DNA of 53,573 nt. Origin: Granulicella sp. (GTDB lineage: Bacteria > Acidobacteriota > Terriglobia > Terriglobales > Acidobacteriaceae). The notes under the pieces were generated by a model. It was not told where the DNA came from and made no database searches. It saw only the letters and a program-made list of their open reading frames with translations. The stretch is taken from positions 489 through 54,061 of the forward strand of contig PLHC01000066.1 of NCBI GenBank assembly GCA_003138795.1, in the 5' to 3' direction. The position numbers and the translations under genes were made by a program. Below are positions 1-53,573 of the stretch, piece by piece (within the stretch, counting starts at the first letter, position 1; each line of letters starts with the position of its first letter).

Positions 1-37
1 TGGGGCGTTATGTGGCGTAAATCGGAAGCGTACGGGG

Positions 38-475
38 CTATTTAGGCTGGTCCTTCATCATCTCTTTGCCCTTCATCGACTTACCTTTCTTCTGGTTATC
101 CATTGAAGTTGGCATCATGGCCATGCAGTCTGTCATGGATTGCATATGGTCCGTCATGGTTTCTAGGTGGTCAATTACGCCCTGTTGCAGGGCCATTTGA
201 CTTTTCATGCTGGCTTGCTCTGTCTCCATGTGTGCCTTCATAGCGGCATCAGCAGCCGCCATTTTTGCCATCGCATCCTTCATGAGCGTCTGGACTTGCT
301 CCATCTCCGTGCGCATCTGATCCATCTGCGCGTGCATTTGGTCCATCTGAGTTTTCATATCCTTCGTTCCAGCAACGGGAGTTTGCACGGCCTGCTGGGC
401 TTCGAGCGAACCACTATAAATCCCGCTTAACGACAGCGCTAGGACGGTTGAGTAGAGCAATCGTTTCATTTTCAT
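38..475 (-). CDS. Secreted methionine-rich coiled-coil protein, function unknown
   Basis: 145-aa ORF with N-terminal signal-like segment (MKMKRLLYSTVLALSLSGIYSGSLEAQ), then Met at heptad a/d spacing (MDQMHAQMDQMRTEM). Confidence 0.7.
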   Translation of the reverse strand: MKMKRLLYSTVLALSLSGIYSGSLEAQQAVQTPVAGTKDMKTQMDQMHAQMDQMRTEMEQVQTLMKDAMAKMAAADAAMKAHMETEQASMKSQMALQQGVIDHLETMTDHMQSMTDCMAMMPTSMDNQKKGKSMKGKEMMKDQPK

Positions 476-611
476 TGATCGTTCTCCTTGGGTGTTCTCG
501 AATTATCTAGTGAAAGGTCCTGAAAGCGTCAGGAGCCATACATGCCATCGCCGGTGCCACAAAGGACACGAGCACAGTAGGACAGCGCCGAATTTCCCGC
601 GATGAGATCAT

Positions 612-1259
612 CTACTCTCTCCCATCCGAACTCCCGCGTTGGATCACGCGGCCTTCCGCTTCGTCGTAGGACCCGGTCCGCAAAGGTCCAGCGGGTATGT
701 AGGTGCTGATGATGATGCCGCAGGATGCAGCTTTCGTGCCGGCGAGCGTGAGTTCGCGTGGCGGGGTTCCGTCCGAAAAGAAACGCTTCCCTTTGCCCAA
801 CAGGATTGGATAGACGAGCAGCAAAACCTCATCAGCAAGCCCGTGTTCGAGCAGCATCGATGTCAGCGTCGAACTGCCCCAGACGATCAGGTCCGGCCCG
901 TCCGTCGCCTTGATGCGGCGAACGCCCTCGACGATGTCCGGTCCAAGGCCCTGGAACGGCCCCCATTCCAGACTGTCCGGCCTGTGGGTCGCAACATATT
1001 TCGTCGCCGCGTTCAGGCTGTCCGCCATCGGGTTGTCCTTGATCTTCGGCCAGAAGCCCGCCCAGATATCGTAGGTACGCCGGCCAAGCAGCAGATCGAA
1101 GCCCTCGCCATGCGCCGCGAGGATCGCTTCTTCCCCGGCGGGATCGTCATACGGCGCCGCCCATCCGCCGTAGGGATAGTCGCCGTCTTCGCCCGGGCCG
1201 CCGGGGGCCTGGATCACACCGTCCAGCGAGATATGTTCGATGATTTTGATCTTTCTCAT
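612..1259 (-). CDS. Dihydrofolate reductase family protein (RibD C-terminal-like)
   Basis: MRKIKIIEHISLDGVIQAPGG...LLLGRRTYDIWAGFWP...LIVWGSSTL...LLLVYPILLGKGKRFF is typical of the family; internal Met at 1259 is a better start than 1316. Confidence 0.85.
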   Translation of the reverse strand: MRKIKIIEHISLDGVIQAPGGPGEDGDYPYGGWAAPYDDPAGEEAILAAHGEGFDLLLGRRTYDIWAGFWPKIKDNPMADSLNAATKYVATHRPDSLEWGPFQGLGPDIVEGVRRIKATDGPDLIVWGSSTLTSMLLEHGLADEVLLLVYPILLGKGKRFFSDGTPPRELTLAGTKAASCGIIISTYIPAGPLRTGSYDEAEGRVIQRGSSDGRE

Positions 1260-1419
1260 TTGGGTGTCCTTCCTGGGCTTTGTAGAGATGTCGGAAATCC
1301 AGCCGTGAGCCCGCAACCAGAATGCTTCGATTCAGTTTAGAGCAGCGATTTCAAAACAAGCAGGCATGCCAAATGTTATTTCTGATGCTCCGACTTGATA
1401 AGTCCCCACAAACGTTAGT

Positions 1420-1486
1420 GTTCTATCGTGACTGCCGTGCGGTAGGCGTGGGAGGGCGTGGCTCTGATGGGCAGTTACGATAGAAC
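1420..1486. repeat. 17-bp inverted repeat, one mismatch, 33-nt loop; possible IS91-type terminal hairpin
   Basis: GTTCTATCGTGACTGCC (1420-1436) and GGCAGTTACGATAGAAC (1470-1486), beyond the 3' end of the transposase remnant. Confidence 0.6.
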
Positions 1487-1773
1487 CGTTTGAAGTGAGC
1501 CGCTGGCGTGGTGGCTGCGGCGGGCTGCTATGGGATTTGAATCGGGCCAGAGGGGTGGCGGGGTCGAGATGCGGCGGTACCAGGTCGCGCTGGCTGACTC
1601 GGGGGCTGGGCTGAGGCCGAGAAGATCGTGTTGGTCGTGGCGGGTCGGGTCATAACTTCGAGTCGAAACCGGAAAGCAGGCCGAGCTGGGGCGTGGCGTG
1701 TGGGAACACGCTTGAGCCGGTCAATCGGGATGGAGTGGCAACAGTTCATGGGGTGCAGTTCTGGGGTGCGGGT

Positions 1774-2640
1774 TCAGGAGCTGTCGAGCGCACGCGGCGG
1801 TTGCCGGATGGGGATCAGCGCGTAGCGCAGATCCTGAGCCGTGATGCGTTGAAGCATCACCATGGGACCGGAGCAGAGGGGACATGGCGGTTGGCTGGCA
1901 GCAGTAGCGGGCGGATCGGCGCATGCTTCTGTGCCGAGCAGCGAGCGGCAACGTTCGAGCGCAGCAGCGCGGCGGCGGTTGGCGAAGAGGCCGAAGTGGC
2001 GGATGCGTACCAGGCCCCTGGGCAAAACGTGCAGCAGGTATCTGCGCAGGAACTCATCGGCGGGAACGGTCATGATCTTGTTCTTGCCGCCGTGGGCGTA
2101 GTCTCGCCAGCGGAAGGAGACGCGACCGTTTTCGAAAGCCACCAGGCGATGGTTGGAGATGGCGACGCGGTGGGTGTAGCGGGCCAGGTAGTTGAGCACA
2201 TGGTCGGCTCCGCCGAAGGGTGGCTTGGCATAGACGACCCAGTCCTTCTCACGGAGTTGGCAGAGGAGGTGGCTGAAGCTGCGAGGTGAAGCAAGTTGCT
2301 CGAGGGAGCCATGGAACTGGAGCCTGTCCTGTCGGAACAGTTCACTAAGTTGGTCGCAGAACTTCTCGCGGAAGATCTTGCTGAGTGCCTTGACAGGCAG
2401 GAAGAATCGGCGGGATGAGTCGATCCATCTGGAACCGTCAGCAGCGAGGCCTCCAGCGGGAACGATGTAATGGATATGGGGATGATGCTCAAGGTTCTGT
2501 CCCCAGGTATGGAGCACGCCGAGGAACCCGATCTCCGCGCCGAAGTACCTGGGGTCACGGGCAACTTCAAGCAACGTCGCAGCACTGGCGCGGAAGAGCA
2601 GGTCATAGAGCAGCCGCTTGTTGCCGAGGATGCAGCCAGC
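1774..2640 (-). pseudogene. IS91-family transposase, 5'-truncated
   Basis: GNKRLLYDLLFRASAATLLEVARDPRYFGAEIGFLGVLHTWGQNLEHHPHIHYIVPAGGLAADGSRW...YLARYTHRVAISNHRL is IS91/Y2-type; upstream of about 2630 the reading no longer resembles the expected zinc-finger N-terminus. Confidence 0.85.
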
Positions 2641-2861
2641 ACAACCTTGCGCGATGGATCTGAGTCCATTGACTGCATGAAGGGAGCCAATGCCGCCAGG
2701 ACCTGTCGATCGGCTTTGTGATGAGGAAGATTCGGAATCCCCTTTGCTGCCATCAGCGCGATCTCCAGATCACTTGCTGATAATGACCGCGCCCGGTCTG
2801 CTGCGCAGAGGCCTGCTGAATCTTTCAATATCGCGACCCGTTCGAGAATCTTGCCGGCGAG

Positions 2862-3101
2862 ATGGCTGACCACCGCCACACGGCAATTACAGACCTCTCT
2901 GAGAGTGGAGCCGGCGATCAGACGGTCATGGACATTGCAGGACACGTCGATAAAAGGATGCTCAAGCATTACAGTCATATCCGGATGGAGGCCAAGCGTG
3001 AAGCATTGGAGTCACTCGTGGAAAAACCCATCCCATCGAAATTGCCCAGAGAGAGTGCGAGGGGGAGGAAGAGGGTGAGAGGCAGGAGGAGAAAGGCATG
3101 A
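2862..3101 (+). pseudogene. Tyrosine recombinase/integrase C-terminal remnant
   Basis: [49 protein letters not shown] carries the HxxR...GH...Y signature of the catalytic C-terminus; in-frame stop at about 2817 and no N-terminal domain. Confidence 0.8.
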
Positions 3102-3346
3102 GCGGATGTCGCCTTCGAGGGCGATGGCGATGACGCGGCCACTGCGGGCGGTGACTTCCTGGATGTTGCTGAGGGTCTTTTCGTACTTGAGGACCGAGCT
3201 GGGTCGTTGGGGTCCTGGGTGGCAATGCAGACGACAGGGAGGGTTTCGTTGATGAGGGCGTTAGGCCCGTGCATCATCTCGCCGGCGGGGTAGCCTTCGG
3301 CGTGGATGTAGGGATCTCCTGGAGCTTGAGGGCGCCTTCTCCCGTG
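3100..3346 (-). pseudogene. glmS: glmS (glucosamine-fructose-6-phosphate aminotransferase) internal/C-terminal fragment
   Basis: Across frames: [11 protein letters not shown] / [36 protein letters not shown] / [34 protein letters not shown], needing two frameshifts. Confidence 0.8.
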
Positions 3347-3485
3347 CGATTCACAACAAGAGGGTACGCACCAGAACTCACCATTACCCATGAGTTTTAT
3401 CTGTGGTACCCACAAAAATCCCCACACTCGGGCAATTTCCGGGCATTTTCTGGAAACCATCAAGATGTAAGCGATTGATTCTAAA

Positions 3486-3560
<75 letters not shown>

Positions 3561-3675
3561 TCGCGTGGGAAACGCGGGCAACCGGGCGGTTGCTCTCCAA
3601 CCTTTATAGCAAATACGCGAGGGTGGGTCAAAGAGGCGTTATCCTACTCATCAACCAACCACGAGGAGACTCCCT

Positions 3676-4254
3676 ATGCCACGCATCAGCCGACTGAATC
3701 GCTCCGAGGTGAACCCCGAGCTTCGCGGCATCTATGACCGCTATCTGCAACAGCGCGGCAACGTTCCCTACTTCTTTCGTACCGTTGCGCACCGGCCGCA
3801 GATCTTCGAGACCATGATCGCGCACATGGAGGCCGTCCTCTCGACCGGCACACTACCCGCCAGGCTCAAGGAACTCGTGGTCGTCCGCACCTCGCAGCTC
3901 AACTGCACCGCGTACTGTCTGGCCAGCCATACGGCAATCAGCCTCAAGCTTGGTTGGACGCCCGAGCACTTGGAGGCCCTCAAAGACTCGCAAACCAGCT
4001 CACTCTTCAGCGAGGCAGAGAAGGAGGCCATCCATCTGGCCGAATCCATGACCCTCCGCTCACTCGAATACAGCGATGAAGAAATGATACGCTTGCGCCG
4101 CTTCTACTCCGAGGGCGAGATTGTGGAACTGATGGCAGCAATCGGCCTGTTCAACTACTTCAACCGCTTCAACAATTTGCTTAACATGGAGCCCACCCAG
4201 CCCGCAACGGCGGAGGAACTCGCCGAGGCGGGCGTGCATCCGATTACAGCTTGA
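3676..4254 (+). CDS. Carboxymuconolactone decarboxylase / AhpD-like family protein
   Basis: RLKELVVVRTSQLNCTAYCLASHTAISLKLGWTPEHLEAL (Cx3C...H type site). Confidence 0.85.
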   Translation: MPRISRLNRSEVNPELRGIYDRYLQQRGNVPYFFRTVAHRPQIFETMIAHMEAVLSTGTLPARLKELVVVRTSQLNCTAYCLASHTAISLKLGWTPEHLEALKDSQTSSLFSEAEKEAIHLAESMTLRSLEYSDEEMIRLRRFYSEGEIVELMAAIGLFNYFNRFNNLLNMEPTQPATAEELAEAGVHPITA

Positions 4255-4278
4255 TCTACTGCATCTACTTGCCGCACG

Positions 4279-5055
4279 CTACGGGTACAGCATCACGGCA
4301 ATGCTGTAAACGCTGAAGTAATGGGTCGCGGCAGCCGTACAGGCTCCTACTGCAGCTTGGTGGTATTTACCGCTGGCAAGCTTCTGCTTTAGCGTATCCG
4401 GAAGCCTGGCGAGATCGACAGCGGTGTAGCGCATGACAAACCATGGCTGTCGGGCACCGGCATAGCCGGTCTCCATCGCGCAGGTACGGCGCGCGTCCTC
4501 TGACGGCCCCAGAACCGCAACGGAAGACGTGGACTGCAACAACTCCCCGACCGCAGCCTCTTGCTCGCCAAGCGACAAATTCATAACCGAGCGATCGAAG
4601 TCCTCGACCGCATACAGTTCGCCCTCGCGGCTGATCACGCGAATGCCAACCGAATCCACCCTCGGGTCGAGCAGATTCTCTCGGTGCCCTGTCGAGTTCA
4701 TCCATGCATCATGAATTCGAACCGCGCTGGGTGCCTCTGCCACATTCTCCGAGATCAGGCCGAAGTGCGCCCCGGCCTGCCGCCCGCGTGCGGCCAACTC
4801 CGGCTCCCCCGGATACTGGTGCGAGATCGATGCCCGCTCCGCCATCTCGTGCGCATGGCCATCTGCGGCGCGATACAGAGCGCCGTCCCAGCGCAGCGGT
4901 CGCAATCCCCTCTGCGTTCGCTCCGCATTCGCTGCGGAAAACAAATATTGCTCGGACACAGTGGGTCGCGCACTTGGTCCAGGCATAGGGCCAGACCAGG
5001 CCGCACAGCAAAAGAAGAACAGCGCAAGTGAAATTAGTCGATATTTCATATTCAT
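4279..5055 (-). CDS. Secreted CAP/SCP-domain protein
   Basis: Signal peptide; SAANAERTQRGLRPLRWDGALYRAADGHAHEMA...SENVAEAPSAVRIHDAWMNSTGHRENLLDPRVDSVGI. Confidence 0.88.
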   Translation of the reverse strand: MNMKYRLISLALFFFCCAAWSGPMPGPSARPTVSEQYLFSAANAERTQRGLRPLRWDGALYRAADGHAHEMAERASISHQYPGEPELAARGRQAGAHFGLISENVAEAPSAVRIHDAWMNSTGHRENLLDPRVDSVGIRVISREGELYAVEDFDRSVMNLSLGEQEAAVGELLQSTSSVAVLGPSEDARRTCAMETGYAGARQPWFVMRYTAVDLARLPDTLKQKLASGKYHQAAVGACTAAATHYFSVYSIAVMLYP

Positions 5056-5099
5056 ATAGCGAGGTAACCCGAAGCCTTAGAGGAAGATGTTGCCACAGT

Positions 5100-5858
5100 C
5101 TAGACGTGTGGAACCGGCAGACGATCCCGGTAGTGAACCAGAAGATACAACAGCTTCCGTGCCTCCCAGTAGCGGGGCACGTAACGCTTTGGCTCTGAAA
5201 TGCAGCGGTAGAGCCAACCAAGGTAGCTACGATCTGCCCATGCCGGGATGCGCACCTGATCTCCGCTGAGAAAAGCGATCGCCGCTCCAATGCAATGAAT
5301 TGCTGGCAGGTAGCTCAAGTTGCGCTTGAGGTACAAGCCAAGCCGCTCCTGGCTTCCGCCACCAATAGTCAAAATGACATGCTCCGGTCGAATCCGTTCG
5401 ATCTGAGCGAGAAGCAGATCGTCAGCGATCTCTTCTTGCCCATACATCGGTGCCGTATACACGCAATCTTCCGGCACCGTAATTCCTTGGCCCGCTAGCC
5501 ACACAAGGTTGCGCTCAGCGCTGTCGGGGCCAGCCATAATCCAGATGCAGTTACCCGACTGACGCATGTCCGGCTGCTTCAGGAGTTCACGCAGGTATTC
5601 AAGACCGGACAACCGTTTAATCGAGTCGTGCTGCAGGCGATTCCACACCATCACCATAATGGCCGAGTCCGCGATGGTCAGATCTGCGTTGAGCAGGGCC
5701 TCTCGATAGGACGCATTAGTTCCCAAATCCTTCAGCGCCGGCGCAGCAGGAATTACCAGCAAACCACCGGCCTGCATCCGCTCTACAGCCTGAATCGCTG
5801 TCCCCAGAAAAAAGTTTAGGCCCAGAATAGCTCTATGATCGCCCTCAATCGGCGGCAT
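5100..5858 (-). CDS. WecG/TagA/CpsF family glycosyltransferase
   Basis: LNADLTIADSAIMVMVWN...IWIMAGPDSAERN...ILTIGGGSQERLGLYLKRNL...GAAIAFLSGDQVRIPAWADRSYLGWLYRCISEPKR. Confidence 0.85.
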   Translation of the reverse strand: MPPIEGDHRAILGLNFFLGTAIQAVERMQAGGLLVIPAAPALKDLGTNASYREALLNADLTIADSAIMVMVWNRLQHDSIKRLSGLEYLRELLKQPDMRQSGNCIWIMAGPDSAERNLVWLAGQGITVPEDCVYTAPMYGQEEIADDLLLAQIERIRPEHVILTIGGGSQERLGLYLKRNLSYLPAIHCIGAAIAFLSGDQVRIPAWADRSYLGWLYRCISEPKRYVPRYWEARKLLYLLVHYRDRLPVPHV

Positions 5859-5861
5859 CGA

Positions 5862-6853
5862 CTAATTCCCCTTTGCGCCGGTTGCGATCTCATGTTCGAT
5901 CCAGCGGTAGGTTCGCTCCAGACCGTCACGCAACCTAATTGAAGGCTCCACCCTAGCGCCTCAAGGATCAGCGTGTTATCGCTATTGCGACCGTTGACGC
6001 CCTTCGGAGCGTTGAGATCGTACGTGCGTTTTAGCTTGATACCAGCTATATCCTCTGCAGTATCGACGAGCTGGTTGATCGTCACGAGTTCGCTTGAACC
6101 AAGATTGATGGGTTCATCGATGTCGCTCTCGGTAATCATCTGGGTACCCTACACACAGTCATCGATGTACATAAAGCTGCGAGTCTGCTTCCCGTCACCC
6201 CAGATATTTATCTCATGAACACCCGAATTCTTTGCCGCGATCACCTTACAACAGATGGCTGCAGGTGCCTTCTCTCGACCGCCGTCCCAAGTACCGTAGG
6301 GTCCGTAGACATTGTGATACCGCGCCACTCGGCAAACCAGTCCATAATCCTCTTCGAAGTGCCGACACATGCGCTCCGAGAAGAGCTTCTCCCATCCGTA
6401 ACCGTCCTCGGGGAGGGCCGGATATGCGTCAGACTCCTTCAGCGCGATCACATCCGGGCTGGTCTGCTTCTCGCCGTTGTATACACACGCTGAGGACGAG
6501 TAAAAGAAGCGCTTAACGCTCTTCTCCTTGGCCGCCATCAACATGTGCGTATTGATTAGCACGCTCAGCATGCAGAGCGCTTTATTGTTCTCGATGAAGC
6601 CCATGCCTCCCATATCCGCAGCCAGTTGAAAGACCAGTGAGACGCCATCCGCGGCGGTAATGCAGTTCGCTTTGTCCTTCAGATCCAGGGAGAGATTCTG
6701 AACGCCCTCGGTGACTTGATACCAGTCCCCAAGCGGCTTCACATCCACAGCCCGAATGACGTGGACCCCACTCGCGATCAGGCTCTTGACGAGGTGTCCG
6801 CCAATAAAGCCGCCCGCGCCACAAACGACCGCGGTTTCCCCTTTGAGGTCCAT
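5862..6853 (-). pseudogene. NAD-dependent epimerase/dehydratase (GDP-mannose 3,5-epimerase-like), inactivated
   Basis: GAGGFIGGHL and YGWEKL motifs; amber stop after MYIDDCV at about 6149, homologous reading resumes (GTQMITESDIDEPINLGSSELVTINQL), then a 1-nt deletion at GW/EPSIRLRDGLERTYRWIEHEIATGAKGN. Confidence 0.85.
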
Positions 6854-7067
6854 CTAAAAACTCCGATCTAACCTGGGTCCCGAAAGCAACTGCAGCGGTC
6901 TGCTTGGCTTGACCGCTCTTATGCACACTTCGCTTGGAACCGTATAACCTGCATTCTGCCCTAAGGTCTCAACGTCAAGTCTATGTGAGGAGACAAGGAT
7001 GTCAAGGATAGCTCCTCTTCCGCGAGCTTACCCTTGTTTTTTAGCGCTATCATCAGTTCACTAGCCC

Positions 7068-7943
7068 ATGGAAGAAGACTCCATACAACAATCAAGGCTC
7101 CACGCCATACTTCATCGGCTTGCGAAGCAACGGCTCGCTCTCGCCGGGTGCCTGGTGCTTACCATCTTTCTATTTTGTGCGGTTTTGGCTCCATGGCTGG
7201 CGCCCCATAACCCTACACAGTTGAACCTCAGTGCAAGACTGCTTCCGCCCTCGGCCGCACACTGGTTCGGCACCGACGAGCTTGGCCGCGATGTCCTCTC
7301 GCGAACCATCTATGGAGCGCGAGTCTCGCTGACGGTCGCCGTTGCAGTCGTCACGCTCTCCCTGGCACTGGGCGTTACCCTTGGCATGTTGGCCGGCTTC
7401 TACGGCGGTTTCACGGACACAGTCGTCAACATCTACCTGGGCAATGCCTTCCTCGCACTACCGGGAATCCTGTTAGCTGTCACTCTGGTTGCGTTTCTCG
7501 GACCAAGCCTGGAGAACCTCATCCTCGCCCTGGCTTTGGCTGGGTGGGTGAACTACGCGCGACTGGTGCGCGCCCAGGTGCTCAGCGTGAAGGAGCGCGA
7601 GTTCGTGCAGGCTGCTCGCTCGCTGGGCGCAAGCGATCTGCATCTGATGGTCCGCCACATACTGCCCAACATCCTGCAGCCACTCTTGGTGCAGGCCGCC
7701 GTTGGTATGGCCGCAGCCGTGCTCGCTGAGGCGACGCTGAGCTTCCTCGGCCTGGGTGTCCAGCCGCCCACCCCCACCTGGGGAGCCATGCTCAACGACG
7801 CGCGCTCACACCTCTTTGAGTCCCCCTACCTGATGTTCTTCCCTGCCATAGCCCTCGCACTCTGCGTCTTCTCCTTCAACCTCATCGGCGACGGCCTGCG
7901 TGACTATCTCGATCCCAGAACAAGTCTGCGTGAAGGTCTCTAG
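7068..7943 (+). CDS. DppC-type peptide ABC transporter permease
   Basis: LAPHNPTQLNLSARLLPPSAAHWFGTDELGRDVLSRTIYGARVSLTVA...RAQVLSVKEREFVQAARSLGASDLHLMVRHILPNI. Confidence 0.93.
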   Translation: MEEDSIQQSRLHAILHRLAKQRLALAGCLVLTIFLFCAVLAPWLAPHNPTQLNLSARLLPPSAAHWFGTDELGRDVLSRTIYGARVSLTVAVAVVTLSLALGVTLGMLAGFYGGFTDTVVNIYLGNAFLALPGILLAVTLVAFLGPSLENLILALALAGWVNYARLVRAQVLSVKEREFVQAARSLGASDLHLMVRHILPNILQPLLVQAAVGMAAAVLAEATLSFLGLGVQPPTPTWGAMLNDARSHLFESPYLMFFPAIALALCVFSFNLIGDGLRDYLDPRTSLREGL

Positions 7944-7944
7944 G

Positions 7945-8403
7945 ATGCTCATCGGCGTTATCTCCGACACCCACGGTCTCCTGCGCCCAGAGCTTTTCCC
8001 TGCGCTCGCAGGCGTCACTCACATCCTCCACGCGGGGGATGTTGGCGACCCATCAATCCTCATCGAGTTGCGCCGGATTGCCCCCGTCACGGCGATTCGT
8101 GGCAACATCGACCGCACCGGCCCCTGCGCGGCGCTGCCAGCCACCGAGGCAATTGAGCTCGGGGGCTGTCTGATCTACATGGTCCATGCCCGCGAGGACC
8201 TGGACCTGCACCCTCAGGCAGCGGGCATCGGCGTCGTCCTCTGCGGCCACTCGCACCAGCCCTCGATCGAGCAGCGCGACGGTGTGCTCTACCTAAACCC
8301 CGGCAGCGTCGGCCCCCGGAGATTCAATCTCCCCATCACATTCGCGCTGCTGCACATCGACAATGGCCAACCCTCGGCCCAGATCGTCTCGCTGGAGCCC
8401 TGA
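7945..8403 (+). CDS. YfcE-family metallophosphoesterase
   Basis: MLIGVISDTHGLLRPE...ILHAGDVGD...IRGNIDR...CGHSHQPSIEQRDGVLYLNPGSVGPRR. Confidence 0.92.
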   Translation: MLIGVISDTHGLLRPELFPALAGVTHILHAGDVGDPSILIELRRIAPVTAIRGNIDRTGPCAALPATEAIELGGCLIYMVHAREDLDLHPQAAGIGVVLCGHSHQPSIEQRDGVLYLNPGSVGPRRFNLPITFALLHIDNGQPSAQIVSLEP

Positions 8404-8414
8404 CCAATGCCGCA

Positions 8415-9377
8415 TTACCTTCGCATCCTCGGATCGGCCAGCGCATACACCGAGTCCGTTAGCAGGTTCACCACCACATACGTCAGCCCAACTGCCAGAA
8501 TGCACCCTTGCACAAGAGCATAATCGCGGTTTGAGATGGCCGAGAGCGTCAGCCGTCCAATCCCCGGCCAGCCGAAGATCGTTTCGGTCACAATCGCTCC
8601 GGCGAGCAGCGACCCAAACTGGAGTCCGATCACCGTCAGCACTGGATTCAGAGCATTTCGCAGCGCATGTCGATACACCACCACACGCTCCGGCAGCCCC
8701 TTTGCCCGCGCCGTCCGGATGTAGTCCTGTCCCAGTTCCTCCAGCATCGATGTCCGCACCATGCGCGTCAGAATCGCCGCTAATCCCGACCCCAGTGTTA
8801 CAGCAGGCAGTACGAGGTGACGTAGAAAATCTACTGTGCCCACTCCCGCTCCAGAGACGGGCAACACTCCAAATTCAATCGAGAAGACCAGAATCAGGAT
8901 CGGCCCGAGCGCGAAGTTCGGAAACGACAACCCGACGAGACTGACAAAGCCCAGTGTTCGATCCGGCCACCGATTTGCCCGCCGGGCCGAGGCAACACCC
9001 GCCGGAATTGCCAGGCCCACGCCGATCAGCGTCGCCGCCACCGTCAGCGCCAGCGTGTATGGATAGCGCTGCAAAATCAGGTGCAGCACCGAATCGTGCA
9101 GCCGCAACGACTGCCCCAGATCGCCATGAACGATCCCGCGCCAGTAGCGCACATACTGCTCGTCCAGCGGCACATCCAAACCATACGCATGGCGCAATCC
9201 AGCAACATCCGAGGCCGTCGCCCCGTCGCCAAGCATCTGCACGATCGGATCGCCCGGCACCAGGTGAATCATGAGGAACACGACGGTCACTACCACCCAC
9301 AGCACCGGCAGCGTCGTCACTACACGCCACAAAATCCTGCGCAGCGCGGTTCGTCCAGGTGATGCAGGCGACTTCAT
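8415..9377 (-). CDS. DppB-type peptide ABC transporter permease
   Basis: HLVPGDPIVQMLGDGAT...RTARAKGLPERVVVYRHALRNALNPVLTVIGLQFGSLLAGAIVTETIFGWPGIGRL. Confidence 0.93.
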   Translation of the reverse strand: MKSPASPGRTALRRILWRVVTTLPVLWVVVTVVFLMIHLVPGDPIVQMLGDGATASDVAGLRHAYGLDVPLDEQYVRYWRGIVHGDLGQSLRLHDSVLHLILQRYPYTLALTVAATLIGVGLAIPAGVASARRANRWPDRTLGFVSLVGLSFPNFALGPILILVFSIEFGVLPVSGAGVGTVDFLRHLVLPAVTLGSGLAAILTRMVRTSMLEELGQDYIRTARAKGLPERVVVYRHALRNALNPVLTVIGLQFGSLLAGAIVTETIFGWPGIGRLTLSAISNRDYALVQGCILAVGLTYVVVNLLTDSVYALADPRMRR

Positions 9378-10801
9378 CGCTTTATCTCTGCAGGTCGCTC
9401 GCCTGCGGCCGCAGCGATCTTTCCGGGATTCTCCGCCTCGACGATCGGGTCGACGCGCACCTGCGCGATCCGCTTGCCTTCCATCTGAACCACCGCAAAA
9501 CGCCGCCCGTTGAAGTCGATATGCTCACCCTCCGCCGGAATATGCCCCAGCTTCACCAGCAGAAATCCCGCGAGCGTCTCCACGCCGTACGAACGCGGAA
9601 ACTTCCAGTGCAACTGGGTCACGAGATCTCGCAAGCTGGCACTGCCGTCCAGCAGCAGACCTCCGCCCGCGGCCGGCAACGGCAAATTACGTCCCGTATC
9701 GAACTCATCCTCCAGTTCACCAACCACCTGCTCCAGCACATCCTCGGCGGTAATCAGGCCAAGCGTCGATCCGAACTCATCCACCACGATCGCAATCTGC
9801 CGCCGGCGATGCTTAAACTCCTGCAACAGCTCGACGGCGAGCTTCGTCTCCGGCACCACAAGCACATCCCGCATCACCTGCCGCAGCATAATGCCTGATG
9901 CCCCGCGACTTCCCAGCCCCTGTGCGACGCTGCGGAAGTGAATCAGCCGTGCAACGTCCTTGGAATAGGCGACCCCGATAATATGATCGCGTCCCTTTTC
10001 GGGGTCGTATACCGGAATGCGCGAGTGCTGCTCCTCAACAATGCGCGCACTAGCCATCTCGAGCGCCATATCCGCCGGTAGCGAAAAGATCTTGCCTCGC
10101 GGCGTCATGATCTCGCTCACCACCAGCTGGTTCAGCTCGATCGCACGATGAATCATCTCCTCCTGGAACGGCGGCAGCAGGCCCATGCGACGCGTGGCCG
10201 TCGCCAGCAGTTTTAGCTCTTCAGGAGAGTGCGCCGAACTCTCTCCTCGCAGCGGCGCCTGAAAGACCCGGAGAACCACCGCCGCCGACACATTCATCAA
10301 CCGCACTGCTGGCCGCGTCATTCGTATGAAGACATCAACCGGCCCGGCCACCGCCAGCGCGATGCGATCAGCGCGCTGCAGCGCCAGCGATTTCGGCACC
10401 AGTTCTCCCAGCAACACCTCGAAGTAGGTAATGATTGCGAATGCCAGAACCACCGCAACGGAATGCGCATAGAGCAGGGCATGCGCCTCCACTCCCGGCA
10501 GCCGATTCAGAAAATCCAGATGCGCTAAACCACCGAGGAGGGCTCCGGCAATCGCCGGCTCGCCCAGACCGCCCAGTGCCAGGCTGGCCAGCGTCACCCC
10601 GAACTGTACAGCTGGCAAAACCTCGTCGATATTGTGTTTGAGACGAAGCGCCGTTCGCGCCCCCGGACGATCCAGCGCGATCAGCTGTTCGATGCGCGTC
10701 TCTCGAACGCTGACCAGGGCGAACTCCGCAGCCACAAAGAAGCTATTCGCCAGAATGAAGAAGGCGATCAGACTTACGTGAACAAGGCTCCACTCCAGCA
10801 T
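9374..10801 (-). CDS. HlyC/CorC (CNNM) family CBS-domain transporter
   Basis: Transmembrane CNNM-like N-terminus; VSEIMTPRGKIFSL, CBS pair, VVDEFGSTLGLITAEDVLEQVVGELEDEFD, CorC_HlyC C-terminus; internal Met at 10801 is the likely start. Confidence 0.9.
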   Translation of the reverse strand: MLEWSLVHVSLIAFFILANSFFVAAEFALVSVRETRIEQLIALDRPGARTALRLKHNIDEVLPAVQFGVTLASLALGGLGEPAIAGALLGGLAHLDFLNRLPGVEAHALLYAHSVAVVLAFAIITYFEVLLGELVPKSLALQRADRIALAVAGPVDVFIRMTRPAVRLMNVSAAVVLRVFQAPLRGESSAHSPEELKLLATATRRMGLLPPFQEEMIHRAIELNQLVVSEIMTPRGKIFSLPADMALEMASARIVEEQHSRIPVYDPEKGRDHIIGVAYSKDVARLIHFRSVAQGLGSRGASGIMLRQVMRDVLVVPETKLAVELLQEFKHRRRQIAIVVDEFGSTLGLITAEDVLEQVVGELEDEFDTGRNLPLPAAGGGLLLDGSASLRDLVTQLHWKFPRSYGVETLAGFLLVKLGHIPAEGEHIDFNGRRFAVVQMEGKRIAQVRVDPIVEAENPGKIAAAAGERPAEIKR

Positions 10802-10888
10802 AGTTGGCCTAAAGTCTACACCGGACGCAGGAACGGCCCGCTGAGCCATGCTCCTCGGGCCGTACTCTCTGCAACCTTGCAAAAGCTC

Positions 10889-11221
10889 TTATACAAGAAC
10901 GCGCTTCAGCGTCTGGTCGATCGTGTCCTTCGGGACAAATCCAACGATCTGCTCGGCGACCTTACCACCCTTGAAAATCAACAGGGCAGGAATACCACGG
11001 ATGCCATAGCGGCCGGGCGTCATGTTGTTCTTATCGACGTCCATCTTCATGACCTTGAGCTTGCCGTTGTACTCCTCGGCAACCGCGTCGACTACCGGCG
11101 CGAGCGCACGGCAAGGCCCGCACCAAGCTGCCCAGAAATCGACCAAAACCGGTGTATCCGACTGCAGAACCTTCTGTTCGAACTCCGCGTCGTTCACCTC
11201 TGATACAAACTGACCTGCCAT
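10889..11221 (-). CDS. trxA: Thioredoxin
   Basis: VLVDFWAAWCGPCRALAPVVDAVAEEY...YGIRGIPALLIFKGGK. Confidence 0.96.
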   Translation of the reverse strand: MAGQFVSEVNDAEFEQKVLQSDTPVLVDFWAAWCGPCRALAPVVDAVAEEYNGKLKVMKMDVDKNNMTPGRYGIRGIPALLIFKGGKVAEQIVGFVPKDTIDQTLKRVLV

Positions 11222-11317
11222 AACTTCATCTCCCTTGGGTTAGCCTGCTCCTGCTGCACGCTTCCCTGAAACCCACTCCATCATAGATGCCGCACAGTGG
11301 AAAACGATGCGACACGA

Positions 11318-12232
11318 CTACAGAAGGGTTCGCTCTACGCCACTGCCAATCCGCAACGGGTACAACTCCACCTCCGGCCCGACCAGCTTCTGGATTCGCG
11401 TCACCGCCTCCAGCACGGTTGTTTCGGCTGCCAGAAATACCAGCACCGACGGTCCCGCACCACTGAGCGCAACGCCCGCAATCTCCGTCTCAGCGACCAG
11501 TGGCAGCAGCAGCTTCAGCAGCGGACAAGCCTCGGCCCGATATGGCTGGTGCAGCCTGTCCTGCATCGCCGTCGCCAACAGATCCAATCTCCCCTGCGCA
11601 AAGGCAGCCACCAGCAGCGAAGCCCGCTGCACATTGAAGATCGCATCGGCCTTTGCGTAGCTCTCCGGCAGCAGCGCCCGTGCCTTCTTGGTCGCCAGGC
11701 TCGTCGGCTGCACTGCCAGCAGCATCTCCCAGCCCGGATCGCCCGCAAACGTCGCCACCTGCACCGCATCGCCAGTCTGAGCCGAGACGGTAAATCCTCC
11801 ATACCAGCACGCTGCCACGTTATCCGGATGTCCTTCGATGCGGCTCGCCTCCGCAACAATCCCCGCATCGCCCATCCGCAGCCCACCAAAGTGATCCGCC
11901 AGCGCCACCCCCGCCAGCAGAGCTGCAGCGCTCGACCCGCAGCCCATCCCCAGTGGAATCTCGTTGTGCAGCTTGATATGCAGCGGCAATACCGCAGTTC
12001 CAACACCCGTCAGCACGCCACGGTATGTCTCGAGAATTAAGTTGTTCTCAATCGCTCCACAAATCTCTGCATCGCGCCCTGTAGCCTGAATCTGAAAGCC
12101 AGCAGCAACCCGCGCCTCAACCGTCAGATGCATCGACAGCGCCAGCCCGGCCGCGTCAAATCCCGGTCCCAGGTTCGCCGACGTCGCCGGGAGCGACAGC
12201 CGCAGCCCTCGCGCCTCTGTTCCCGCGCTCAC
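11318..12232 (-). CDS. thrB: Homoserine kinase
   Basis: GHMP kinase: LPATSANLGPGFDAAGLALS, EIPLGMGCGSSAAALLAGVALA; overlaps thrC end by 4 nt. Confidence 0.95.
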   Translation of the reverse strand: MSAGTEARGLRLSLPATSANLGPGFDAAGLALSMHLTVEARVAAGFQIQATGRDAEICGAIENNLILETYRGVLTGVGTAVLPLHIKLHNEIPLGMGCGSSAAALLAGVALADHFGGLRMGDAGIVAEASRIEGHPDNVAACWYGGFTVSAQTGDAVQVATFAGDPGWEMLLAVQPTSLATKKARALLPESYAKADAIFNVQRASLLVAAFAQGRLDLLATAMQDRLHQPYRAEACPLLKLLLPLVAETEIAGVALSGAGPSVLVFLAAETTVLEAVTRIQKLVGPEVELYPLRIGSGVERTLL

Positions 12233-13668
12233 GCTGGCAGCGCCGATCGGGTCTGTTCCGATCTCGTCTGTGCATCGATTGCGCGCAACACCGCGTCCGC
12301 ATCTGCATCCAGTACCAGCGGCTCGCGGCGCAACTTCGCATGCCGCGCCAGTTCGGCTGTATCGGCGCCCACCATCTCCGCCTCGGTTAGCAACTCGCCG
12401 CGATGATATTTGATGGTGTACTCGGAGTCCTTCAGCGTGTGTCCGGTCAACAGCAGAATGGCCGTCTCTTCCTTGCCGACACGTCCATCCGCGACCAGCT
12501 TCTTAAGCCCCGCCAGCGTCACCGCCGAGGCAGGCTCACAGCCAATCCCCTCCGCGCCAATCTCCGCCTTGGCCAGCGCAATCTCCCGCTCCGACACCTG
12601 CTCGCACCAGCCTCCCGTAGACGCAAGAATCCGCACCGCCTTCTTCCACGACGCAGGATTACCAATCTGAATCGCCGACGCGCGCGTATTGGCCGTAACC
12701 GGCTCCAGCGAAACCCCGCCGTTTTTCCGCATGCTCCTGTAGAGGGGATTCGCGCCCTCTGCCTGAATCACGCTGATCTTCGGCACGCGATGGATAAACC
12801 CAAGATGCTGCATCTCCGCGAACCCCTTACCCAGCGCCGAGCAGTTCGCCAGGTTTCCGCCCGGCACAATGACGTGGTGTGGCACCTGCCACTCGCACTG
12901 CTCAAGAATCTCGAACGCCGGCGTCTTCTGTCCCTCCAGCCGATACGGATTCACCGAGTTCAGCAGGTACACCGGGGCCCGTCGGACAACCTCACTCAGC
13001 ACCCGCACGCAGCCGTCGAAGTCCGTCCGCAACTGCACGGTCATCGACCCATAATCCATCGATTGCGACAGCTTGCCCCACGCGATCTTTCCCTCAGGAA
13101 TCAACACCACGCTGCGTAGTCCAGCCCGCGCCGCATAGGCCGCCATCGCCGCCGACGTGTTCCCGGTCGAAGCGCATGCCACCCATTCAAACCCACTCGC
13201 AACCGCCACCGACAGCGCCGCCGTCATCCCTGTGTCCTTGAATGACCCAGTCGGATTCATGCCCTGATGCTTGGCCAGCAGCCAGTTCAGTCCCAGCGCC
13301 GCAGCCGCCTTCGGCATTTCATACAGAGGCGTGTTTCCCTCTCGCAGCGTGACGATGCGATCATTGGGAACGATTGGCAGCAGGTCACGGAACCGCCAGA
13401 CGCCGCTCTGGTCGATGGCCATCGTCGAGGTCCGTCGCTCCTGCCAAAGGTAACGCAGTGCGCTTGGGTTCGGGCGGTTCTTGGGCGTCGGGCGGCTGGC
13501 CGAGTAAACAGCAGAAACGCCGTCAATTTCCGGCGCACCGTCGCTCCATGGATACTCAACTTCGAATAAATCTCCACATGTGCGGCAACGAAAGTTACTC
13601 TGAGCGTCCTTTGCGGCGATCCTTTCGCCGCATCCGGTGCATCGAAGGATGTGAGATGAAACATTCAT
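12229..13668 (-). CDS. thrC: Threonine synthase with N-terminal zinc ribbon
   Basis: CTGCGERI...FRCRTCG zinc ribbon; LAKHQGMNPTGSFKDTGMT PLP-lysine motif; CASTGNTSAAMAAYAARAG. Confidence 0.95.
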   Translation of the reverse strand: MNVSSHILRCTGCGERIAAKDAQSNFRCRTCGDLFEVEYPWSDGAPEIDGVSAVYSASRPTPKNRPNPSALRYLWQERRTSTMAIDQSGVWRFRDLLPIVPNDRIVTLREGNTPLYEMPKAAAALGLNWLLAKHQGMNPTGSFKDTGMTAALSVAVASGFEWVACASTGNTSAAMAAYAARAGLRSVVLIPEGKIAWGKLSQSMDYGSMTVQLRTDFDGCVRVLSEVVRRAPVYLLNSVNPYRLEGQKTPAFEILEQCEWQVPHHVIVPGGNLANCSALGKGFAEMQHLGFIHRVPKISVIQAEGANPLYRSMRKNGGVSLEPVTANTRASAIQIGNPASWKKAVRILASTGGWCEQVSEREIALAKAEIGAEGIGCEPASAVTLAGLKKLVADGRVGKEETAILLLTGHTLKDSEYTIKYHRGELLTEAEMVGADTAELARHAKLRREPLVLDADADAVLRAIDAQTRSEQTRSALPA

Positions 13669-14489
13669 GGTTTCTTCTAGGGTACCGTAAAGCGCTCTCG
13701 CAATGCTCGCCGTCGGTGATTCCGCTGGTACTCATTGTGCTCCTGTGCATCGGCTCCCTGACAGCGCACGCGCAAACTCCCAAAGAACTCCACGTCGCCG
13801 CGGCTTCGGACCTGCAGCCCGTTCTGCCCACACTCGCCGCAGCCTACGAGCACGCCACCGGAGTCAAGATCATCGCCTCCTTCGGCTCATCCGCAACCCT
13901 CGCCCAGCAACTGCTCAACGGCGATCCGCAAGACATTTTTCTCTCCGCGGACTACGTCCATCCCGAGCAACTCGTCGCCGCTGGCCTCGCCACCGGGTTG
14001 AAAGATAGCCACGACCCAACGCCCTACGCCCGCGGCATTCTCGTCCTCTGGGCGCGCAAAGACTCTCCTGCTCAGCCGCTCACCCTCGACGCCCTCACCA
14101 GCCCCAAAGTGACAAAGATCGCCATCGCCAATGGCCTGCACGCACCCTATGGCTTCGCCGCCACCAGGGCCCTCGAGAGCCTGCATCTCACCGACAAGGT
14201 CGCCAGCAAGCTGGTTGTTGCTGAAAACATTGCCCAAACAGCGCAGTTCGCTGAATCCGGCAATGCACAGGTTGGCCTGATCTCCCTAACCATCGCAATC
14301 TCCCCACACTTCCGCGAGTTGGGCAGCTTCGTTCGCTTCCCCGCTGAAAGCTACCCGGAGATCCGTGAGTGCGCCGTCGTTCTGAAGTCCTCGAAGAACC
14401 ACTCCGCAGCGCAGGACTTCCTCCGCTGGCTGACCAGCAACTCGATCCAGCAGAACCTCACCGGGTTCGGACTTGATCCAGCGAATTAG
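13656..14489 (+). CDS. modA: Molybdate ABC transporter substrate-binding protein
   Basis: Signal peptide then LHVAAASDLQPVLPTLAAAYEHATGVKIIASFGSSATLAQQLLNGDPQDIFLSAD. Confidence 0.93.
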   Translation: MKHSWFLLGYRKALSQCSPSVIPLVLIVLLCIGSLTAHAQTPKELHVAAASDLQPVLPTLAAAYEHATGVKIIASFGSSATLAQQLLNGDPQDIFLSADYVHPEQLVAAGLATGLKDSHDPTPYARGILVLWARKDSPAQPLTLDALTSPKVTKIAIANGLHAPYGFAATRALESLHLTDKVASKLVVAENIAQTAQFAESGNAQVGLISLTIAISPHFRELGSFVRFPAESYPEIRECAVVLKSSKNHSAAQDFLRWLTSNSIQQNLTGFGLDPAN

Positions 14490-14549
14490 ACCGGTGTTTT
14501 CCTTGCGGAGCTACACCCACCTGCAACGACCAGCTAGACTGGCACCACC

Positions 14550-15215
14550 ATGGACTTCGCTGCCCTCGGCCTGACCCTGCGTCTGGCCAGCCTGACCACG
14601 ATCTGCCTGCTTCTGGTGGCAACGCCGCTGGCTGCCTGGATCGCCGGCGGTAGCAGCGTAGCGCGCCGAGTCACGCAGGCAGCCGTCGCGCTTCCTTTGG
14701 TCCTTCCGCCTACCGTGCTGGGCTTCTACCTGCTGGTTGGCCTCGGCCCGGCAACGGCGCTGGGACGAACGCTCATCGCTCTCATCGGCCATCCGCTCGC
14801 CTTCACCTTCTGGGGGCTGCTGATCGGCTCGATGATTTACAGCCTGCCCTTCGCCGTGCAGCCGCTGGTTGTCGCCTTTGGAACCATCGACCCCTCGACG
14901 ATCGAAGTAGCCCGCGTCCTCGGAGCCTCGCCGTGGACGGTCTTCCGCCGCATTACTCTACCCCTTTCGCGCATGTCATTTGTCACCGCCGCGGTCCTCA
15001 CCTTCGCGCACACCGTCGGCGAGTTCGGCGTTGTCCTCATGATTGGCGGCGACATCCCCGGCGTCACCCGCACGCTCTCCATCTCCATCTACGACCAGGT
15101 GCAGGAGCTCCAGTACTCTGCCGCGAATCTCACCGCAGCCGCTTTGGTAGCTCTATCGTTTCTAGCGCTGCTGTTCGTCTACGGGCGCGGTCGCAGGAGG
15201 CCTGAGCTTGTCTGA
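14550..15215 (+). CDS. modB: Molybdate ABC transporter permease
   Basis: LPLVLPPTVLGFYLLVGLG...VARVLGASPWTVFRRITLPLS...AHTVGEFGVVLMIGGDIPGVTRTLSISIYD. Confidence 0.94.
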   Translation: MDFAALGLTLRLASLTTICLLLVATPLAAWIAGGSSVARRVTQAAVALPLVLPPTVLGFYLLVGLGPATALGRTLIALIGHPLAFTFWGLLIGSMIYSLPFAVQPLVVAFGTIDPSTIEVARVLGASPWTVFRRITLPLSRMSFVTAAVLTFAHTVGEFGVVLMIGGDIPGVTRTLSISIYDQVQELQYSAANLTAAALVALSFLALLFVYGRGRRRPELV

Positions 15216-15960
15216 GACCTCAGCCAACGCCGCCCGCCCGCATCACCGCCTGAGCGTCGATGCTCGACTCGGTGCGCTTCATCTGCATGTGCAACTTAAC
15301 CTCACAGCCCCATGGACGGTGATCTTTGGCCCCTCCGGTAGCGGCAAGAGTTCCGTGCTCCGCGCCGCCTGCGGTCTCTTGAATCCAGGCACAGCAGAGT
15401 TCTCCGAATGTTCCGCCACGACTGCTGGCTGGATCGAGGTCGAGAGCCTCCGCCACGCAACGCCCCCACATCTGCGCTCCGTCGGATACGCGCCACAGGG
15501 CGCTGTTCTCTTCCCTCATCTATCGGTCAGAGAGAACGTCGCATTTGCAGCGACCGCCCGCCGCAGACAAGCAGCGAATACGAAGATCATCGCCGCGGCA
15601 ATCGAGCTATTCGAACTCGGCGCCCTGGCCGACCGCATGCCGCACGACCTCTCCGGTGGGGAGCGCCAGCGCGTCAATCTTGCCCGAGCCTTCGCGGTTC
15701 CAGCGGCCCGGCTGATGCTGCTCGATGAGCCCTTCACCGGCTTCGATCGCGGCCTGCGCGACACCCTGCTCCCGCGCATGCAGCAGCGCATCGCTCAACT
15801 CGGTGTCCCCGTCATCTCGGTCACCCACGATGTCGAAGAAGCGCTTTTGCTGGGTGCTGAGGTCATTCGCCTGGAGCAAGGCGCAGTCATCGCACAGGGC
15901 CCTGCGTCGCAAGTGCTCGCCGAAGAACGCGCACACATGCTGAGCGTTCTTCAGTCCTAG
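15208..15960 (+). CDS. modC: Molybdate ABC transporter ATP-binding protein
   Basis: Walker A GPSGSGKSS, signature LSGGERQRVNLARAFA, Walker B LMLLDEPF. Confidence 0.92.
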   Translation: MSETSANAARPHHRLSVDARLGALHLHVQLNLTAPWTVIFGPSGSGKSSVLRAACGLLNPGTAEFSECSATTAGWIEVESLRHATPPHLRSVGYAPQGAVLFPHLSVRENVAFAATARRRQAANTKIIAAAIELFELGALADRMPHDLSGGERQRVNLARAFAVPAARLMLLDEPFTGFDRGLRDTLLPRMQQRIAQLGVPVISVTHDVEEALLLGAEVIRLEQGAVIAQGPASQVLAEERAHMLSVLQS

Positions 15961-17000
15961 CCCAGCAGTACCGGTTCGCGCTCCAGCGTAATTCCAAAGC
16001 GCTCTCTCACCACGCTCACGATCTGCTCCTGCAGCCGCTCGATATCGGCGCACGTCGCCCCACCGCGGTTCGTAAGTGCCAGCGTATGGCGCGTTGAGAT
16101 CGCCGCCGGTCCCTCACCGTAGCCCTTCACAAAGCCCGCGTGCTCGAGCAGCCATGCAGCCGGCAGCTTGATCCGACCCTCACCCGCCGGCCAGTGTGGA
16201 ACCTTGTTCGAGTCAATCGCCAGCGCTGCAGCAACCACCCCCAGGGCGCTCGAACTAACAATCGGGTTCTTGAAGAACGAGCCAGCGCTACGGCAATCCG
16301 CATCACCCTCAACAATCAGCATCCCCTTCTCGCGCCGGATTCCGCGCACCGCCTTCGCAATCTCCGTCAGCGTCGGCTTCTCCTGACCACCGAACCGGCG
16401 CTGCAAATCCGCATAGCGCAGATTCGGCTCACCCAGTGGCCGCAGTCGAAATCTCACCCGCGTGACGATGTATCGGCTTGGCTCGTCGGTATTGAACAGA
16501 CTCTCGCGATACCGGAACCTGCACTCAGCCTTGCTCAACTCCGCCCATCTGCTGGTCTCCCGATCGAAGACCCGCACCGACTCGATCGTCTCCGCAACCT
16601 CCTGCCCATACGCGCCCACGTTCTGCACCGGCGTCGCGCCCACCGAGCCGGGAATTCCCGCGAGACACTCCACCCCCGCAAGCCCTTGCCCAATCGCGTA
16701 GTCCACAAAGCCATCCCAGCTCTCGCCCGCTCCCGCGCTCAGACAGCCCTCTCCGCAGCGCTCAAGGCCACGGATCGCGATCCGTAGCACCAGCCCATCA
16801 AACCCCGCATCACGGACCAGCAGATTGCTACCGCCGCCCAGCACGAAAAGCTTTAGCCCGCGCTCCCGAGCCCACGCAACATCTGCAGCGACGTCATCCT
16901 CCGTAGTGGCCACGGCAAAGTAGCGCGCAGGCCCCCCAATCCCCAGCGTCGTGAATGGGGCAAGCGGGACGTCTTCGCGGATATGTAAGGCAGACGGCAC
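15957..17000 (-). CDS. murB: UDP-N-acetylenolpyruvoylglucosamine reductase
   Basis: NTLG-like region TTLGIGGPARYFAVA, FVLGGGSNLLVRDAGFDGLVL, GIPGSVGATPVQNVGAYGQEV, AGSFFKNP. Confidence 0.95.
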   Translation of the reverse strand: MPSALHIREDVPLAPFTTLGIGGPARYFAVATTEDDVAADVAWARERGLKLFVLGGGSNLLVRDAGFDGLVLRIAIRGLERCGEGCLSAGAGESWDGFVDYAIGQGLAGVECLAGIPGSVGATPVQNVGAYGQEVAETIESVRVFDRETSRWAELSKAECRFRYRESLFNTDEPSRYIVTRVRFRLRPLGEPNLRYADLQRRFGGQEKPTLTEIAKAVRGIRREKGMLIVEGDADCRSAGSFFKNPIVSSSALGVVAAALAIDSNKVPHWPAGEGRIKLPAAWLLEHAGFVKGYGEGPAAISTRHTLALTNRGGATCADIERLQEQIVSVVRERFGITLEREPVLLG

Positions 17001-17120
17001 GGTTAGAGACTACAACAGCCCGCGTAGGACAAAAGCGCCCCTTTTTTATGCGACCGAACGCGGCAACGTACAATCAAAGAACGAGAAGTACAGTTTCACC
17101 AGGTTTCAGGAGGTAAGACG

Positions 17121-17546
17121 ATGTATCCAGAGTTGATGGTCATTCCGATGCGCGAAGAGTTGACGAAGGCCGGTATCTTGGAGGTCCGTTCGGGCGCCGA
17201 GGTCGACGCGGCGCTCGCAAAGCCCGGAACGACGATGCTGGTTGTGAACTCCATCTGCGGTTGCGCCGCCGGCAAGATGCGCCCCGGCGTTCGCCTCGCA
17301 CTGCAGCACACGACCAAGCCTGACCAGACGATCACCGTCTTCGCCGGCCAGGATCGCGAGGCGACCGAGCGTGCCCGCAGCTACTTCCAGGGCCACCCGC
17401 CCACATCGCCCGCTATCGCCATCCTGCGTGACGGGAAGCTGATCTATCTCTTGCAGCGCTCGGCGATCGAGACCTCGACCGCTCCAGCCATCGCGCAGGA
17501 ACTCACCCGGGCCTTCGACACCTACTGTGCCAAGGCGATAGCCTAG
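17121..17546 (+). CDS. BrxA/BrxB (YphP/YqiW) family bacilliredoxin
   Basis: MYPELMVIPMREELTKAGILEVRS...VVNSICGCAAGKMRPGVRLAL (CxC active site) ...GHPPTSPAIAILRDGKLIYLLQR. Confidence 0.9.
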   Translation: MYPELMVIPMREELTKAGILEVRSGAEVDAALAKPGTTMLVVNSICGCAAGKMRPGVRLALQHTTKPDQTITVFAGQDREATERARSYFQGHPPTSPAIAILRDGKLIYLLQRSAIETSTAPAIAQELTRAFDTYCAKAIA

Positions 17547-17676
17547 CTTCGTTGTAGATCGTGACACCAAAGAGCGGGTGGCTTCGGCCATCCGCTCTTT
17601 TCTTGCGCGTCACCCGGTATACGGTGCGGTAACTTCCGCACGTCAACTATTTGCGCTAACTGCCGATAGACAAGAC

Positions 17677-18657
17677 ATGGCTCAACCTAATCGGGTGCTT
17701 ACGCTCTCCTCGGTGGAACCCTTATCGCCACTCGAGGCCAACACGATATCTCCCGCCCCGGACGTATGGCTGGCGGGTTCAAGCGCAGCAATGACTCAGC
17801 TGCGCGGTCAGATTCGTCGCGTTGCTCCGTACTTCCGGACGGCTCTGCTGACGGGGGAACGAGGCTGCGGTGAAGAAGCTGCAGCACATATTCTTCATCA
17901 GCTCTCGCCGCTCGGTCACCGGCCCTTTCTCGAACTCACACCGGCCGAGGCGGTGCTACGCTTCGGCGCACACAACTCCCCCGAATCCATCGCGACCAAG
18001 GGCATGCTCTATCTTCCGAGCCCGGAGCGTCTTCCCCGGATCGCCCAGACAGCGCTGCTTCGCCTCTTGCGCGAGTGCGGATCACAAGCGCCGCGCATCG
18101 TTGCGTTCGCTGAGCGTGGCCTCCGTCCGCTGGTGAGCGCGGGAAGCTTTTCGGCGGAACTGGCAGACTCCCTCGGAGCGCTTCGCATCGCGCTACCGCC
18201 GTTACGCGACCGCCGTGAGGACATTCCGGAGTTGCTCACCCACATGCTGCATGACCTCGCCGCGCAATCGGGCAACAAGCCGCCTCAGCTTGCGCCCGAC
18301 CTTCTGGATGCGGCCATGAAGCTGCCATGGCCTGGCAACTTCGCCCAGCTGCACTCAGCCGCTGAGGGCTCGATGGAGCATGCAGCCAAACTCGTGCTTC
18401 ATGCCGACGATCTCGAGACTGTACTCGGTGCGATTCCCCCGCCTCCGCCACACGATCGGCGCGAGATTCGTATGCTCCGCCTCGACGATGTGATACAGGA
18501 GCACATTCGCGCCGTCCTGTTCGCCTGCAACGGGAACAAGCTGCGTACGGCGGAAGTCCTCGGCATCAGCCGCTCGACTCTCTATCGCATGCTCGAGGCG
18601 CAAGCTCAGCCCGCATCGCTATCGATTTCCCCTGAAAATCTGCAAATGACCGGATAA
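17677..18657 (+). CDS. NtrC-like pseudo-AAA+ protein with C-terminal Fis-type HTH
   Basis: Order of EBP motifs retained (AMTQLRGQIRRVAPYFRTALLTGERGCGEE, ALPPLRDRREDIPELL, KLPWPGNFAQL, NKLRTAEVLGISRSTLYRML) but catalytic residues substituted. Confidence 0.8.
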   Translation: MAQPNRVLTLSSVEPLSPLEANTISPAPDVWLAGSSAAMTQLRGQIRRVAPYFRTALLTGERGCGEEAAAHILHQLSPLGHRPFLELTPAEAVLRFGAHNSPESIATKGMLYLPSPERLPRIAQTALLRLLRECGSQAPRIVAFAERGLRPLVSAGSFSAELADSLGALRIALPPLRDRREDIPELLTHMLHDLAAQSGNKPPQLAPDLLDAAMKLPWPGNFAQLHSAAEGSMEHAAKLVLHADDLETVLGAIPPPPPHDRREIRMLRLDDVIQEHIRAVLFACNGNKLRTAEVLGISRSTLYRMLEAQAQPASLSISPENLQMTG

Positions 18658-18753
18658 CAACATCCGGCGCCGCCTGTTGTCCGCCCTGGATCCACTGGAT
18701 TCACGCTGCATTTGGTGGACCCACCGGGCATGGGCCTTTGATAGCCTTGCAGC

Positions 18754-19605
18754 ATGACCACCACAGACAAGACGGAGCCCACCAATACATCCACCCCCAG
18801 CCTACGCATTGCCGTCCTCGGCACTGGCAAGATGGGCGGCATCCTGGTGCAGGCATTTCTTCGCTGCGGCCTCTTCCCCCACGAGCACGTCGTCGCGACC
18901 GTAGCCCACGAAGCGCGTGCCCAGGCACTCAGCAAGCAGTTTGGCATTTCTGTCACCACCGACAACCTCAAGGCCGCGCAGGACGCCGATGTAATCCTGC
19001 TGGGCGTCAAGCCGCAGCAGATGGGCGACATCGTGCGTGGCATCGCACCAGCGCTTCGTCCCGGCAAGCTGCTGATCTCCTTTGCCGCATCGGTCAAGAC
19101 CAGCGAGATCGAGGAGGCCGCTGGCGGCAAAGTCTCTGTAATTCGCGCGATGCCTAATACTCCCGCAATGCTCGGCGCGGGCATCACGGCAATTTGCCGC
19201 GGCAAGTTTGTCACCGACGAGCAGCTCGCACTGGCCCAGCAGATCTTCGCTACTGTCGGCCGCACTGTGGTCGTTGACGAAAAGCATATGGACGCCGTCA
19301 CCGGGCTCTCCGGTTCCGGCCCCGCATTCCTCTACATCATCATCGAGGCGCTCGCCGAAGCCGGCGTGAACGTTGGCCTCCCCCGCGATATTGCTACTCT
19401 CCTCGCTGCGCAGACCACCTACGGCGCGGCGAAGATGGTGCTCGAGACCGGCTCACACCCAGCCCTCCTCAAAGACGAAGTGACCACGCCCGCCGGTTGC
19501 ACGGTCGACGGCATCCTCGAGTTGGAAGAGGGTGGCCTACGCGTCACGCTCATCAAAGCCGTGAAGCGCGCAACCGAACGTGCACGCGAGCTCGCCAGCA
19601 GCTGA
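18754..19605 (+). CDS. proC: Pyrroline-5-carboxylate reductase
   Basis: IAVLGTGKMGGILVQAF...IRAMPNTPAMLGAGITAI...TGLSGSGPAFLYIIIEALAEAGVNVGLPRDIA. Confidence 0.95.
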   Translation: MTTTDKTEPTNTSTPSLRIAVLGTGKMGGILVQAFLRCGLFPHEHVVATVAHEARAQALSKQFGISVTTDNLKAAQDADVILLGVKPQQMGDIVRGIAPALRPGKLLISFAASVKTSEIEEAAGGKVSVIRAMPNTPAMLGAGITAICRGKFVTDEQLALAQQIFATVGRTVVVDEKHMDAVTGLSGSGPAFLYIIIEALAEAGVNVGLPRDIATLLAAQTTYGAAKMVLETGSHPALLKDEVTTPAGCTVDGILELEEGGLRVTLIKAVKRATERARELASS

Positions 19606-19631
19606 TCTCCGACGCTCGTACAATCAAGGGC

Positions 19632-20579
19632 ATGAGCAGCAAGATTGCGCATGTTGCAACTCCAGCGAAGGCAAAGCAGGGCCGCGCACTCCCGGTCTAT
19701 GCCGCCGTTGTTCTCGGATTCATGGTCCTCGTCATCCTTGAGGGAGCCCTCGTACGTGCAACAGGATCGGGCGCAGGCTGCGGCAATCACTGGCCGCTCT
19801 GCAATGGTGACTTCTTCCCGCACCACCCCCGCCTCGCCACCATCATCGAGTACACTCACCGCTCCATGACCGGGATCTGCACGGCACTGGTCGCCATCCT
19901 CATCGGCTGGACCTTCCTCGCGCGTGAACGCGGCGACCGTGCACGCCGGGCAGTCATCTGGTCCGGCATTCTGCTGATTACCGAGGCCCTTCTTGGCGCA
20001 TTACTGGTCAAAGGCGGCTACGTCGAAAACAATGCCTCGGATATGCGCGTGCTCATGCAATGCATCCACTTCACCAACACGATGCTTCTGCTCGCTGCGA
20101 TCACTCTCTCGTGGTGGTGGCTGCGCGACCGCGCACAGCCGATCAACCTTCCACCTCAGGCTCACACTGCTGCATGGCTGGCGTTGGGCGCAACCATAGT
20201 GGTTGGCGGGACGGGCTCAGTCGCAGCGCTCGCCGACACGCTCTTTCCACCCACCTCGCTACAAGCCGCACTCCTGCAGGACATCGCCGCACACTCGCCC
20301 ATGCTGGTACGCATGCGCTGGGTGCATCCAGTTGCCGCTCTGATCGGGCTTGGCTGTGCGATCTGGCTGGCCCTGCAACTCAGCAGTACGCTCGGCCGCT
20401 TGGTGCTCGCACTCATCTCTGTGCAACTCATCTTAGGAGCGACGAACGTGCTCCTTCTCGCGCCAACCTGGATGCAGGTCGTGCATCTTCTGGGCGCGGA
20501 CCTCTACTGGATCGCCCTCGTAGCCGCTTGCGCCACCGTCATTGCGCCTCGGCCTTTGAACTTTACTGAGGCGTCGTAG
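19632..20579 (+). CDS. ctaA: COX15/CtaA heme A synthase
   Basis: GALVRATGSGAGCGNHWPLCNGDFFPHH...EYTHRSMTG; eight-TM-like hydrophobicity; Met at 19632 is the likely start. Confidence 0.9.
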   Translation: MSSKIAHVATPAKAKQGRALPVYAAVVLGFMVLVILEGALVRATGSGAGCGNHWPLCNGDFFPHHPRLATIIEYTHRSMTGICTALVAILIGWTFLARERGDRARRAVIWSGILLITEALLGALLVKGGYVENNASDMRVLMQCIHFTNTMLLLAAITLSWWWLRDRAQPINLPPQAHTAAWLALGATIVVGGTGSVAALADTLFPPTSLQAALLQDIAAHSPMLVRMRWVHPVAALIGLGCAIWLALQLSSTLGRLVLALISVQLILGATNVLLLAPTWMQVVHLLGADLYWIALVAACATVIAPRPLNFTEAS

Positions 20580-20898
20580 AGTCCTTACCATCAACCTTGC
20601 GCACAACCTTCTTCGTCCCCGAAGCCGTCTTGTGATATCCGGTCTTGGTAGCGTGCGCGGTCTTCTCCGCACCCACCTTGGTTCCATGTGCTGTGTCCCT
20701 GGCCACAACCTTCGTGCCATGTACCGTGTCCCTGGCCGCGACCTTGGTGCCGTGGGCAGTCTTGTGCGCAACGGTCTTGCTGGCGTCGGCGGTGTCGTGG
20801 CCCGCACCCTTCAAATCCTGGCCGACGGTCTGGGCATTTGCGCTGCCGAGTGAGAGCAGTGTGGCAAGCGCCATCCCCAAAAATATGAGCTTCTTCAT
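20563..20898 (-). CDS. Small secreted protein built of 11-residue repeats
   Basis: Signal peptide MKKLIFLGMALATLLSLGSANAQ then KTAHGTKVAAR DTVHGTKVVAR DTAHGTKVGAE KTAHATKTGYH KTASGTKKVVR. Confidence 0.8.
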   Translation of the reverse strand: MKKLIFLGMALATLLSLGSANAQTVGQDLKGAGHDTADASKTVAHKTAHGTKVAARDTVHGTKVVARDTAHGTKVGAEKTAHATKTGYHKTASGTKKVVRKVDGKDSTTPQ

Positions 20899-20952
20899 CG
20901 TTCGATCTCCTTGTGCGGAAGTGGCCTTTGCTTTGATGTTTTCTGGTCGCCA

Positions 20953-20982
20953 CAGGTTAGACGCACGCAGGTTAGACGCACG
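20953..20982. repeat. Two perfect tandem copies of a 15-bp unit
   Basis: CAGGTTAGACGCACG CAGGTTAGACGCACG. Confidence 0.9.
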
Positions 20983-21145
20983 CGATCTCGACAGGCATAG
21001 CTCTTCTCGACTGTCGGGCCGTTGGCCTGCTTCAATCAGTTTCGCTTCAACCAGCTCGAAAGTTACAAGCAGAACCTAGGACCACATAGGGCATATGCTA
21101 AAAATCACACTCCTCTCATCACCCTGATTTAGTCTTGTAAAACTT

Positions 21146-23398
21146 ATGGCTGTCAGAAAACAGTCCGCGCAGAAGAAGACGTCGCCCAGACCAGCAACCA
21201 GACGCTCTCCACGAACGCCGAAGGCACTACTGGGTGGGCGCTTCCTCGATCGCGATGAGAGCTGGCTTCAGTTCAATCGCCGCGTCCTCGAAGAGGCCGA
21301 CGACGCCACAAATCCATTGCTCGAGCGCGTCAAGTTCCTGGCCATTACGGCCAGCAATCTCGATGAATTCGTTGAAATCCGTGTCGCGGGTGTCCTGCAA
21401 AGATTCGAAGAGCGCCTGGGCCTGCCGCAGCAGATCGACGAAAGCGGTCTCACTCAGGACGAGCGCTTGGATCGCCTCCGCGACCGTCTCCACCAGTTCA
21501 CCGATGATCAGACCGCCTGCTGGAAAGAACGCCTCGTCCCTGAGCTCAAGCGTGCTGGCATCCGCGTTGTGGGCTGGAAGGACATCCGCAAAGCAGACCG
21601 CGACTTTGCCAGCAAGTTCTTCCACGAGCAGGTCGATCCACTTCTAACCCCCGTCACGCTTGACCCATCGCATCCGTTTCCGCGTGTGCTCAACAAGGCC
21701 CTCTGCCTCGCTCTCTTGCTGCGCCACAAGCGCAAGGTGAAGACCGGCAGCGGCCCAAAGGTCCTCGGCGTCATTACGATTCCCCGTTCGCTTCCTGCGC
21801 TGATCGCGTTGCCGGTGCGCCCTGGCCAGCACCGCTTTCTGCTCCTCGAAGAGCTGATCGAAGCCCACATCGAGTCGATGTTTCGCGGCTACAGCATCCT
21901 CAACCGCACGGCCTTTCGCGTCACCCGCAACAGTAATCTCTACATGCAGGAGGAGGAGAGCCGCTCGATCCTCGAAAGCGTCACCGAGGAACTGCATAAC
22001 CGCCGCAAGGGCGACGCCGTCCGAATGGAGATTGACGCCTTCGCCTCCGAGGAGATCGCCGAACGCCTGCGCATCAACTTTGAGCTCGAGCCCTGGCAGG
22101 TCTTCCGCACCGAAGCTCCCGTAAACCTCTCGCGCCTGATGAGCCTCTACAGCGCCGTGAAGGTGGCCGAGCTAAAGTTTCCCGACTTCCATGGCCGCCG
22201 CCTCACTCTCGCCCATTCCAGCAACCAGACCACCAACATCTTCGACGAGATTTGCAAGCGTGACATCCTCCTGCATCATCCCTTCGACAGCTACAACACG
22301 GTCGAGGAGTTCATCGAGGCCGGCGCATCGGATGAGCAGGTCATCTCCATCAAGCAGACGCTCTACCGCACCAGCGCCGACTCGCCCATCTTTGGCGCAC
22401 TCAAAGAGGCTGCACAGAGCAAGGACGTCACCGTCGTCGTGGAACTGATGGCGCGCTTCGACGAGGCCTCCAACATTCGATGGGCGCGTGAACTCGAAGA
22501 CGCCGGCGTGCAGGTCTTCCACGGCATATTCGGCTTCAAGACCCACTGCAAGCTCGCGCTCATCGTTCGCCGAGACTCTGACGGCGTGGTGCGCAGCTAC
22601 GCGCATCTCGGCACCGGCAATTACAACCCTGTCACCGCGCGCTTCTACACCGACATCAGCCTGCTCACTGCGCGGCCCGACATCACCGACGCCGTCCTCC
22701 GCGTCTTCCGCTACCTCACCGCCGACTGGGAAGCCGGCAGCGACGCCTATCGTCCCCTCCTTGTTGCCCCCGTCACTCTCCACAATGACATGCTCGCCCT
22801 GATCGCGCGCGAGGCCGAGCACGCCAAAGCAGGCCGCCCCGCGCGCATCATTGCAAAGATGAACGGCCTCCTCGACGTCCCAACCATTGAAGCGCTCTAC
22901 TCCGCCTCGCAGTCGGGCGTCGAGATTGACCTGATCGTACGCGGCATGTGCTCCCTTCGCCCCGGCATTCCCGGCCTCAGTGACCACATTCGTGTGCGCT
23001 CCATCATCGGTCGCTTCCTTGAGCACAGCCGCATCTTCTGGTTCGCCAACAGCGGCGCCGACGAGGTCTTCTGCGGCAGCGCAGACTGGATGTCTCGCAA
23101 TCTCTACGAGCGCTGCGAGGTGGTCTTCCCTGTCTTCGATCCTCCAGCAAAACGCCGCCTGCGCGACGAGATCATCGAGTGCTACCTGCGCGACGACGTA
23201 AAGACCAGGTTGATGCGCCCGGATGGCACCTATGACCGCGCGCCCAGGAGCGGCACCGGTTTCTGCGCACAGGATTGGCTCATGGAACTCTCGCGCGACC
23301 CGAAGAATCAACTTGACCGCACCGAGACTGCCGCACCTGAGAGAACACCCGAGGAAGAAGCCGAGAGCATCCTTAGCAATGAGCAATCTGGCCTCTAA
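21146..23398 (+). CDS. ppk1: Polyphosphate kinase 1
   Basis: FLDRDESWLQFNRRVLEEA...NLDEFVEIRVAG...ISIKQTLYRTSADSPI...HLGTGNYNP...SADWMSRNLYERCEVVFPV. Confidence 0.96.
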   Translation: MAVRKQSAQKKTSPRPATRRSPRTPKALLGGRFLDRDESWLQFNRRVLEEADDATNPLLERVKFLAITASNLDEFVEIRVAGVLQRFEERLGLPQQIDESGLTQDERLDRLRDRLHQFTDDQTACWKERLVPELKRAGIRVVGWKDIRKADRDFASKFFHEQVDPLLTPVTLDPSHPFPRVLNKALCLALLLRHKRKVKTGSGPKVLGVITIPRSLPALIALPVRPGQHRFLLLEELIEAHIESMFRGYSILNRTAFRVTRNSNLYMQEEESRSILESVTEELHNRRKGDAVRMEIDAFASEEIAERLRINFELEPWQVFRTEAPVNLSRLMSLYSAVKVAELKFPDFHGRRLTLAHSSNQTTNIFDEICKRDILLHHPFDSYNTVEEFIEAGASDEQVISIKQTLYRTSADSPIFGALKEAAQSKDVTVVVELMARFDEASNIRWARELEDAGVQVFHGIFGFKTHCKLALIVRRDSDGVVRSYAHLGTGNYNPVTARFYTDISLLTARPDITDAVLRVFRYLTADWEAGSDAYRPLLVAPVTLHNDMLALIAREAEHAKAGRPARIIAKMNGLLDVPTIEALYSASQSGVEIDLIVRGMCSLRPGIPGLSDHIRVRSIIGRFLEHSRIFWFANSGADEVFCGSADWMSRNLYERCEVVFPVFDPPAKRRLRDEIIECYLRDDVKTRLMRPDGTYDRAPRSGTGFCAQDWLMELSRDPKNQLDRTETAAPERTPEEEAESILSNEQSGL

Positions 23399-23538
23399 CG
23401 AAGTTTGCGCTATCCAGCCACAAGGCGGATTTACTCGCCAATAGAGTAGGCTTTGACTTGGCGTTTATTTGATACGGCGGATCGTGCAGATTCCCCTTTG
23501 CCCGTTGAGATGGATCCCTCCACAAAGGACACATACGC

Positions 23539-25164
23539 GTGAACCAGCAGCAATTTACACTGCCATCAGGCACCGCCTCAAGCCATCGCGCAAGACGCAC
23601 CCTCGCCGTCATCGTCGCAATAGCGCTCGCCGTCGCAACAACCCTTCCGCTCGCATGCGCACAGACCGAGGACAAGTATCAGCAGGCGCTCGAGCACCGC
23701 ACCACCATCAAGGTTCTCCCCAACGGCCTCACCCTCATCATCAGTGAGCGCCACGAGGCCCCGGTCTTCAGTTTCTACACGCTGGTCAACGCTGGCTCCG
23801 CCAACGATCCCCAGGGTGACAGCGGCCTCGCGCACATGTTCGAACACATTGCCTTCAAGGGCACGGACCAGATCGGCACCACCAACTACCCCGCCGAGAA
23901 GGTCGCTCTCGCCAAGGTCGAGACCGCCTACGCAGCCTATGACGTCGAGTACCGCAAGCGCGTCGGCCAGGATCCCAAGCTCCTGTTAGCACTCAACCAG
24001 AAGTTTGAAGACGCCGTGAAGGCCGCACAGGTCTACGTCGTCCCGAACCAGTTCTCAGAGATCGCCGATTCCAACGGCGCCATCGACCTCAACGCCTCGA
24101 CCGCCGAAGACTCCACGCAATATTTCTGGTCCATGCCCTCCAACCGCCTCGAGCTCTGGGCCTACCTCGAGAGCAGCCGAATCGGCTGGCCCGTCGCCCG
24201 CGAGTTCTATAAGGAGCGCGACGTCGTAAACGAGGAGCGCCGCATGCGCATCGACTCCTCACCGCAGGGCCGCCTCGTCGAAGAGTTCCTGGCGGCGGCC
24301 TACATGGCGCACCCCTACGGTCGCCCCGGCGTCGGCTGGCCCAGTGACATCAGCCAGGTCTCCGCCGCCGAGGCCGCAGCCTTCCACAAGAAGTATTACG
24401 TCCCCGCCAACATCGTCGTCGCCGTCGTCGGCGACATCGACACCACCACAGCACTCCCCATGCTCGAGAAGTACTTCGGACGCATCCCCGCCGGCCCCAA
24501 ACCCGAGCCCATGGCGACCATCGAGCCGCCCCAGAACGCCGAGCGCACCGTCGTCCTGCATGAGGCCACGCAGCCCATCTACCTCGAGGGCTACCACCGC
24601 CCCGACTACCTTGATCCCGACGACGCAGTCTTCTCCGCCATCACCGACATCTTCTCCAACGGCCGCACCTCCCGCCTCTATCGCACGATCGTCCGCGACC
24701 AGCACATCGCCACCGAGGCCGAAGGCTTCAGCGGCTTTCCCGGCGTCAAGTATCCCGGCCTCTTCGCCTTTTTCGCCGTTCCCATGAGCGGTCACACCGC
24801 CGATGAGATGGGCCCCGCCATCCATAAGCAGCTCGAACTTCTTAAGACCACAGACGTCAGCGACGCCGAGCTTGAGCGCTTCAAGACCCGCGCCCGCGCC
24901 GGCGTGTTGCAGCGCCTCGGCGACAACGAGACCCTCGCCTCCGAGCTCGCCGACTACCAGACCCGCTTCGGCGACTACCGAGAGATCTTCCGCGAACTCC
25001 AGCAGACCGACGCCGTCACCAAGGCCGACATCCGCCGCGTTGCCCAGACGACCTTCGTCGACGACAACCGCACCGTCGCCCGCATCGAGTTCCAGGCGCC
25101 CACCGCACCCCCACAACCTCCCACCGCAACACCTGCCGTCGCTGGCAAAGGAGGTGCACGATGA
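23539..25164 (+). CDS. M16 family zinc metallopeptidase, catalytic subunit
   Basis: GTG start; signal-like N-terminus; HxxEH motif (GLAHMFEHIAFKG) and downstream NEERRMRID. Confidence 0.93.
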   Translation: MNQQQFTLPSGTASSHRARRTLAVIVAIALAVATTLPLACAQTEDKYQQALEHRTTIKVLPNGLTLIISERHEAPVFSFYTLVNAGSANDPQGDSGLAHMFEHIAFKGTDQIGTTNYPAEKVALAKVETAYAAYDVEYRKRVGQDPKLLLALNQKFEDAVKAAQVYVVPNQFSEIADSNGAIDLNASTAEDSTQYFWSMPSNRLELWAYLESSRIGWPVAREFYKERDVVNEERRMRIDSSPQGRLVEEFLAAAYMAHPYGRPGVGWPSDISQVSAAEAAAFHKKYYVPANIVVAVVGDIDTTTALPMLEKYFGRIPAGPKPEPMATIEPPQNAERTVVLHEATQPIYLEGYHRPDYLDPDDAVFSAITDIFSNGRTSRLYRTIVRDQHIATEAEGFSGFPGVKYPGLFAFFAVPMSGHTADEMGPAIHKQLELLKTTDVSDAELERFKTRARAGVLQRLGDNETLASELADYQTRFGDYREIFRELQQTDAVTKADIRRVAQTTFVDDNRTVARIEFQAPTAPPQPPTATPAVAGKGGAR

Positions 25165-26759
25165 ACCTCTCTTTTATTCCCTCCACCCAAACCCCGTCAT
25201 CTCGACCGGAGCATCCCTGCCTCATCTCAATGCGGAGTGGAGAGACCCCTGTATTTGCACGCCGCATGGGAGCCAAAGTAGTCCGTCTCGCAGCCTGCGT
25301 CCTCCTCGCAAGCTCAACCCTCTGCATCGCGCAAACCGCAACACCTCCCACAACGCCGCCGACACATCAGGCCCAGCCCTGGAAGTCGATCCCCCTCCCA
25401 CCGCTCCGCGCCTTCAAGCCCGTCGAGACCACCCGGATCGAGCTCGCCAACGGCGTCACGCTCTTCCTCGAAGAAGACCACGAGCTCCCGTTCATCGGCG
25501 GCTTCATTCGCATTCGCGGCGGTAGCCGAGACGAACCCTCTGACAAAGTCGGCCTCGTCTCGCTCTACGGTGACGCATGGCGTACCAGCGGCTCGACGCA
25601 AGCCACCGGAGACGTGCTCGACGACACCCTCGCCGCCAAGGCAGCCAGCATCGAAACGGAAGGCGGCAGTGCAGCCACCGGTGTCAGCTGGTCCAGCTTC
25701 GCCACCGACTTCGACAGCGTCTTCAACTCAACGCTCGACCTGCTCCTGCATCCAGCCTTTCAGCAGGCCAAGCTCGACCTCGCCAAGCGCAGCGAGATCT
25801 CCGACATCCTGCGCCGCAACGACGACGCCAGCTCCATTGCCTCGCGCGAGGCCGTCGAGATTGCCTACGGCAAGACCAATCCCTACGGCCGCGAGTCCGA
25901 GATCGCCACCGTCTCGGCCGTCACCCTCGACGACCTCCGCGCCTGGCATGACAAGACCGTCGTCGGCAGCAATCTCATCGTCGGCGTTATCGGAGATTTC
26001 GACGCCAAGGTCATGGAGCAGAAGCTGCGCGCTGCCTTCGATCCCATCCCACGCGGAACGAAGCTAATCACAGCAAAGATTGACTTCACCGAGCCGACCC
26101 CTGGCATCTACTTCGCCAACAAGGGCGACGTCGACCAGTCGAACATCTACATGGTCGGCCTCGGCACCGAGGAGGACAATCCCGACTTCTACGCCCTCAG
26201 CGTTATGAATCAGGTCTTCTCCGGTGGTTTCGGCTCGCGTGTCGTGCAGAATGTCCGCACCAGGCTCGGCCTCGCCTATAACGTCGGCGGCAGCTTTGGC
26301 GCAGCCTACGATCACCCGGGCCTCTTCGCCATCGGTCTCGGCACCAAGAGCACCAGCACGGTTCCTGCAACCAAAGCCACCCTCGACGAGATTGCCAGGC
26401 TACGCACCGAACCGCCCACCGAGGACGAACTGCGCCGCGCCAAGGATGCTCTGCTGAACTCCTTCATCTTCCGCTACGACTCGCGCCAGAAAGTGCTCGA
26501 CGAGCAGGTGACTCTCGCCGTCTACGGCTACCCATCGGACTTCCTCGAGCGCTACCGCACCGGGATCGAGCACGTCACCTCGGCCGATGTGGCCCGCGTC
26601 GCGCAGAAGTACGTGCAGCCGGAGAAGCTCGCCATCATCGTCGTCGGCAACGCGCCGGAGATCCAACCGCCTCTCAGCGGCCTCGGCAAAGTCATCACGC
26701 TCGACACCACCATTCCCGGAGCCCCCAAAACAGCCCTGAGCCTGGTCAACAAACCCTGA
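25161..26759 (+). CDS. M16 family peptidase-like partner subunit lacking HxxEH
   Basis: GVTLFLEEDHELPFIGGFIRIRGGSRDEPSDKVGLVSLYGDAWRTSG aligns with M16 fold but has no HxxEH; starts in ATGA overlap with previous gene, SD AAAGGAGG. Confidence 0.92.
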   Translation: MNLSFIPSTQTPSSRPEHPCLISMRSGETPVFARRMGAKVVRLAACVLLASSTLCIAQTATPPTTPPTHQAQPWKSIPLPPLRAFKPVETTRIELANGVTLFLEEDHELPFIGGFIRIRGGSRDEPSDKVGLVSLYGDAWRTSGSTQATGDVLDDTLAAKAASIETEGGSAATGVSWSSFATDFDSVFNSTLDLLLHPAFQQAKLDLAKRSEISDILRRNDDASSIASREAVEIAYGKTNPYGRESEIATVSAVTLDDLRAWHDKTVVGSNLIVGVIGDFDAKVMEQKLRAAFDPIPRGTKLITAKIDFTEPTPGIYFANKGDVDQSNIYMVGLGTEEDNPDFYALSVMNQVFSGGFGSRVVQNVRTRLGLAYNVGGSFGAAYDHPGLFAIGLGTKSTSTVPATKATLDEIARLRTEPPTEDELRRAKDALLNSFIFRYDSRQKVLDEQVTLAVYGYPSDFLERYRTGIEHVTSADVARVAQKYVQPEKLAIIVVGNAPEIQPPLSGLGKVITLDTTIPGAPKTALSLVNKP

Positions 26760-26786
26760 GCTTGCATCCTTGACGCAAGCTCAGGG
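26754..26786. terminator. Perfect 12-bp hairpin containing the stop codon of the second M16 gene
   Basis: CCCTGAGCTTGC-atccttgac-GCAAGCTCAGGG; no U-tract follows. Confidence 0.55.
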
Positions 26787-26923
26787 CAGAGCACCCAGAA
26801 AATTCGACGCGTGGTATAGCTCGTCCAGCGAGCTGTACGAACCTCCTGCGTCCTCCACGCAAACTGCTAAACTTGTCTAGTCGAGGCGCGGCGGCGAACC
26901 ACCGTGCCCCCAAGGAGCACATC

Positions 26924-27943
26924 ATGGCACTGAACAACGGCAACAGCACACCCGACAGCAACGGAGCAGGCCTCCGGCTCAAGACCGGCCTGGCCGAGAT
27001 GCTCAAGGGCGGCGTCATCATGGACGTCATGAACGTCGCGCAGGCCCGCATCGCCGAAGAGGCCGGAGCCGTCGCCGTCATGGCGCTCGAGCGCGTTCCC
27101 GCCATGATCCGTGCCGAAGGCGGCGTCGCCCGCATGGCCAGCCCCAAGCTCATCAAGGAGATCATGGCCATCGCGACCATTCCGGTCATGGCCAAGGCCC
27201 GCATCGGCCACTTCGCCGAGGCCCAGATCCTCCAGTCCCTCGGCGTCGACTTCATCGACGAGTCCGAAGTCCTCACCCCCGCTGATGAGACCTACCACAT
27301 CGATAAACACGCCTTCACCACGCCCTTCGTCTGCGGCGCGCGCAACCTCGGCGAAGCTCTCCGCCGCATCGCCGAAGGCGCAGCCATGATCCGCACCAAG
27401 GGCGAGCCCGGCACCGGCGACGTCGTCCACGCCGTCCAGCACATGCGCCAGATCACCCGCGAGATCAAGGCCCTCACCGTCCTCGGCGACGAAGAACTCT
27501 ACAACGCGGCCAAGGTCCACGGCGCGCCCTACGAACTCATCCGCATGGTCGCCAAGGCCGGCAAGCTCCCCGTACCCAACTTCTCCGCCGGCGGCATCGC
27601 CACCCCGGCCGACGCATCGCTCATGATGCAACTCGGTGCCGAGAGCATCTTCGTCGGCTCCGGCATCTTCATGAAGGAGGGCGCGATTCCCTTGGATGTT
27701 GAGCCCTGGTCCAAGGGCGACGCCGAGGTCGGTCTCTGCACGACCAAGGACGTTGGCCAGCCCCGCAACCCCGCCGATCGCGCCGAAGCCGTCTCCCGCG
27801 CCCGCGCCATCGTCCTCGCAACGCTCCACTTCGACGACCCGAAGATCGTCTCCGAAGCCTCTGAGGCCGTCATCGGCAGCATGAAGGGCCTAGCCGCCGC
27901 GGCCATCGAAGAAAAGGACCTCATGCAGACCCGCGGCTGGTAG
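26924..27943 (+). CDS. pdxS: Pyridoxal 5'-phosphate synthase, PdxS subunit
   Basis: [50 protein letters not shown]...[13 protein letters not shown]...[12 protein letters not shown]. Confidence 0.97.
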
Positions 27944-28056
27944 AGCATTTCTCCTGTGGGTGAATACCGAAACCACAGCTCTCAACGCCGTTTTCCCCCA
28001 AGAAAAACGGCACTCTCATGCCTCGTCCAGCTCACAATAACAGGAGAACTGCTCTA
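27941..28056. repeat. 116-bp palindromic intergenic element (MITE/REP-like candidate)
   Basis: 17-bp terminal inverted repeats TAGAGCATTTCTCCTGT / ACAGGAGAACTGCTCTA (one mismatch) enclosing internal stem GCCGTTTT...AAAACGGC. Confidence 0.75.
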
Positions 28057-28058
28057 GC

Positions 28059-28649
28059 GTGTCCCATTCTCCCGCCATCGGCGTCCTCGCACTGCAAGGC
28101 GCCTTCGAGATTCACGCCAAACGACTCGCCGAGCTCGGCGCAACGACGACCCTCGTCCGCAAGCCCGGCCAACTCGGCGCCCTCGACGCCCTGGTCATCC
28201 CCGGCGGCGAGTCCACCACCTTCCTCAAGCACCTCGAGCACGCCGGCTTCTACGACGCCCTCGACGCCTTCGTCCACGCCAAGCCCGTCTTCGGCACCTG
28301 CGCCGGCTGCATCCTCCTTGCCAAGGAGGTCACCAACCCGCCGCAGCGCTCCTTCGGCGTTCTCGACATCGACGTCGAACGCAACGCCTACGGCCGCCAG
28401 AACGACTCCGCCATCCTCACCTCCGAGACCTCGCTTCCCGGCGGCCCGCTCGAGATGGTCTTCATCCGCGCTCCACGCATCACGCGCGTAGGCCCCAGCG
28501 TAGAAATCCTCGCCACCCGCGACGGCAACCCCACGCTCATCCGCCAGGGCCGCCTGCTCGCCGCCACCTTCCACCCCGAGCTCACCGAGGACACCCGCGT
28601 CCACCAGCTCTTCCTCAATATCGTCCGCGAAGTTAGTTCCTCGCTTTAG
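28059..28649 (+). CDS. pdxT: Pyridoxal 5'-phosphate synthase glutaminase subunit
   Basis: GTG start; IGVLALQGAFEIHAKRLAELGA...IPGGESTTF...VFGTCAGCILLAKE...ATFHPELTEDTRVHQLFL. Confidence 0.96.
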   Translation: MSHSPAIGVLALQGAFEIHAKRLAELGATTTLVRKPGQLGALDALVIPGGESTTFLKHLEHAGFYDALDAFVHAKPVFGTCAGCILLAKEVTNPPQRSFGVLDIDVERNAYGRQNDSAILTSETSLPGGPLEMVFIRAPRITRVGPSVEILATRDGNPTLIRQGRLLAATFHPELTEDTRVHQLFLNIVREVSSSL

Positions 28650-29028
28650 TCCATCGCCTTCTACAACAATCAAGCCATTGCGGGCGGCATCAGCCATCTC
28701 GCCAATCCGCGGCTTCTGGCATCTGCCTGTGAACACTGCGCAGCACGGCCACGCACTCGATCCCACCTCCTCCACAATCTCCGGCTCTCACTCCGCCGCC
28801 CCACGGAGACCGTCGAGCATCCCTGGCAAGAGGGCCACGACAATGGCGGGCACCAAACGCCTGCTGTCCGCATCCAACCGAAGAGTTGCCCGGCATCTAT
28901 CGCGAACCTTGCCCCTGCAGCGACTCCGGCAAAGAGTTCTTGACACAATAGAGCGCCATCATTACGTTCAACCCCAAAGCAGAGTAAAGTAATCTGACAA
29001 CGCCAGGCCGTCAACGTCATCGAGCGCT

Positions 29029-29796
29029 ATGCCGACCACATTCACACCGCCGGAGATCGACCGCCATCGTCACATCAGTGATGGCAACAACGGCCAAAGG
29101 CCGCCTGATGACAAGCGTACCGGTGGCAACGGCGACGGTGATGGCGACAACTGGAATGATCAGCCCCGGGGCCACCGCGGCCCGCGCGAACGCCTCGCCC
29201 AGGCTCGCGTCGGCCTCTTCTTCGCCCTCGGCGGGGATCTCATATTCTTCGTTGCGCTGGTCAGCGTCTTCTTCGTCACCAAGGCCAGTGGCCACTTCGA
29301 CGCCTACGACCACTTCATCAACGAGTGGCTCCCCACCGCCATCCCCTCCATTCTCTGGATCAACACCGCCGCTCTCATCCTCAGCTCTGCCGCCGCCGAG
29401 GTTGCCCGCCAGACCATGTTCCGCGAAGAGGATGCCATGGACGAGTGGTTCGGCATCGGCCGCCCCATCTCCCGCCGAGCCACCATCTGGCTCTCGCTCA
29501 CTCTGCTCCTCGGTGCCCTCTTCCTCGCCGGTCAATGGATCGCCTGGGATCAACTCGCCGCGCAGCACGTCTTCTTTCGCTCCAACCCGAGCAGCCACTT
29601 CTTCTACCTCATCACCGTCACCCACGCCGTGCATCTGCTCCTCGGCGTCGGCGGCCTCATCGCCGCACTGACGGCCCTCCAACTCTCGCGCTCGCTCTCC
29701 ACCCGCCAGGTCCTCGTCGACTCCGCCGTCTGGTACTGGCACGTCATGGGAGCCCTCTGGATCTTCCTCTTCCTCCTCCTCGAGTACGGCCAATGA
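29029..29796 (+). CDS. Heme-copper oxidase subunit III with hydrophilic N-terminal extension
   Basis: LAQARVGLFFALGGDLIFFVALVSVF...SNPSSHFFYLITVTHAVHLLLGVGG...VDSAVWYWHVMGALWIFLFLLLEYGQ. Confidence 0.87.
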   Translation: MPTTFTPPEIDRHRHISDGNNGQRPPDDKRTGGNGDGDGDNWNDQPRGHRGPRERLAQARVGLFFALGGDLIFFVALVSVFFVTKASGHFDAYDHFINEWLPTAIPSILWINTAALILSSAAAEVARQTMFREEDAMDEWFGIGRPISRRATIWLSLTLLLGALFLAGQWIAWDQLAAQHVFFRSNPSSHFFYLITVTHAVHLLLGVGGLIAALTALQLSRSLSTRQVLVDSAVWYWHVMGALWIFLFLLLEYGQ

Positions 29797-30064
29797 CCCA
29801 GGGCCCTTCTGACCACCGCACAACCCTCATTCCTTCAACCACTTACCGCGCCAAAAAATAATCCCGCAGCAAAACAGCCCAAAACTCGCGTGTCAACCCC
29901 CCAAACTGGAACAATCCACCGTAAGCCAATGAAAGCAATCACGATAGAAGTTTGGAAATCTTGCGCATTTACCCTGCGCCACCCGCTACACTGGGATATA
30001 GAGCGAATTCCAGCCGCAGGGCAGCATGAGCTGCCGATTCGCCAGCCTAACCCCTTTGCTTTGA

Positions 30065-30140
30065 ATACTTTGCCTGTAAAGTATCTGAATGGAATACTTT
30101 ACAGACACCAATTTTGCTAAGTATTGCAACCAGAGACTTT
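30065..30140. promoter_or_regulatory. Cluster of ACTTTA-type half-sites including an 11-bp perfect inverted repeat
   Basis: CTGTAAAGTAT (30074-30084) / ATACTTTACAG (30094-30104), 9-bp spacer; further copies ATACTTT at 30065 and ACTTTACA at about 30136. Confidence 0.55.
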
Positions 30141-30351
30141 ACAAAATCAGGGGGGGGAGGGGGGGTACCCCCCACGTCCCCAGCCCAATCTTCATCGGAA
30201 TCCGACGCCAGATCAATCGCTTCCAGTCCCCTACTCCGCCGAACCCGACACCGTTCCGCGAGCAGGGTTAATCTCGGATCAAAGCATTGCCACTGCCTCT
30301 GAACAGTGTTTAGTATCGGAAGAGAGTCCGCTCATCCGAGAGGAGCCTGTC

Positions 30352-30819
30352 ATGCCACCGCAGCAGCTGAAGGTCAACAACACGATCCACACCATCGATG
30401 TCGCCCCCGACACGCCGCTCCTATGGATTCTCCGCGACATCCTCGATCTCAAGGGCACCAAGTACGGCTGCGGCATCGGCAGCTGCGGAGCCTGCACAGT
30501 CCTCATCTCAGGTCGGCCCGCACGTGCCTGCCAGACGCGCCTCGACGAAGTCGGCACGAATCCCGTCACGACCATCGAGGGTCTCTCGCTCGATGGCACG
30601 CACCCCGTCCAGCTTGCGTGGCAGCAGGTCGACGTAGCCCAGTGCGGCTACTGCCAGGCTGGCCAGATCATGGCCGCATCCGCCCTGCTCGCCAGCAACC
30701 CACACCCCACGGACGCCCAGATCGACGCCGCCATGAGCTCTAACATCTGCCGCTGCGGAACCTACCCCCGCATCCGTCAGGCCATCCACCAAGCCGCCGA
30801 ATCCGCTGCCAAAAAGTAG
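30352..30819 (+). CDS. iorA: (2Fe-2S) subunit of isoquinoline 1-oxidoreductase-like enzyme
   Basis: [20 protein letters not shown] and [16 protein letters not shown]...[15 protein letters not shown]; start at ATG 30352 with SD GAGAGGAG. Confidence 0.92.
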
Positions 30820-30836
30820 TAAAGGAGGTCACGCCC

Positions 30837-33014
30837 ATGCCACTCAATCGCCGTACATTCCTGCAGATGAGCGCCCTCCTCACTGGAGGCCTCGCGCTCA
30901 ACCTCTACGAGACCCCCATCGCCGCCGCACAGTCTGGCCAACCTGTGCAGCCGGACCTCTCTCCGCGCGCCTTCATCCACATCGCCGCCGACGGCACCAT
31001 CACCCTTATGGCCAAGAATCCCGAGATCGGCCAAGGCGTCAAGACCATGCTCCCCATGCTCCTCGCCGAAGAACTCGACGCCGACTGGAGCACCATCCAT
31101 ATCCAGCAGGCCGACCTCGACGAGTCTCACTACGGCCGTCAATTTGCCGGTGGAAGTATGGCCACTCCCCTCAACTGGGACCCTCTCCGCCGTGTCGGCG
31201 CCGCCTGCCGCCAAATGCTCATCTCCGTCGCCGCTCAGCGATGGAGCGTCCCCGTATCCGACTGCACCACCGCTCCCAACCGCGTCCTCCACGCAACCTC
31301 CGGCCGCTCCTTCACCTACGCCGAGCTCGCCACCGACGCCGCCAGGCTCACCCCGCCGCCACTGGCCTCCGTCCAGCTCAAAGACCCCAGGGACTATCGC
31401 ATCATCGGCAAGTCCCAGCCCAACGTCGACAGACTCAGCATCGTCACGGGCAAGCCGCTCTACGGCATCGATATCACCGTGCCCGGCATGTTGCATGCGG
31501 TCATCGAGAAGTGTGCCGTCTTCGGCGGCAAGGTCAAGAGCTGCAACCAGGCCGCCATCCAGAAGCTTCCTGGCGTCCGCCACGTCCTGGTCCTCGAAGG
31601 CACACTCGCGACCAACCCCGTCGTCTCCTCCGATCCCGGCATCGAGCCCGGCGTCGCCATCCTCGCCGACACCTGGTGGCAGGCCCAGTCCGCCCGCTCC
31701 AAACTTAAGATCGAATGGGACCTCGGCACCGGCGCCACCCAAAGCACCGACGCCTTCGCCAAGCGCGCCGCCGAGCTTTTCCAGGCTCCTCCGGCCAACA
31801 CCATCCATACCGCAGGTGACGTTGACGCCGCGCTCAAGAGCGCCGCCAAGGTCGTCGAAGCCACCTACGCCTACCCCTTCATCGCCCACGCGACGCTCGA
31901 GCCACAGAACACCACCGCTTCCTTCAAAGACGGCAAGCTCGAGATCTGGACCACCAGTCAAGCTCCCGGCGGTGGCCGCAAGATGGTCGCCAGCGCGCTC
32001 AAAATCCCAGCCGACGCCATCACCATTCACCTCACCCGCACTGGCGGTGCCTTTGGCCGCCGCCTCATGAACGACTACATGGTGGAAGCCGCATGGCTCA
32101 CCAAACAAGTCGGCGTGCCCGTCAAGCTCCTCTGGTCCCGCGAGGACGACTTCGGCCACGACGCCTACCGCCCCGGCGGCTTCCACTCCTTCAAGGCCGG
32201 CCTCGACGCCCACGGCAAACTCATCGCCTGGCGCCAACACCTCGTCACCTACGGTGTCGGCGACCACTACGCCAGCAGTGCCGGAATCAGCGCAGACGAG
32301 TTCCCCTCCGGCCACGTTGAAAACTTCGGCCTCTACGCCACGGCAATGCCGCTCCGGCTACGCACAGGCCCGCTGCGCGCCCCCGGCAGCAACGCCCTCG
32401 CCTTCGTCGCGCAGTCGTTTCTGGACGAGGTCGCCGCTGCCGCCGGACGCGATCCCCTCGAGTTCCAACTGGATCTCCGCGGCAACTCTTCCAACCACTC
32501 CGACCGCCTCAGCAACGTCCTCGCACTTGCGGCCGAAAGGTCCAGCTGGGCCAAGCGCACCCACACCCCCGGCAAGGGCATGGGCATCGCCTGCTACGCC
32601 TGTCACCTGGGCTTTTTCGCCGAAGTAGCTGCGGTCACCGTCGATGAAAAAAATCGCATCACGGTCAACCACATCTGGGTCGTTGGCGATATTGGTAGCC
32701 AGATCATCAATCCCGCCGCAGCCGAAAACATGGTCTACGGTGCCGTCATCGACGGTCTCAGCCAGATGGCCCAGGAGATTACTCTTGACGAAGGCCGCAT
32801 CCAGCAGACCAACTACAACCAACACCCGGTCCTGCACATGCGCCAGACACCTGCTATCGAGGCCTTCTTTCTCAAGAGCGATAACCCGCCCACAGGCCTC
32901 GGAGAACCAGCCCTGCCGCCGCTCCTCCCCGCGGTCGCCAACGCCGTCTTCGCCGCCACTGGCAAGCGCATCCGTACACTGCCCCTGTCGCGCAGCGGCT
33001 TCAGCTTCGCCTGA
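30837..33014 (+). CDS. iorB: Molybdopterin-binding subunit of isoquinoline 1-oxidoreductase-like enzyme, Tat-exported
   Basis: Tat motif NRRTFLQMSALLTGGLA; xanthine dehydrogenase-family motifs (GGAFGRRLMNDYMVEAAWL, GLGEPALPPLLPAVANA); SD AAAGGAGG. Confidence 0.93.
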   Translation: MPLNRRTFLQMSALLTGGLALNLYETPIAAAQSGQPVQPDLSPRAFIHIAADGTITLMAKNPEIGQGVKTMLPMLLAEELDADWSTIHIQQADLDESHYGRQFAGGSMATPLNWDPLRRVGAACRQMLISVAAQRWSVPVSDCTTAPNRVLHATSGRSFTYAELATDAARLTPPPLASVQLKDPRDYRIIGKSQPNVDRLSIVTGKPLYGIDITVPGMLHAVIEKCAVFGGKVKSCNQAAIQKLPGVRHVLVLEGTLATNPVVSSDPGIEPGVAILADTWWQAQSARSKLKIEWDLGTGATQSTDAFAKRAAELFQAPPANTIHTAGDVDAALKSAAKVVEATYAYPFIAHATLEPQNTTASFKDGKLEIWTTSQAPGGGRKMVASALKIPADAITIHLTRTGGAFGRRLMNDYMVEAAWLTKQVGVPVKLLWSREDDFGHDAYRPGGFHSFKAGLDAHGKLIAWRQHLVTYGVGDHYASSAGISADEFPSGHVENFGLYATAMPLRLRTGPLRAPGSNALAFVAQSFLDEVAAAAGRDPLEFQLDLRGNSSNHSDRLSNVLALAAERSSWAKRTHTPGKGMGIACYACHLGFFAEVAAVTVDEKNRITVNHIWVVGDIGSQIINPAAAENMVYGAVIDGLSQMAQEITLDEGRIQQTNYNQHPVLHMRQTPAIEAFFLKSDNPPTGLGEPALPPLLPAVANAVFAATGKRIRTLPLSRSGFSFA

Positions 33015-33027
33015 GCTCTTCGCTGTT

Positions 33028-34119
33028 TCAGGGCTTCAGCACAATCTTCATCGAATCCGCCTTCGGATGCGACGCCAGATCGATCGCCTCGCTCGCCTCT
33101 TCCAGCGTGAACCGGTGCGAGATCAGCTTCGTCAGATCCAGCTTCCCTGACCTGTACCCCTCGAACACCAGGTCAATGCCCTCCTGCTGAATCGCCACCG
33201 ACGCCGAGTACGAACCCATCAGCGTCTTCTCATCCATGCACACCGCCGCCGGATCGAACGGCGCGGTCCCATGCTGCGTACTCGCAAACAACATCACGCG
33301 CCCACCCGGCCGGATCGCCTGCATCGCCGTCGCAATCAGCGCATCTGCCCCTACAGCCACCAGCGCCACATCCGCTCCGCGCCCCTCCGTCGCTGCCTTG
33401 CACGCCGCCACCACATCGCCCCGCGCATCCAGCGGATGATCCAGCCCGAACTGCGCAGCAATCGCATGACGCTCCGGATACATATCCGACGTCAACACCG
33501 TCGCCCCGGTCTGCTTCGCCAGCGCCGCCAGCAGAATCCCGATGCTCCCCTGCCCAATCACCAGCACCGTATCGTCAGGCTCCAACTTCAGCAGCCGAAT
33601 CGCCTTGAAGCAAGTATTCACCGGCTCGATAAACGCAGCCTGCTCGAACGGAATATCGTCGGGAATGTGAATCAGTCCCGCCGTCTTCACACCGTCGCCG
33701 ACAATCCAATCCATCACGCGAATGTACTGCGCAAACCCACCACCCGCGGCCGCACCCAGCCCCGCCGTCGTGCCGACCTTCTTGTACGTCTCACACTGCG
33801 CAAACGTCTGCTTGCGGCAATAGAAGCACTCGCCGCACGGAATGTGATGGAACGCCATCACGCGATCGCCCAGCGCAAATCCGCGCACGCCCTCGACCAC
33901 CGCAGCGATCGTTCCCGCCATCTCGTGCCCAAACACCCTCGGCGCCGCGTGCGACCCCGTATGAATCTTCTTCAGGTCCGTCCCGCAGATCCCGCACGTA
34001 TCGATCCGCACCAGCACCTCGCCCGGCCCAATCTCGGGAACAGCAATCGTCTCGGGGCGAACATCATCGATAGAGCGGTAGACAGCGGCCTGCATTGTGC
34101 GTGGAATTGCTTCAGACAT
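33028..34119 (-). CDS. Zinc-dependent alcohol dehydrogenase (MDR family)
   Basis: DTCGICGTDLKKIHTG...VFGHEMAGTIAAV...GDRVMAFHHIPCGECFYCRKQTFAQC...IGQGSIGILLAALAKQTGA. Confidence 0.93.
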   Translation of the reverse strand: MSEAIPRTMQAAVYRSIDDVRPETIAVPEIGPGEVLVRIDTCGICGTDLKKIHTGSHAAPRVFGHEMAGTIAAVVEGVRGFALGDRVMAFHHIPCGECFYCRKQTFAQCETYKKVGTTAGLGAAAGGGFAQYIRVMDWIVGDGVKTAGLIHIPDDIPFEQAAFIEPVNTCFKAIRLLKLEPDDTVLVIGQGSIGILLAALAKQTGATVLTSDMYPERHAIAAQFGLDHPLDARGDVVAACKAATEGRGADVALVAVGADALIATAMQAIRPGGRVMLFASTQHGTAPFDPAAVCMDEKTLMGSYSASVAIQQEGIDLVFEGYRSGKLDLTKLISHRFTLEEASEAIDLASHPKADSMKIVLKP

Positions 34120-34126
34120 AACCTTC

Positions 34127-34231
34127 TTAGACTAACGGAAACCATTCATGATTTCTCATCCGCTCCATGTAATCGAGAAGCATCGAAGACCCCAGCTTCT
34201 TCGTCTCCTCCAGAGCAGTCAACCCCCTCAC
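34127..34231 (-). CDS. Possible 34-aa small ORF or gene remnant
   Basis: (GTG)RGLTALEETKKLGSSMLLDYMERMRNHEWFPLV; protein-like composition but no clear SD. Confidence 0.25.
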   Translation of the reverse strand: MRGLTALEETKKLGSSMLLDYMERMRNHEWFPLV

Positions 34232-34286
34232 TCACCATCGCCAACGCAATCCGCATCGCCGACCATCTGCTCGCCGACCGCCTGAC

Positions 34287-34994
34287 CTAACGCTCCGACA
34301 AAGTGAGCTTCAACGACTGATCCAGCGCAGCCAACGCGCGCGAACTCCCGCGCCCAAGCTCGATAGCCTTCGGCCACTCCCACGGCCGCAGCGCCGTATG
34401 CAGCGCGAACGCCCCCGTACGAAAGCTCCCTCGCTTTCCCGCAAACTTCGCCAGCGAACTCAGCTCGAAGTCGAAGCTGTCCGAGACACCCTTGATCGCC
34501 CGAAACGGCAGGTCCTTCGCCCTCGCGAGCCGCGCCACAGTCGCCGCCTCCATATCCACCAGCATCGCCCCATAACTCGCAGCCAGCCGCGCCTTCTCGC
34601 GCACACTCGCAATGGTCTGCGTCGTCGCCAGCGTCACACTTCTGCCAGGGTCCGTCCTTTGCGCAGCCGATGTATACCGCTCACCCGTCTTCGCATCCAC
34701 GACCACATGCACCTCCATTACCGAACCGGCAGCCGCCCCCGCCACGCACCCACCAGCCAGCCCGGTAGAGATCAACATCCCCACATCGCCCGTCGCAAGC
34801 GCAGCCTCCACCGCAATCGCGGCTCGCTCCGCACCCATCCCCGCCGCGGCAACTACCGCACCCTCCAGTCGATCGCCCTCAAGCCGATATAGGTGAACCC
34901 CGCGCTTCAGCAGACCAGCATCGGCAGCTGTTCCCTGAACCAGCGCGGCGATCTCCCGGGGCAGTGCTGCGATGATGGCGACTTTGGCAGGCAT
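34287..34994 (-). CDS. Nucleoside phosphorylase family protein, possibly hopanoid-associated HpnG
   Basis: MPAKVAIIAALPREIAALV...ISTGLAGGCVAGAAAGSVMEV...LVDMEAATVARLARAKDLPFRAIKGVSDSFDFEL; Met at 34994 is the natural start. Confidence 0.75.
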   Translation of the reverse strand: MPAKVAIIAALPREIAALVQGTAADAGLLKRGVHLYRLEGDRLEGAVVAAAGMGAERAAIAVEAALATGDVGMLISTGLAGGCVAGAAAGSVMEVHVVVDAKTGERYTSAAQRTDPGRSVTLATTQTIASVREKARLAASYGAMLVDMEAATVARLARAKDLPFRAIKGVSDSFDFELSSLAKFAGKRGSFRTGAFALHTALRPWEWPKAIELGRGSSRALAALDQSLKLTLSER

Positions 34995-35181
34995 CCGTTT
35001 CGATCTATCATACGAGCCGCTCCAGACCCGCCTCCCCCCTCGCAGTATCCGCAGGTTGACAGCCATGCCGCAGAAGAAGGATATTAAGCGCTGCACAATC
35101 GTTTGCGCATTACGACTCAAACAATTGCCTCCGGGCCGTCTTCTCCAATATTTGGTCTGCAACCGCAGGAGTCCGTCTACT

Positions 35182-36684
35182 ATGCACCGTCTGCTTCGCC
35201 ACGCCGTCTCCGCTCTCCTGCTCGCGTGGCCGCTCTCGTCTACTGTCCACGCCCAGGCTCCAGAGAGCGTCAGCATCGATGCACAAACCTCCACCACCCC
35301 CTTCCCGCACTTCTGGGAGCAGATGTTCGGCTCCGGCCGCGCCATCCTCTCGCTGCGCGAAAACTACCGCGAAGATCTCCGCGCCGTGAAGCAGGTCGCC
35401 GACTTCCGCTACGTCCGCTTCCACGCCATCCTCCACGATGAGGTCGGCGTCTACAACGAAGACGAGCACGGCAACCCCGTCTACAACTTCTCCTACGTCG
35501 ACGAGATCTACGATGGCCTCCTGAAGAACCGTGTCCGCCCTGTCGTCGAGATCAGCTTCATGCCGAAGAAGCTGGCCTTCAATCCCGACGATCTCCATGC
35601 CTTCTGGTACAAGCAGAACGTCTCACAGCCGAAGAGCCTCGAGCGCTGGGACGACCTGATGACGCACTTCGCACAACACCTCGTGGACCGCTACGGCATC
35701 GATGAGGTCGCGACCTGGTACTTCGAAGTCTGGAATGAGCCCAACATCGACTTCTGGGGTGGAGTGCCCCGCCAGAAGACCTACTTCGAGCTCTACGACC
35801 ACACCGCCCGCGACCTCAAGCAGGTCAGTCCGCGCCTGCGCGTAGGCGGTCCCGCAACGGCCGCGGCCGCCTGGATACCCGACTTTCTCGCGCACACCGC
35901 CGCCAACCACGTCCCCGTCGACTTCATCTCGACCCACGGCTACGCCGACGACACCGTCGAAGATCTCTTCGGCACCCACGAAGACATCCCCATGGATGAT
36001 CGTGTCTGCCGCGCCGTCGCCAAGGTACGCGGCCAGATCGACGCCTCCGCCACCCCGCACCTTCCACTCCTCTGGACCGAGTGGAACGTCATCGGCATGG
36101 ACAACGCACGCGACACCACCTACGTCGGCCCTGCACTCGCCGACACCGTGCGCGAGTGCGACGGCAACGTAACCGCGCTCTCCTTCTGGACCTTCGACGA
36201 CGTCTTTGAAGAAGGCGGCCCCATCGCCAAGCCCTTCACTGGGCAATTCGGCCTCATCGCCAAAGGCGGCATCAACAAGCCAAGCTACTACGCCTATGGC
36301 CTGCTGCATCAGCTCGGCGACCAGCGCATCGCCAACGCCTCGAAGAATCTCATTGTCACTAGGACCAGCAACGGTGGCCTCGCCATCGCCGCATGGAACC
36401 TCGTCGACCCTGAGCAGCACGGCTCGTCGCAGACCATCGACCTCACCCTGCGAGGAGTCCCTGCAAATGCGAAGGTTACCATCCAGCGTGTCGACGACGA
36501 CCACGGCAACGTCCTGCCGAAGTACGCCGCAATGGGAAGCCCCGTCGATCCAACGCCCGAACAAGTCGTTCAATTAAACAAAGAGACAGCACTGGGGACT
36601 CCAGCCCAGACCAGGCTGCAAAGTGGGAAGCTCACCCTGGAGTTAAGCCCGAATGCACTTCTACTAATCAAGGTTCAGCCGTAA
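35182..36684 (+). CDS. GH39 family glycoside hydrolase (beta-xylosidase-like), secreted
   Basis: Signal peptide; FGSGRAILSLRENYREDLRAVKQVADFRYVRFHAIL...YFEVWNEPNIDFWGG. Confidence 0.88.
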   Translation: MHRLLRHAVSALLLAWPLSSTVHAQAPESVSIDAQTSTTPFPHFWEQMFGSGRAILSLRENYREDLRAVKQVADFRYVRFHAILHDEVGVYNEDEHGNPVYNFSYVDEIYDGLLKNRVRPVVEISFMPKKLAFNPDDLHAFWYKQNVSQPKSLERWDDLMTHFAQHLVDRYGIDEVATWYFEVWNEPNIDFWGGVPRQKTYFELYDHTARDLKQVSPRLRVGGPATAAAAWIPDFLAHTAANHVPVDFISTHGYADDTVEDLFGTHEDIPMDDRVCRAVAKVRGQIDASATPHLPLLWTEWNVIGMDNARDTTYVGPALADTVRECDGNVTALSFWTFDDVFEEGGPIAKPFTGQFGLIAKGGINKPSYYAYGLLHQLGDQRIANASKNLIVTRTSNGGLAIAAWNLVDPEQHGSSQTIDLTLRGVPANAKVTIQRVDDDHGNVLPKYAAMGSPVDPTPEQVVQLNKETALGTPAQTRLQSGKLTLELSPNALLLIKVQP

Positions 36685-36701
36685 GGAACGTGAGGAATAC
36701 G

Positions 36702-38288
36702 ATGCTTCATTGGAAGCTTAGTTCTCTTGTCTTTGGAGTGGCCGGACTCCTGCTGGCAGGCTCGCTGCCTCTCACCGCGCGCGCTCAGGAAGCATTGCAG
36801 ATTGATGCGCGCGCCGCCACCACGCCATTCCCTCACTTCTGGGAGCAGACCTTTGGCTCCGGCCGCGCCATCCTCGCGCTGCGCGCTGACTACCGCGCGG
36901 ACCTGCACACGGTGAAGCAGGCCACCGACTTCCAGTTCATCCGCTTCCACGGCATTCTCGACGACGAGGTCGGCCTCTACGATCCTGACCGCCAGACCAG
37001 GAACCCCGGCCTCGCCGCGCAAGCCGCCAACGACGCCTCCGTCTACAACTTCTTCTACGTCGACGAAATCTACGACGCCCTCCTCGCCGAGCACGTCCGA
37101 CCCTTCGTCGAGCTCAGCTTCATGCCGAAGAAGATGGCCCTCGATCCCAACCTCCTCCACCCCTTCTGGTACCACCCCAACGTCTCGCCCCCGAAAGACT
37201 ATGCCGTCTGGGACGCGATGATCAAGGCCCTGGCCACGCATCTCATCCAGCGCTACGGCATCGACGAAGTCGCCACCTGGGAGTTCGAAGTCTGGAACGA
37301 ACCCAACCTCGACTTCTGGGGGGGCGTCCCAAAGCAGGAGACCTACTTTGAGCTCTACGACCACACCGCGCGCGATCTGAAGTCCGTCTCGCCGCGCCTG
37401 CAGGTCGGCGGCCCCGCGACCGCGCAGGCTGCATGGGTTACGCCCTTTCTCGAGCACGTTCACTCCACCAACGTCCCCATCGACTTCGTCTCCACGCACG
37501 TCTACGCCAACGACACCGCGCCCAACGTCCTCCACACCAACGAAGACGTCCCGCGCGAAACCATGGTCTATCGCGCCGTCAAGATGGTGCATGAGCAGAT
37601 CCTGCACTCGCCCTACCCGAACATTCCGCTCATCTTCTCCGAGTACAACGCCAGCTACGCCAACGAGCCCAACATCACCGACTCCACCTACATGGGTCCA
37701 TGGCTGGCCAACAACATCCGCCTCTGCGACGGCTTCACCCAGAGCATGGCCTACTGGGCCTTCTCCGATGTCTTCGAAGAGCAGGGCGTCGTCCGCACAC
37801 CCTTCTATGGTGGCTTCGGCCTGGTCGCCGCCGAGGGCATTCCCAAGCCCGCGCTGAACGTCTTCCGCGCGCTGCATCAGCTCGGCGATCAGCGCATCGC
37901 CGCCGTCTCCGCCTCCGCACTTGTGACGAAGTCCAGCAATGGCAAGCTCGCCATCGCACTCTGGGACTACGCGCCACCCACCGGCATCGGCGCCACCTAC
38001 ACCATGCCCAAAGGTCCCTCCGGCCCACCCAAAACCTTCGACCTCGCGTTCACGCACGTCGCACCCAACGCGGCCGTCGAAGTCCTCCGCGTAGACCCCG
38101 ACCACGGCAACGTCCTCAAGGCCTTCGACGCGATGGGTCGCCCACCCGGAGACCTCACGCAGAATCAGGTCGCGAAGCTTCGTGCCGCCGGTGCCATGGC
38201 TCCCGCCGAGCACCTCCATCTGCACGACGGCAAACTACAACTGACCGTGCCCGCGCATGGCCTCGCTGTCGTTCTCATCGGAAGGTAA
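36702..38288 (+). CDS. GH39 family glycoside hydrolase, paralogue of preceding gene
   Basis: Signal peptide; FGSGRAILALRADYRADLHTVKQATDFQFIRFHGIL...WEFEVWNEPNLDFWGGVPKQETYFELYDHTARDLK. Confidence 0.88.
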   Translation: MLHWKLSSLVFGVAGLLLAGSLPLTARAQEALQIDARAATTPFPHFWEQTFGSGRAILALRADYRADLHTVKQATDFQFIRFHGILDDEVGLYDPDRQTRNPGLAAQAANDASVYNFFYVDEIYDALLAEHVRPFVELSFMPKKMALDPNLLHPFWYHPNVSPPKDYAVWDAMIKALATHLIQRYGIDEVATWEFEVWNEPNLDFWGGVPKQETYFELYDHTARDLKSVSPRLQVGGPATAQAAWVTPFLEHVHSTNVPIDFVSTHVYANDTAPNVLHTNEDVPRETMVYRAVKMVHEQILHSPYPNIPLIFSEYNASYANEPNITDSTYMGPWLANNIRLCDGFTQSMAYWAFSDVFEEQGVVRTPFYGGFGLVAAEGIPKPALNVFRALHQLGDQRIAAVSASALVTKSSNGKLAIALWDYAPPTGIGATYTMPKGPSGPPKTFDLAFTHVAPNAAVEVLRVDPDHGNVLKAFDAMGRPPGDLTQNQVAKLRAAGAMAPAEHLHLHDGKLQLTVPAHGLAVVLIGR

Positions 38289-38290
38289 TC

Positions 38291-39571
38291 ATGCAACGAC
38301 GCGACTGTCTCAAACTCATCGCGGGCGCTGCGCTGCTGCCTACATTCGCAGCCAGCGCCGTTTCCACCACGAGCGGCGCGATCACCGCCGACGACGAGGC
38401 CTTCCTCGACGACATGCAGCGTCGCGGCTGCCTGTACTTCGCGGAGCAGGCCGGCGCACAGAGCGGCCAGGTCCTCGACCGCGCCGCAGCCACAAACACC
38501 GACGGCAAACTCGATCCCCGTCGCTTGGCGAGCATCGCTGCAACCGGCTTCGGTCTCACCTCACTCTGCATCGCAGAGAAGCGCGGCTATCAGCCTCGTG
38601 CGCAGGTGCTCGAGCAGGTGCGCCGCACCCTGCGCTTCCATGCGAACACGCTGCCCAACGTGCACGGCTTCTTCTATCACTTCAACGACGTTGATACCGG
38701 CGCACGGATTGACAAGAACGAGGTCTCGTCCATCGACACCTCGCTGCTACTCTGCGGCGTGCTCACAGCGCGCGCGCACTTCCATGACGATGCAGAGATC
38801 CACCACCTTGCCACCACCATCTATGAGCGTGTCGATTGGCCATGGATGCTCAACGGTGGAGAGAGCTTCTCGATGGGATGGCATCCGGAGACCGGCTTTC
38901 TCAGCGCGCGCTGGCACAAATACTGCGAGCTCATGATGATCTATCTGCTCGCACTCGGTTCACCCACGCATCCAATCCCCGCCTCCTGCTGGGACGCATG
39001 GACGCGCCCCGTCATGCACTACGACGGCCTCACCTACATCAGCTCCGACGACCCACTCTTCGTCCACCAGTACAGCCAGGCGTACTACGACTTCCGCAAC
39101 AAGCAAGACAAGTACGCCGACTACTTCACCAACTCCATCACCGCAACCCGCGCCCACGAAGCCTTCTGCCTCTCGCTCGGCAAGCCCTACTCCCGCGACT
39201 ACTGGGGCATCAGCGCCTCCGACTCGCAGCACGGCTACACCGCCTGGGGTGGCCCCCCGGCACAAGGCCAGATCGACGGCTCCGTCGTCCCCTACGCCAC
39301 CGCCGGCTCGCTTCCCTTCCTGCCCGCCGACTGCCTCCGCGTCCAGCGTGCTCTCAAAGCCAACTACGGCAACCGTGCCTGGGGACGCTACGGCTTCTGC
39401 GACGCCTTCCATCCGCAAGCCAACTGGTATGAGACGGACTGCCTGGGAATCGATCTCGGCATCTCGGTCCTGATGGCTGAGAATCTCCGCACCAGCTTCG
39501 TCTGGGCGACCTTCGCGCTCAACCCCGAGGTCGGCACAGCCATGGCGCTGGCCGGCTTCCAGACAACCTGA
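38291..39571 (+). CDS. Glucoamylase-like (GH144-type) glycan hydrolase, secreted
   Basis: Signal-like N-terminus; FLDDMQRRGCLYFAEQA...IAATGFGLTSLCIAEKRGY...FFYHFND...EVSSIDTSLLLCGVLTA...YWGISASDSQHGYTAWGGPP. Confidence 0.85.
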   Translation: MQRRDCLKLIAGAALLPTFAASAVSTTSGAITADDEAFLDDMQRRGCLYFAEQAGAQSGQVLDRAAATNTDGKLDPRRLASIAATGFGLTSLCIAEKRGYQPRAQVLEQVRRTLRFHANTLPNVHGFFYHFNDVDTGARIDKNEVSSIDTSLLLCGVLTARAHFHDDAEIHHLATTIYERVDWPWMLNGGESFSMGWHPETGFLSARWHKYCELMMIYLLALGSPTHPIPASCWDAWTRPVMHYDGLTYISSDDPLFVHQYSQAYYDFRNKQDKYADYFTNSITATRAHEAFCLSLGKPYSRDYWGISASDSQHGYTAWGGPPAQGQIDGSVVPYATAGSLPFLPADCLRVQRALKANYGNRAWGRYGFCDAFHPQANWYETDCLGIDLGISVLMAENLRTSFVWATFALNPEVGTAMALAGFQTT

Positions 39572-39577
39572 TTTTTC

Positions 39578-40582
39578 CTAGACAGTCTTCGGCGGCGCCG
39601 GCGCATAGCCGTTGGCCACAAACCAGGCACACGCCGAGCGCAACGCATTCTCCACGCTCATCACGCGCAGCCCCAGTTCGCGCTCGGCCTTCGCAGAGCT
39701 CGCAAACATCATCTTGCGCCCCATCCGCACCGCCTCGACGGTCGCCCTGGGTTCTTTCCCCCGCAGCTTACCCGTGATCGCTTCATCAAACAACGCAAAC
39801 GCCATCGCGACGGCATGAGGCACCTTCATCGTCGGCGACGGCAATCCCGTAATCGCCGCCAGCCGATCGAGAATCTGCTTCAGCGTCAGGTTCTCGCCGC
39901 CGAGAATATACCGCTCACCCGGCGTCCCCCGCTCCAGCGCCACCAAATGCATCCGGGCAATCTCATCCACATCCACAAGGTTCAATCCCGTGTCGACATA
40001 CGCCGGAAAGTTCCCATTCAGAAAGTCCACAACGATCCGCCCGGTAGGTGTCGGCTTCGTATCCAGCGACCCAATCGGCGTCGTCGGATTCAGGATGATC
40101 ACCTGCTGTCCCGCGCGCGCGGCCTCCATCGCCACCTGCTCCGCCATCCACTTCGACCGCTTGTAGTGACCGATCATATCGGCCTCACTCACGGGCGTCT
40201 CTTCATCGACGATGGTGCCGTCTTTCTTGAAGCCCATCGTCGCGACACTGCTCGTGTACACCACGCGCCGCACGCCAGCCTCCCGCGCCAGCCGCAGCAG
40301 CTCCCGCGTGCCCTCGACATTCGCCTTATACATCTCAGCCGGATCAGGCACCCACAGCCGGTAATCCGCCGCAACATGAATCAGCGCATCGCATCCCGCA
40401 AGCGCAGACGCAAACTTTTCCGGCTCGCGCAGATCGCCCACAACGATCTCTGCCCCAATTGGAAGATTCTTCGTATTCGAACTCGACCGCGTCAGCAGCC
40501 GCAGTTCCGCGCCCTGCAGCGCCGCCATCTGCGCCACATGCGCACCGACAAATCCGGTCGCTCCGGTCAGAAACAAACGCAT
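39578..40582 (-). CDS. hpnA: Hopanoid-associated sugar epimerase
   Basis: MRLFLTGATGFVGAHVAQMAALQGAELRLLTRSSSN...LIHVAADYRLWVPDPAEMYKANVEGTRELLRLAREAGVRRVVYTSSVAT. Confidence 0.9.
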   Translation of the reverse strand: MRLFLTGATGFVGAHVAQMAALQGAELRLLTRSSSNTKNLPIGAEIVVGDLREPEKFASALAGCDALIHVAADYRLWVPDPAEMYKANVEGTRELLRLAREAGVRRVVYTSSVATMGFKKDGTIVDEETPVSEADMIGHYKRSKWMAEQVAMEAARAGQQVIILNPTTPIGSLDTKPTPTGRIVVDFLNGNFPAYVDTGLNLVDVDEIARMHLVALERGTPGERYILGGENLTLKQILDRLAAITGLPSPTMKVPHAVAMAFALFDEAITGKLRGKEPRATVEAVRMGRKMMFASSAKAERELGLRVMSVENALRSACAWFVANGYAPAPPKTV

Positions 40583-40588
40583 GATGGC

Positions 40589-41047
40589 TTAGTCGAGCGC
40601 CTCGGGCTCAATCTGAATATTCGTCTCGCCCGCGGCCTTCTCCTCCCAGTACTTCTTCACCCAGGCGTCAAAGGTCTTGCCCGCCGCAGTATCCCGCCCG
40701 CTGAACCGCAGCGCTGCGATGTCGGCGTAAGAGATCATCAGGCGCTCTACCGGCGCGCCTGGCTTCGGCGTCGGAATAATCCGAATCAGCGAAGCCTCCA
40801 GCGTCGGTTCGCTGCGGCGATCATACAGATAGCCTTCGATCGTCGTTCCGTCCTTACTCGTGACCGAAATATCGCCGCGATAGTCGAACGCCTTCTCCAG
40901 CGCCTCACGCACCTCAGCCTCGCTCGCCAGCTCCGGAAGCCAGCCCTCGAGATTCTCGCGCTCGCGACCCTCGATATGCTCCAGTTCGTCCGGAGACGCA
41001 TGCTGCAGCTGCTTAATCTTCAAATGCTCCTGCTCTACGGTCGCCAT
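40589..41047 (-). CDS. Conserved-looking protein of unknown function in hopanoid gene run
   Basis: 152-aa ORF packed between hpnH and hpnA on the same strand; no family recognised. Confidence 0.8.
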   Translation of the reverse strand: MATVEQEHLKIKQLQHASPDELEHIEGRERENLEGWLPELASEAEVREALEKAFDYRGDISVTSKDGTTIEGYLYDRRSEPTLEASLIRIIPTPKPGAPVERLMISYADIAALRFSGRDTAAGKTFDAWVKKYWEEKAAGETNIQIEPEALD

Positions 41048-41049
41048 CC

Positions 41050-42219
41050 TTAGTCTCCTGCCACGCTGGTCGCTGCTGCGTTGGATACAGTCTCATTCAC
41101 CGAGGTCGTCACCACCACCGGTGTTGGCTTCTCTCCGATCTGCACCAGCGGCCCACGCCCCTCGGGCTTCCACTCGTTCAGCAGCTTCATCGCGCCCTGG
41201 TCCTCATACTTGCTCGAGAAAATCGCCTTCGCCGTCTGCATCAACCCCTTCAGCGAATCAAACGTGTAATTCACGCCCGACGCCTCATAGCCCGAGTGCA
41301 CCATGCAATTCGCGCACCGCGGATTGCCGCTCTCCGTCCCATACTTGGCCCACTCAACCGCCTCCATGAGCTCCTGGAACGTATCCGCGTAGCCATCCTG
41401 CAGCAGGTAGCACGGCTTCTGCCATCCAAAGATTGAGTACGTCGGCATTCCCCACGGCGTGCAGGTCAAATCCTTCTTGCCCATCAGGAACTCCATGAAG
41501 ATGGGCGAAGCATTGAACTTCCACTCCTTCTTCCGGTTCGAGAGGATCGTGCGGAACAGCTTGCGGCTCTTCGCGCGGCCCAGGAAGTGCTGCTGGTCCG
41601 GAGCCTTGTCGTACGTATAGCCCGGCGAAACCATGATGCCCTCAACGCCCGCCTCCGTCAGCTCATCGAAATGCGCCCGCACCGAGTTCGGATCGGCTCC
41701 ATCAAACAGCGTCGTATTGGTCGTCACGCGGAAGCCCGCAGCAACCGCCGCACGCACGCCCTCCATCGCAATCGCATGCCCGCCCTCGCGGCACACCGAG
41801 AGGTCGTGGTGCTCCTTCTGTCCATCCACGTGCACCGAAAAGCTCAGATACTTCGACGGCTTGAACAGGTGCAGCTTCTCCTTCAGAAGCAGCGCATTGG
41901 TGCACATGTACACGTACTTCTTGCGCGCAACCAGCCCCGCAACGATCTCCGGCATATCCGGATGCAGCAGCGGCTCACCGCCCGGAATCGACACCATCGG
42001 CGTCCCGCACTCATCCACCGCCTTGAAGCACTGCTCCGGTGTCAGTTGCGCCTTCAGAATGTGCGCCGGATACTGAATCTTGCCACAGCCGGCGCACGCC
42101 AGGTTGCAGCGAAACAACGGCTCCAGCATCAGCACCAGGGGATAGCGCTTGCGCCCTGAAAGCTTCTGCTTCAGAACGTAGGTTGCCACGGTGAACATCT
42201 GCGAGATGGGTACGCCCAT
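41050..42219 (-). CDS. hpnH: Radical SAM adenosyl-hopene transferase
   Basis: MGVPISQMFTVATYVLKQKLSGRKRYPLVLMLEPLFRCNLACAGCGKIQYPAHIL (Cx3Cx2C)...GGEPLLHPDM; Met at 42219 preferred over 42243. Confidence 0.94.
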   Translation of the reverse strand: MGVPISQMFTVATYVLKQKLSGRKRYPLVLMLEPLFRCNLACAGCGKIQYPAHILKAQLTPEQCFKAVDECGTPMVSIPGGEPLLHPDMPEIVAGLVARKKYVYMCTNALLLKEKLHLFKPSKYLSFSVHVDGQKEHHDLSVCREGGHAIAMEGVRAAVAAGFRVTTNTTLFDGADPNSVRAHFDELTEAGVEGIMVSPGYTYDKAPDQQHFLGRAKSRKLFRTILSNRKKEWKFNASPIFMEFLMGKKDLTCTPWGMPTYSIFGWQKPCYLLQDGYADTFQELMEAVEWAKYGTESGNPRCANCMVHSGYEASGVNYTFDSLKGLMQTAKAIFSSKYEDQGAMKLLNEWKPEGRGPLVQIGEKPTPVVVTTSVNETVSNAAATSVAGD

Positions 42220-42314
42220 GCTGAAAAACTCCTTATGCTGCAAAAACTTTCGCGCTACAAACTACCGATTGAATCTTTCGGCCATGCTATCGATTTAGAT
42301 GTTCCGGTCATGCC

Positions 42315-44393
42315 TTACGCTTCGCGCTCGCCGCGTTCCATCGCTTTGCGATACGTCGTCAGCGCCAGCAAGGGAAAGTACTGCTTATACAGGTGGTAGC
42401 CCAGGTAAAACACCCGGGGAAACCCTGTTCCAGTGTAGTAGCTTTCGCCGTTGCGGCCAGGCACAAGCTCATCCCAGGAACCATCCTCGTGCTGACGTTC
42501 GATCAGCCACCGAACCCCCTTCGCGACCGAGTCCGACCGCGTATCATTCGCCGCCAGCAGCCCCAGCAGCGCCCACGCCGTCTGGCTCGGCGTCGATGGC
42601 CCAACGCCGCGCTGGTTCGGATCGTCGTACGTCCCGCAGGTCTCTCCCCATCCGCCATCGGCATTCTGCACCATGCGAATCCACTCAGCCGCCTGCTGCA
42701 CCGGCGTCTCCAGATACGAGTACTCCACCGCCTCCAGCCCACGCAGCACCAGAAACGTTCCGTACAGATAGTTCACGCCCCAGCGACCGAACCATGAACC
42801 ATCCGGCTCCTGCTCTTTCAGGATGAACTGCAGTGCCTTCTCTACCCGCTTGTCCGCACGCGTATAGCCGTAACAAGCCAGCATCTCCAGAATGCGCCCC
42901 GTAATGTCCACCGTCGGTGGGTCGAGCATCGCGTTATGGTCAGCGAACGGAATCGACTGAAAGATCTTCTTCGTGTTGTCCTTGTCGAACGCCGCCCACC
43001 CGCCGTTCTTACACTGCATCGCAAGAACCCAGTTGATGGCGCGCTGCTCAACCTCATGCTGATACCGCTCACGAGGATTTTGCACAGCTTTTAGACTAAG
43101 CAAAACCTCCCCAGTATCATCGACATCCGGATAAAACTCATTGTTGAACTCGAAGTACCATCCACCGGGCTCAACATTCTTTACCTTCTGCGCCCAGTCG
43201 CCCTTGTGCCGCACCTCTTTCGAGAGCAGCCAGTCCGCAGCCTTCAGCAGCCGGGGATCGGTCTTCGAGACACCCGCCTCACCCAGCGTCGACAGCACCT
43301 GTGCTGTGTCCCACACGGGCGAGAAGCACGGCTGCATCCGGAAGGTCGGCGTCGGATACTCCGGCGTACCCTCCGGGCAATCGATGCCCAGCTTCTCAAA
43401 CTCGTCCATCGCCCGAATCAACTGTGGGTCGTCGAACGAATATCCCAGATAACGCAGAGCCACGATCGCATTCAGCATCGCCGGATAGATCGCCCCCAAC
43501 CCATCCGAGCGCTCAAAGCGTGCCAGCATCCACTGCTCAGCCTTCTTTAGCGCCTTCTTGCGCAGCGGGCGAATATGCACACGCTCCGCCCAGTGCGTAA
43601 GGCGGTCCGCAAAAATAAAGAAATTGCGCCACGAGAAGATATGCTTCTTGTCCCAACGCAGGTGCAGGTCCGCATTCTCGCGTCCGCCCGCATACAACTC
43701 GTCGATACATTGCTCCGGCGGCAGCTTCTTGAACGGCTTATTCGCGTAGATCACCGCCAGCGGCACCAGAATCCCGCGTGACCACGAACTGATCTCGTAG
43801 ATATTGAAATAAAACCAGTTCGGGAACAGCAGCATCTCCGGCGGAATCGCCGGAACGGCATCGTACTCATATTGCCCCAGCGAGCACAGATACATCTTGG
43901 TAAACGTATTGCATTCCACCACGCCACCAAGCGAAAGCACATTCTCCCGCGCCTTCATTAGCACCGGATGGTCGGCCTTCCAGCCCATCAGCTTCAGCGC
44001 CAGGTAGCACTTCACGCCGTAGTTCACATTCGACGGCCCACCCGGATAGGAGCTCCATCCGCCGTCCTCATTCTGGTGCCGCAAAATCTCGTTAATGCAC
44101 CGCTCCATCTTGCCGCGATCGCCCGTGCCCAGCAGCGTATGCATGTAGATGTAATCGGCCTCGAGCATCGAATCGGCCTCGAGTTCGCCGCACCAGTAGC
44201 CATCCTCATGCTGGGTGCCGAGCAGCCAACTCACCGCACCTTCGATACCTTCACTTACCCGGTCCATCGCAAGGTCGATTCGTCCGAATCTTGGCTGCGT
44301 CGTACCTTGCGTGTTGGATGTTTTTTCACTCATGGATGATAGGTGCAAATCAGCGAGTCCAGACTTCAACTTTCCAGCGGTTATGACAGGCAT
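42315..44393 (-). CDS. shc: Squalene-hopene cyclase
   Basis: QW motifs and catalytic DVDDT (FYPDVDDTGEVLL); GGWAAFDKDN, PDGSWFGRWGVNYLYGT, GGWGETCGTYDD; alternative start at 44333. Confidence 0.96.
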   Translation of the reverse strand: MPVITAGKLKSGLADLHLSSMSEKTSNTQGTTQPRFGRIDLAMDRVSEGIEGAVSWLLGTQHEDGYWCGELEADSMLEADYIYMHTLLGTGDRGKMERCINEILRHQNEDGGWSSYPGGPSNVNYGVKCYLALKLMGWKADHPVLMKARENVLSLGGVVECNTFTKMYLCSLGQYEYDAVPAIPPEMLLFPNWFYFNIYEISSWSRGILVPLAVIYANKPFKKLPPEQCIDELYAGGRENADLHLRWDKKHIFSWRNFFIFADRLTHWAERVHIRPLRKKALKKAEQWMLARFERSDGLGAIYPAMLNAIVALRYLGYSFDDPQLIRAMDEFEKLGIDCPEGTPEYPTPTFRMQPCFSPVWDTAQVLSTLGEAGVSKTDPRLLKAADWLLSKEVRHKGDWAQKVKNVEPGGWYFEFNNEFYPDVDDTGEVLLSLKAVQNPRERYQHEVEQRAINWVLAMQCKNGGWAAFDKDNTKKIFQSIPFADHNAMLDPPTVDITGRILEMLACYGYTRADKRVEKALQFILKEQEPDGSWFGRWGVNYLYGTFLVLRGLEAVEYSYLETPVQQAAEWIRMVQNADGGWGETCGTYDDPNQRGVGPSTPSQTAWALLGLLAANDTRSDSVAKGVRWLIERQHEDGSWDELVPGRNGESYYTGTGFPRVFYLGYHLYKQYFPLLALTTYRKAMERGEREA

Positions 44394-44402
44394 AGCCGCA
44401 AT

Positions 44403-45425
44403 CTATACACTCGCCGATCGTGGAGGAGCCGCCGCGATCGCCTGCACAATCTCCGGAGGCAGTCCAAACCGAACATTCTCCGGCATCACCTCAACCTCTT
44501 CGACCGAGCCATACCCCTTGCCCTGCAAGTACGAAACAACCTCCTGCACAAGAATCTCCGGTGCCGATGCGCCCGCCGTGATCGCCACCGTTGTCACACC
44601 CTCCAGCCAGTCCAGTTGAATGTCCTCGGCCTTGTCGATCAGGTAGGAATGCGTTCCAATGTTTTGCGAAACCTCAACCAGCCGGTTCGAATTCGAACTG
44701 TTGCGCGACCCGACCACCAACACCAGGTCTGCTGCATGCGCGACATTCTTCACCGCCGTCTGGCGATTCTCCGTCGCGTAGCAGATGTCCTGCGCATGCG
44801 GTCCCACGATGTTCGGAAACTTCTTCCTCAGCGCCTCGATCATGTACCGCGCCTCGTCCAGCGACAGCGTGGTTTGCGTCAGATACGCAACCTTGTTCGG
44901 GTCGGCCACCACCAGCGCCTCAACCTGTTCCACAGTGGACACCACCTGTGTCACATTCGGGGCTTCGCCCTGCGTACCCTGAACCTCTTCATGGTTCCGA
45001 TGCCCCACCAGCACCAGCGAATACCCCTGCTTGGCAAACTGGATGGCCTCAATATGAACTTTGGTAACAAGTGGACACGTCGCGTCGATTACCTTTAGCC
45101 CGCGCTCCTTGGCCCGCTCCCGAACCGCCGGCGAAACACCATGCGCGGAGTAAATCACCCGCGCTCCCGCAGGCACCTCATCCAGCTCATCGACGAAGAT
45201 CGCACCCTTCTGGGCCAGATCATTCACCACGTAGCTGTTATGTACGATCTCTTTCCGCACATAGATCGGTGCACCAAACGTGTCCAGCGCAATTTGGACG
45301 ATATCGATGGCGCGCACCACTCCCGCGCAGAAGCCTCGCGGCTTCAGCAGTAGAACGCGTTTAGTGGTGGTGGATTCGCCATTGGGTTGGCTGACGTTTA
45401 CGGGATCGGCGATCGAGTTAGTCAC
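44403..45425 (-). CDS. ispH: 4-hydroxy-3-methylbut-2-enyl diphosphate reductase
   Basis: LLLKPRGFCAGVVRAIDIVQIAL...YVRKEIVHNSYVV...YSAHGVSPAVRERA...DATCPLVTKVH; GTG at 45425 is the probable start. Confidence 0.95.
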   Translation of the reverse strand: MTNSIADPVNVSQPNGESTTTKRVLLLKPRGFCAGVVRAIDIVQIALDTFGAPIYVRKEIVHNSYVVNDLAQKGAIFVDELDEVPAGARVIYSAHGVSPAVRERAKERGLKVIDATCPLVTKVHIEAIQFAKQGYSLVLVGHRNHEEVQGTQGEAPNVTQVVSTVEQVEALVVADPNKVAYLTQTTLSLDEARYMIEALRKKFPNIVGPHAQDICYATENRQTAVKNVAHAADLVLVVGSRNSSNSNRLVEVSQNIGTHSYLIDKAEDIQLDWLEGVTTVAITAGASAPEILVQEVVSYLQGKGYGSVEEVEVMPENVRFGLPPEIVQAIAAAPPRSASV

Positions 45426-45526
45426 ATCCCAAGTATACCTTTTTCGGCCATCGGTCGCACCGTCCCCAAGCACCAGGTCACCGTGCAAACCTCAACTGCT
45501 AAACCGATCGCCTGAAGCCTCTGGAT

Positions 45527-45673
45527 TTAGCTGGCGGAGCAACCCTGATGTTTGCAGTCGCACTTGATCGATGTGAATTGCTTGCTATCCTCGCAGATCT
45601 GCGAGCAGTACTTCTTTCCCTCGGGAACCGTACAGGTACAAGCTGTGTGCGCACATTTCTTGGATTCCGGCAT
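45527..45673 (-). CDS. Bacterial metallothionein-like protein (48 aa, 8 Cys)
   Basis: Not in ORF track. MPESKKCAHTACTCTVPEGKKYCSQICEDSKQFTSIKCDCKHQGCSAS; upstream SD-like GGAGGA. Confidence 0.85.
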   Translation of the reverse strand: MPESKKCAHTACTCTVPEGKKYCSQICEDSKQFTSIKCDCKHQGCSAS

Positions 45674-45760
45674 TGGTAAATCCTCCTCATTCGTTCTATT
45701 TATCTGACTTTTTCGACACTCGAGAACGATCGCGGGTTGTCTATCCCCGACCCCCGCAGT

Positions 45761-47452
45761 CTACACGCTCTGCTTCAACATTTGCTCTGCATGCCGCAAC
45801 GAGGTCTCCGTCAGGCTCGCCCCCGACAGCATCCGCGCAATCTCCTCGACGCGTTCCCCAGGCTCCATGCGCCGCACCCCCGTATGCGTCCTTCCGCTGC
45901 GCTCAGCCTTCTCGATCAGAAAGTGCTGGTCGGCAAACGCCGCAATCTGCGGCAGATGCGTGATACAGATCACCTGCTGCGAGCGCGACAAGGTCTTCAG
46001 CTTCTGCCCCACCGCCTCGGCCGCCCGGCCGCCAATGCCGATATCGATCTCGTCGAACACCAGCGTCCGTGGCAGCGCCGTCCGCCGCCGCTTCGCCGCC
46101 GCCCCCGCTCCCTCCTCAACCGACACCTTCAGCGCCAGCATCACCCTCGACATCTCACCCCCCGACGCAATCTCTGTCAGTGGCTTCAGCGGCTCGCCCG
46201 GATTCGTCGCAATTCTGCACTCAACCCTGTCCCACCCAAACCCCGTCCACGCCTCCACATCCTCGCGCGACCCCACCACCACCTCAAACCGCGCATGCAT
46301 CGCCAGCTCGTTGATCTGCCGCTCCGCGACCTTCGCCAGCTTCTGCGCCGCCAGGTTACGCTCTGCCGCCAGCTTTCGAGCCAGCACAATGTACTTCGCC
46401 GCCGCAATCGTCAGGTCCTTCTCCAACTCCGCCAGCCGCGCGTCGCGATTCTCCAGCTCCGACAACTTCGCCGCCGCATCCTGTCCGAACGCCACAACTT
46501 CAGCGAGAGTAGCCCCGTACTTGCGCTTCAGCCGATCGAGCGCCGCAAGCCGGTCCTCGATCTCCCCCAGCCGTTCCGGCGACGCCGTAATATTGCCCGC
46601 GAAGTCCCTCAGCGTCGCCGCTGCATCCTCCACGCTGGCCTTCGCCGCTGCCAACTGCTGCACCGTCTCCCGAAACTGCTCATCGAAACGCGCCAGGTCC
46701 TCCACATGCCGCAACGCCCCGCCCAGCAAAGTCTCCGCCGACACCTCCGCCTCGTACAGCAACTCCTGGGCCGCCGTCGCCGCCGTAAACAGCCGCTCCG
46801 AGTTCGCCAGCACCCGCTTCTCTGTCTCCAGCCGCGCATCCTCTTCCGCGTCGGCGATAGCCGCCGACTCAATCTCTCCAGCCTGAAAACTCCACAGGTC
46901 GATCAGCCGCAGCCGGTCCTGCTCCGCGCTCCGCAACGCATCAATCTGACCTGCCAGTTCGCGCCACCGCCCGTAGGCCGCGCCCACATCCTCACTACTG
47001 ATGTCCCCAAACCTGTCCAGCAGCATCCGCTGCTGCGCTGCATCGAACGCCACCAGCGTCTCCGACTGCGCATGCACCAACGCCAACTCAGGAGCAAGCT
47101 GCCGCAACACCGCCACCGTCGCCGGCTGGTTATTCACAAACACGCGCCCCTTGCCGCTCATCGCAATCTCGCGCCGCAGCAGGATCTCATCGCCCTCCGG
47201 ATCGATTCCATTGGCCTCGAGAATCTCCTCCGCTCCGGGTGTCGTCTCAAACACGCACCCGAGCACGGCCTTCTCCGCTCCAAAGCGCACCACGTCGCTC
47301 GACGCTTTCCCGCCCAGCAGCAGCGCCAGCGCGTCGATCAGGATCGACTTGCCCGCCCCCGTCTCTCCGGTCAGCAGATTCAACCCCGGCCCAAACACGG
47401 CGACCGCGTGGTCGATCACGGCATAGTTCTCGGCGCGCAGTTCCAGCAGCAT
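45761..47452 (-). CDS. recN: DNA repair protein RecN
   Basis: MLLELRAENYAVIDHAVAVFGPGLNLLTGETGAGKSILIDALALLLGG...SGGEMSRVMLALK...VFDEIDIGIGGRAAEAVGQKL. Confidence 0.96.
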   Translation of the reverse strand: MLLELRAENYAVIDHAVAVFGPGLNLLTGETGAGKSILIDALALLLGGKASSDVVRFGAEKAVLGCVFETTPGAEEILEANGIDPEGDEILLRREIAMSGKGRVFVNNQPATVAVLRQLAPELALVHAQSETLVAFDAAQQRMLLDRFGDISSEDVGAAYGRWRELAGQIDALRSAEQDRLRLIDLWSFQAGEIESAAIADAEEDARLETEKRVLANSERLFTAATAAQELLYEAEVSAETLLGGALRHVEDLARFDEQFRETVQQLAAAKASVEDAAATLRDFAGNITASPERLGEIEDRLAALDRLKRKYGATLAEVVAFGQDAAAKLSELENRDARLAELEKDLTIAAAKYIVLARKLAAERNLAAQKLAKVAERQINELAMHARFEVVVGSREDVEAWTGFGWDRVECRIATNPGEPLKPLTEIASGGEMSRVMLALKVSVEEGAGAAAKRRRTALPRTLVFDEIDIGIGGRAAEAVGQKLKTLSRSQQVICITHLPQIAAFADQHFLIEKAERSGRTHTGVRRMEPGERVEEIARMLSGASLTETSLRHAEQMLKQSV

Positions 47453-47610
47453 CGGTTGGTCTCTTTCACCGAGAGCATAGCAGGAGGCGAAGGAAAGGTG
47501 CTTCTCTCATCCAAAAAGTTTTGCACTGCGTCAAAGACATATCGTGCGACGAGCATCTGACTAGGTTCCTCGTTCACCCTCGACCCGCAGTTACACTTGA
47601 ATTGACGCTT

Positions 47611-48405
47611 ATGACATTGCTTGCACTCGCTCTCATCCTTCAAGACGCCGCCACACAATCCCCCACCGATCCATCTCTCGGCCCACCACCTGCTGGCGCA
47701 CACTCGGGCGCCCTTATGGAAATGCTCCATAACAGCGGCCCGACCGCAATCACCGTCCTCATCATCCTGCTCATCATGAGCATCGTTTCGTGGGCCGTCA
47801 TGATCTCCAAGTGGCGCTCCTTTAACGCTGCCGACAGGCAAAATCGCCGTTTCCTGCGAGCCTTCCGCAAATCGGGCCGCCTCAGCGAAATCGCCTCCAT
47901 CGCCGAGCAGTTCAAGCCCAGCCCCCTCGTCGAAGTCTTCAACGAGATCCACGACGAGTACCAGCGCCAGAGCGGCGGTCGCGGCACACCGCCCAATCCC
48001 CAAGGCCTCGAGCGTGCCGCCCAGACCGCCTCCAGCGAAGCCCTCACGCTCATGGAGCGCCGCATGACCTGGCTCGCGACCATCGCGCAGGTTGGCCCCT
48101 TCGTGGGTCTCTTCGGCACTGTCATGGGCATCATCGACGCCTTCCACGGCCTGGGCACGGCCGGCGCCGCTACCCTGCGCGCCGTCGCTCCGGGCATCTC
48201 GGAAGCCCTCATCACCACCGCCGCCGGCCTCATCGTCGCCGTCCCTGCCGTCATGGGATACAACCAGCTCACCTCTCGCCTCCGCGAGTTCGCCGCGCGC
48301 ATGGACGACTTTGGCCGCGAGCTCCTCAACGCCATCGAAAATGCCGCGCGTTTCCAGCCCACCGCCTCCACGCCTCCTGACGATCCTCGCCGGAGGCAAT
48401 CCTAA
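47611..48405 (+). CDS. tolQ: MotA/TolQ/ExbB proton channel protein
   Basis: MERRMTWLATIAQVGPFVGLFGTVMGIIDAFHGLG...ISEALITTAAGLIVAVPAVMGYN. Confidence 0.92.
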   Translation: MTLLALALILQDAATQSPTDPSLGPPPAGAHSGALMEMLHNSGPTAITVLIILLIMSIVSWAVMISKWRSFNAADRQNRRFLRAFRKSGRLSEIASIAEQFKPSPLVEVFNEIHDEYQRQSGGRGTPPNPQGLERAAQTASSEALTLMERRMTWLATIAQVGPFVGLFGTVMGIIDAFHGLGTAGAATLRAVAPGISEALITTAAGLIVAVPAVMGYNQLTSRLREFAARMDDFGRELLNAIENAARFQPTASTPPDDPRRRQS

Positions 48406-48407
48406 CC

Positions 48408-48815
48408 ATGGCCTTCAGCGTTCGCGGCAAGACCCAGACAGCCCTGTCCGACATCAACATCACACCGCTCGTCGACGTGGTTTTGGTGCTGCTGCTCATC
48501 TTCATGGTCACCGCTCCCGTGCTGCAGAGTGGCGTACAGGTCGCCGTACCGCAGACCCGCCAGGTCAACCAGCTCACCGAAGAACACCTCGTCGTGACCA
48601 TCGACAAAGACCAGAACGTCTTCCTTCAGGACAAGCCCGTGAACATCCACGATCTTCCTTCGATCCTGGCCGCGAACCCCAGCAATGAGAAGAAGGTCAT
48701 CTACGTTCGCGCCGATCAGGCCGTTCCCTTCGGCGCCTTCGCCTCCGTAATGGATGCCATCAAGCAGGCCGGCATCGCCAACATCAGCATCGTCACCCAG
48801 CCCATCCAGAAATAA
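48408..48815 (+). CDS. tolR: ExbD/TolR family protein
   Basis: LSDINITPLVDVVLVLLLIFMVTAPVLQSGVQVAVPQ. Confidence 0.93.
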   Translation: MAFSVRGKTQTALSDINITPLVDVVLVLLLIFMVTAPVLQSGVQVAVPQTRQVNQLTEEHLVVTIDKDQNVFLQDKPVNIHDLPSILAANPSNEKKVIYVRADQAVPFGAFASVMDAIKQAGIANISIVTQPIQK

Positions 48816-48822
48816 AGCCACC

Positions 48823-49611
48823 ATGAGCATCTACGCCACCACGAGCGAGGAGCAGGACGAGCGATTCGGCAGCGGACTTGCCGGAGCCATCGCCCTGCAC
48901 GTCCTGCTTGCCGGCGTATTCATCGCAACCACGCTCTTCGTGCACTCTTCCTCCAGCGACCGCTGGGGTGAAAACGCATCCTCCATCGGCGCCATTCAGG
49001 CCTCGATGGTCTCCGCCATCCCACTCCCCCAGAAATTCAAGCCCGTAGATAAATCAGTCCTCACTCCCGACAACGTCAGCCCCGCACCCGCACCTCCACC
49101 CAAGGAGGCCACCATTCCTCCCCCGCGCGACACCGACATTCTCGTCAAGAGCAAGGAGCAGCCCAAGAAGCTCGGTCCCATCACGCAGCCCGCTCCACCC
49201 AAGCATCCACAGCCCACGCCGCCCACCGCCAAGGCCACCACCGGTGAGAGCGCAACCCAACTCCCGGAATCCATCACGCAACTGAAGAACGGTACCGCAA
49301 CCGCAACCGTTCAGGACCGCACCTTCGGCAATCGCTACGCATACTATGTGCAGATCGTCAGCCAGAAGGTTGCGCAGAACTGGTACACCTACGAAGCAGA
49401 TGCCCGCGCCTCGCAGGGCAAGCGCACCACCATCGTCTTTGACATCGAGCGCGACGGCACGCCCGCCAACGTCCGCATCCTGGACAAGAGCGGTTCACCC
49501 ACACTCGACACCTCCGCCCTCCGCGCACTGCAACGCGTCGACGGCTTCGGCCCCCTCCCCGCCGGCAATCAAATCACAGTGGAGTACACCTTTGATTATC
49601 GCCAGCAATGA
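48823..49611 (+). CDS. TolA/TonB C-terminal domain protein
   Basis: N-terminal TM, Pro-rich linker, C-terminal VAQNWYTYEADARASQGKRTTIVFDIERDGTPANVRILDKSGSPTLDTSALRALQR. Confidence 0.87.
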   Translation: MSIYATTSEEQDERFGSGLAGAIALHVLLAGVFIATTLFVHSSSSDRWGENASSIGAIQASMVSAIPLPQKFKPVDKSVLTPDNVSPAPAPPPKEATIPPPRDTDILVKSKEQPKKLGPITQPAPPKHPQPTPPTAKATTGESATQLPESITQLKNGTATATVQDRTFGNRYAYYVQIVSQKVAQNWYTYEADARASQGKRTTIVFDIERDGTPANVRILDKSGSPTLDTSALRALQRVDGFGPLPAGNQITVEYTFDYRQQ

Positions 49612-49686
49612 ATACTTCCCACTCTCGCTGGACGCGCAGTCCTCGCCAGCAATGAATACTTCCCACTCTCGCTGGACGCGCAGTCC
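49599..49686. repeat. Perfect 44-bp tandem duplication
   Basis: TCGCCAGCAATGAATACTTCCCACTCTCGCTGGACGCGCAGTCC twice (49599-49642, 49643-49686). Confidence 0.97.
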
Positions 49687-49737
49687 CCCAGACCTCCTAT
49701 TACCCCGTTCACAGCGTCTACCATAAGTACAGAACAG

Positions 49738-51165
49738 ATGCCAAAGCCCTTTGGCTCCACATCAGAAATCATCGGAGAAGAGATAGTGAATTCTTTCGTA
49801 CGACGTTTGCGAGCGAGGAACCCGCAACGATGGGTTACTTTGTCGCTGCTTAGCTCGCTGGTACTCCTGCTCTCTGGATCCACACTTCGCGCCCAGGACA
49901 CCTTCCATCTCGAAACCAGCTCGGGCGCAACCAGCATCCGTCTCGCTGCGGCCAACTTCAAGCCCAGCACCGGCGATGCCAACACCTCCACCTTCAAGAA
50001 CACCTTCGACACCACTCTCTTCGCCGATCTTTCCGCGGCGGGCATCTTCGACATGGTCTCGAAGAGTCTGATCCCGCAATCCACGCCCGGCTCACAATCT
50101 GAGATCAGTCTCGCCCAGTGGTCGAGCGCTCCCGCCAGCGCGGCCATGGTCGCCTTCGGCAATCTCGGAGTGCAGAACAACCGCCTCATCGTCAACGGCT
50201 TCCTCGACGACGCCAAGAACACGCAATATCCGCAGGTCTTCGCCAAGCAATATAACGAAATCGCCACCGACGACAATGCCCGCCAGGTCGCGCACCGCTT
50301 CGCCGACGAGATCATCTTCCGCCTCAGCGGCGGCACTCCCGGCATCGCCGAATCCAAGATCTTCTACGTCAAGCGCGGCGGCGGCAACAAAGAGATCTGG
50401 GAGATGGACTACGACGGCGCCAACCAGCACGCCATCACCCACCTCGGCGAAATATCGCTCTCCCCCCGCATCTCGCCCGATAACTCGCGCATCGCCTTCA
50501 GCTCGCTCGGCAGGAACGGTTTTCAGATCAAGATGTTCTCGCTGCTCCTCGGCCGCCTCGTAAACTTCAACTCGGTCGGAGGAACCAACCTCTCGCCCGC
50601 CTGGTCGCCCAGCGGTCAACAGCTCGCCTTCTCCTCCTCCCGCACCGGCGATCCCGAAATCTGGGTCACCGACCCCCAGGGTAACGTCGCCCACCGCATC
50701 ACCAACTACAAGGGCCCTGACGTCTCGCCCACCTGGAACCCCAAGACCGGCGCACAGATCGCCTGGATCAGCGGCCGCACCGGCCTTCCGCAGCTCTACA
50801 TCATGGATTCCGACGGCTCCGGCGTCACCCGCATGACCGACGGCGGCTACGCAACATCCCCCTCCTGGTCGCCCAACGGCCAGTTCATCACCTTCGCCTG
50901 GGACCGTAAATACGGCCCCGGAGCCCCCGGTGGCCAGGACATCTACGTCATGGAGGTTGCCACCAAGCGCTGGATCCAGCTCACCCACGACATGGGCCGC
51001 TGCGATTTCCCCTCCTGGTCTCCCGATGGCCGCCACATCGCGTTTGCCAATTCACCGGACGGCATCGACAGCCACAACCGCATCATGACCATGCTCGTAG
51101 ACGGCACCGGCAAGCGCGCTCTCACTGAATCCGGAACCGACATGCCAAACTGGAGCTGGAAGTAG
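49738..51165 (+). CDS. tolB: Tol-Pal system beta-propeller protein
   Basis: WEMDYDGANQHAITHLGEISLSPRISPDNSRIAFSS and repeated SPxWSPxGQ blades; start uncertain (GTG 49786 also possible). Confidence 0.93.
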   Translation: MPKPFGSTSEIIGEEIVNSFVRRLRARNPQRWVTLSLLSSLVLLLSGSTLRAQDTFHLETSSGATSIRLAAANFKPSTGDANTSTFKNTFDTTLFADLSAAGIFDMVSKSLIPQSTPGSQSEISLAQWSSAPASAAMVAFGNLGVQNNRLIVNGFLDDAKNTQYPQVFAKQYNEIATDDNARQVAHRFADEIIFRLSGGTPGIAESKIFYVKRGGGNKEIWEMDYDGANQHAITHLGEISLSPRISPDNSRIAFSSLGRNGFQIKMFSLLLGRLVNFNSVGGTNLSPAWSPSGQQLAFSSSRTGDPEIWVTDPQGNVAHRITNYKGPDVSPTWNPKTGAQIAWISGRTGLPQLYIMDSDGSGVTRMTDGGYATSPSWSPNGQFITFAWDRKYGPGAPGGQDIYVMEVATKRWIQLTHDMGRCDFPSWSPDGRHIAFANSPDGIDSHNRIMTMLVDGTGKRALTESGTDMPNWSWK

Positions 51166-51277
51166 TAGCCGATGAAGGCTTCCATGTCGATTGTCGGGCT
51201 ACGATATAATTATTGTTGTTTTGTAACATAATTCCCGCAAATCACATCACCGCACAAACTGAATAGAAGAGGAATTC

Positions 51278-52036
51278 ATGATTGCTCATCGCACGACGTT
51301 TTGGAATAAGGCTGCACTGGTTGCAACGCTTGCACTTCTGGCGGCATCGGGCTGCCATAAAAAGCAGGCAGCGCCCCCTTCCTCCGCCATGGCGCCGGAA
51401 AACAACACTCCCCCTCCGACGGCCTCCATCACCGCTGATCCGCCGGCCATCGATCTCGGCCAGTCGGTTGTCCTGAACTGGCGCACCTCCAACGCCACCA
51501 GCGTGAGCATCGACGGAATCGGTGAAGTTCCTGTCAACGGAACCCAGACCGTATCGCCCTCCAGCTCGACCAACTTCCATCTCGTCGCGAAGAACGACGG
51601 TGGTACTACGGAAGCCAATGTTCGCGTCACCGTCCGCGTGCCCGAGGTTCCCGCAGCCCCCGCCGACAACAGTGGTGATATGGGCTCTGACGCCATCTTC
51701 CACGCCAAGGTGCAGGACATCTTCTTCGGCTACGACAGCTTCGATCTGACGCCTGAAGCCGATACCTCCATCACCGCCGCCGCTGCCTATCTGAACGCCC
51801 ATCCGGCGATCAAGATCCTCATCGGTGGCTACTGCGACGATCGCGGCTCAGCCGAGTACAACATCACCCTCGGCGAGAATCGCGCCAACGCTGCCAAGAC
51901 CGCTCTCGTCAGCGCTGGTGTTGCCGGTGACCGCATTCGCGTTGTCAGCTACGGTAAGGAAAAGCAGTTCTGCACCGAGGAGACCGAGAGCTGCTGGCAG
52001 CAGAATCGCCGCGGTCAGTTCTCTATCGACCGCTAA
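51278..52036 (+). CDS. pal: Peptidoglycan-associated lipoprotein (OmpA family) with Ig-like insert
   Basis: Lipobox LLAASGC; DIFFGYDSFDLTPEADTSITAAAAYLNAHPAIKILIGGYCDDRGSAEYNITLGENRANAAK. Confidence 0.92.
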   Translation: MIAHRTTFWNKAALVATLALLAASGCHKKQAAPPSSAMAPENNTPPPTASITADPPAIDLGQSVVLNWRTSNATSVSIDGIGEVPVNGTQTVSPSSSTNFHLVAKNDGGTTEANVRVTVRVPEVPAAPADNSGDMGSDAIFHAKVQDIFFGYDSFDLTPEADTSITAAAAYLNAHPAIKILIGGYCDDRGSAEYNITLGENRANAAKTALVSAGVAGDRIRVVSYGKEKQFCTEETESCWQQNRRGQFSIDR

Positions 52037-52049
52037 CTAAGGCCCGAGA

Positions 52050-52105
52050 GGCCGCGGTATGCTTACCTGCCCGTCAGCGGAGGAAGCACCGCGGCCCTTC
52101 TTTCT
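52050..52105 (+). terminator. Candidate terminator/attenuator hairpin between pal and cpoB
   Basis: GGCCGCGGT (52050-52058) / ACCGCGGCC (52088-52096), 29-nt loop, then CTTCTTTCT. Confidence 0.5.
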
Positions 52106-52150
52106 GTAATGCATAAGTTCCCCCCACGGAACTTTCAGGAGCTAACTCGC

Positions 52151-53047
52151 ATGATCCGCTCACGTTCACTTCGCTTCGCCGCAGCGTCGTTTCTCTTTGC
52201 TGGACTCACCTGTCTCCCGGCCCACGCCGAGAACAGGGACCTCATCCAGCTCCAGACGCAGGTTCAGCAACTGCAGGACGCTGTCGCACGTCTCCAGCAG
52301 TCCAATGACGAGCGCATGGGTGTACTCAAGGATCTTGTACAGCAGACATCTGACTCCATCAACAAGATGTCCGTCGACGTCAACGGCCTGAAGCTCAGCA
52401 CGCAGAACCAGCAGGATGCCGTCACCGCCCAGATCCAATCCCTCAATGACTCGGTCGATGAGTTGAAGGCCCGCCTGGCGCGCATCGAAAAGTCTCTCGG
52501 CGACATCCAGGGCCAGCAACAGTCCACCAACGCACTGCTCGGCAATCTCCCCCAGGCGAGTGGCGGCATACCCGCAGTCGCACCCGCGGGCGCGACACAC
52601 ACCAATGACTCCGGCCTCGCCAGCGCGGCGCCTGTGCCAGCACCGTCTGCTCCCGCCGCTGGTCCCTCAGCAAGTGATCTCTACCGCAGGGCCTACGCCG
52701 ACTACATCTCCGCCAAGTACCCGCTCGCCGCTGCGGAGTTCTCCGACCTCATCAAGGCCTATCCCGACGACAATCTCTCCGGCAACGCCTACTTCTATCT
52801 CGGCGAGATGGACGTGCGCACGCAAAAGCCCACCGCCGCCATCAAGAACTACGACCAGGTTCTCGAGCGCTACCCCGATAACGCCAAGATCCCCGCCGCG
52901 CATCTGCACAAGGCCAACGCGCTGATCGCCTCAAAGCAGACCGAAGCTGGTGAGCGCGAACTGCACGCCCTCATCCAGCGCTTCCCCAACTCACCTGAAG
53001 CCTCACAGGCTCGCGCCAAGCTCAGCACCCTCCACGCCCGCGAGTAG
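52151..53047 (+). CDS. cpoB: Tol-Pal system protein CpoB/YbgF (coiled coil plus TPR)
   Basis: Signal peptide; LQTQVQQLQDAVARLQQSNDERM coiled coil; DLYRRAYADYISAKYPLAAAEFSDLIKAYPDDNLSGNAYFYLGEM TPR. Confidence 0.92.
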   Translation: MIRSRSLRFAAASFLFAGLTCLPAHAENRDLIQLQTQVQQLQDAVARLQQSNDERMGVLKDLVQQTSDSINKMSVDVNGLKLSTQNQQDAVTAQIQSLNDSVDELKARLARIEKSLGDIQGQQQSTNALLGNLPQASGGIPAVAPAGATHTNDSGLASAAPVPAPSAPAAGPSASDLYRRAYADYISAKYPLAAAEFSDLIKAYPDDNLSGNAYFYLGEMDVRTQKPTAAIKNYDQVLERYPDNAKIPAAHLHKANALIASKQTEAGERELHALIQRFPNSPEASQARAKLSTLHARE

Positions 53048-53133
53048 GCCCTGCGCGCGAACAGCCCTCGCACTTCCGGATCCCCATAAATTCGGGTGCC
53101 CATATTCAAACCCATCCTTAGCGCGTCTACCGT

Positions 53134-53573
53134 CTAATTCCTTATCCCCGCCAGCACCCGCTCCACGTTCGCTCTACCCTCAGCATGGAGCGGCAGCCGT
53201 GGCAGCCGCGGAGCGCCACCGTAGTACCCATTCCAATCGCACCCGTACTTGACGCCCGCAATCCCCATCTGCCGTATCGCCGCATCGGCCTCCACCAGCC
53301 GCTGCCCCTTCTCCGTGGCCAGCGCAGGATCACCATCCTTGAACGCCGCATACGCCTCATAGCATCCCTGCGGAGCGCACGCCGACAGCGCCAGCATCGC
53401 TCCCGCAACACCCGCCTCCAACAGCTCCACAACTCCCCGAGCACTCCCGGCGGCCATCACCTGGAAGCCCACCGTCTTCGTTCGCGTCTTCAGCGCCGGT
53501 GCCGTGGCAACCATCGCCACAGCCAGCCCTCCAGCCAGCGACTCCGCCGTCACAAAGCTCGCCGCGCCCACCG
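53134..53573 (-). CDS. Dihydrodipicolinate synthase (DapA) family protein, C-terminal part, cut by window edge
   Basis: TVGFQVMAAGSARGVVELLEAGVAGAMLALSACAPQGCYEAYAAFKDGD...GIAGVKYGCDWNGYYGG. Confidence 0.8.
   Translation of the reverse strand, partial: VGAASFVTAESLAGGLAVAMVATAPALKTRTKTVGFQVMAAGSARGVVELLEAGVAGAMLALSACAPQGCYEAYAAFKDGDPALATEKGQRLVEADAAIRQMGIAGVKYGCDWNGYYGGAPRLPRLPLHAEGRANVERVLAGIRN

Follow-up and report, generated by a model that had tools for sequence, protein, structure and literature searches.

Metallothioneins in general hold several d10 metal ions in a thiolate cluster. The closest described proteins are small bacterial metallothioneins, among which a GATA-type zinc-finger fold is present (PMC10612145). 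The prototype of PF02069 is SmtA of Synechococcus elongatus (1JJD), 56 aa in length, with a Zn4Cys9His2 core (PMC10119931). PflQ2 MT of Pseudomonas binds three Zn or four Cd, forms a Zn3Cys9His cluster and is encoded in an operon without a metal regulator; the metallothionein of Pseudomonas fluorescens is induced in stationary phase, aids survival of starvation and is dispensable for metal resistance (PMC7387436). Plasmid metallothioneins of Acaryochloris, Sphingomonas, Methylobacterium and Trichormus carry KCACxxCxC, a conserved middle His and a GCxHxGCxC end, none of which is shared by the acidobacterial protein described here; an ArsR/SmtB regulator is adjacent or in-frame in three of the four. 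A literature search for acidobacterial metallothioneins, with most subscription journals outside its reach, found no paper.

The gene is a minus-strand ORF of 48 codons (45673..45527) in the window, that is, the whole stretch of 53,573 nucleotides analysed from Granulicella sp. contig PLHC01000066.1. Start codon ATG, stop codon TAA (45527-45529, minus strand). The encoded peptide is MPESKKCAHTACTCTVPEGKKYCSQICEDSKQFTSIKCDCKHQGCSAS. Cysteines are at positions 7, 12, 14, 23, 27, 38, 40 and 45, histidines at 9 and 42. A Shine-Dalgarno sequence GGAGGA (45681..45686, minus strand) lies 7 nt upstream of the ATG (AATGAGGAGGATTTACCA-ATG), and an AGGAG-type site precedes the ATG in almost all relatives. 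The unlisted gene between ispH and recN, its ten Cys and His positions and its ribosome-binding site had been proposed in a sequence-only reading, and all agree with the translation; the strand, left unstated there, is minus. A plus-strand reading of 45527-45673 was rejected, its translation being unrelated. The gene is single-copy in the source draft genome (3.1 Mb, 172 contigs).

In a Pfam search the window protein has a single match, PF02069 (prokaryotic metallothionein; 18.8 bits, E 0.0019). Residues 4-46 align to positions 4-50 of the 51-position profile, so that the full profile is covered in Cys/His register. The score falls short of the gathering threshold of 33 bits, and the protein is formally not a member of PF02069. 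The same profile is matched by 18 of 33 aligned members of the acidobacterial family (best 4e-5), and above the cut-off by none of the 201 Acidobacteriaceae genomes. NCBIfam models match neither the window protein nor the 33 aligned members. The search against metallothionein HMMs proposed in the earlier reading thus returned the expected family as its sole Pfam match, but below the gathering score and with NCBIfam silent.

Searches of PDB, Pfam and NCBIfam with the window protein alone gave weak matches or nothing. With the acidobacterial-family profile against all PDB chains, SmtA (1JJD) ranks first, at an E of 0.26 that is not significant alone. A hhalign comparison of the family with SmtA and the four canonical plasmid metallothioneins gave E 1.7e-8 and a probability of 95%, as a single comparison of low-diversity profiles; the similarity to the plasmid proteins is full-length. 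A canonical metallothionein HMM scores the window protein at 15.1 bits (median of the acidobacterial family, 8.2 bits), a value reached by 0 of 5000 full shuffles and 0 of 5000 Cys-fixed shuffles (maximum 13.3). The resemblance to the SmtA/BmtA family noted earlier is therefore upheld by the sole Pfam match, the shuffles, the hhalign comparison and the Cys-to-Cys alignment with 1JJD. Judged by these alignments, the 48-aa protein is a divergent subfamily, sister to the SmtA/PmtA metallothioneins.

The alignment to SmtA runs the full length, through the hairpin (KCA[CH]..C.C; KCAHxxCxC on KCACxxCxC), the helix start (YCS..C; KYCSxxC on YYCSxxC) and the tail (C.H.GC; CxHxxC on CGHTGC). The acidobacterial protein is shorter than SmtA (48 vs 56 aa), with a middle loop shorter by seven residues. 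SmtA C9, C14, C32 and C36 correspond to Cys7, Cys12, Cys23 and Cys27; these four form site A of SmtA, which we take to be an inert zinc-finger site, and all are kept. SmtA C16, C47, H49 and C52 correspond to Cys14, Cys40, His42 and Cys45. The Cys9His2 ligand set of SmtA is not reproduced: Cys11 is usually replaced by His (His9), His40 and Cys54 have no counterpart, and Cys38 is extra and invariant.

AlphaFold2 predicts a short hairpin and a helix at 25-30, just past YCS/Cys23 (pLDDT 77, unchanged when the alignment was deepened from 33 to 47 sequences). For both models, Foldseek places the Pseudomonas metallothionein 6grv (PflQ2 MT/PmtA) first; since E is 2-3, this match is consistent with a metallothionein and is not proof of one. 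Like that protein, the 48-aa protein is encoded without an adjacent metal regulator. Unlike it, it has no His-rich disordered tail, has eight Cys (nine in PflQ2 MT) and lies among other neighbours.

The pattern C-x4-C-x-C-x(5-14)-[YFH]-[CF]-[SCG]-x2-C-x(6-16)-C-x-C-x-H-x2-C fits 53 of 54 distinct members; exactly eight Cys are present in 47 of the 54. C12, C14, C27, C38, C40, H42 and C45 are invariant across aligned members; C7 and C23 are kept in >90%. A loss of the Cys/His pattern in relatives, which had been named as grounds for abandoning the metallothionein reading, is thus not observed. Position 9 is His in 40 of the 54 and Met, Thr, Asn, Gln or Lys in the others, so His9 is at most an optional ligand. 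The orthologue in G151 (L004), in which Arg replaces the first Cys (MPEPKKRAH...), is the sole pattern-breaker and may be decaying or may bind one metal fewer.

From these comparisons we infer fold, metal, stoichiometry and role as follows. The protein is very probably a cytosolic metallothionein from a divergent acidobacterial branch of the SmtA/PmtA family, in which a small thiolate cluster accompanies a structural zinc finger, and it would buffer Zn(II) or Cd(II). Cys7, Cys12, Cys23 and Cys27 would form a GATA/treble-clef-like structural zinc-finger site equivalent to SmtA site A. Cys14, Cys38, Cys40, Cys45 and His42, together with His9 where present, would wrap a small thiolate cluster against the zinc finger. 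With nine or ten ligands, a Zn3 cluster with bridging thiolates would suit better than the Zn4 cluster of SmtA; by analogy, about three Zn(II) or Cd(II) ions are probably bound, which is nearer the count in PflQ2 MT (three Zn) than that in SmtA (four). Inside the cell the protein would buffer Zn(II) tightly and sequester Cd(II).

An alternative is a SmtA-like zinc finger whose function is to bind another protein or a nucleic acid, with one structural Zn site (Cys7/12/23/27) and one mononuclear CxCxHxxC site. The zinc-finger half is conserved, members without His9 have nine Cys/His ligands, sufficient for two mononuclear sites, and the locus is a housekeeping one without metal genes. However, both Cys14 and Cys38 are invariant, though two simple sites would not need both, the alignment to SmtA spans the whole length, and besides the ligands and a few Lys, Ser and aromatic positions the residues vary freely, unlike a conserved partner-binding surface. 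We regard this alternative as improbable.

A copper-binding peptide, similar to MymT in function and storing or detoxifying Cu(I), is very unlikely. The protein is short and Cys-rich with CxC motifs, and such motifs can bind Cu(I). Against this, His42 is invariant, one half is a zinc finger of the SmtA type, the profile similarity is to Zn metallothioneins, and the MymT motif is described as absent from other bacterial metallothioneins (PMC10612145).

The SmtA-like metallothionein proposed here is widespread. At E <= 0.001, the class sample yields relatives in 144 of its 399 genomes, and a phylum-wide sample of Acidobacteriota in 45 of 297. Among eight members of the genus, mean pS is 0.82 vs a mean pN of 0.26, and the window copy differs from its closest relative at 8, 5 and 21 sites in codon positions 1, 2 and 3. 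Substitutions are concentrated at silent sites, and the gene is under purifying selection. A chance ORF without a protein product, suggested by the short length and the overlapping plus-strand ORFs, is refuted by the class-wide conservation, a pN far below pS, the conserved Shine-Dalgarno sequence and the conserved locus; the ORF is a genuine protein-coding gene. A Genome_contigs scan for relatives found only one. Plasmid searches with the window protein and two relatives as queries matched nothing, leaving the variant without a plasmid-borne example among the sequences searched.

The upstream neighbour is recN, encoding a DNA repair ATPase (45761..47452, minus strand; ORF and synteny), and the downstream neighbour is ispH (44403..45425, minus strand; GTG start at 45425); both gene names are those of the sequence-only reading. 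In 28 genomes, spread over three genera of the family, the gene lies between recN and ispH in the same order. Tblastn with the neighbouring genes of the window recovers this arrangement in 15 of 20 regions of about 12 kb and in 12 other genomes covered by 3-kb stretches; the window itself is the 28th. In syntenic loci, squalene-hopene cyclase lies beyond ispH, followed by hpnH where read. In four relatives (G360, of the same genus, G072, G091 and G018) recN directly adjoins ispH without the 48-aa gene; the gene is therefore dispensable and was gained or lost at this site. Second copies and loci outside Acidobacteriaceae have different neighbours; by-eye reading of three such loci revealed no obvious metal genes.

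The adjacent ArsR/SmtB repressor that marks an operon of the smtA/smtB type is absent at the 48-aa gene, unlike in SmtA. With three metallothionein-linked ArsR proteins as tblastn queries, no ArsR/SmtB was found in the window or in the acidobacterial loci examined; five PF01022 matches lie elsewhere in the source draft genome. A search for the Fur/Zur family (PF01475) found no member in this 95%-complete draft, although 13 of 14 control genomes have one. A generic sigma-70/terminator scan at the gene found nothing, and Rfam gave no match around it. With no neighbouring SmtB in control, expression could be tied to stress or to the stationary state, as in Pseudomonas; together with the precedent of Pseudomonas fluorescens, this makes a role other than detoxification plausible.

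The 87-bp spacer between recN and the gene (45674..45760, minus strand) holds a weak copy of a two-block element. In relatives the spacer carries RCAWCYY-N15-CATCYVA about 60 nt upstream of the ATG, in some as ACATCTY-N15-CATCYVA (e.g. L012, L013, L017, L023, L030); the copy in the window, ACAACCC-N15-TGTCGAA, is a weak match and starts 67 nt before the ATG. Both blocks are conserved, and the 15-nt spacer between them is variable. The element totals 466 bits over 29 sequences vs about 280 in shuffles, a figure inflated by near-duplicates. The strict pattern occurs seven times in eight related genomes, six of them at the 48-aa gene; it was derived from these very loci, and the informative part is therefore its near absence elsewhere in the genomes. 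The element could represent either a promoter for an alternative sigma factor or two operators in tandem.

A TATACT -10-like box (45432-45437, minus strand) lies 6 nt before the GTG start of ispH, and 23 of the 24 ispH loci scanned (L038-L054, L091-L097) have a conserved TATACT box 3-8 nt ahead of the start codon. Its position suggests leaderless ispH mRNA across the family. Probably ispH has its own, leaderless promoter, in which case the 48-aa gene need not belong to an ispH operon.

Acidobacteria rank with the most common bacteria in soils. Roughly one in three sampled class genomes carries this metallothionein gene, which is overlooked because its product is short and does not reach the family cut-off. 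More broadly, and tentatively, we propose a phylum-wide acidobacterial metallothionein subfamily, Cys8His1-2, missed by standard models, fixed in Acidobacteriaceae-type genomes between recN and ispH under a two-block element independent of SmtB; its members might be constitutive or stress-controlled zinc buffers in soil, not metal-induced detoxifiers. The family would offer a natural test of a ligand change on the zinc cluster (Cys11 to His, His40 and Cys54 lost, Cys38 gained) and of the role of a bacterial metallothionein when no neighbouring SmtB controls its gene.

Two of the plasmids contain reading frames of separate note. On plasmid C of Trichormus variabilis ATCC 29413 (L089:1980-2198), PLSDB lists no gene at the site of a canonical metallothionein ORF whose C-terminal tail is longer. 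On plasmid pMaq22A_1p of Methylobacterium aquaticum (L088:1605-2150), where PLSDB lists no gene, one continuous frame encodes an ArsR/SmtB-type regulator joined through a His/Asp-rich linker to a canonical metallothionein, an apparent sensor-metallothionein fusion.
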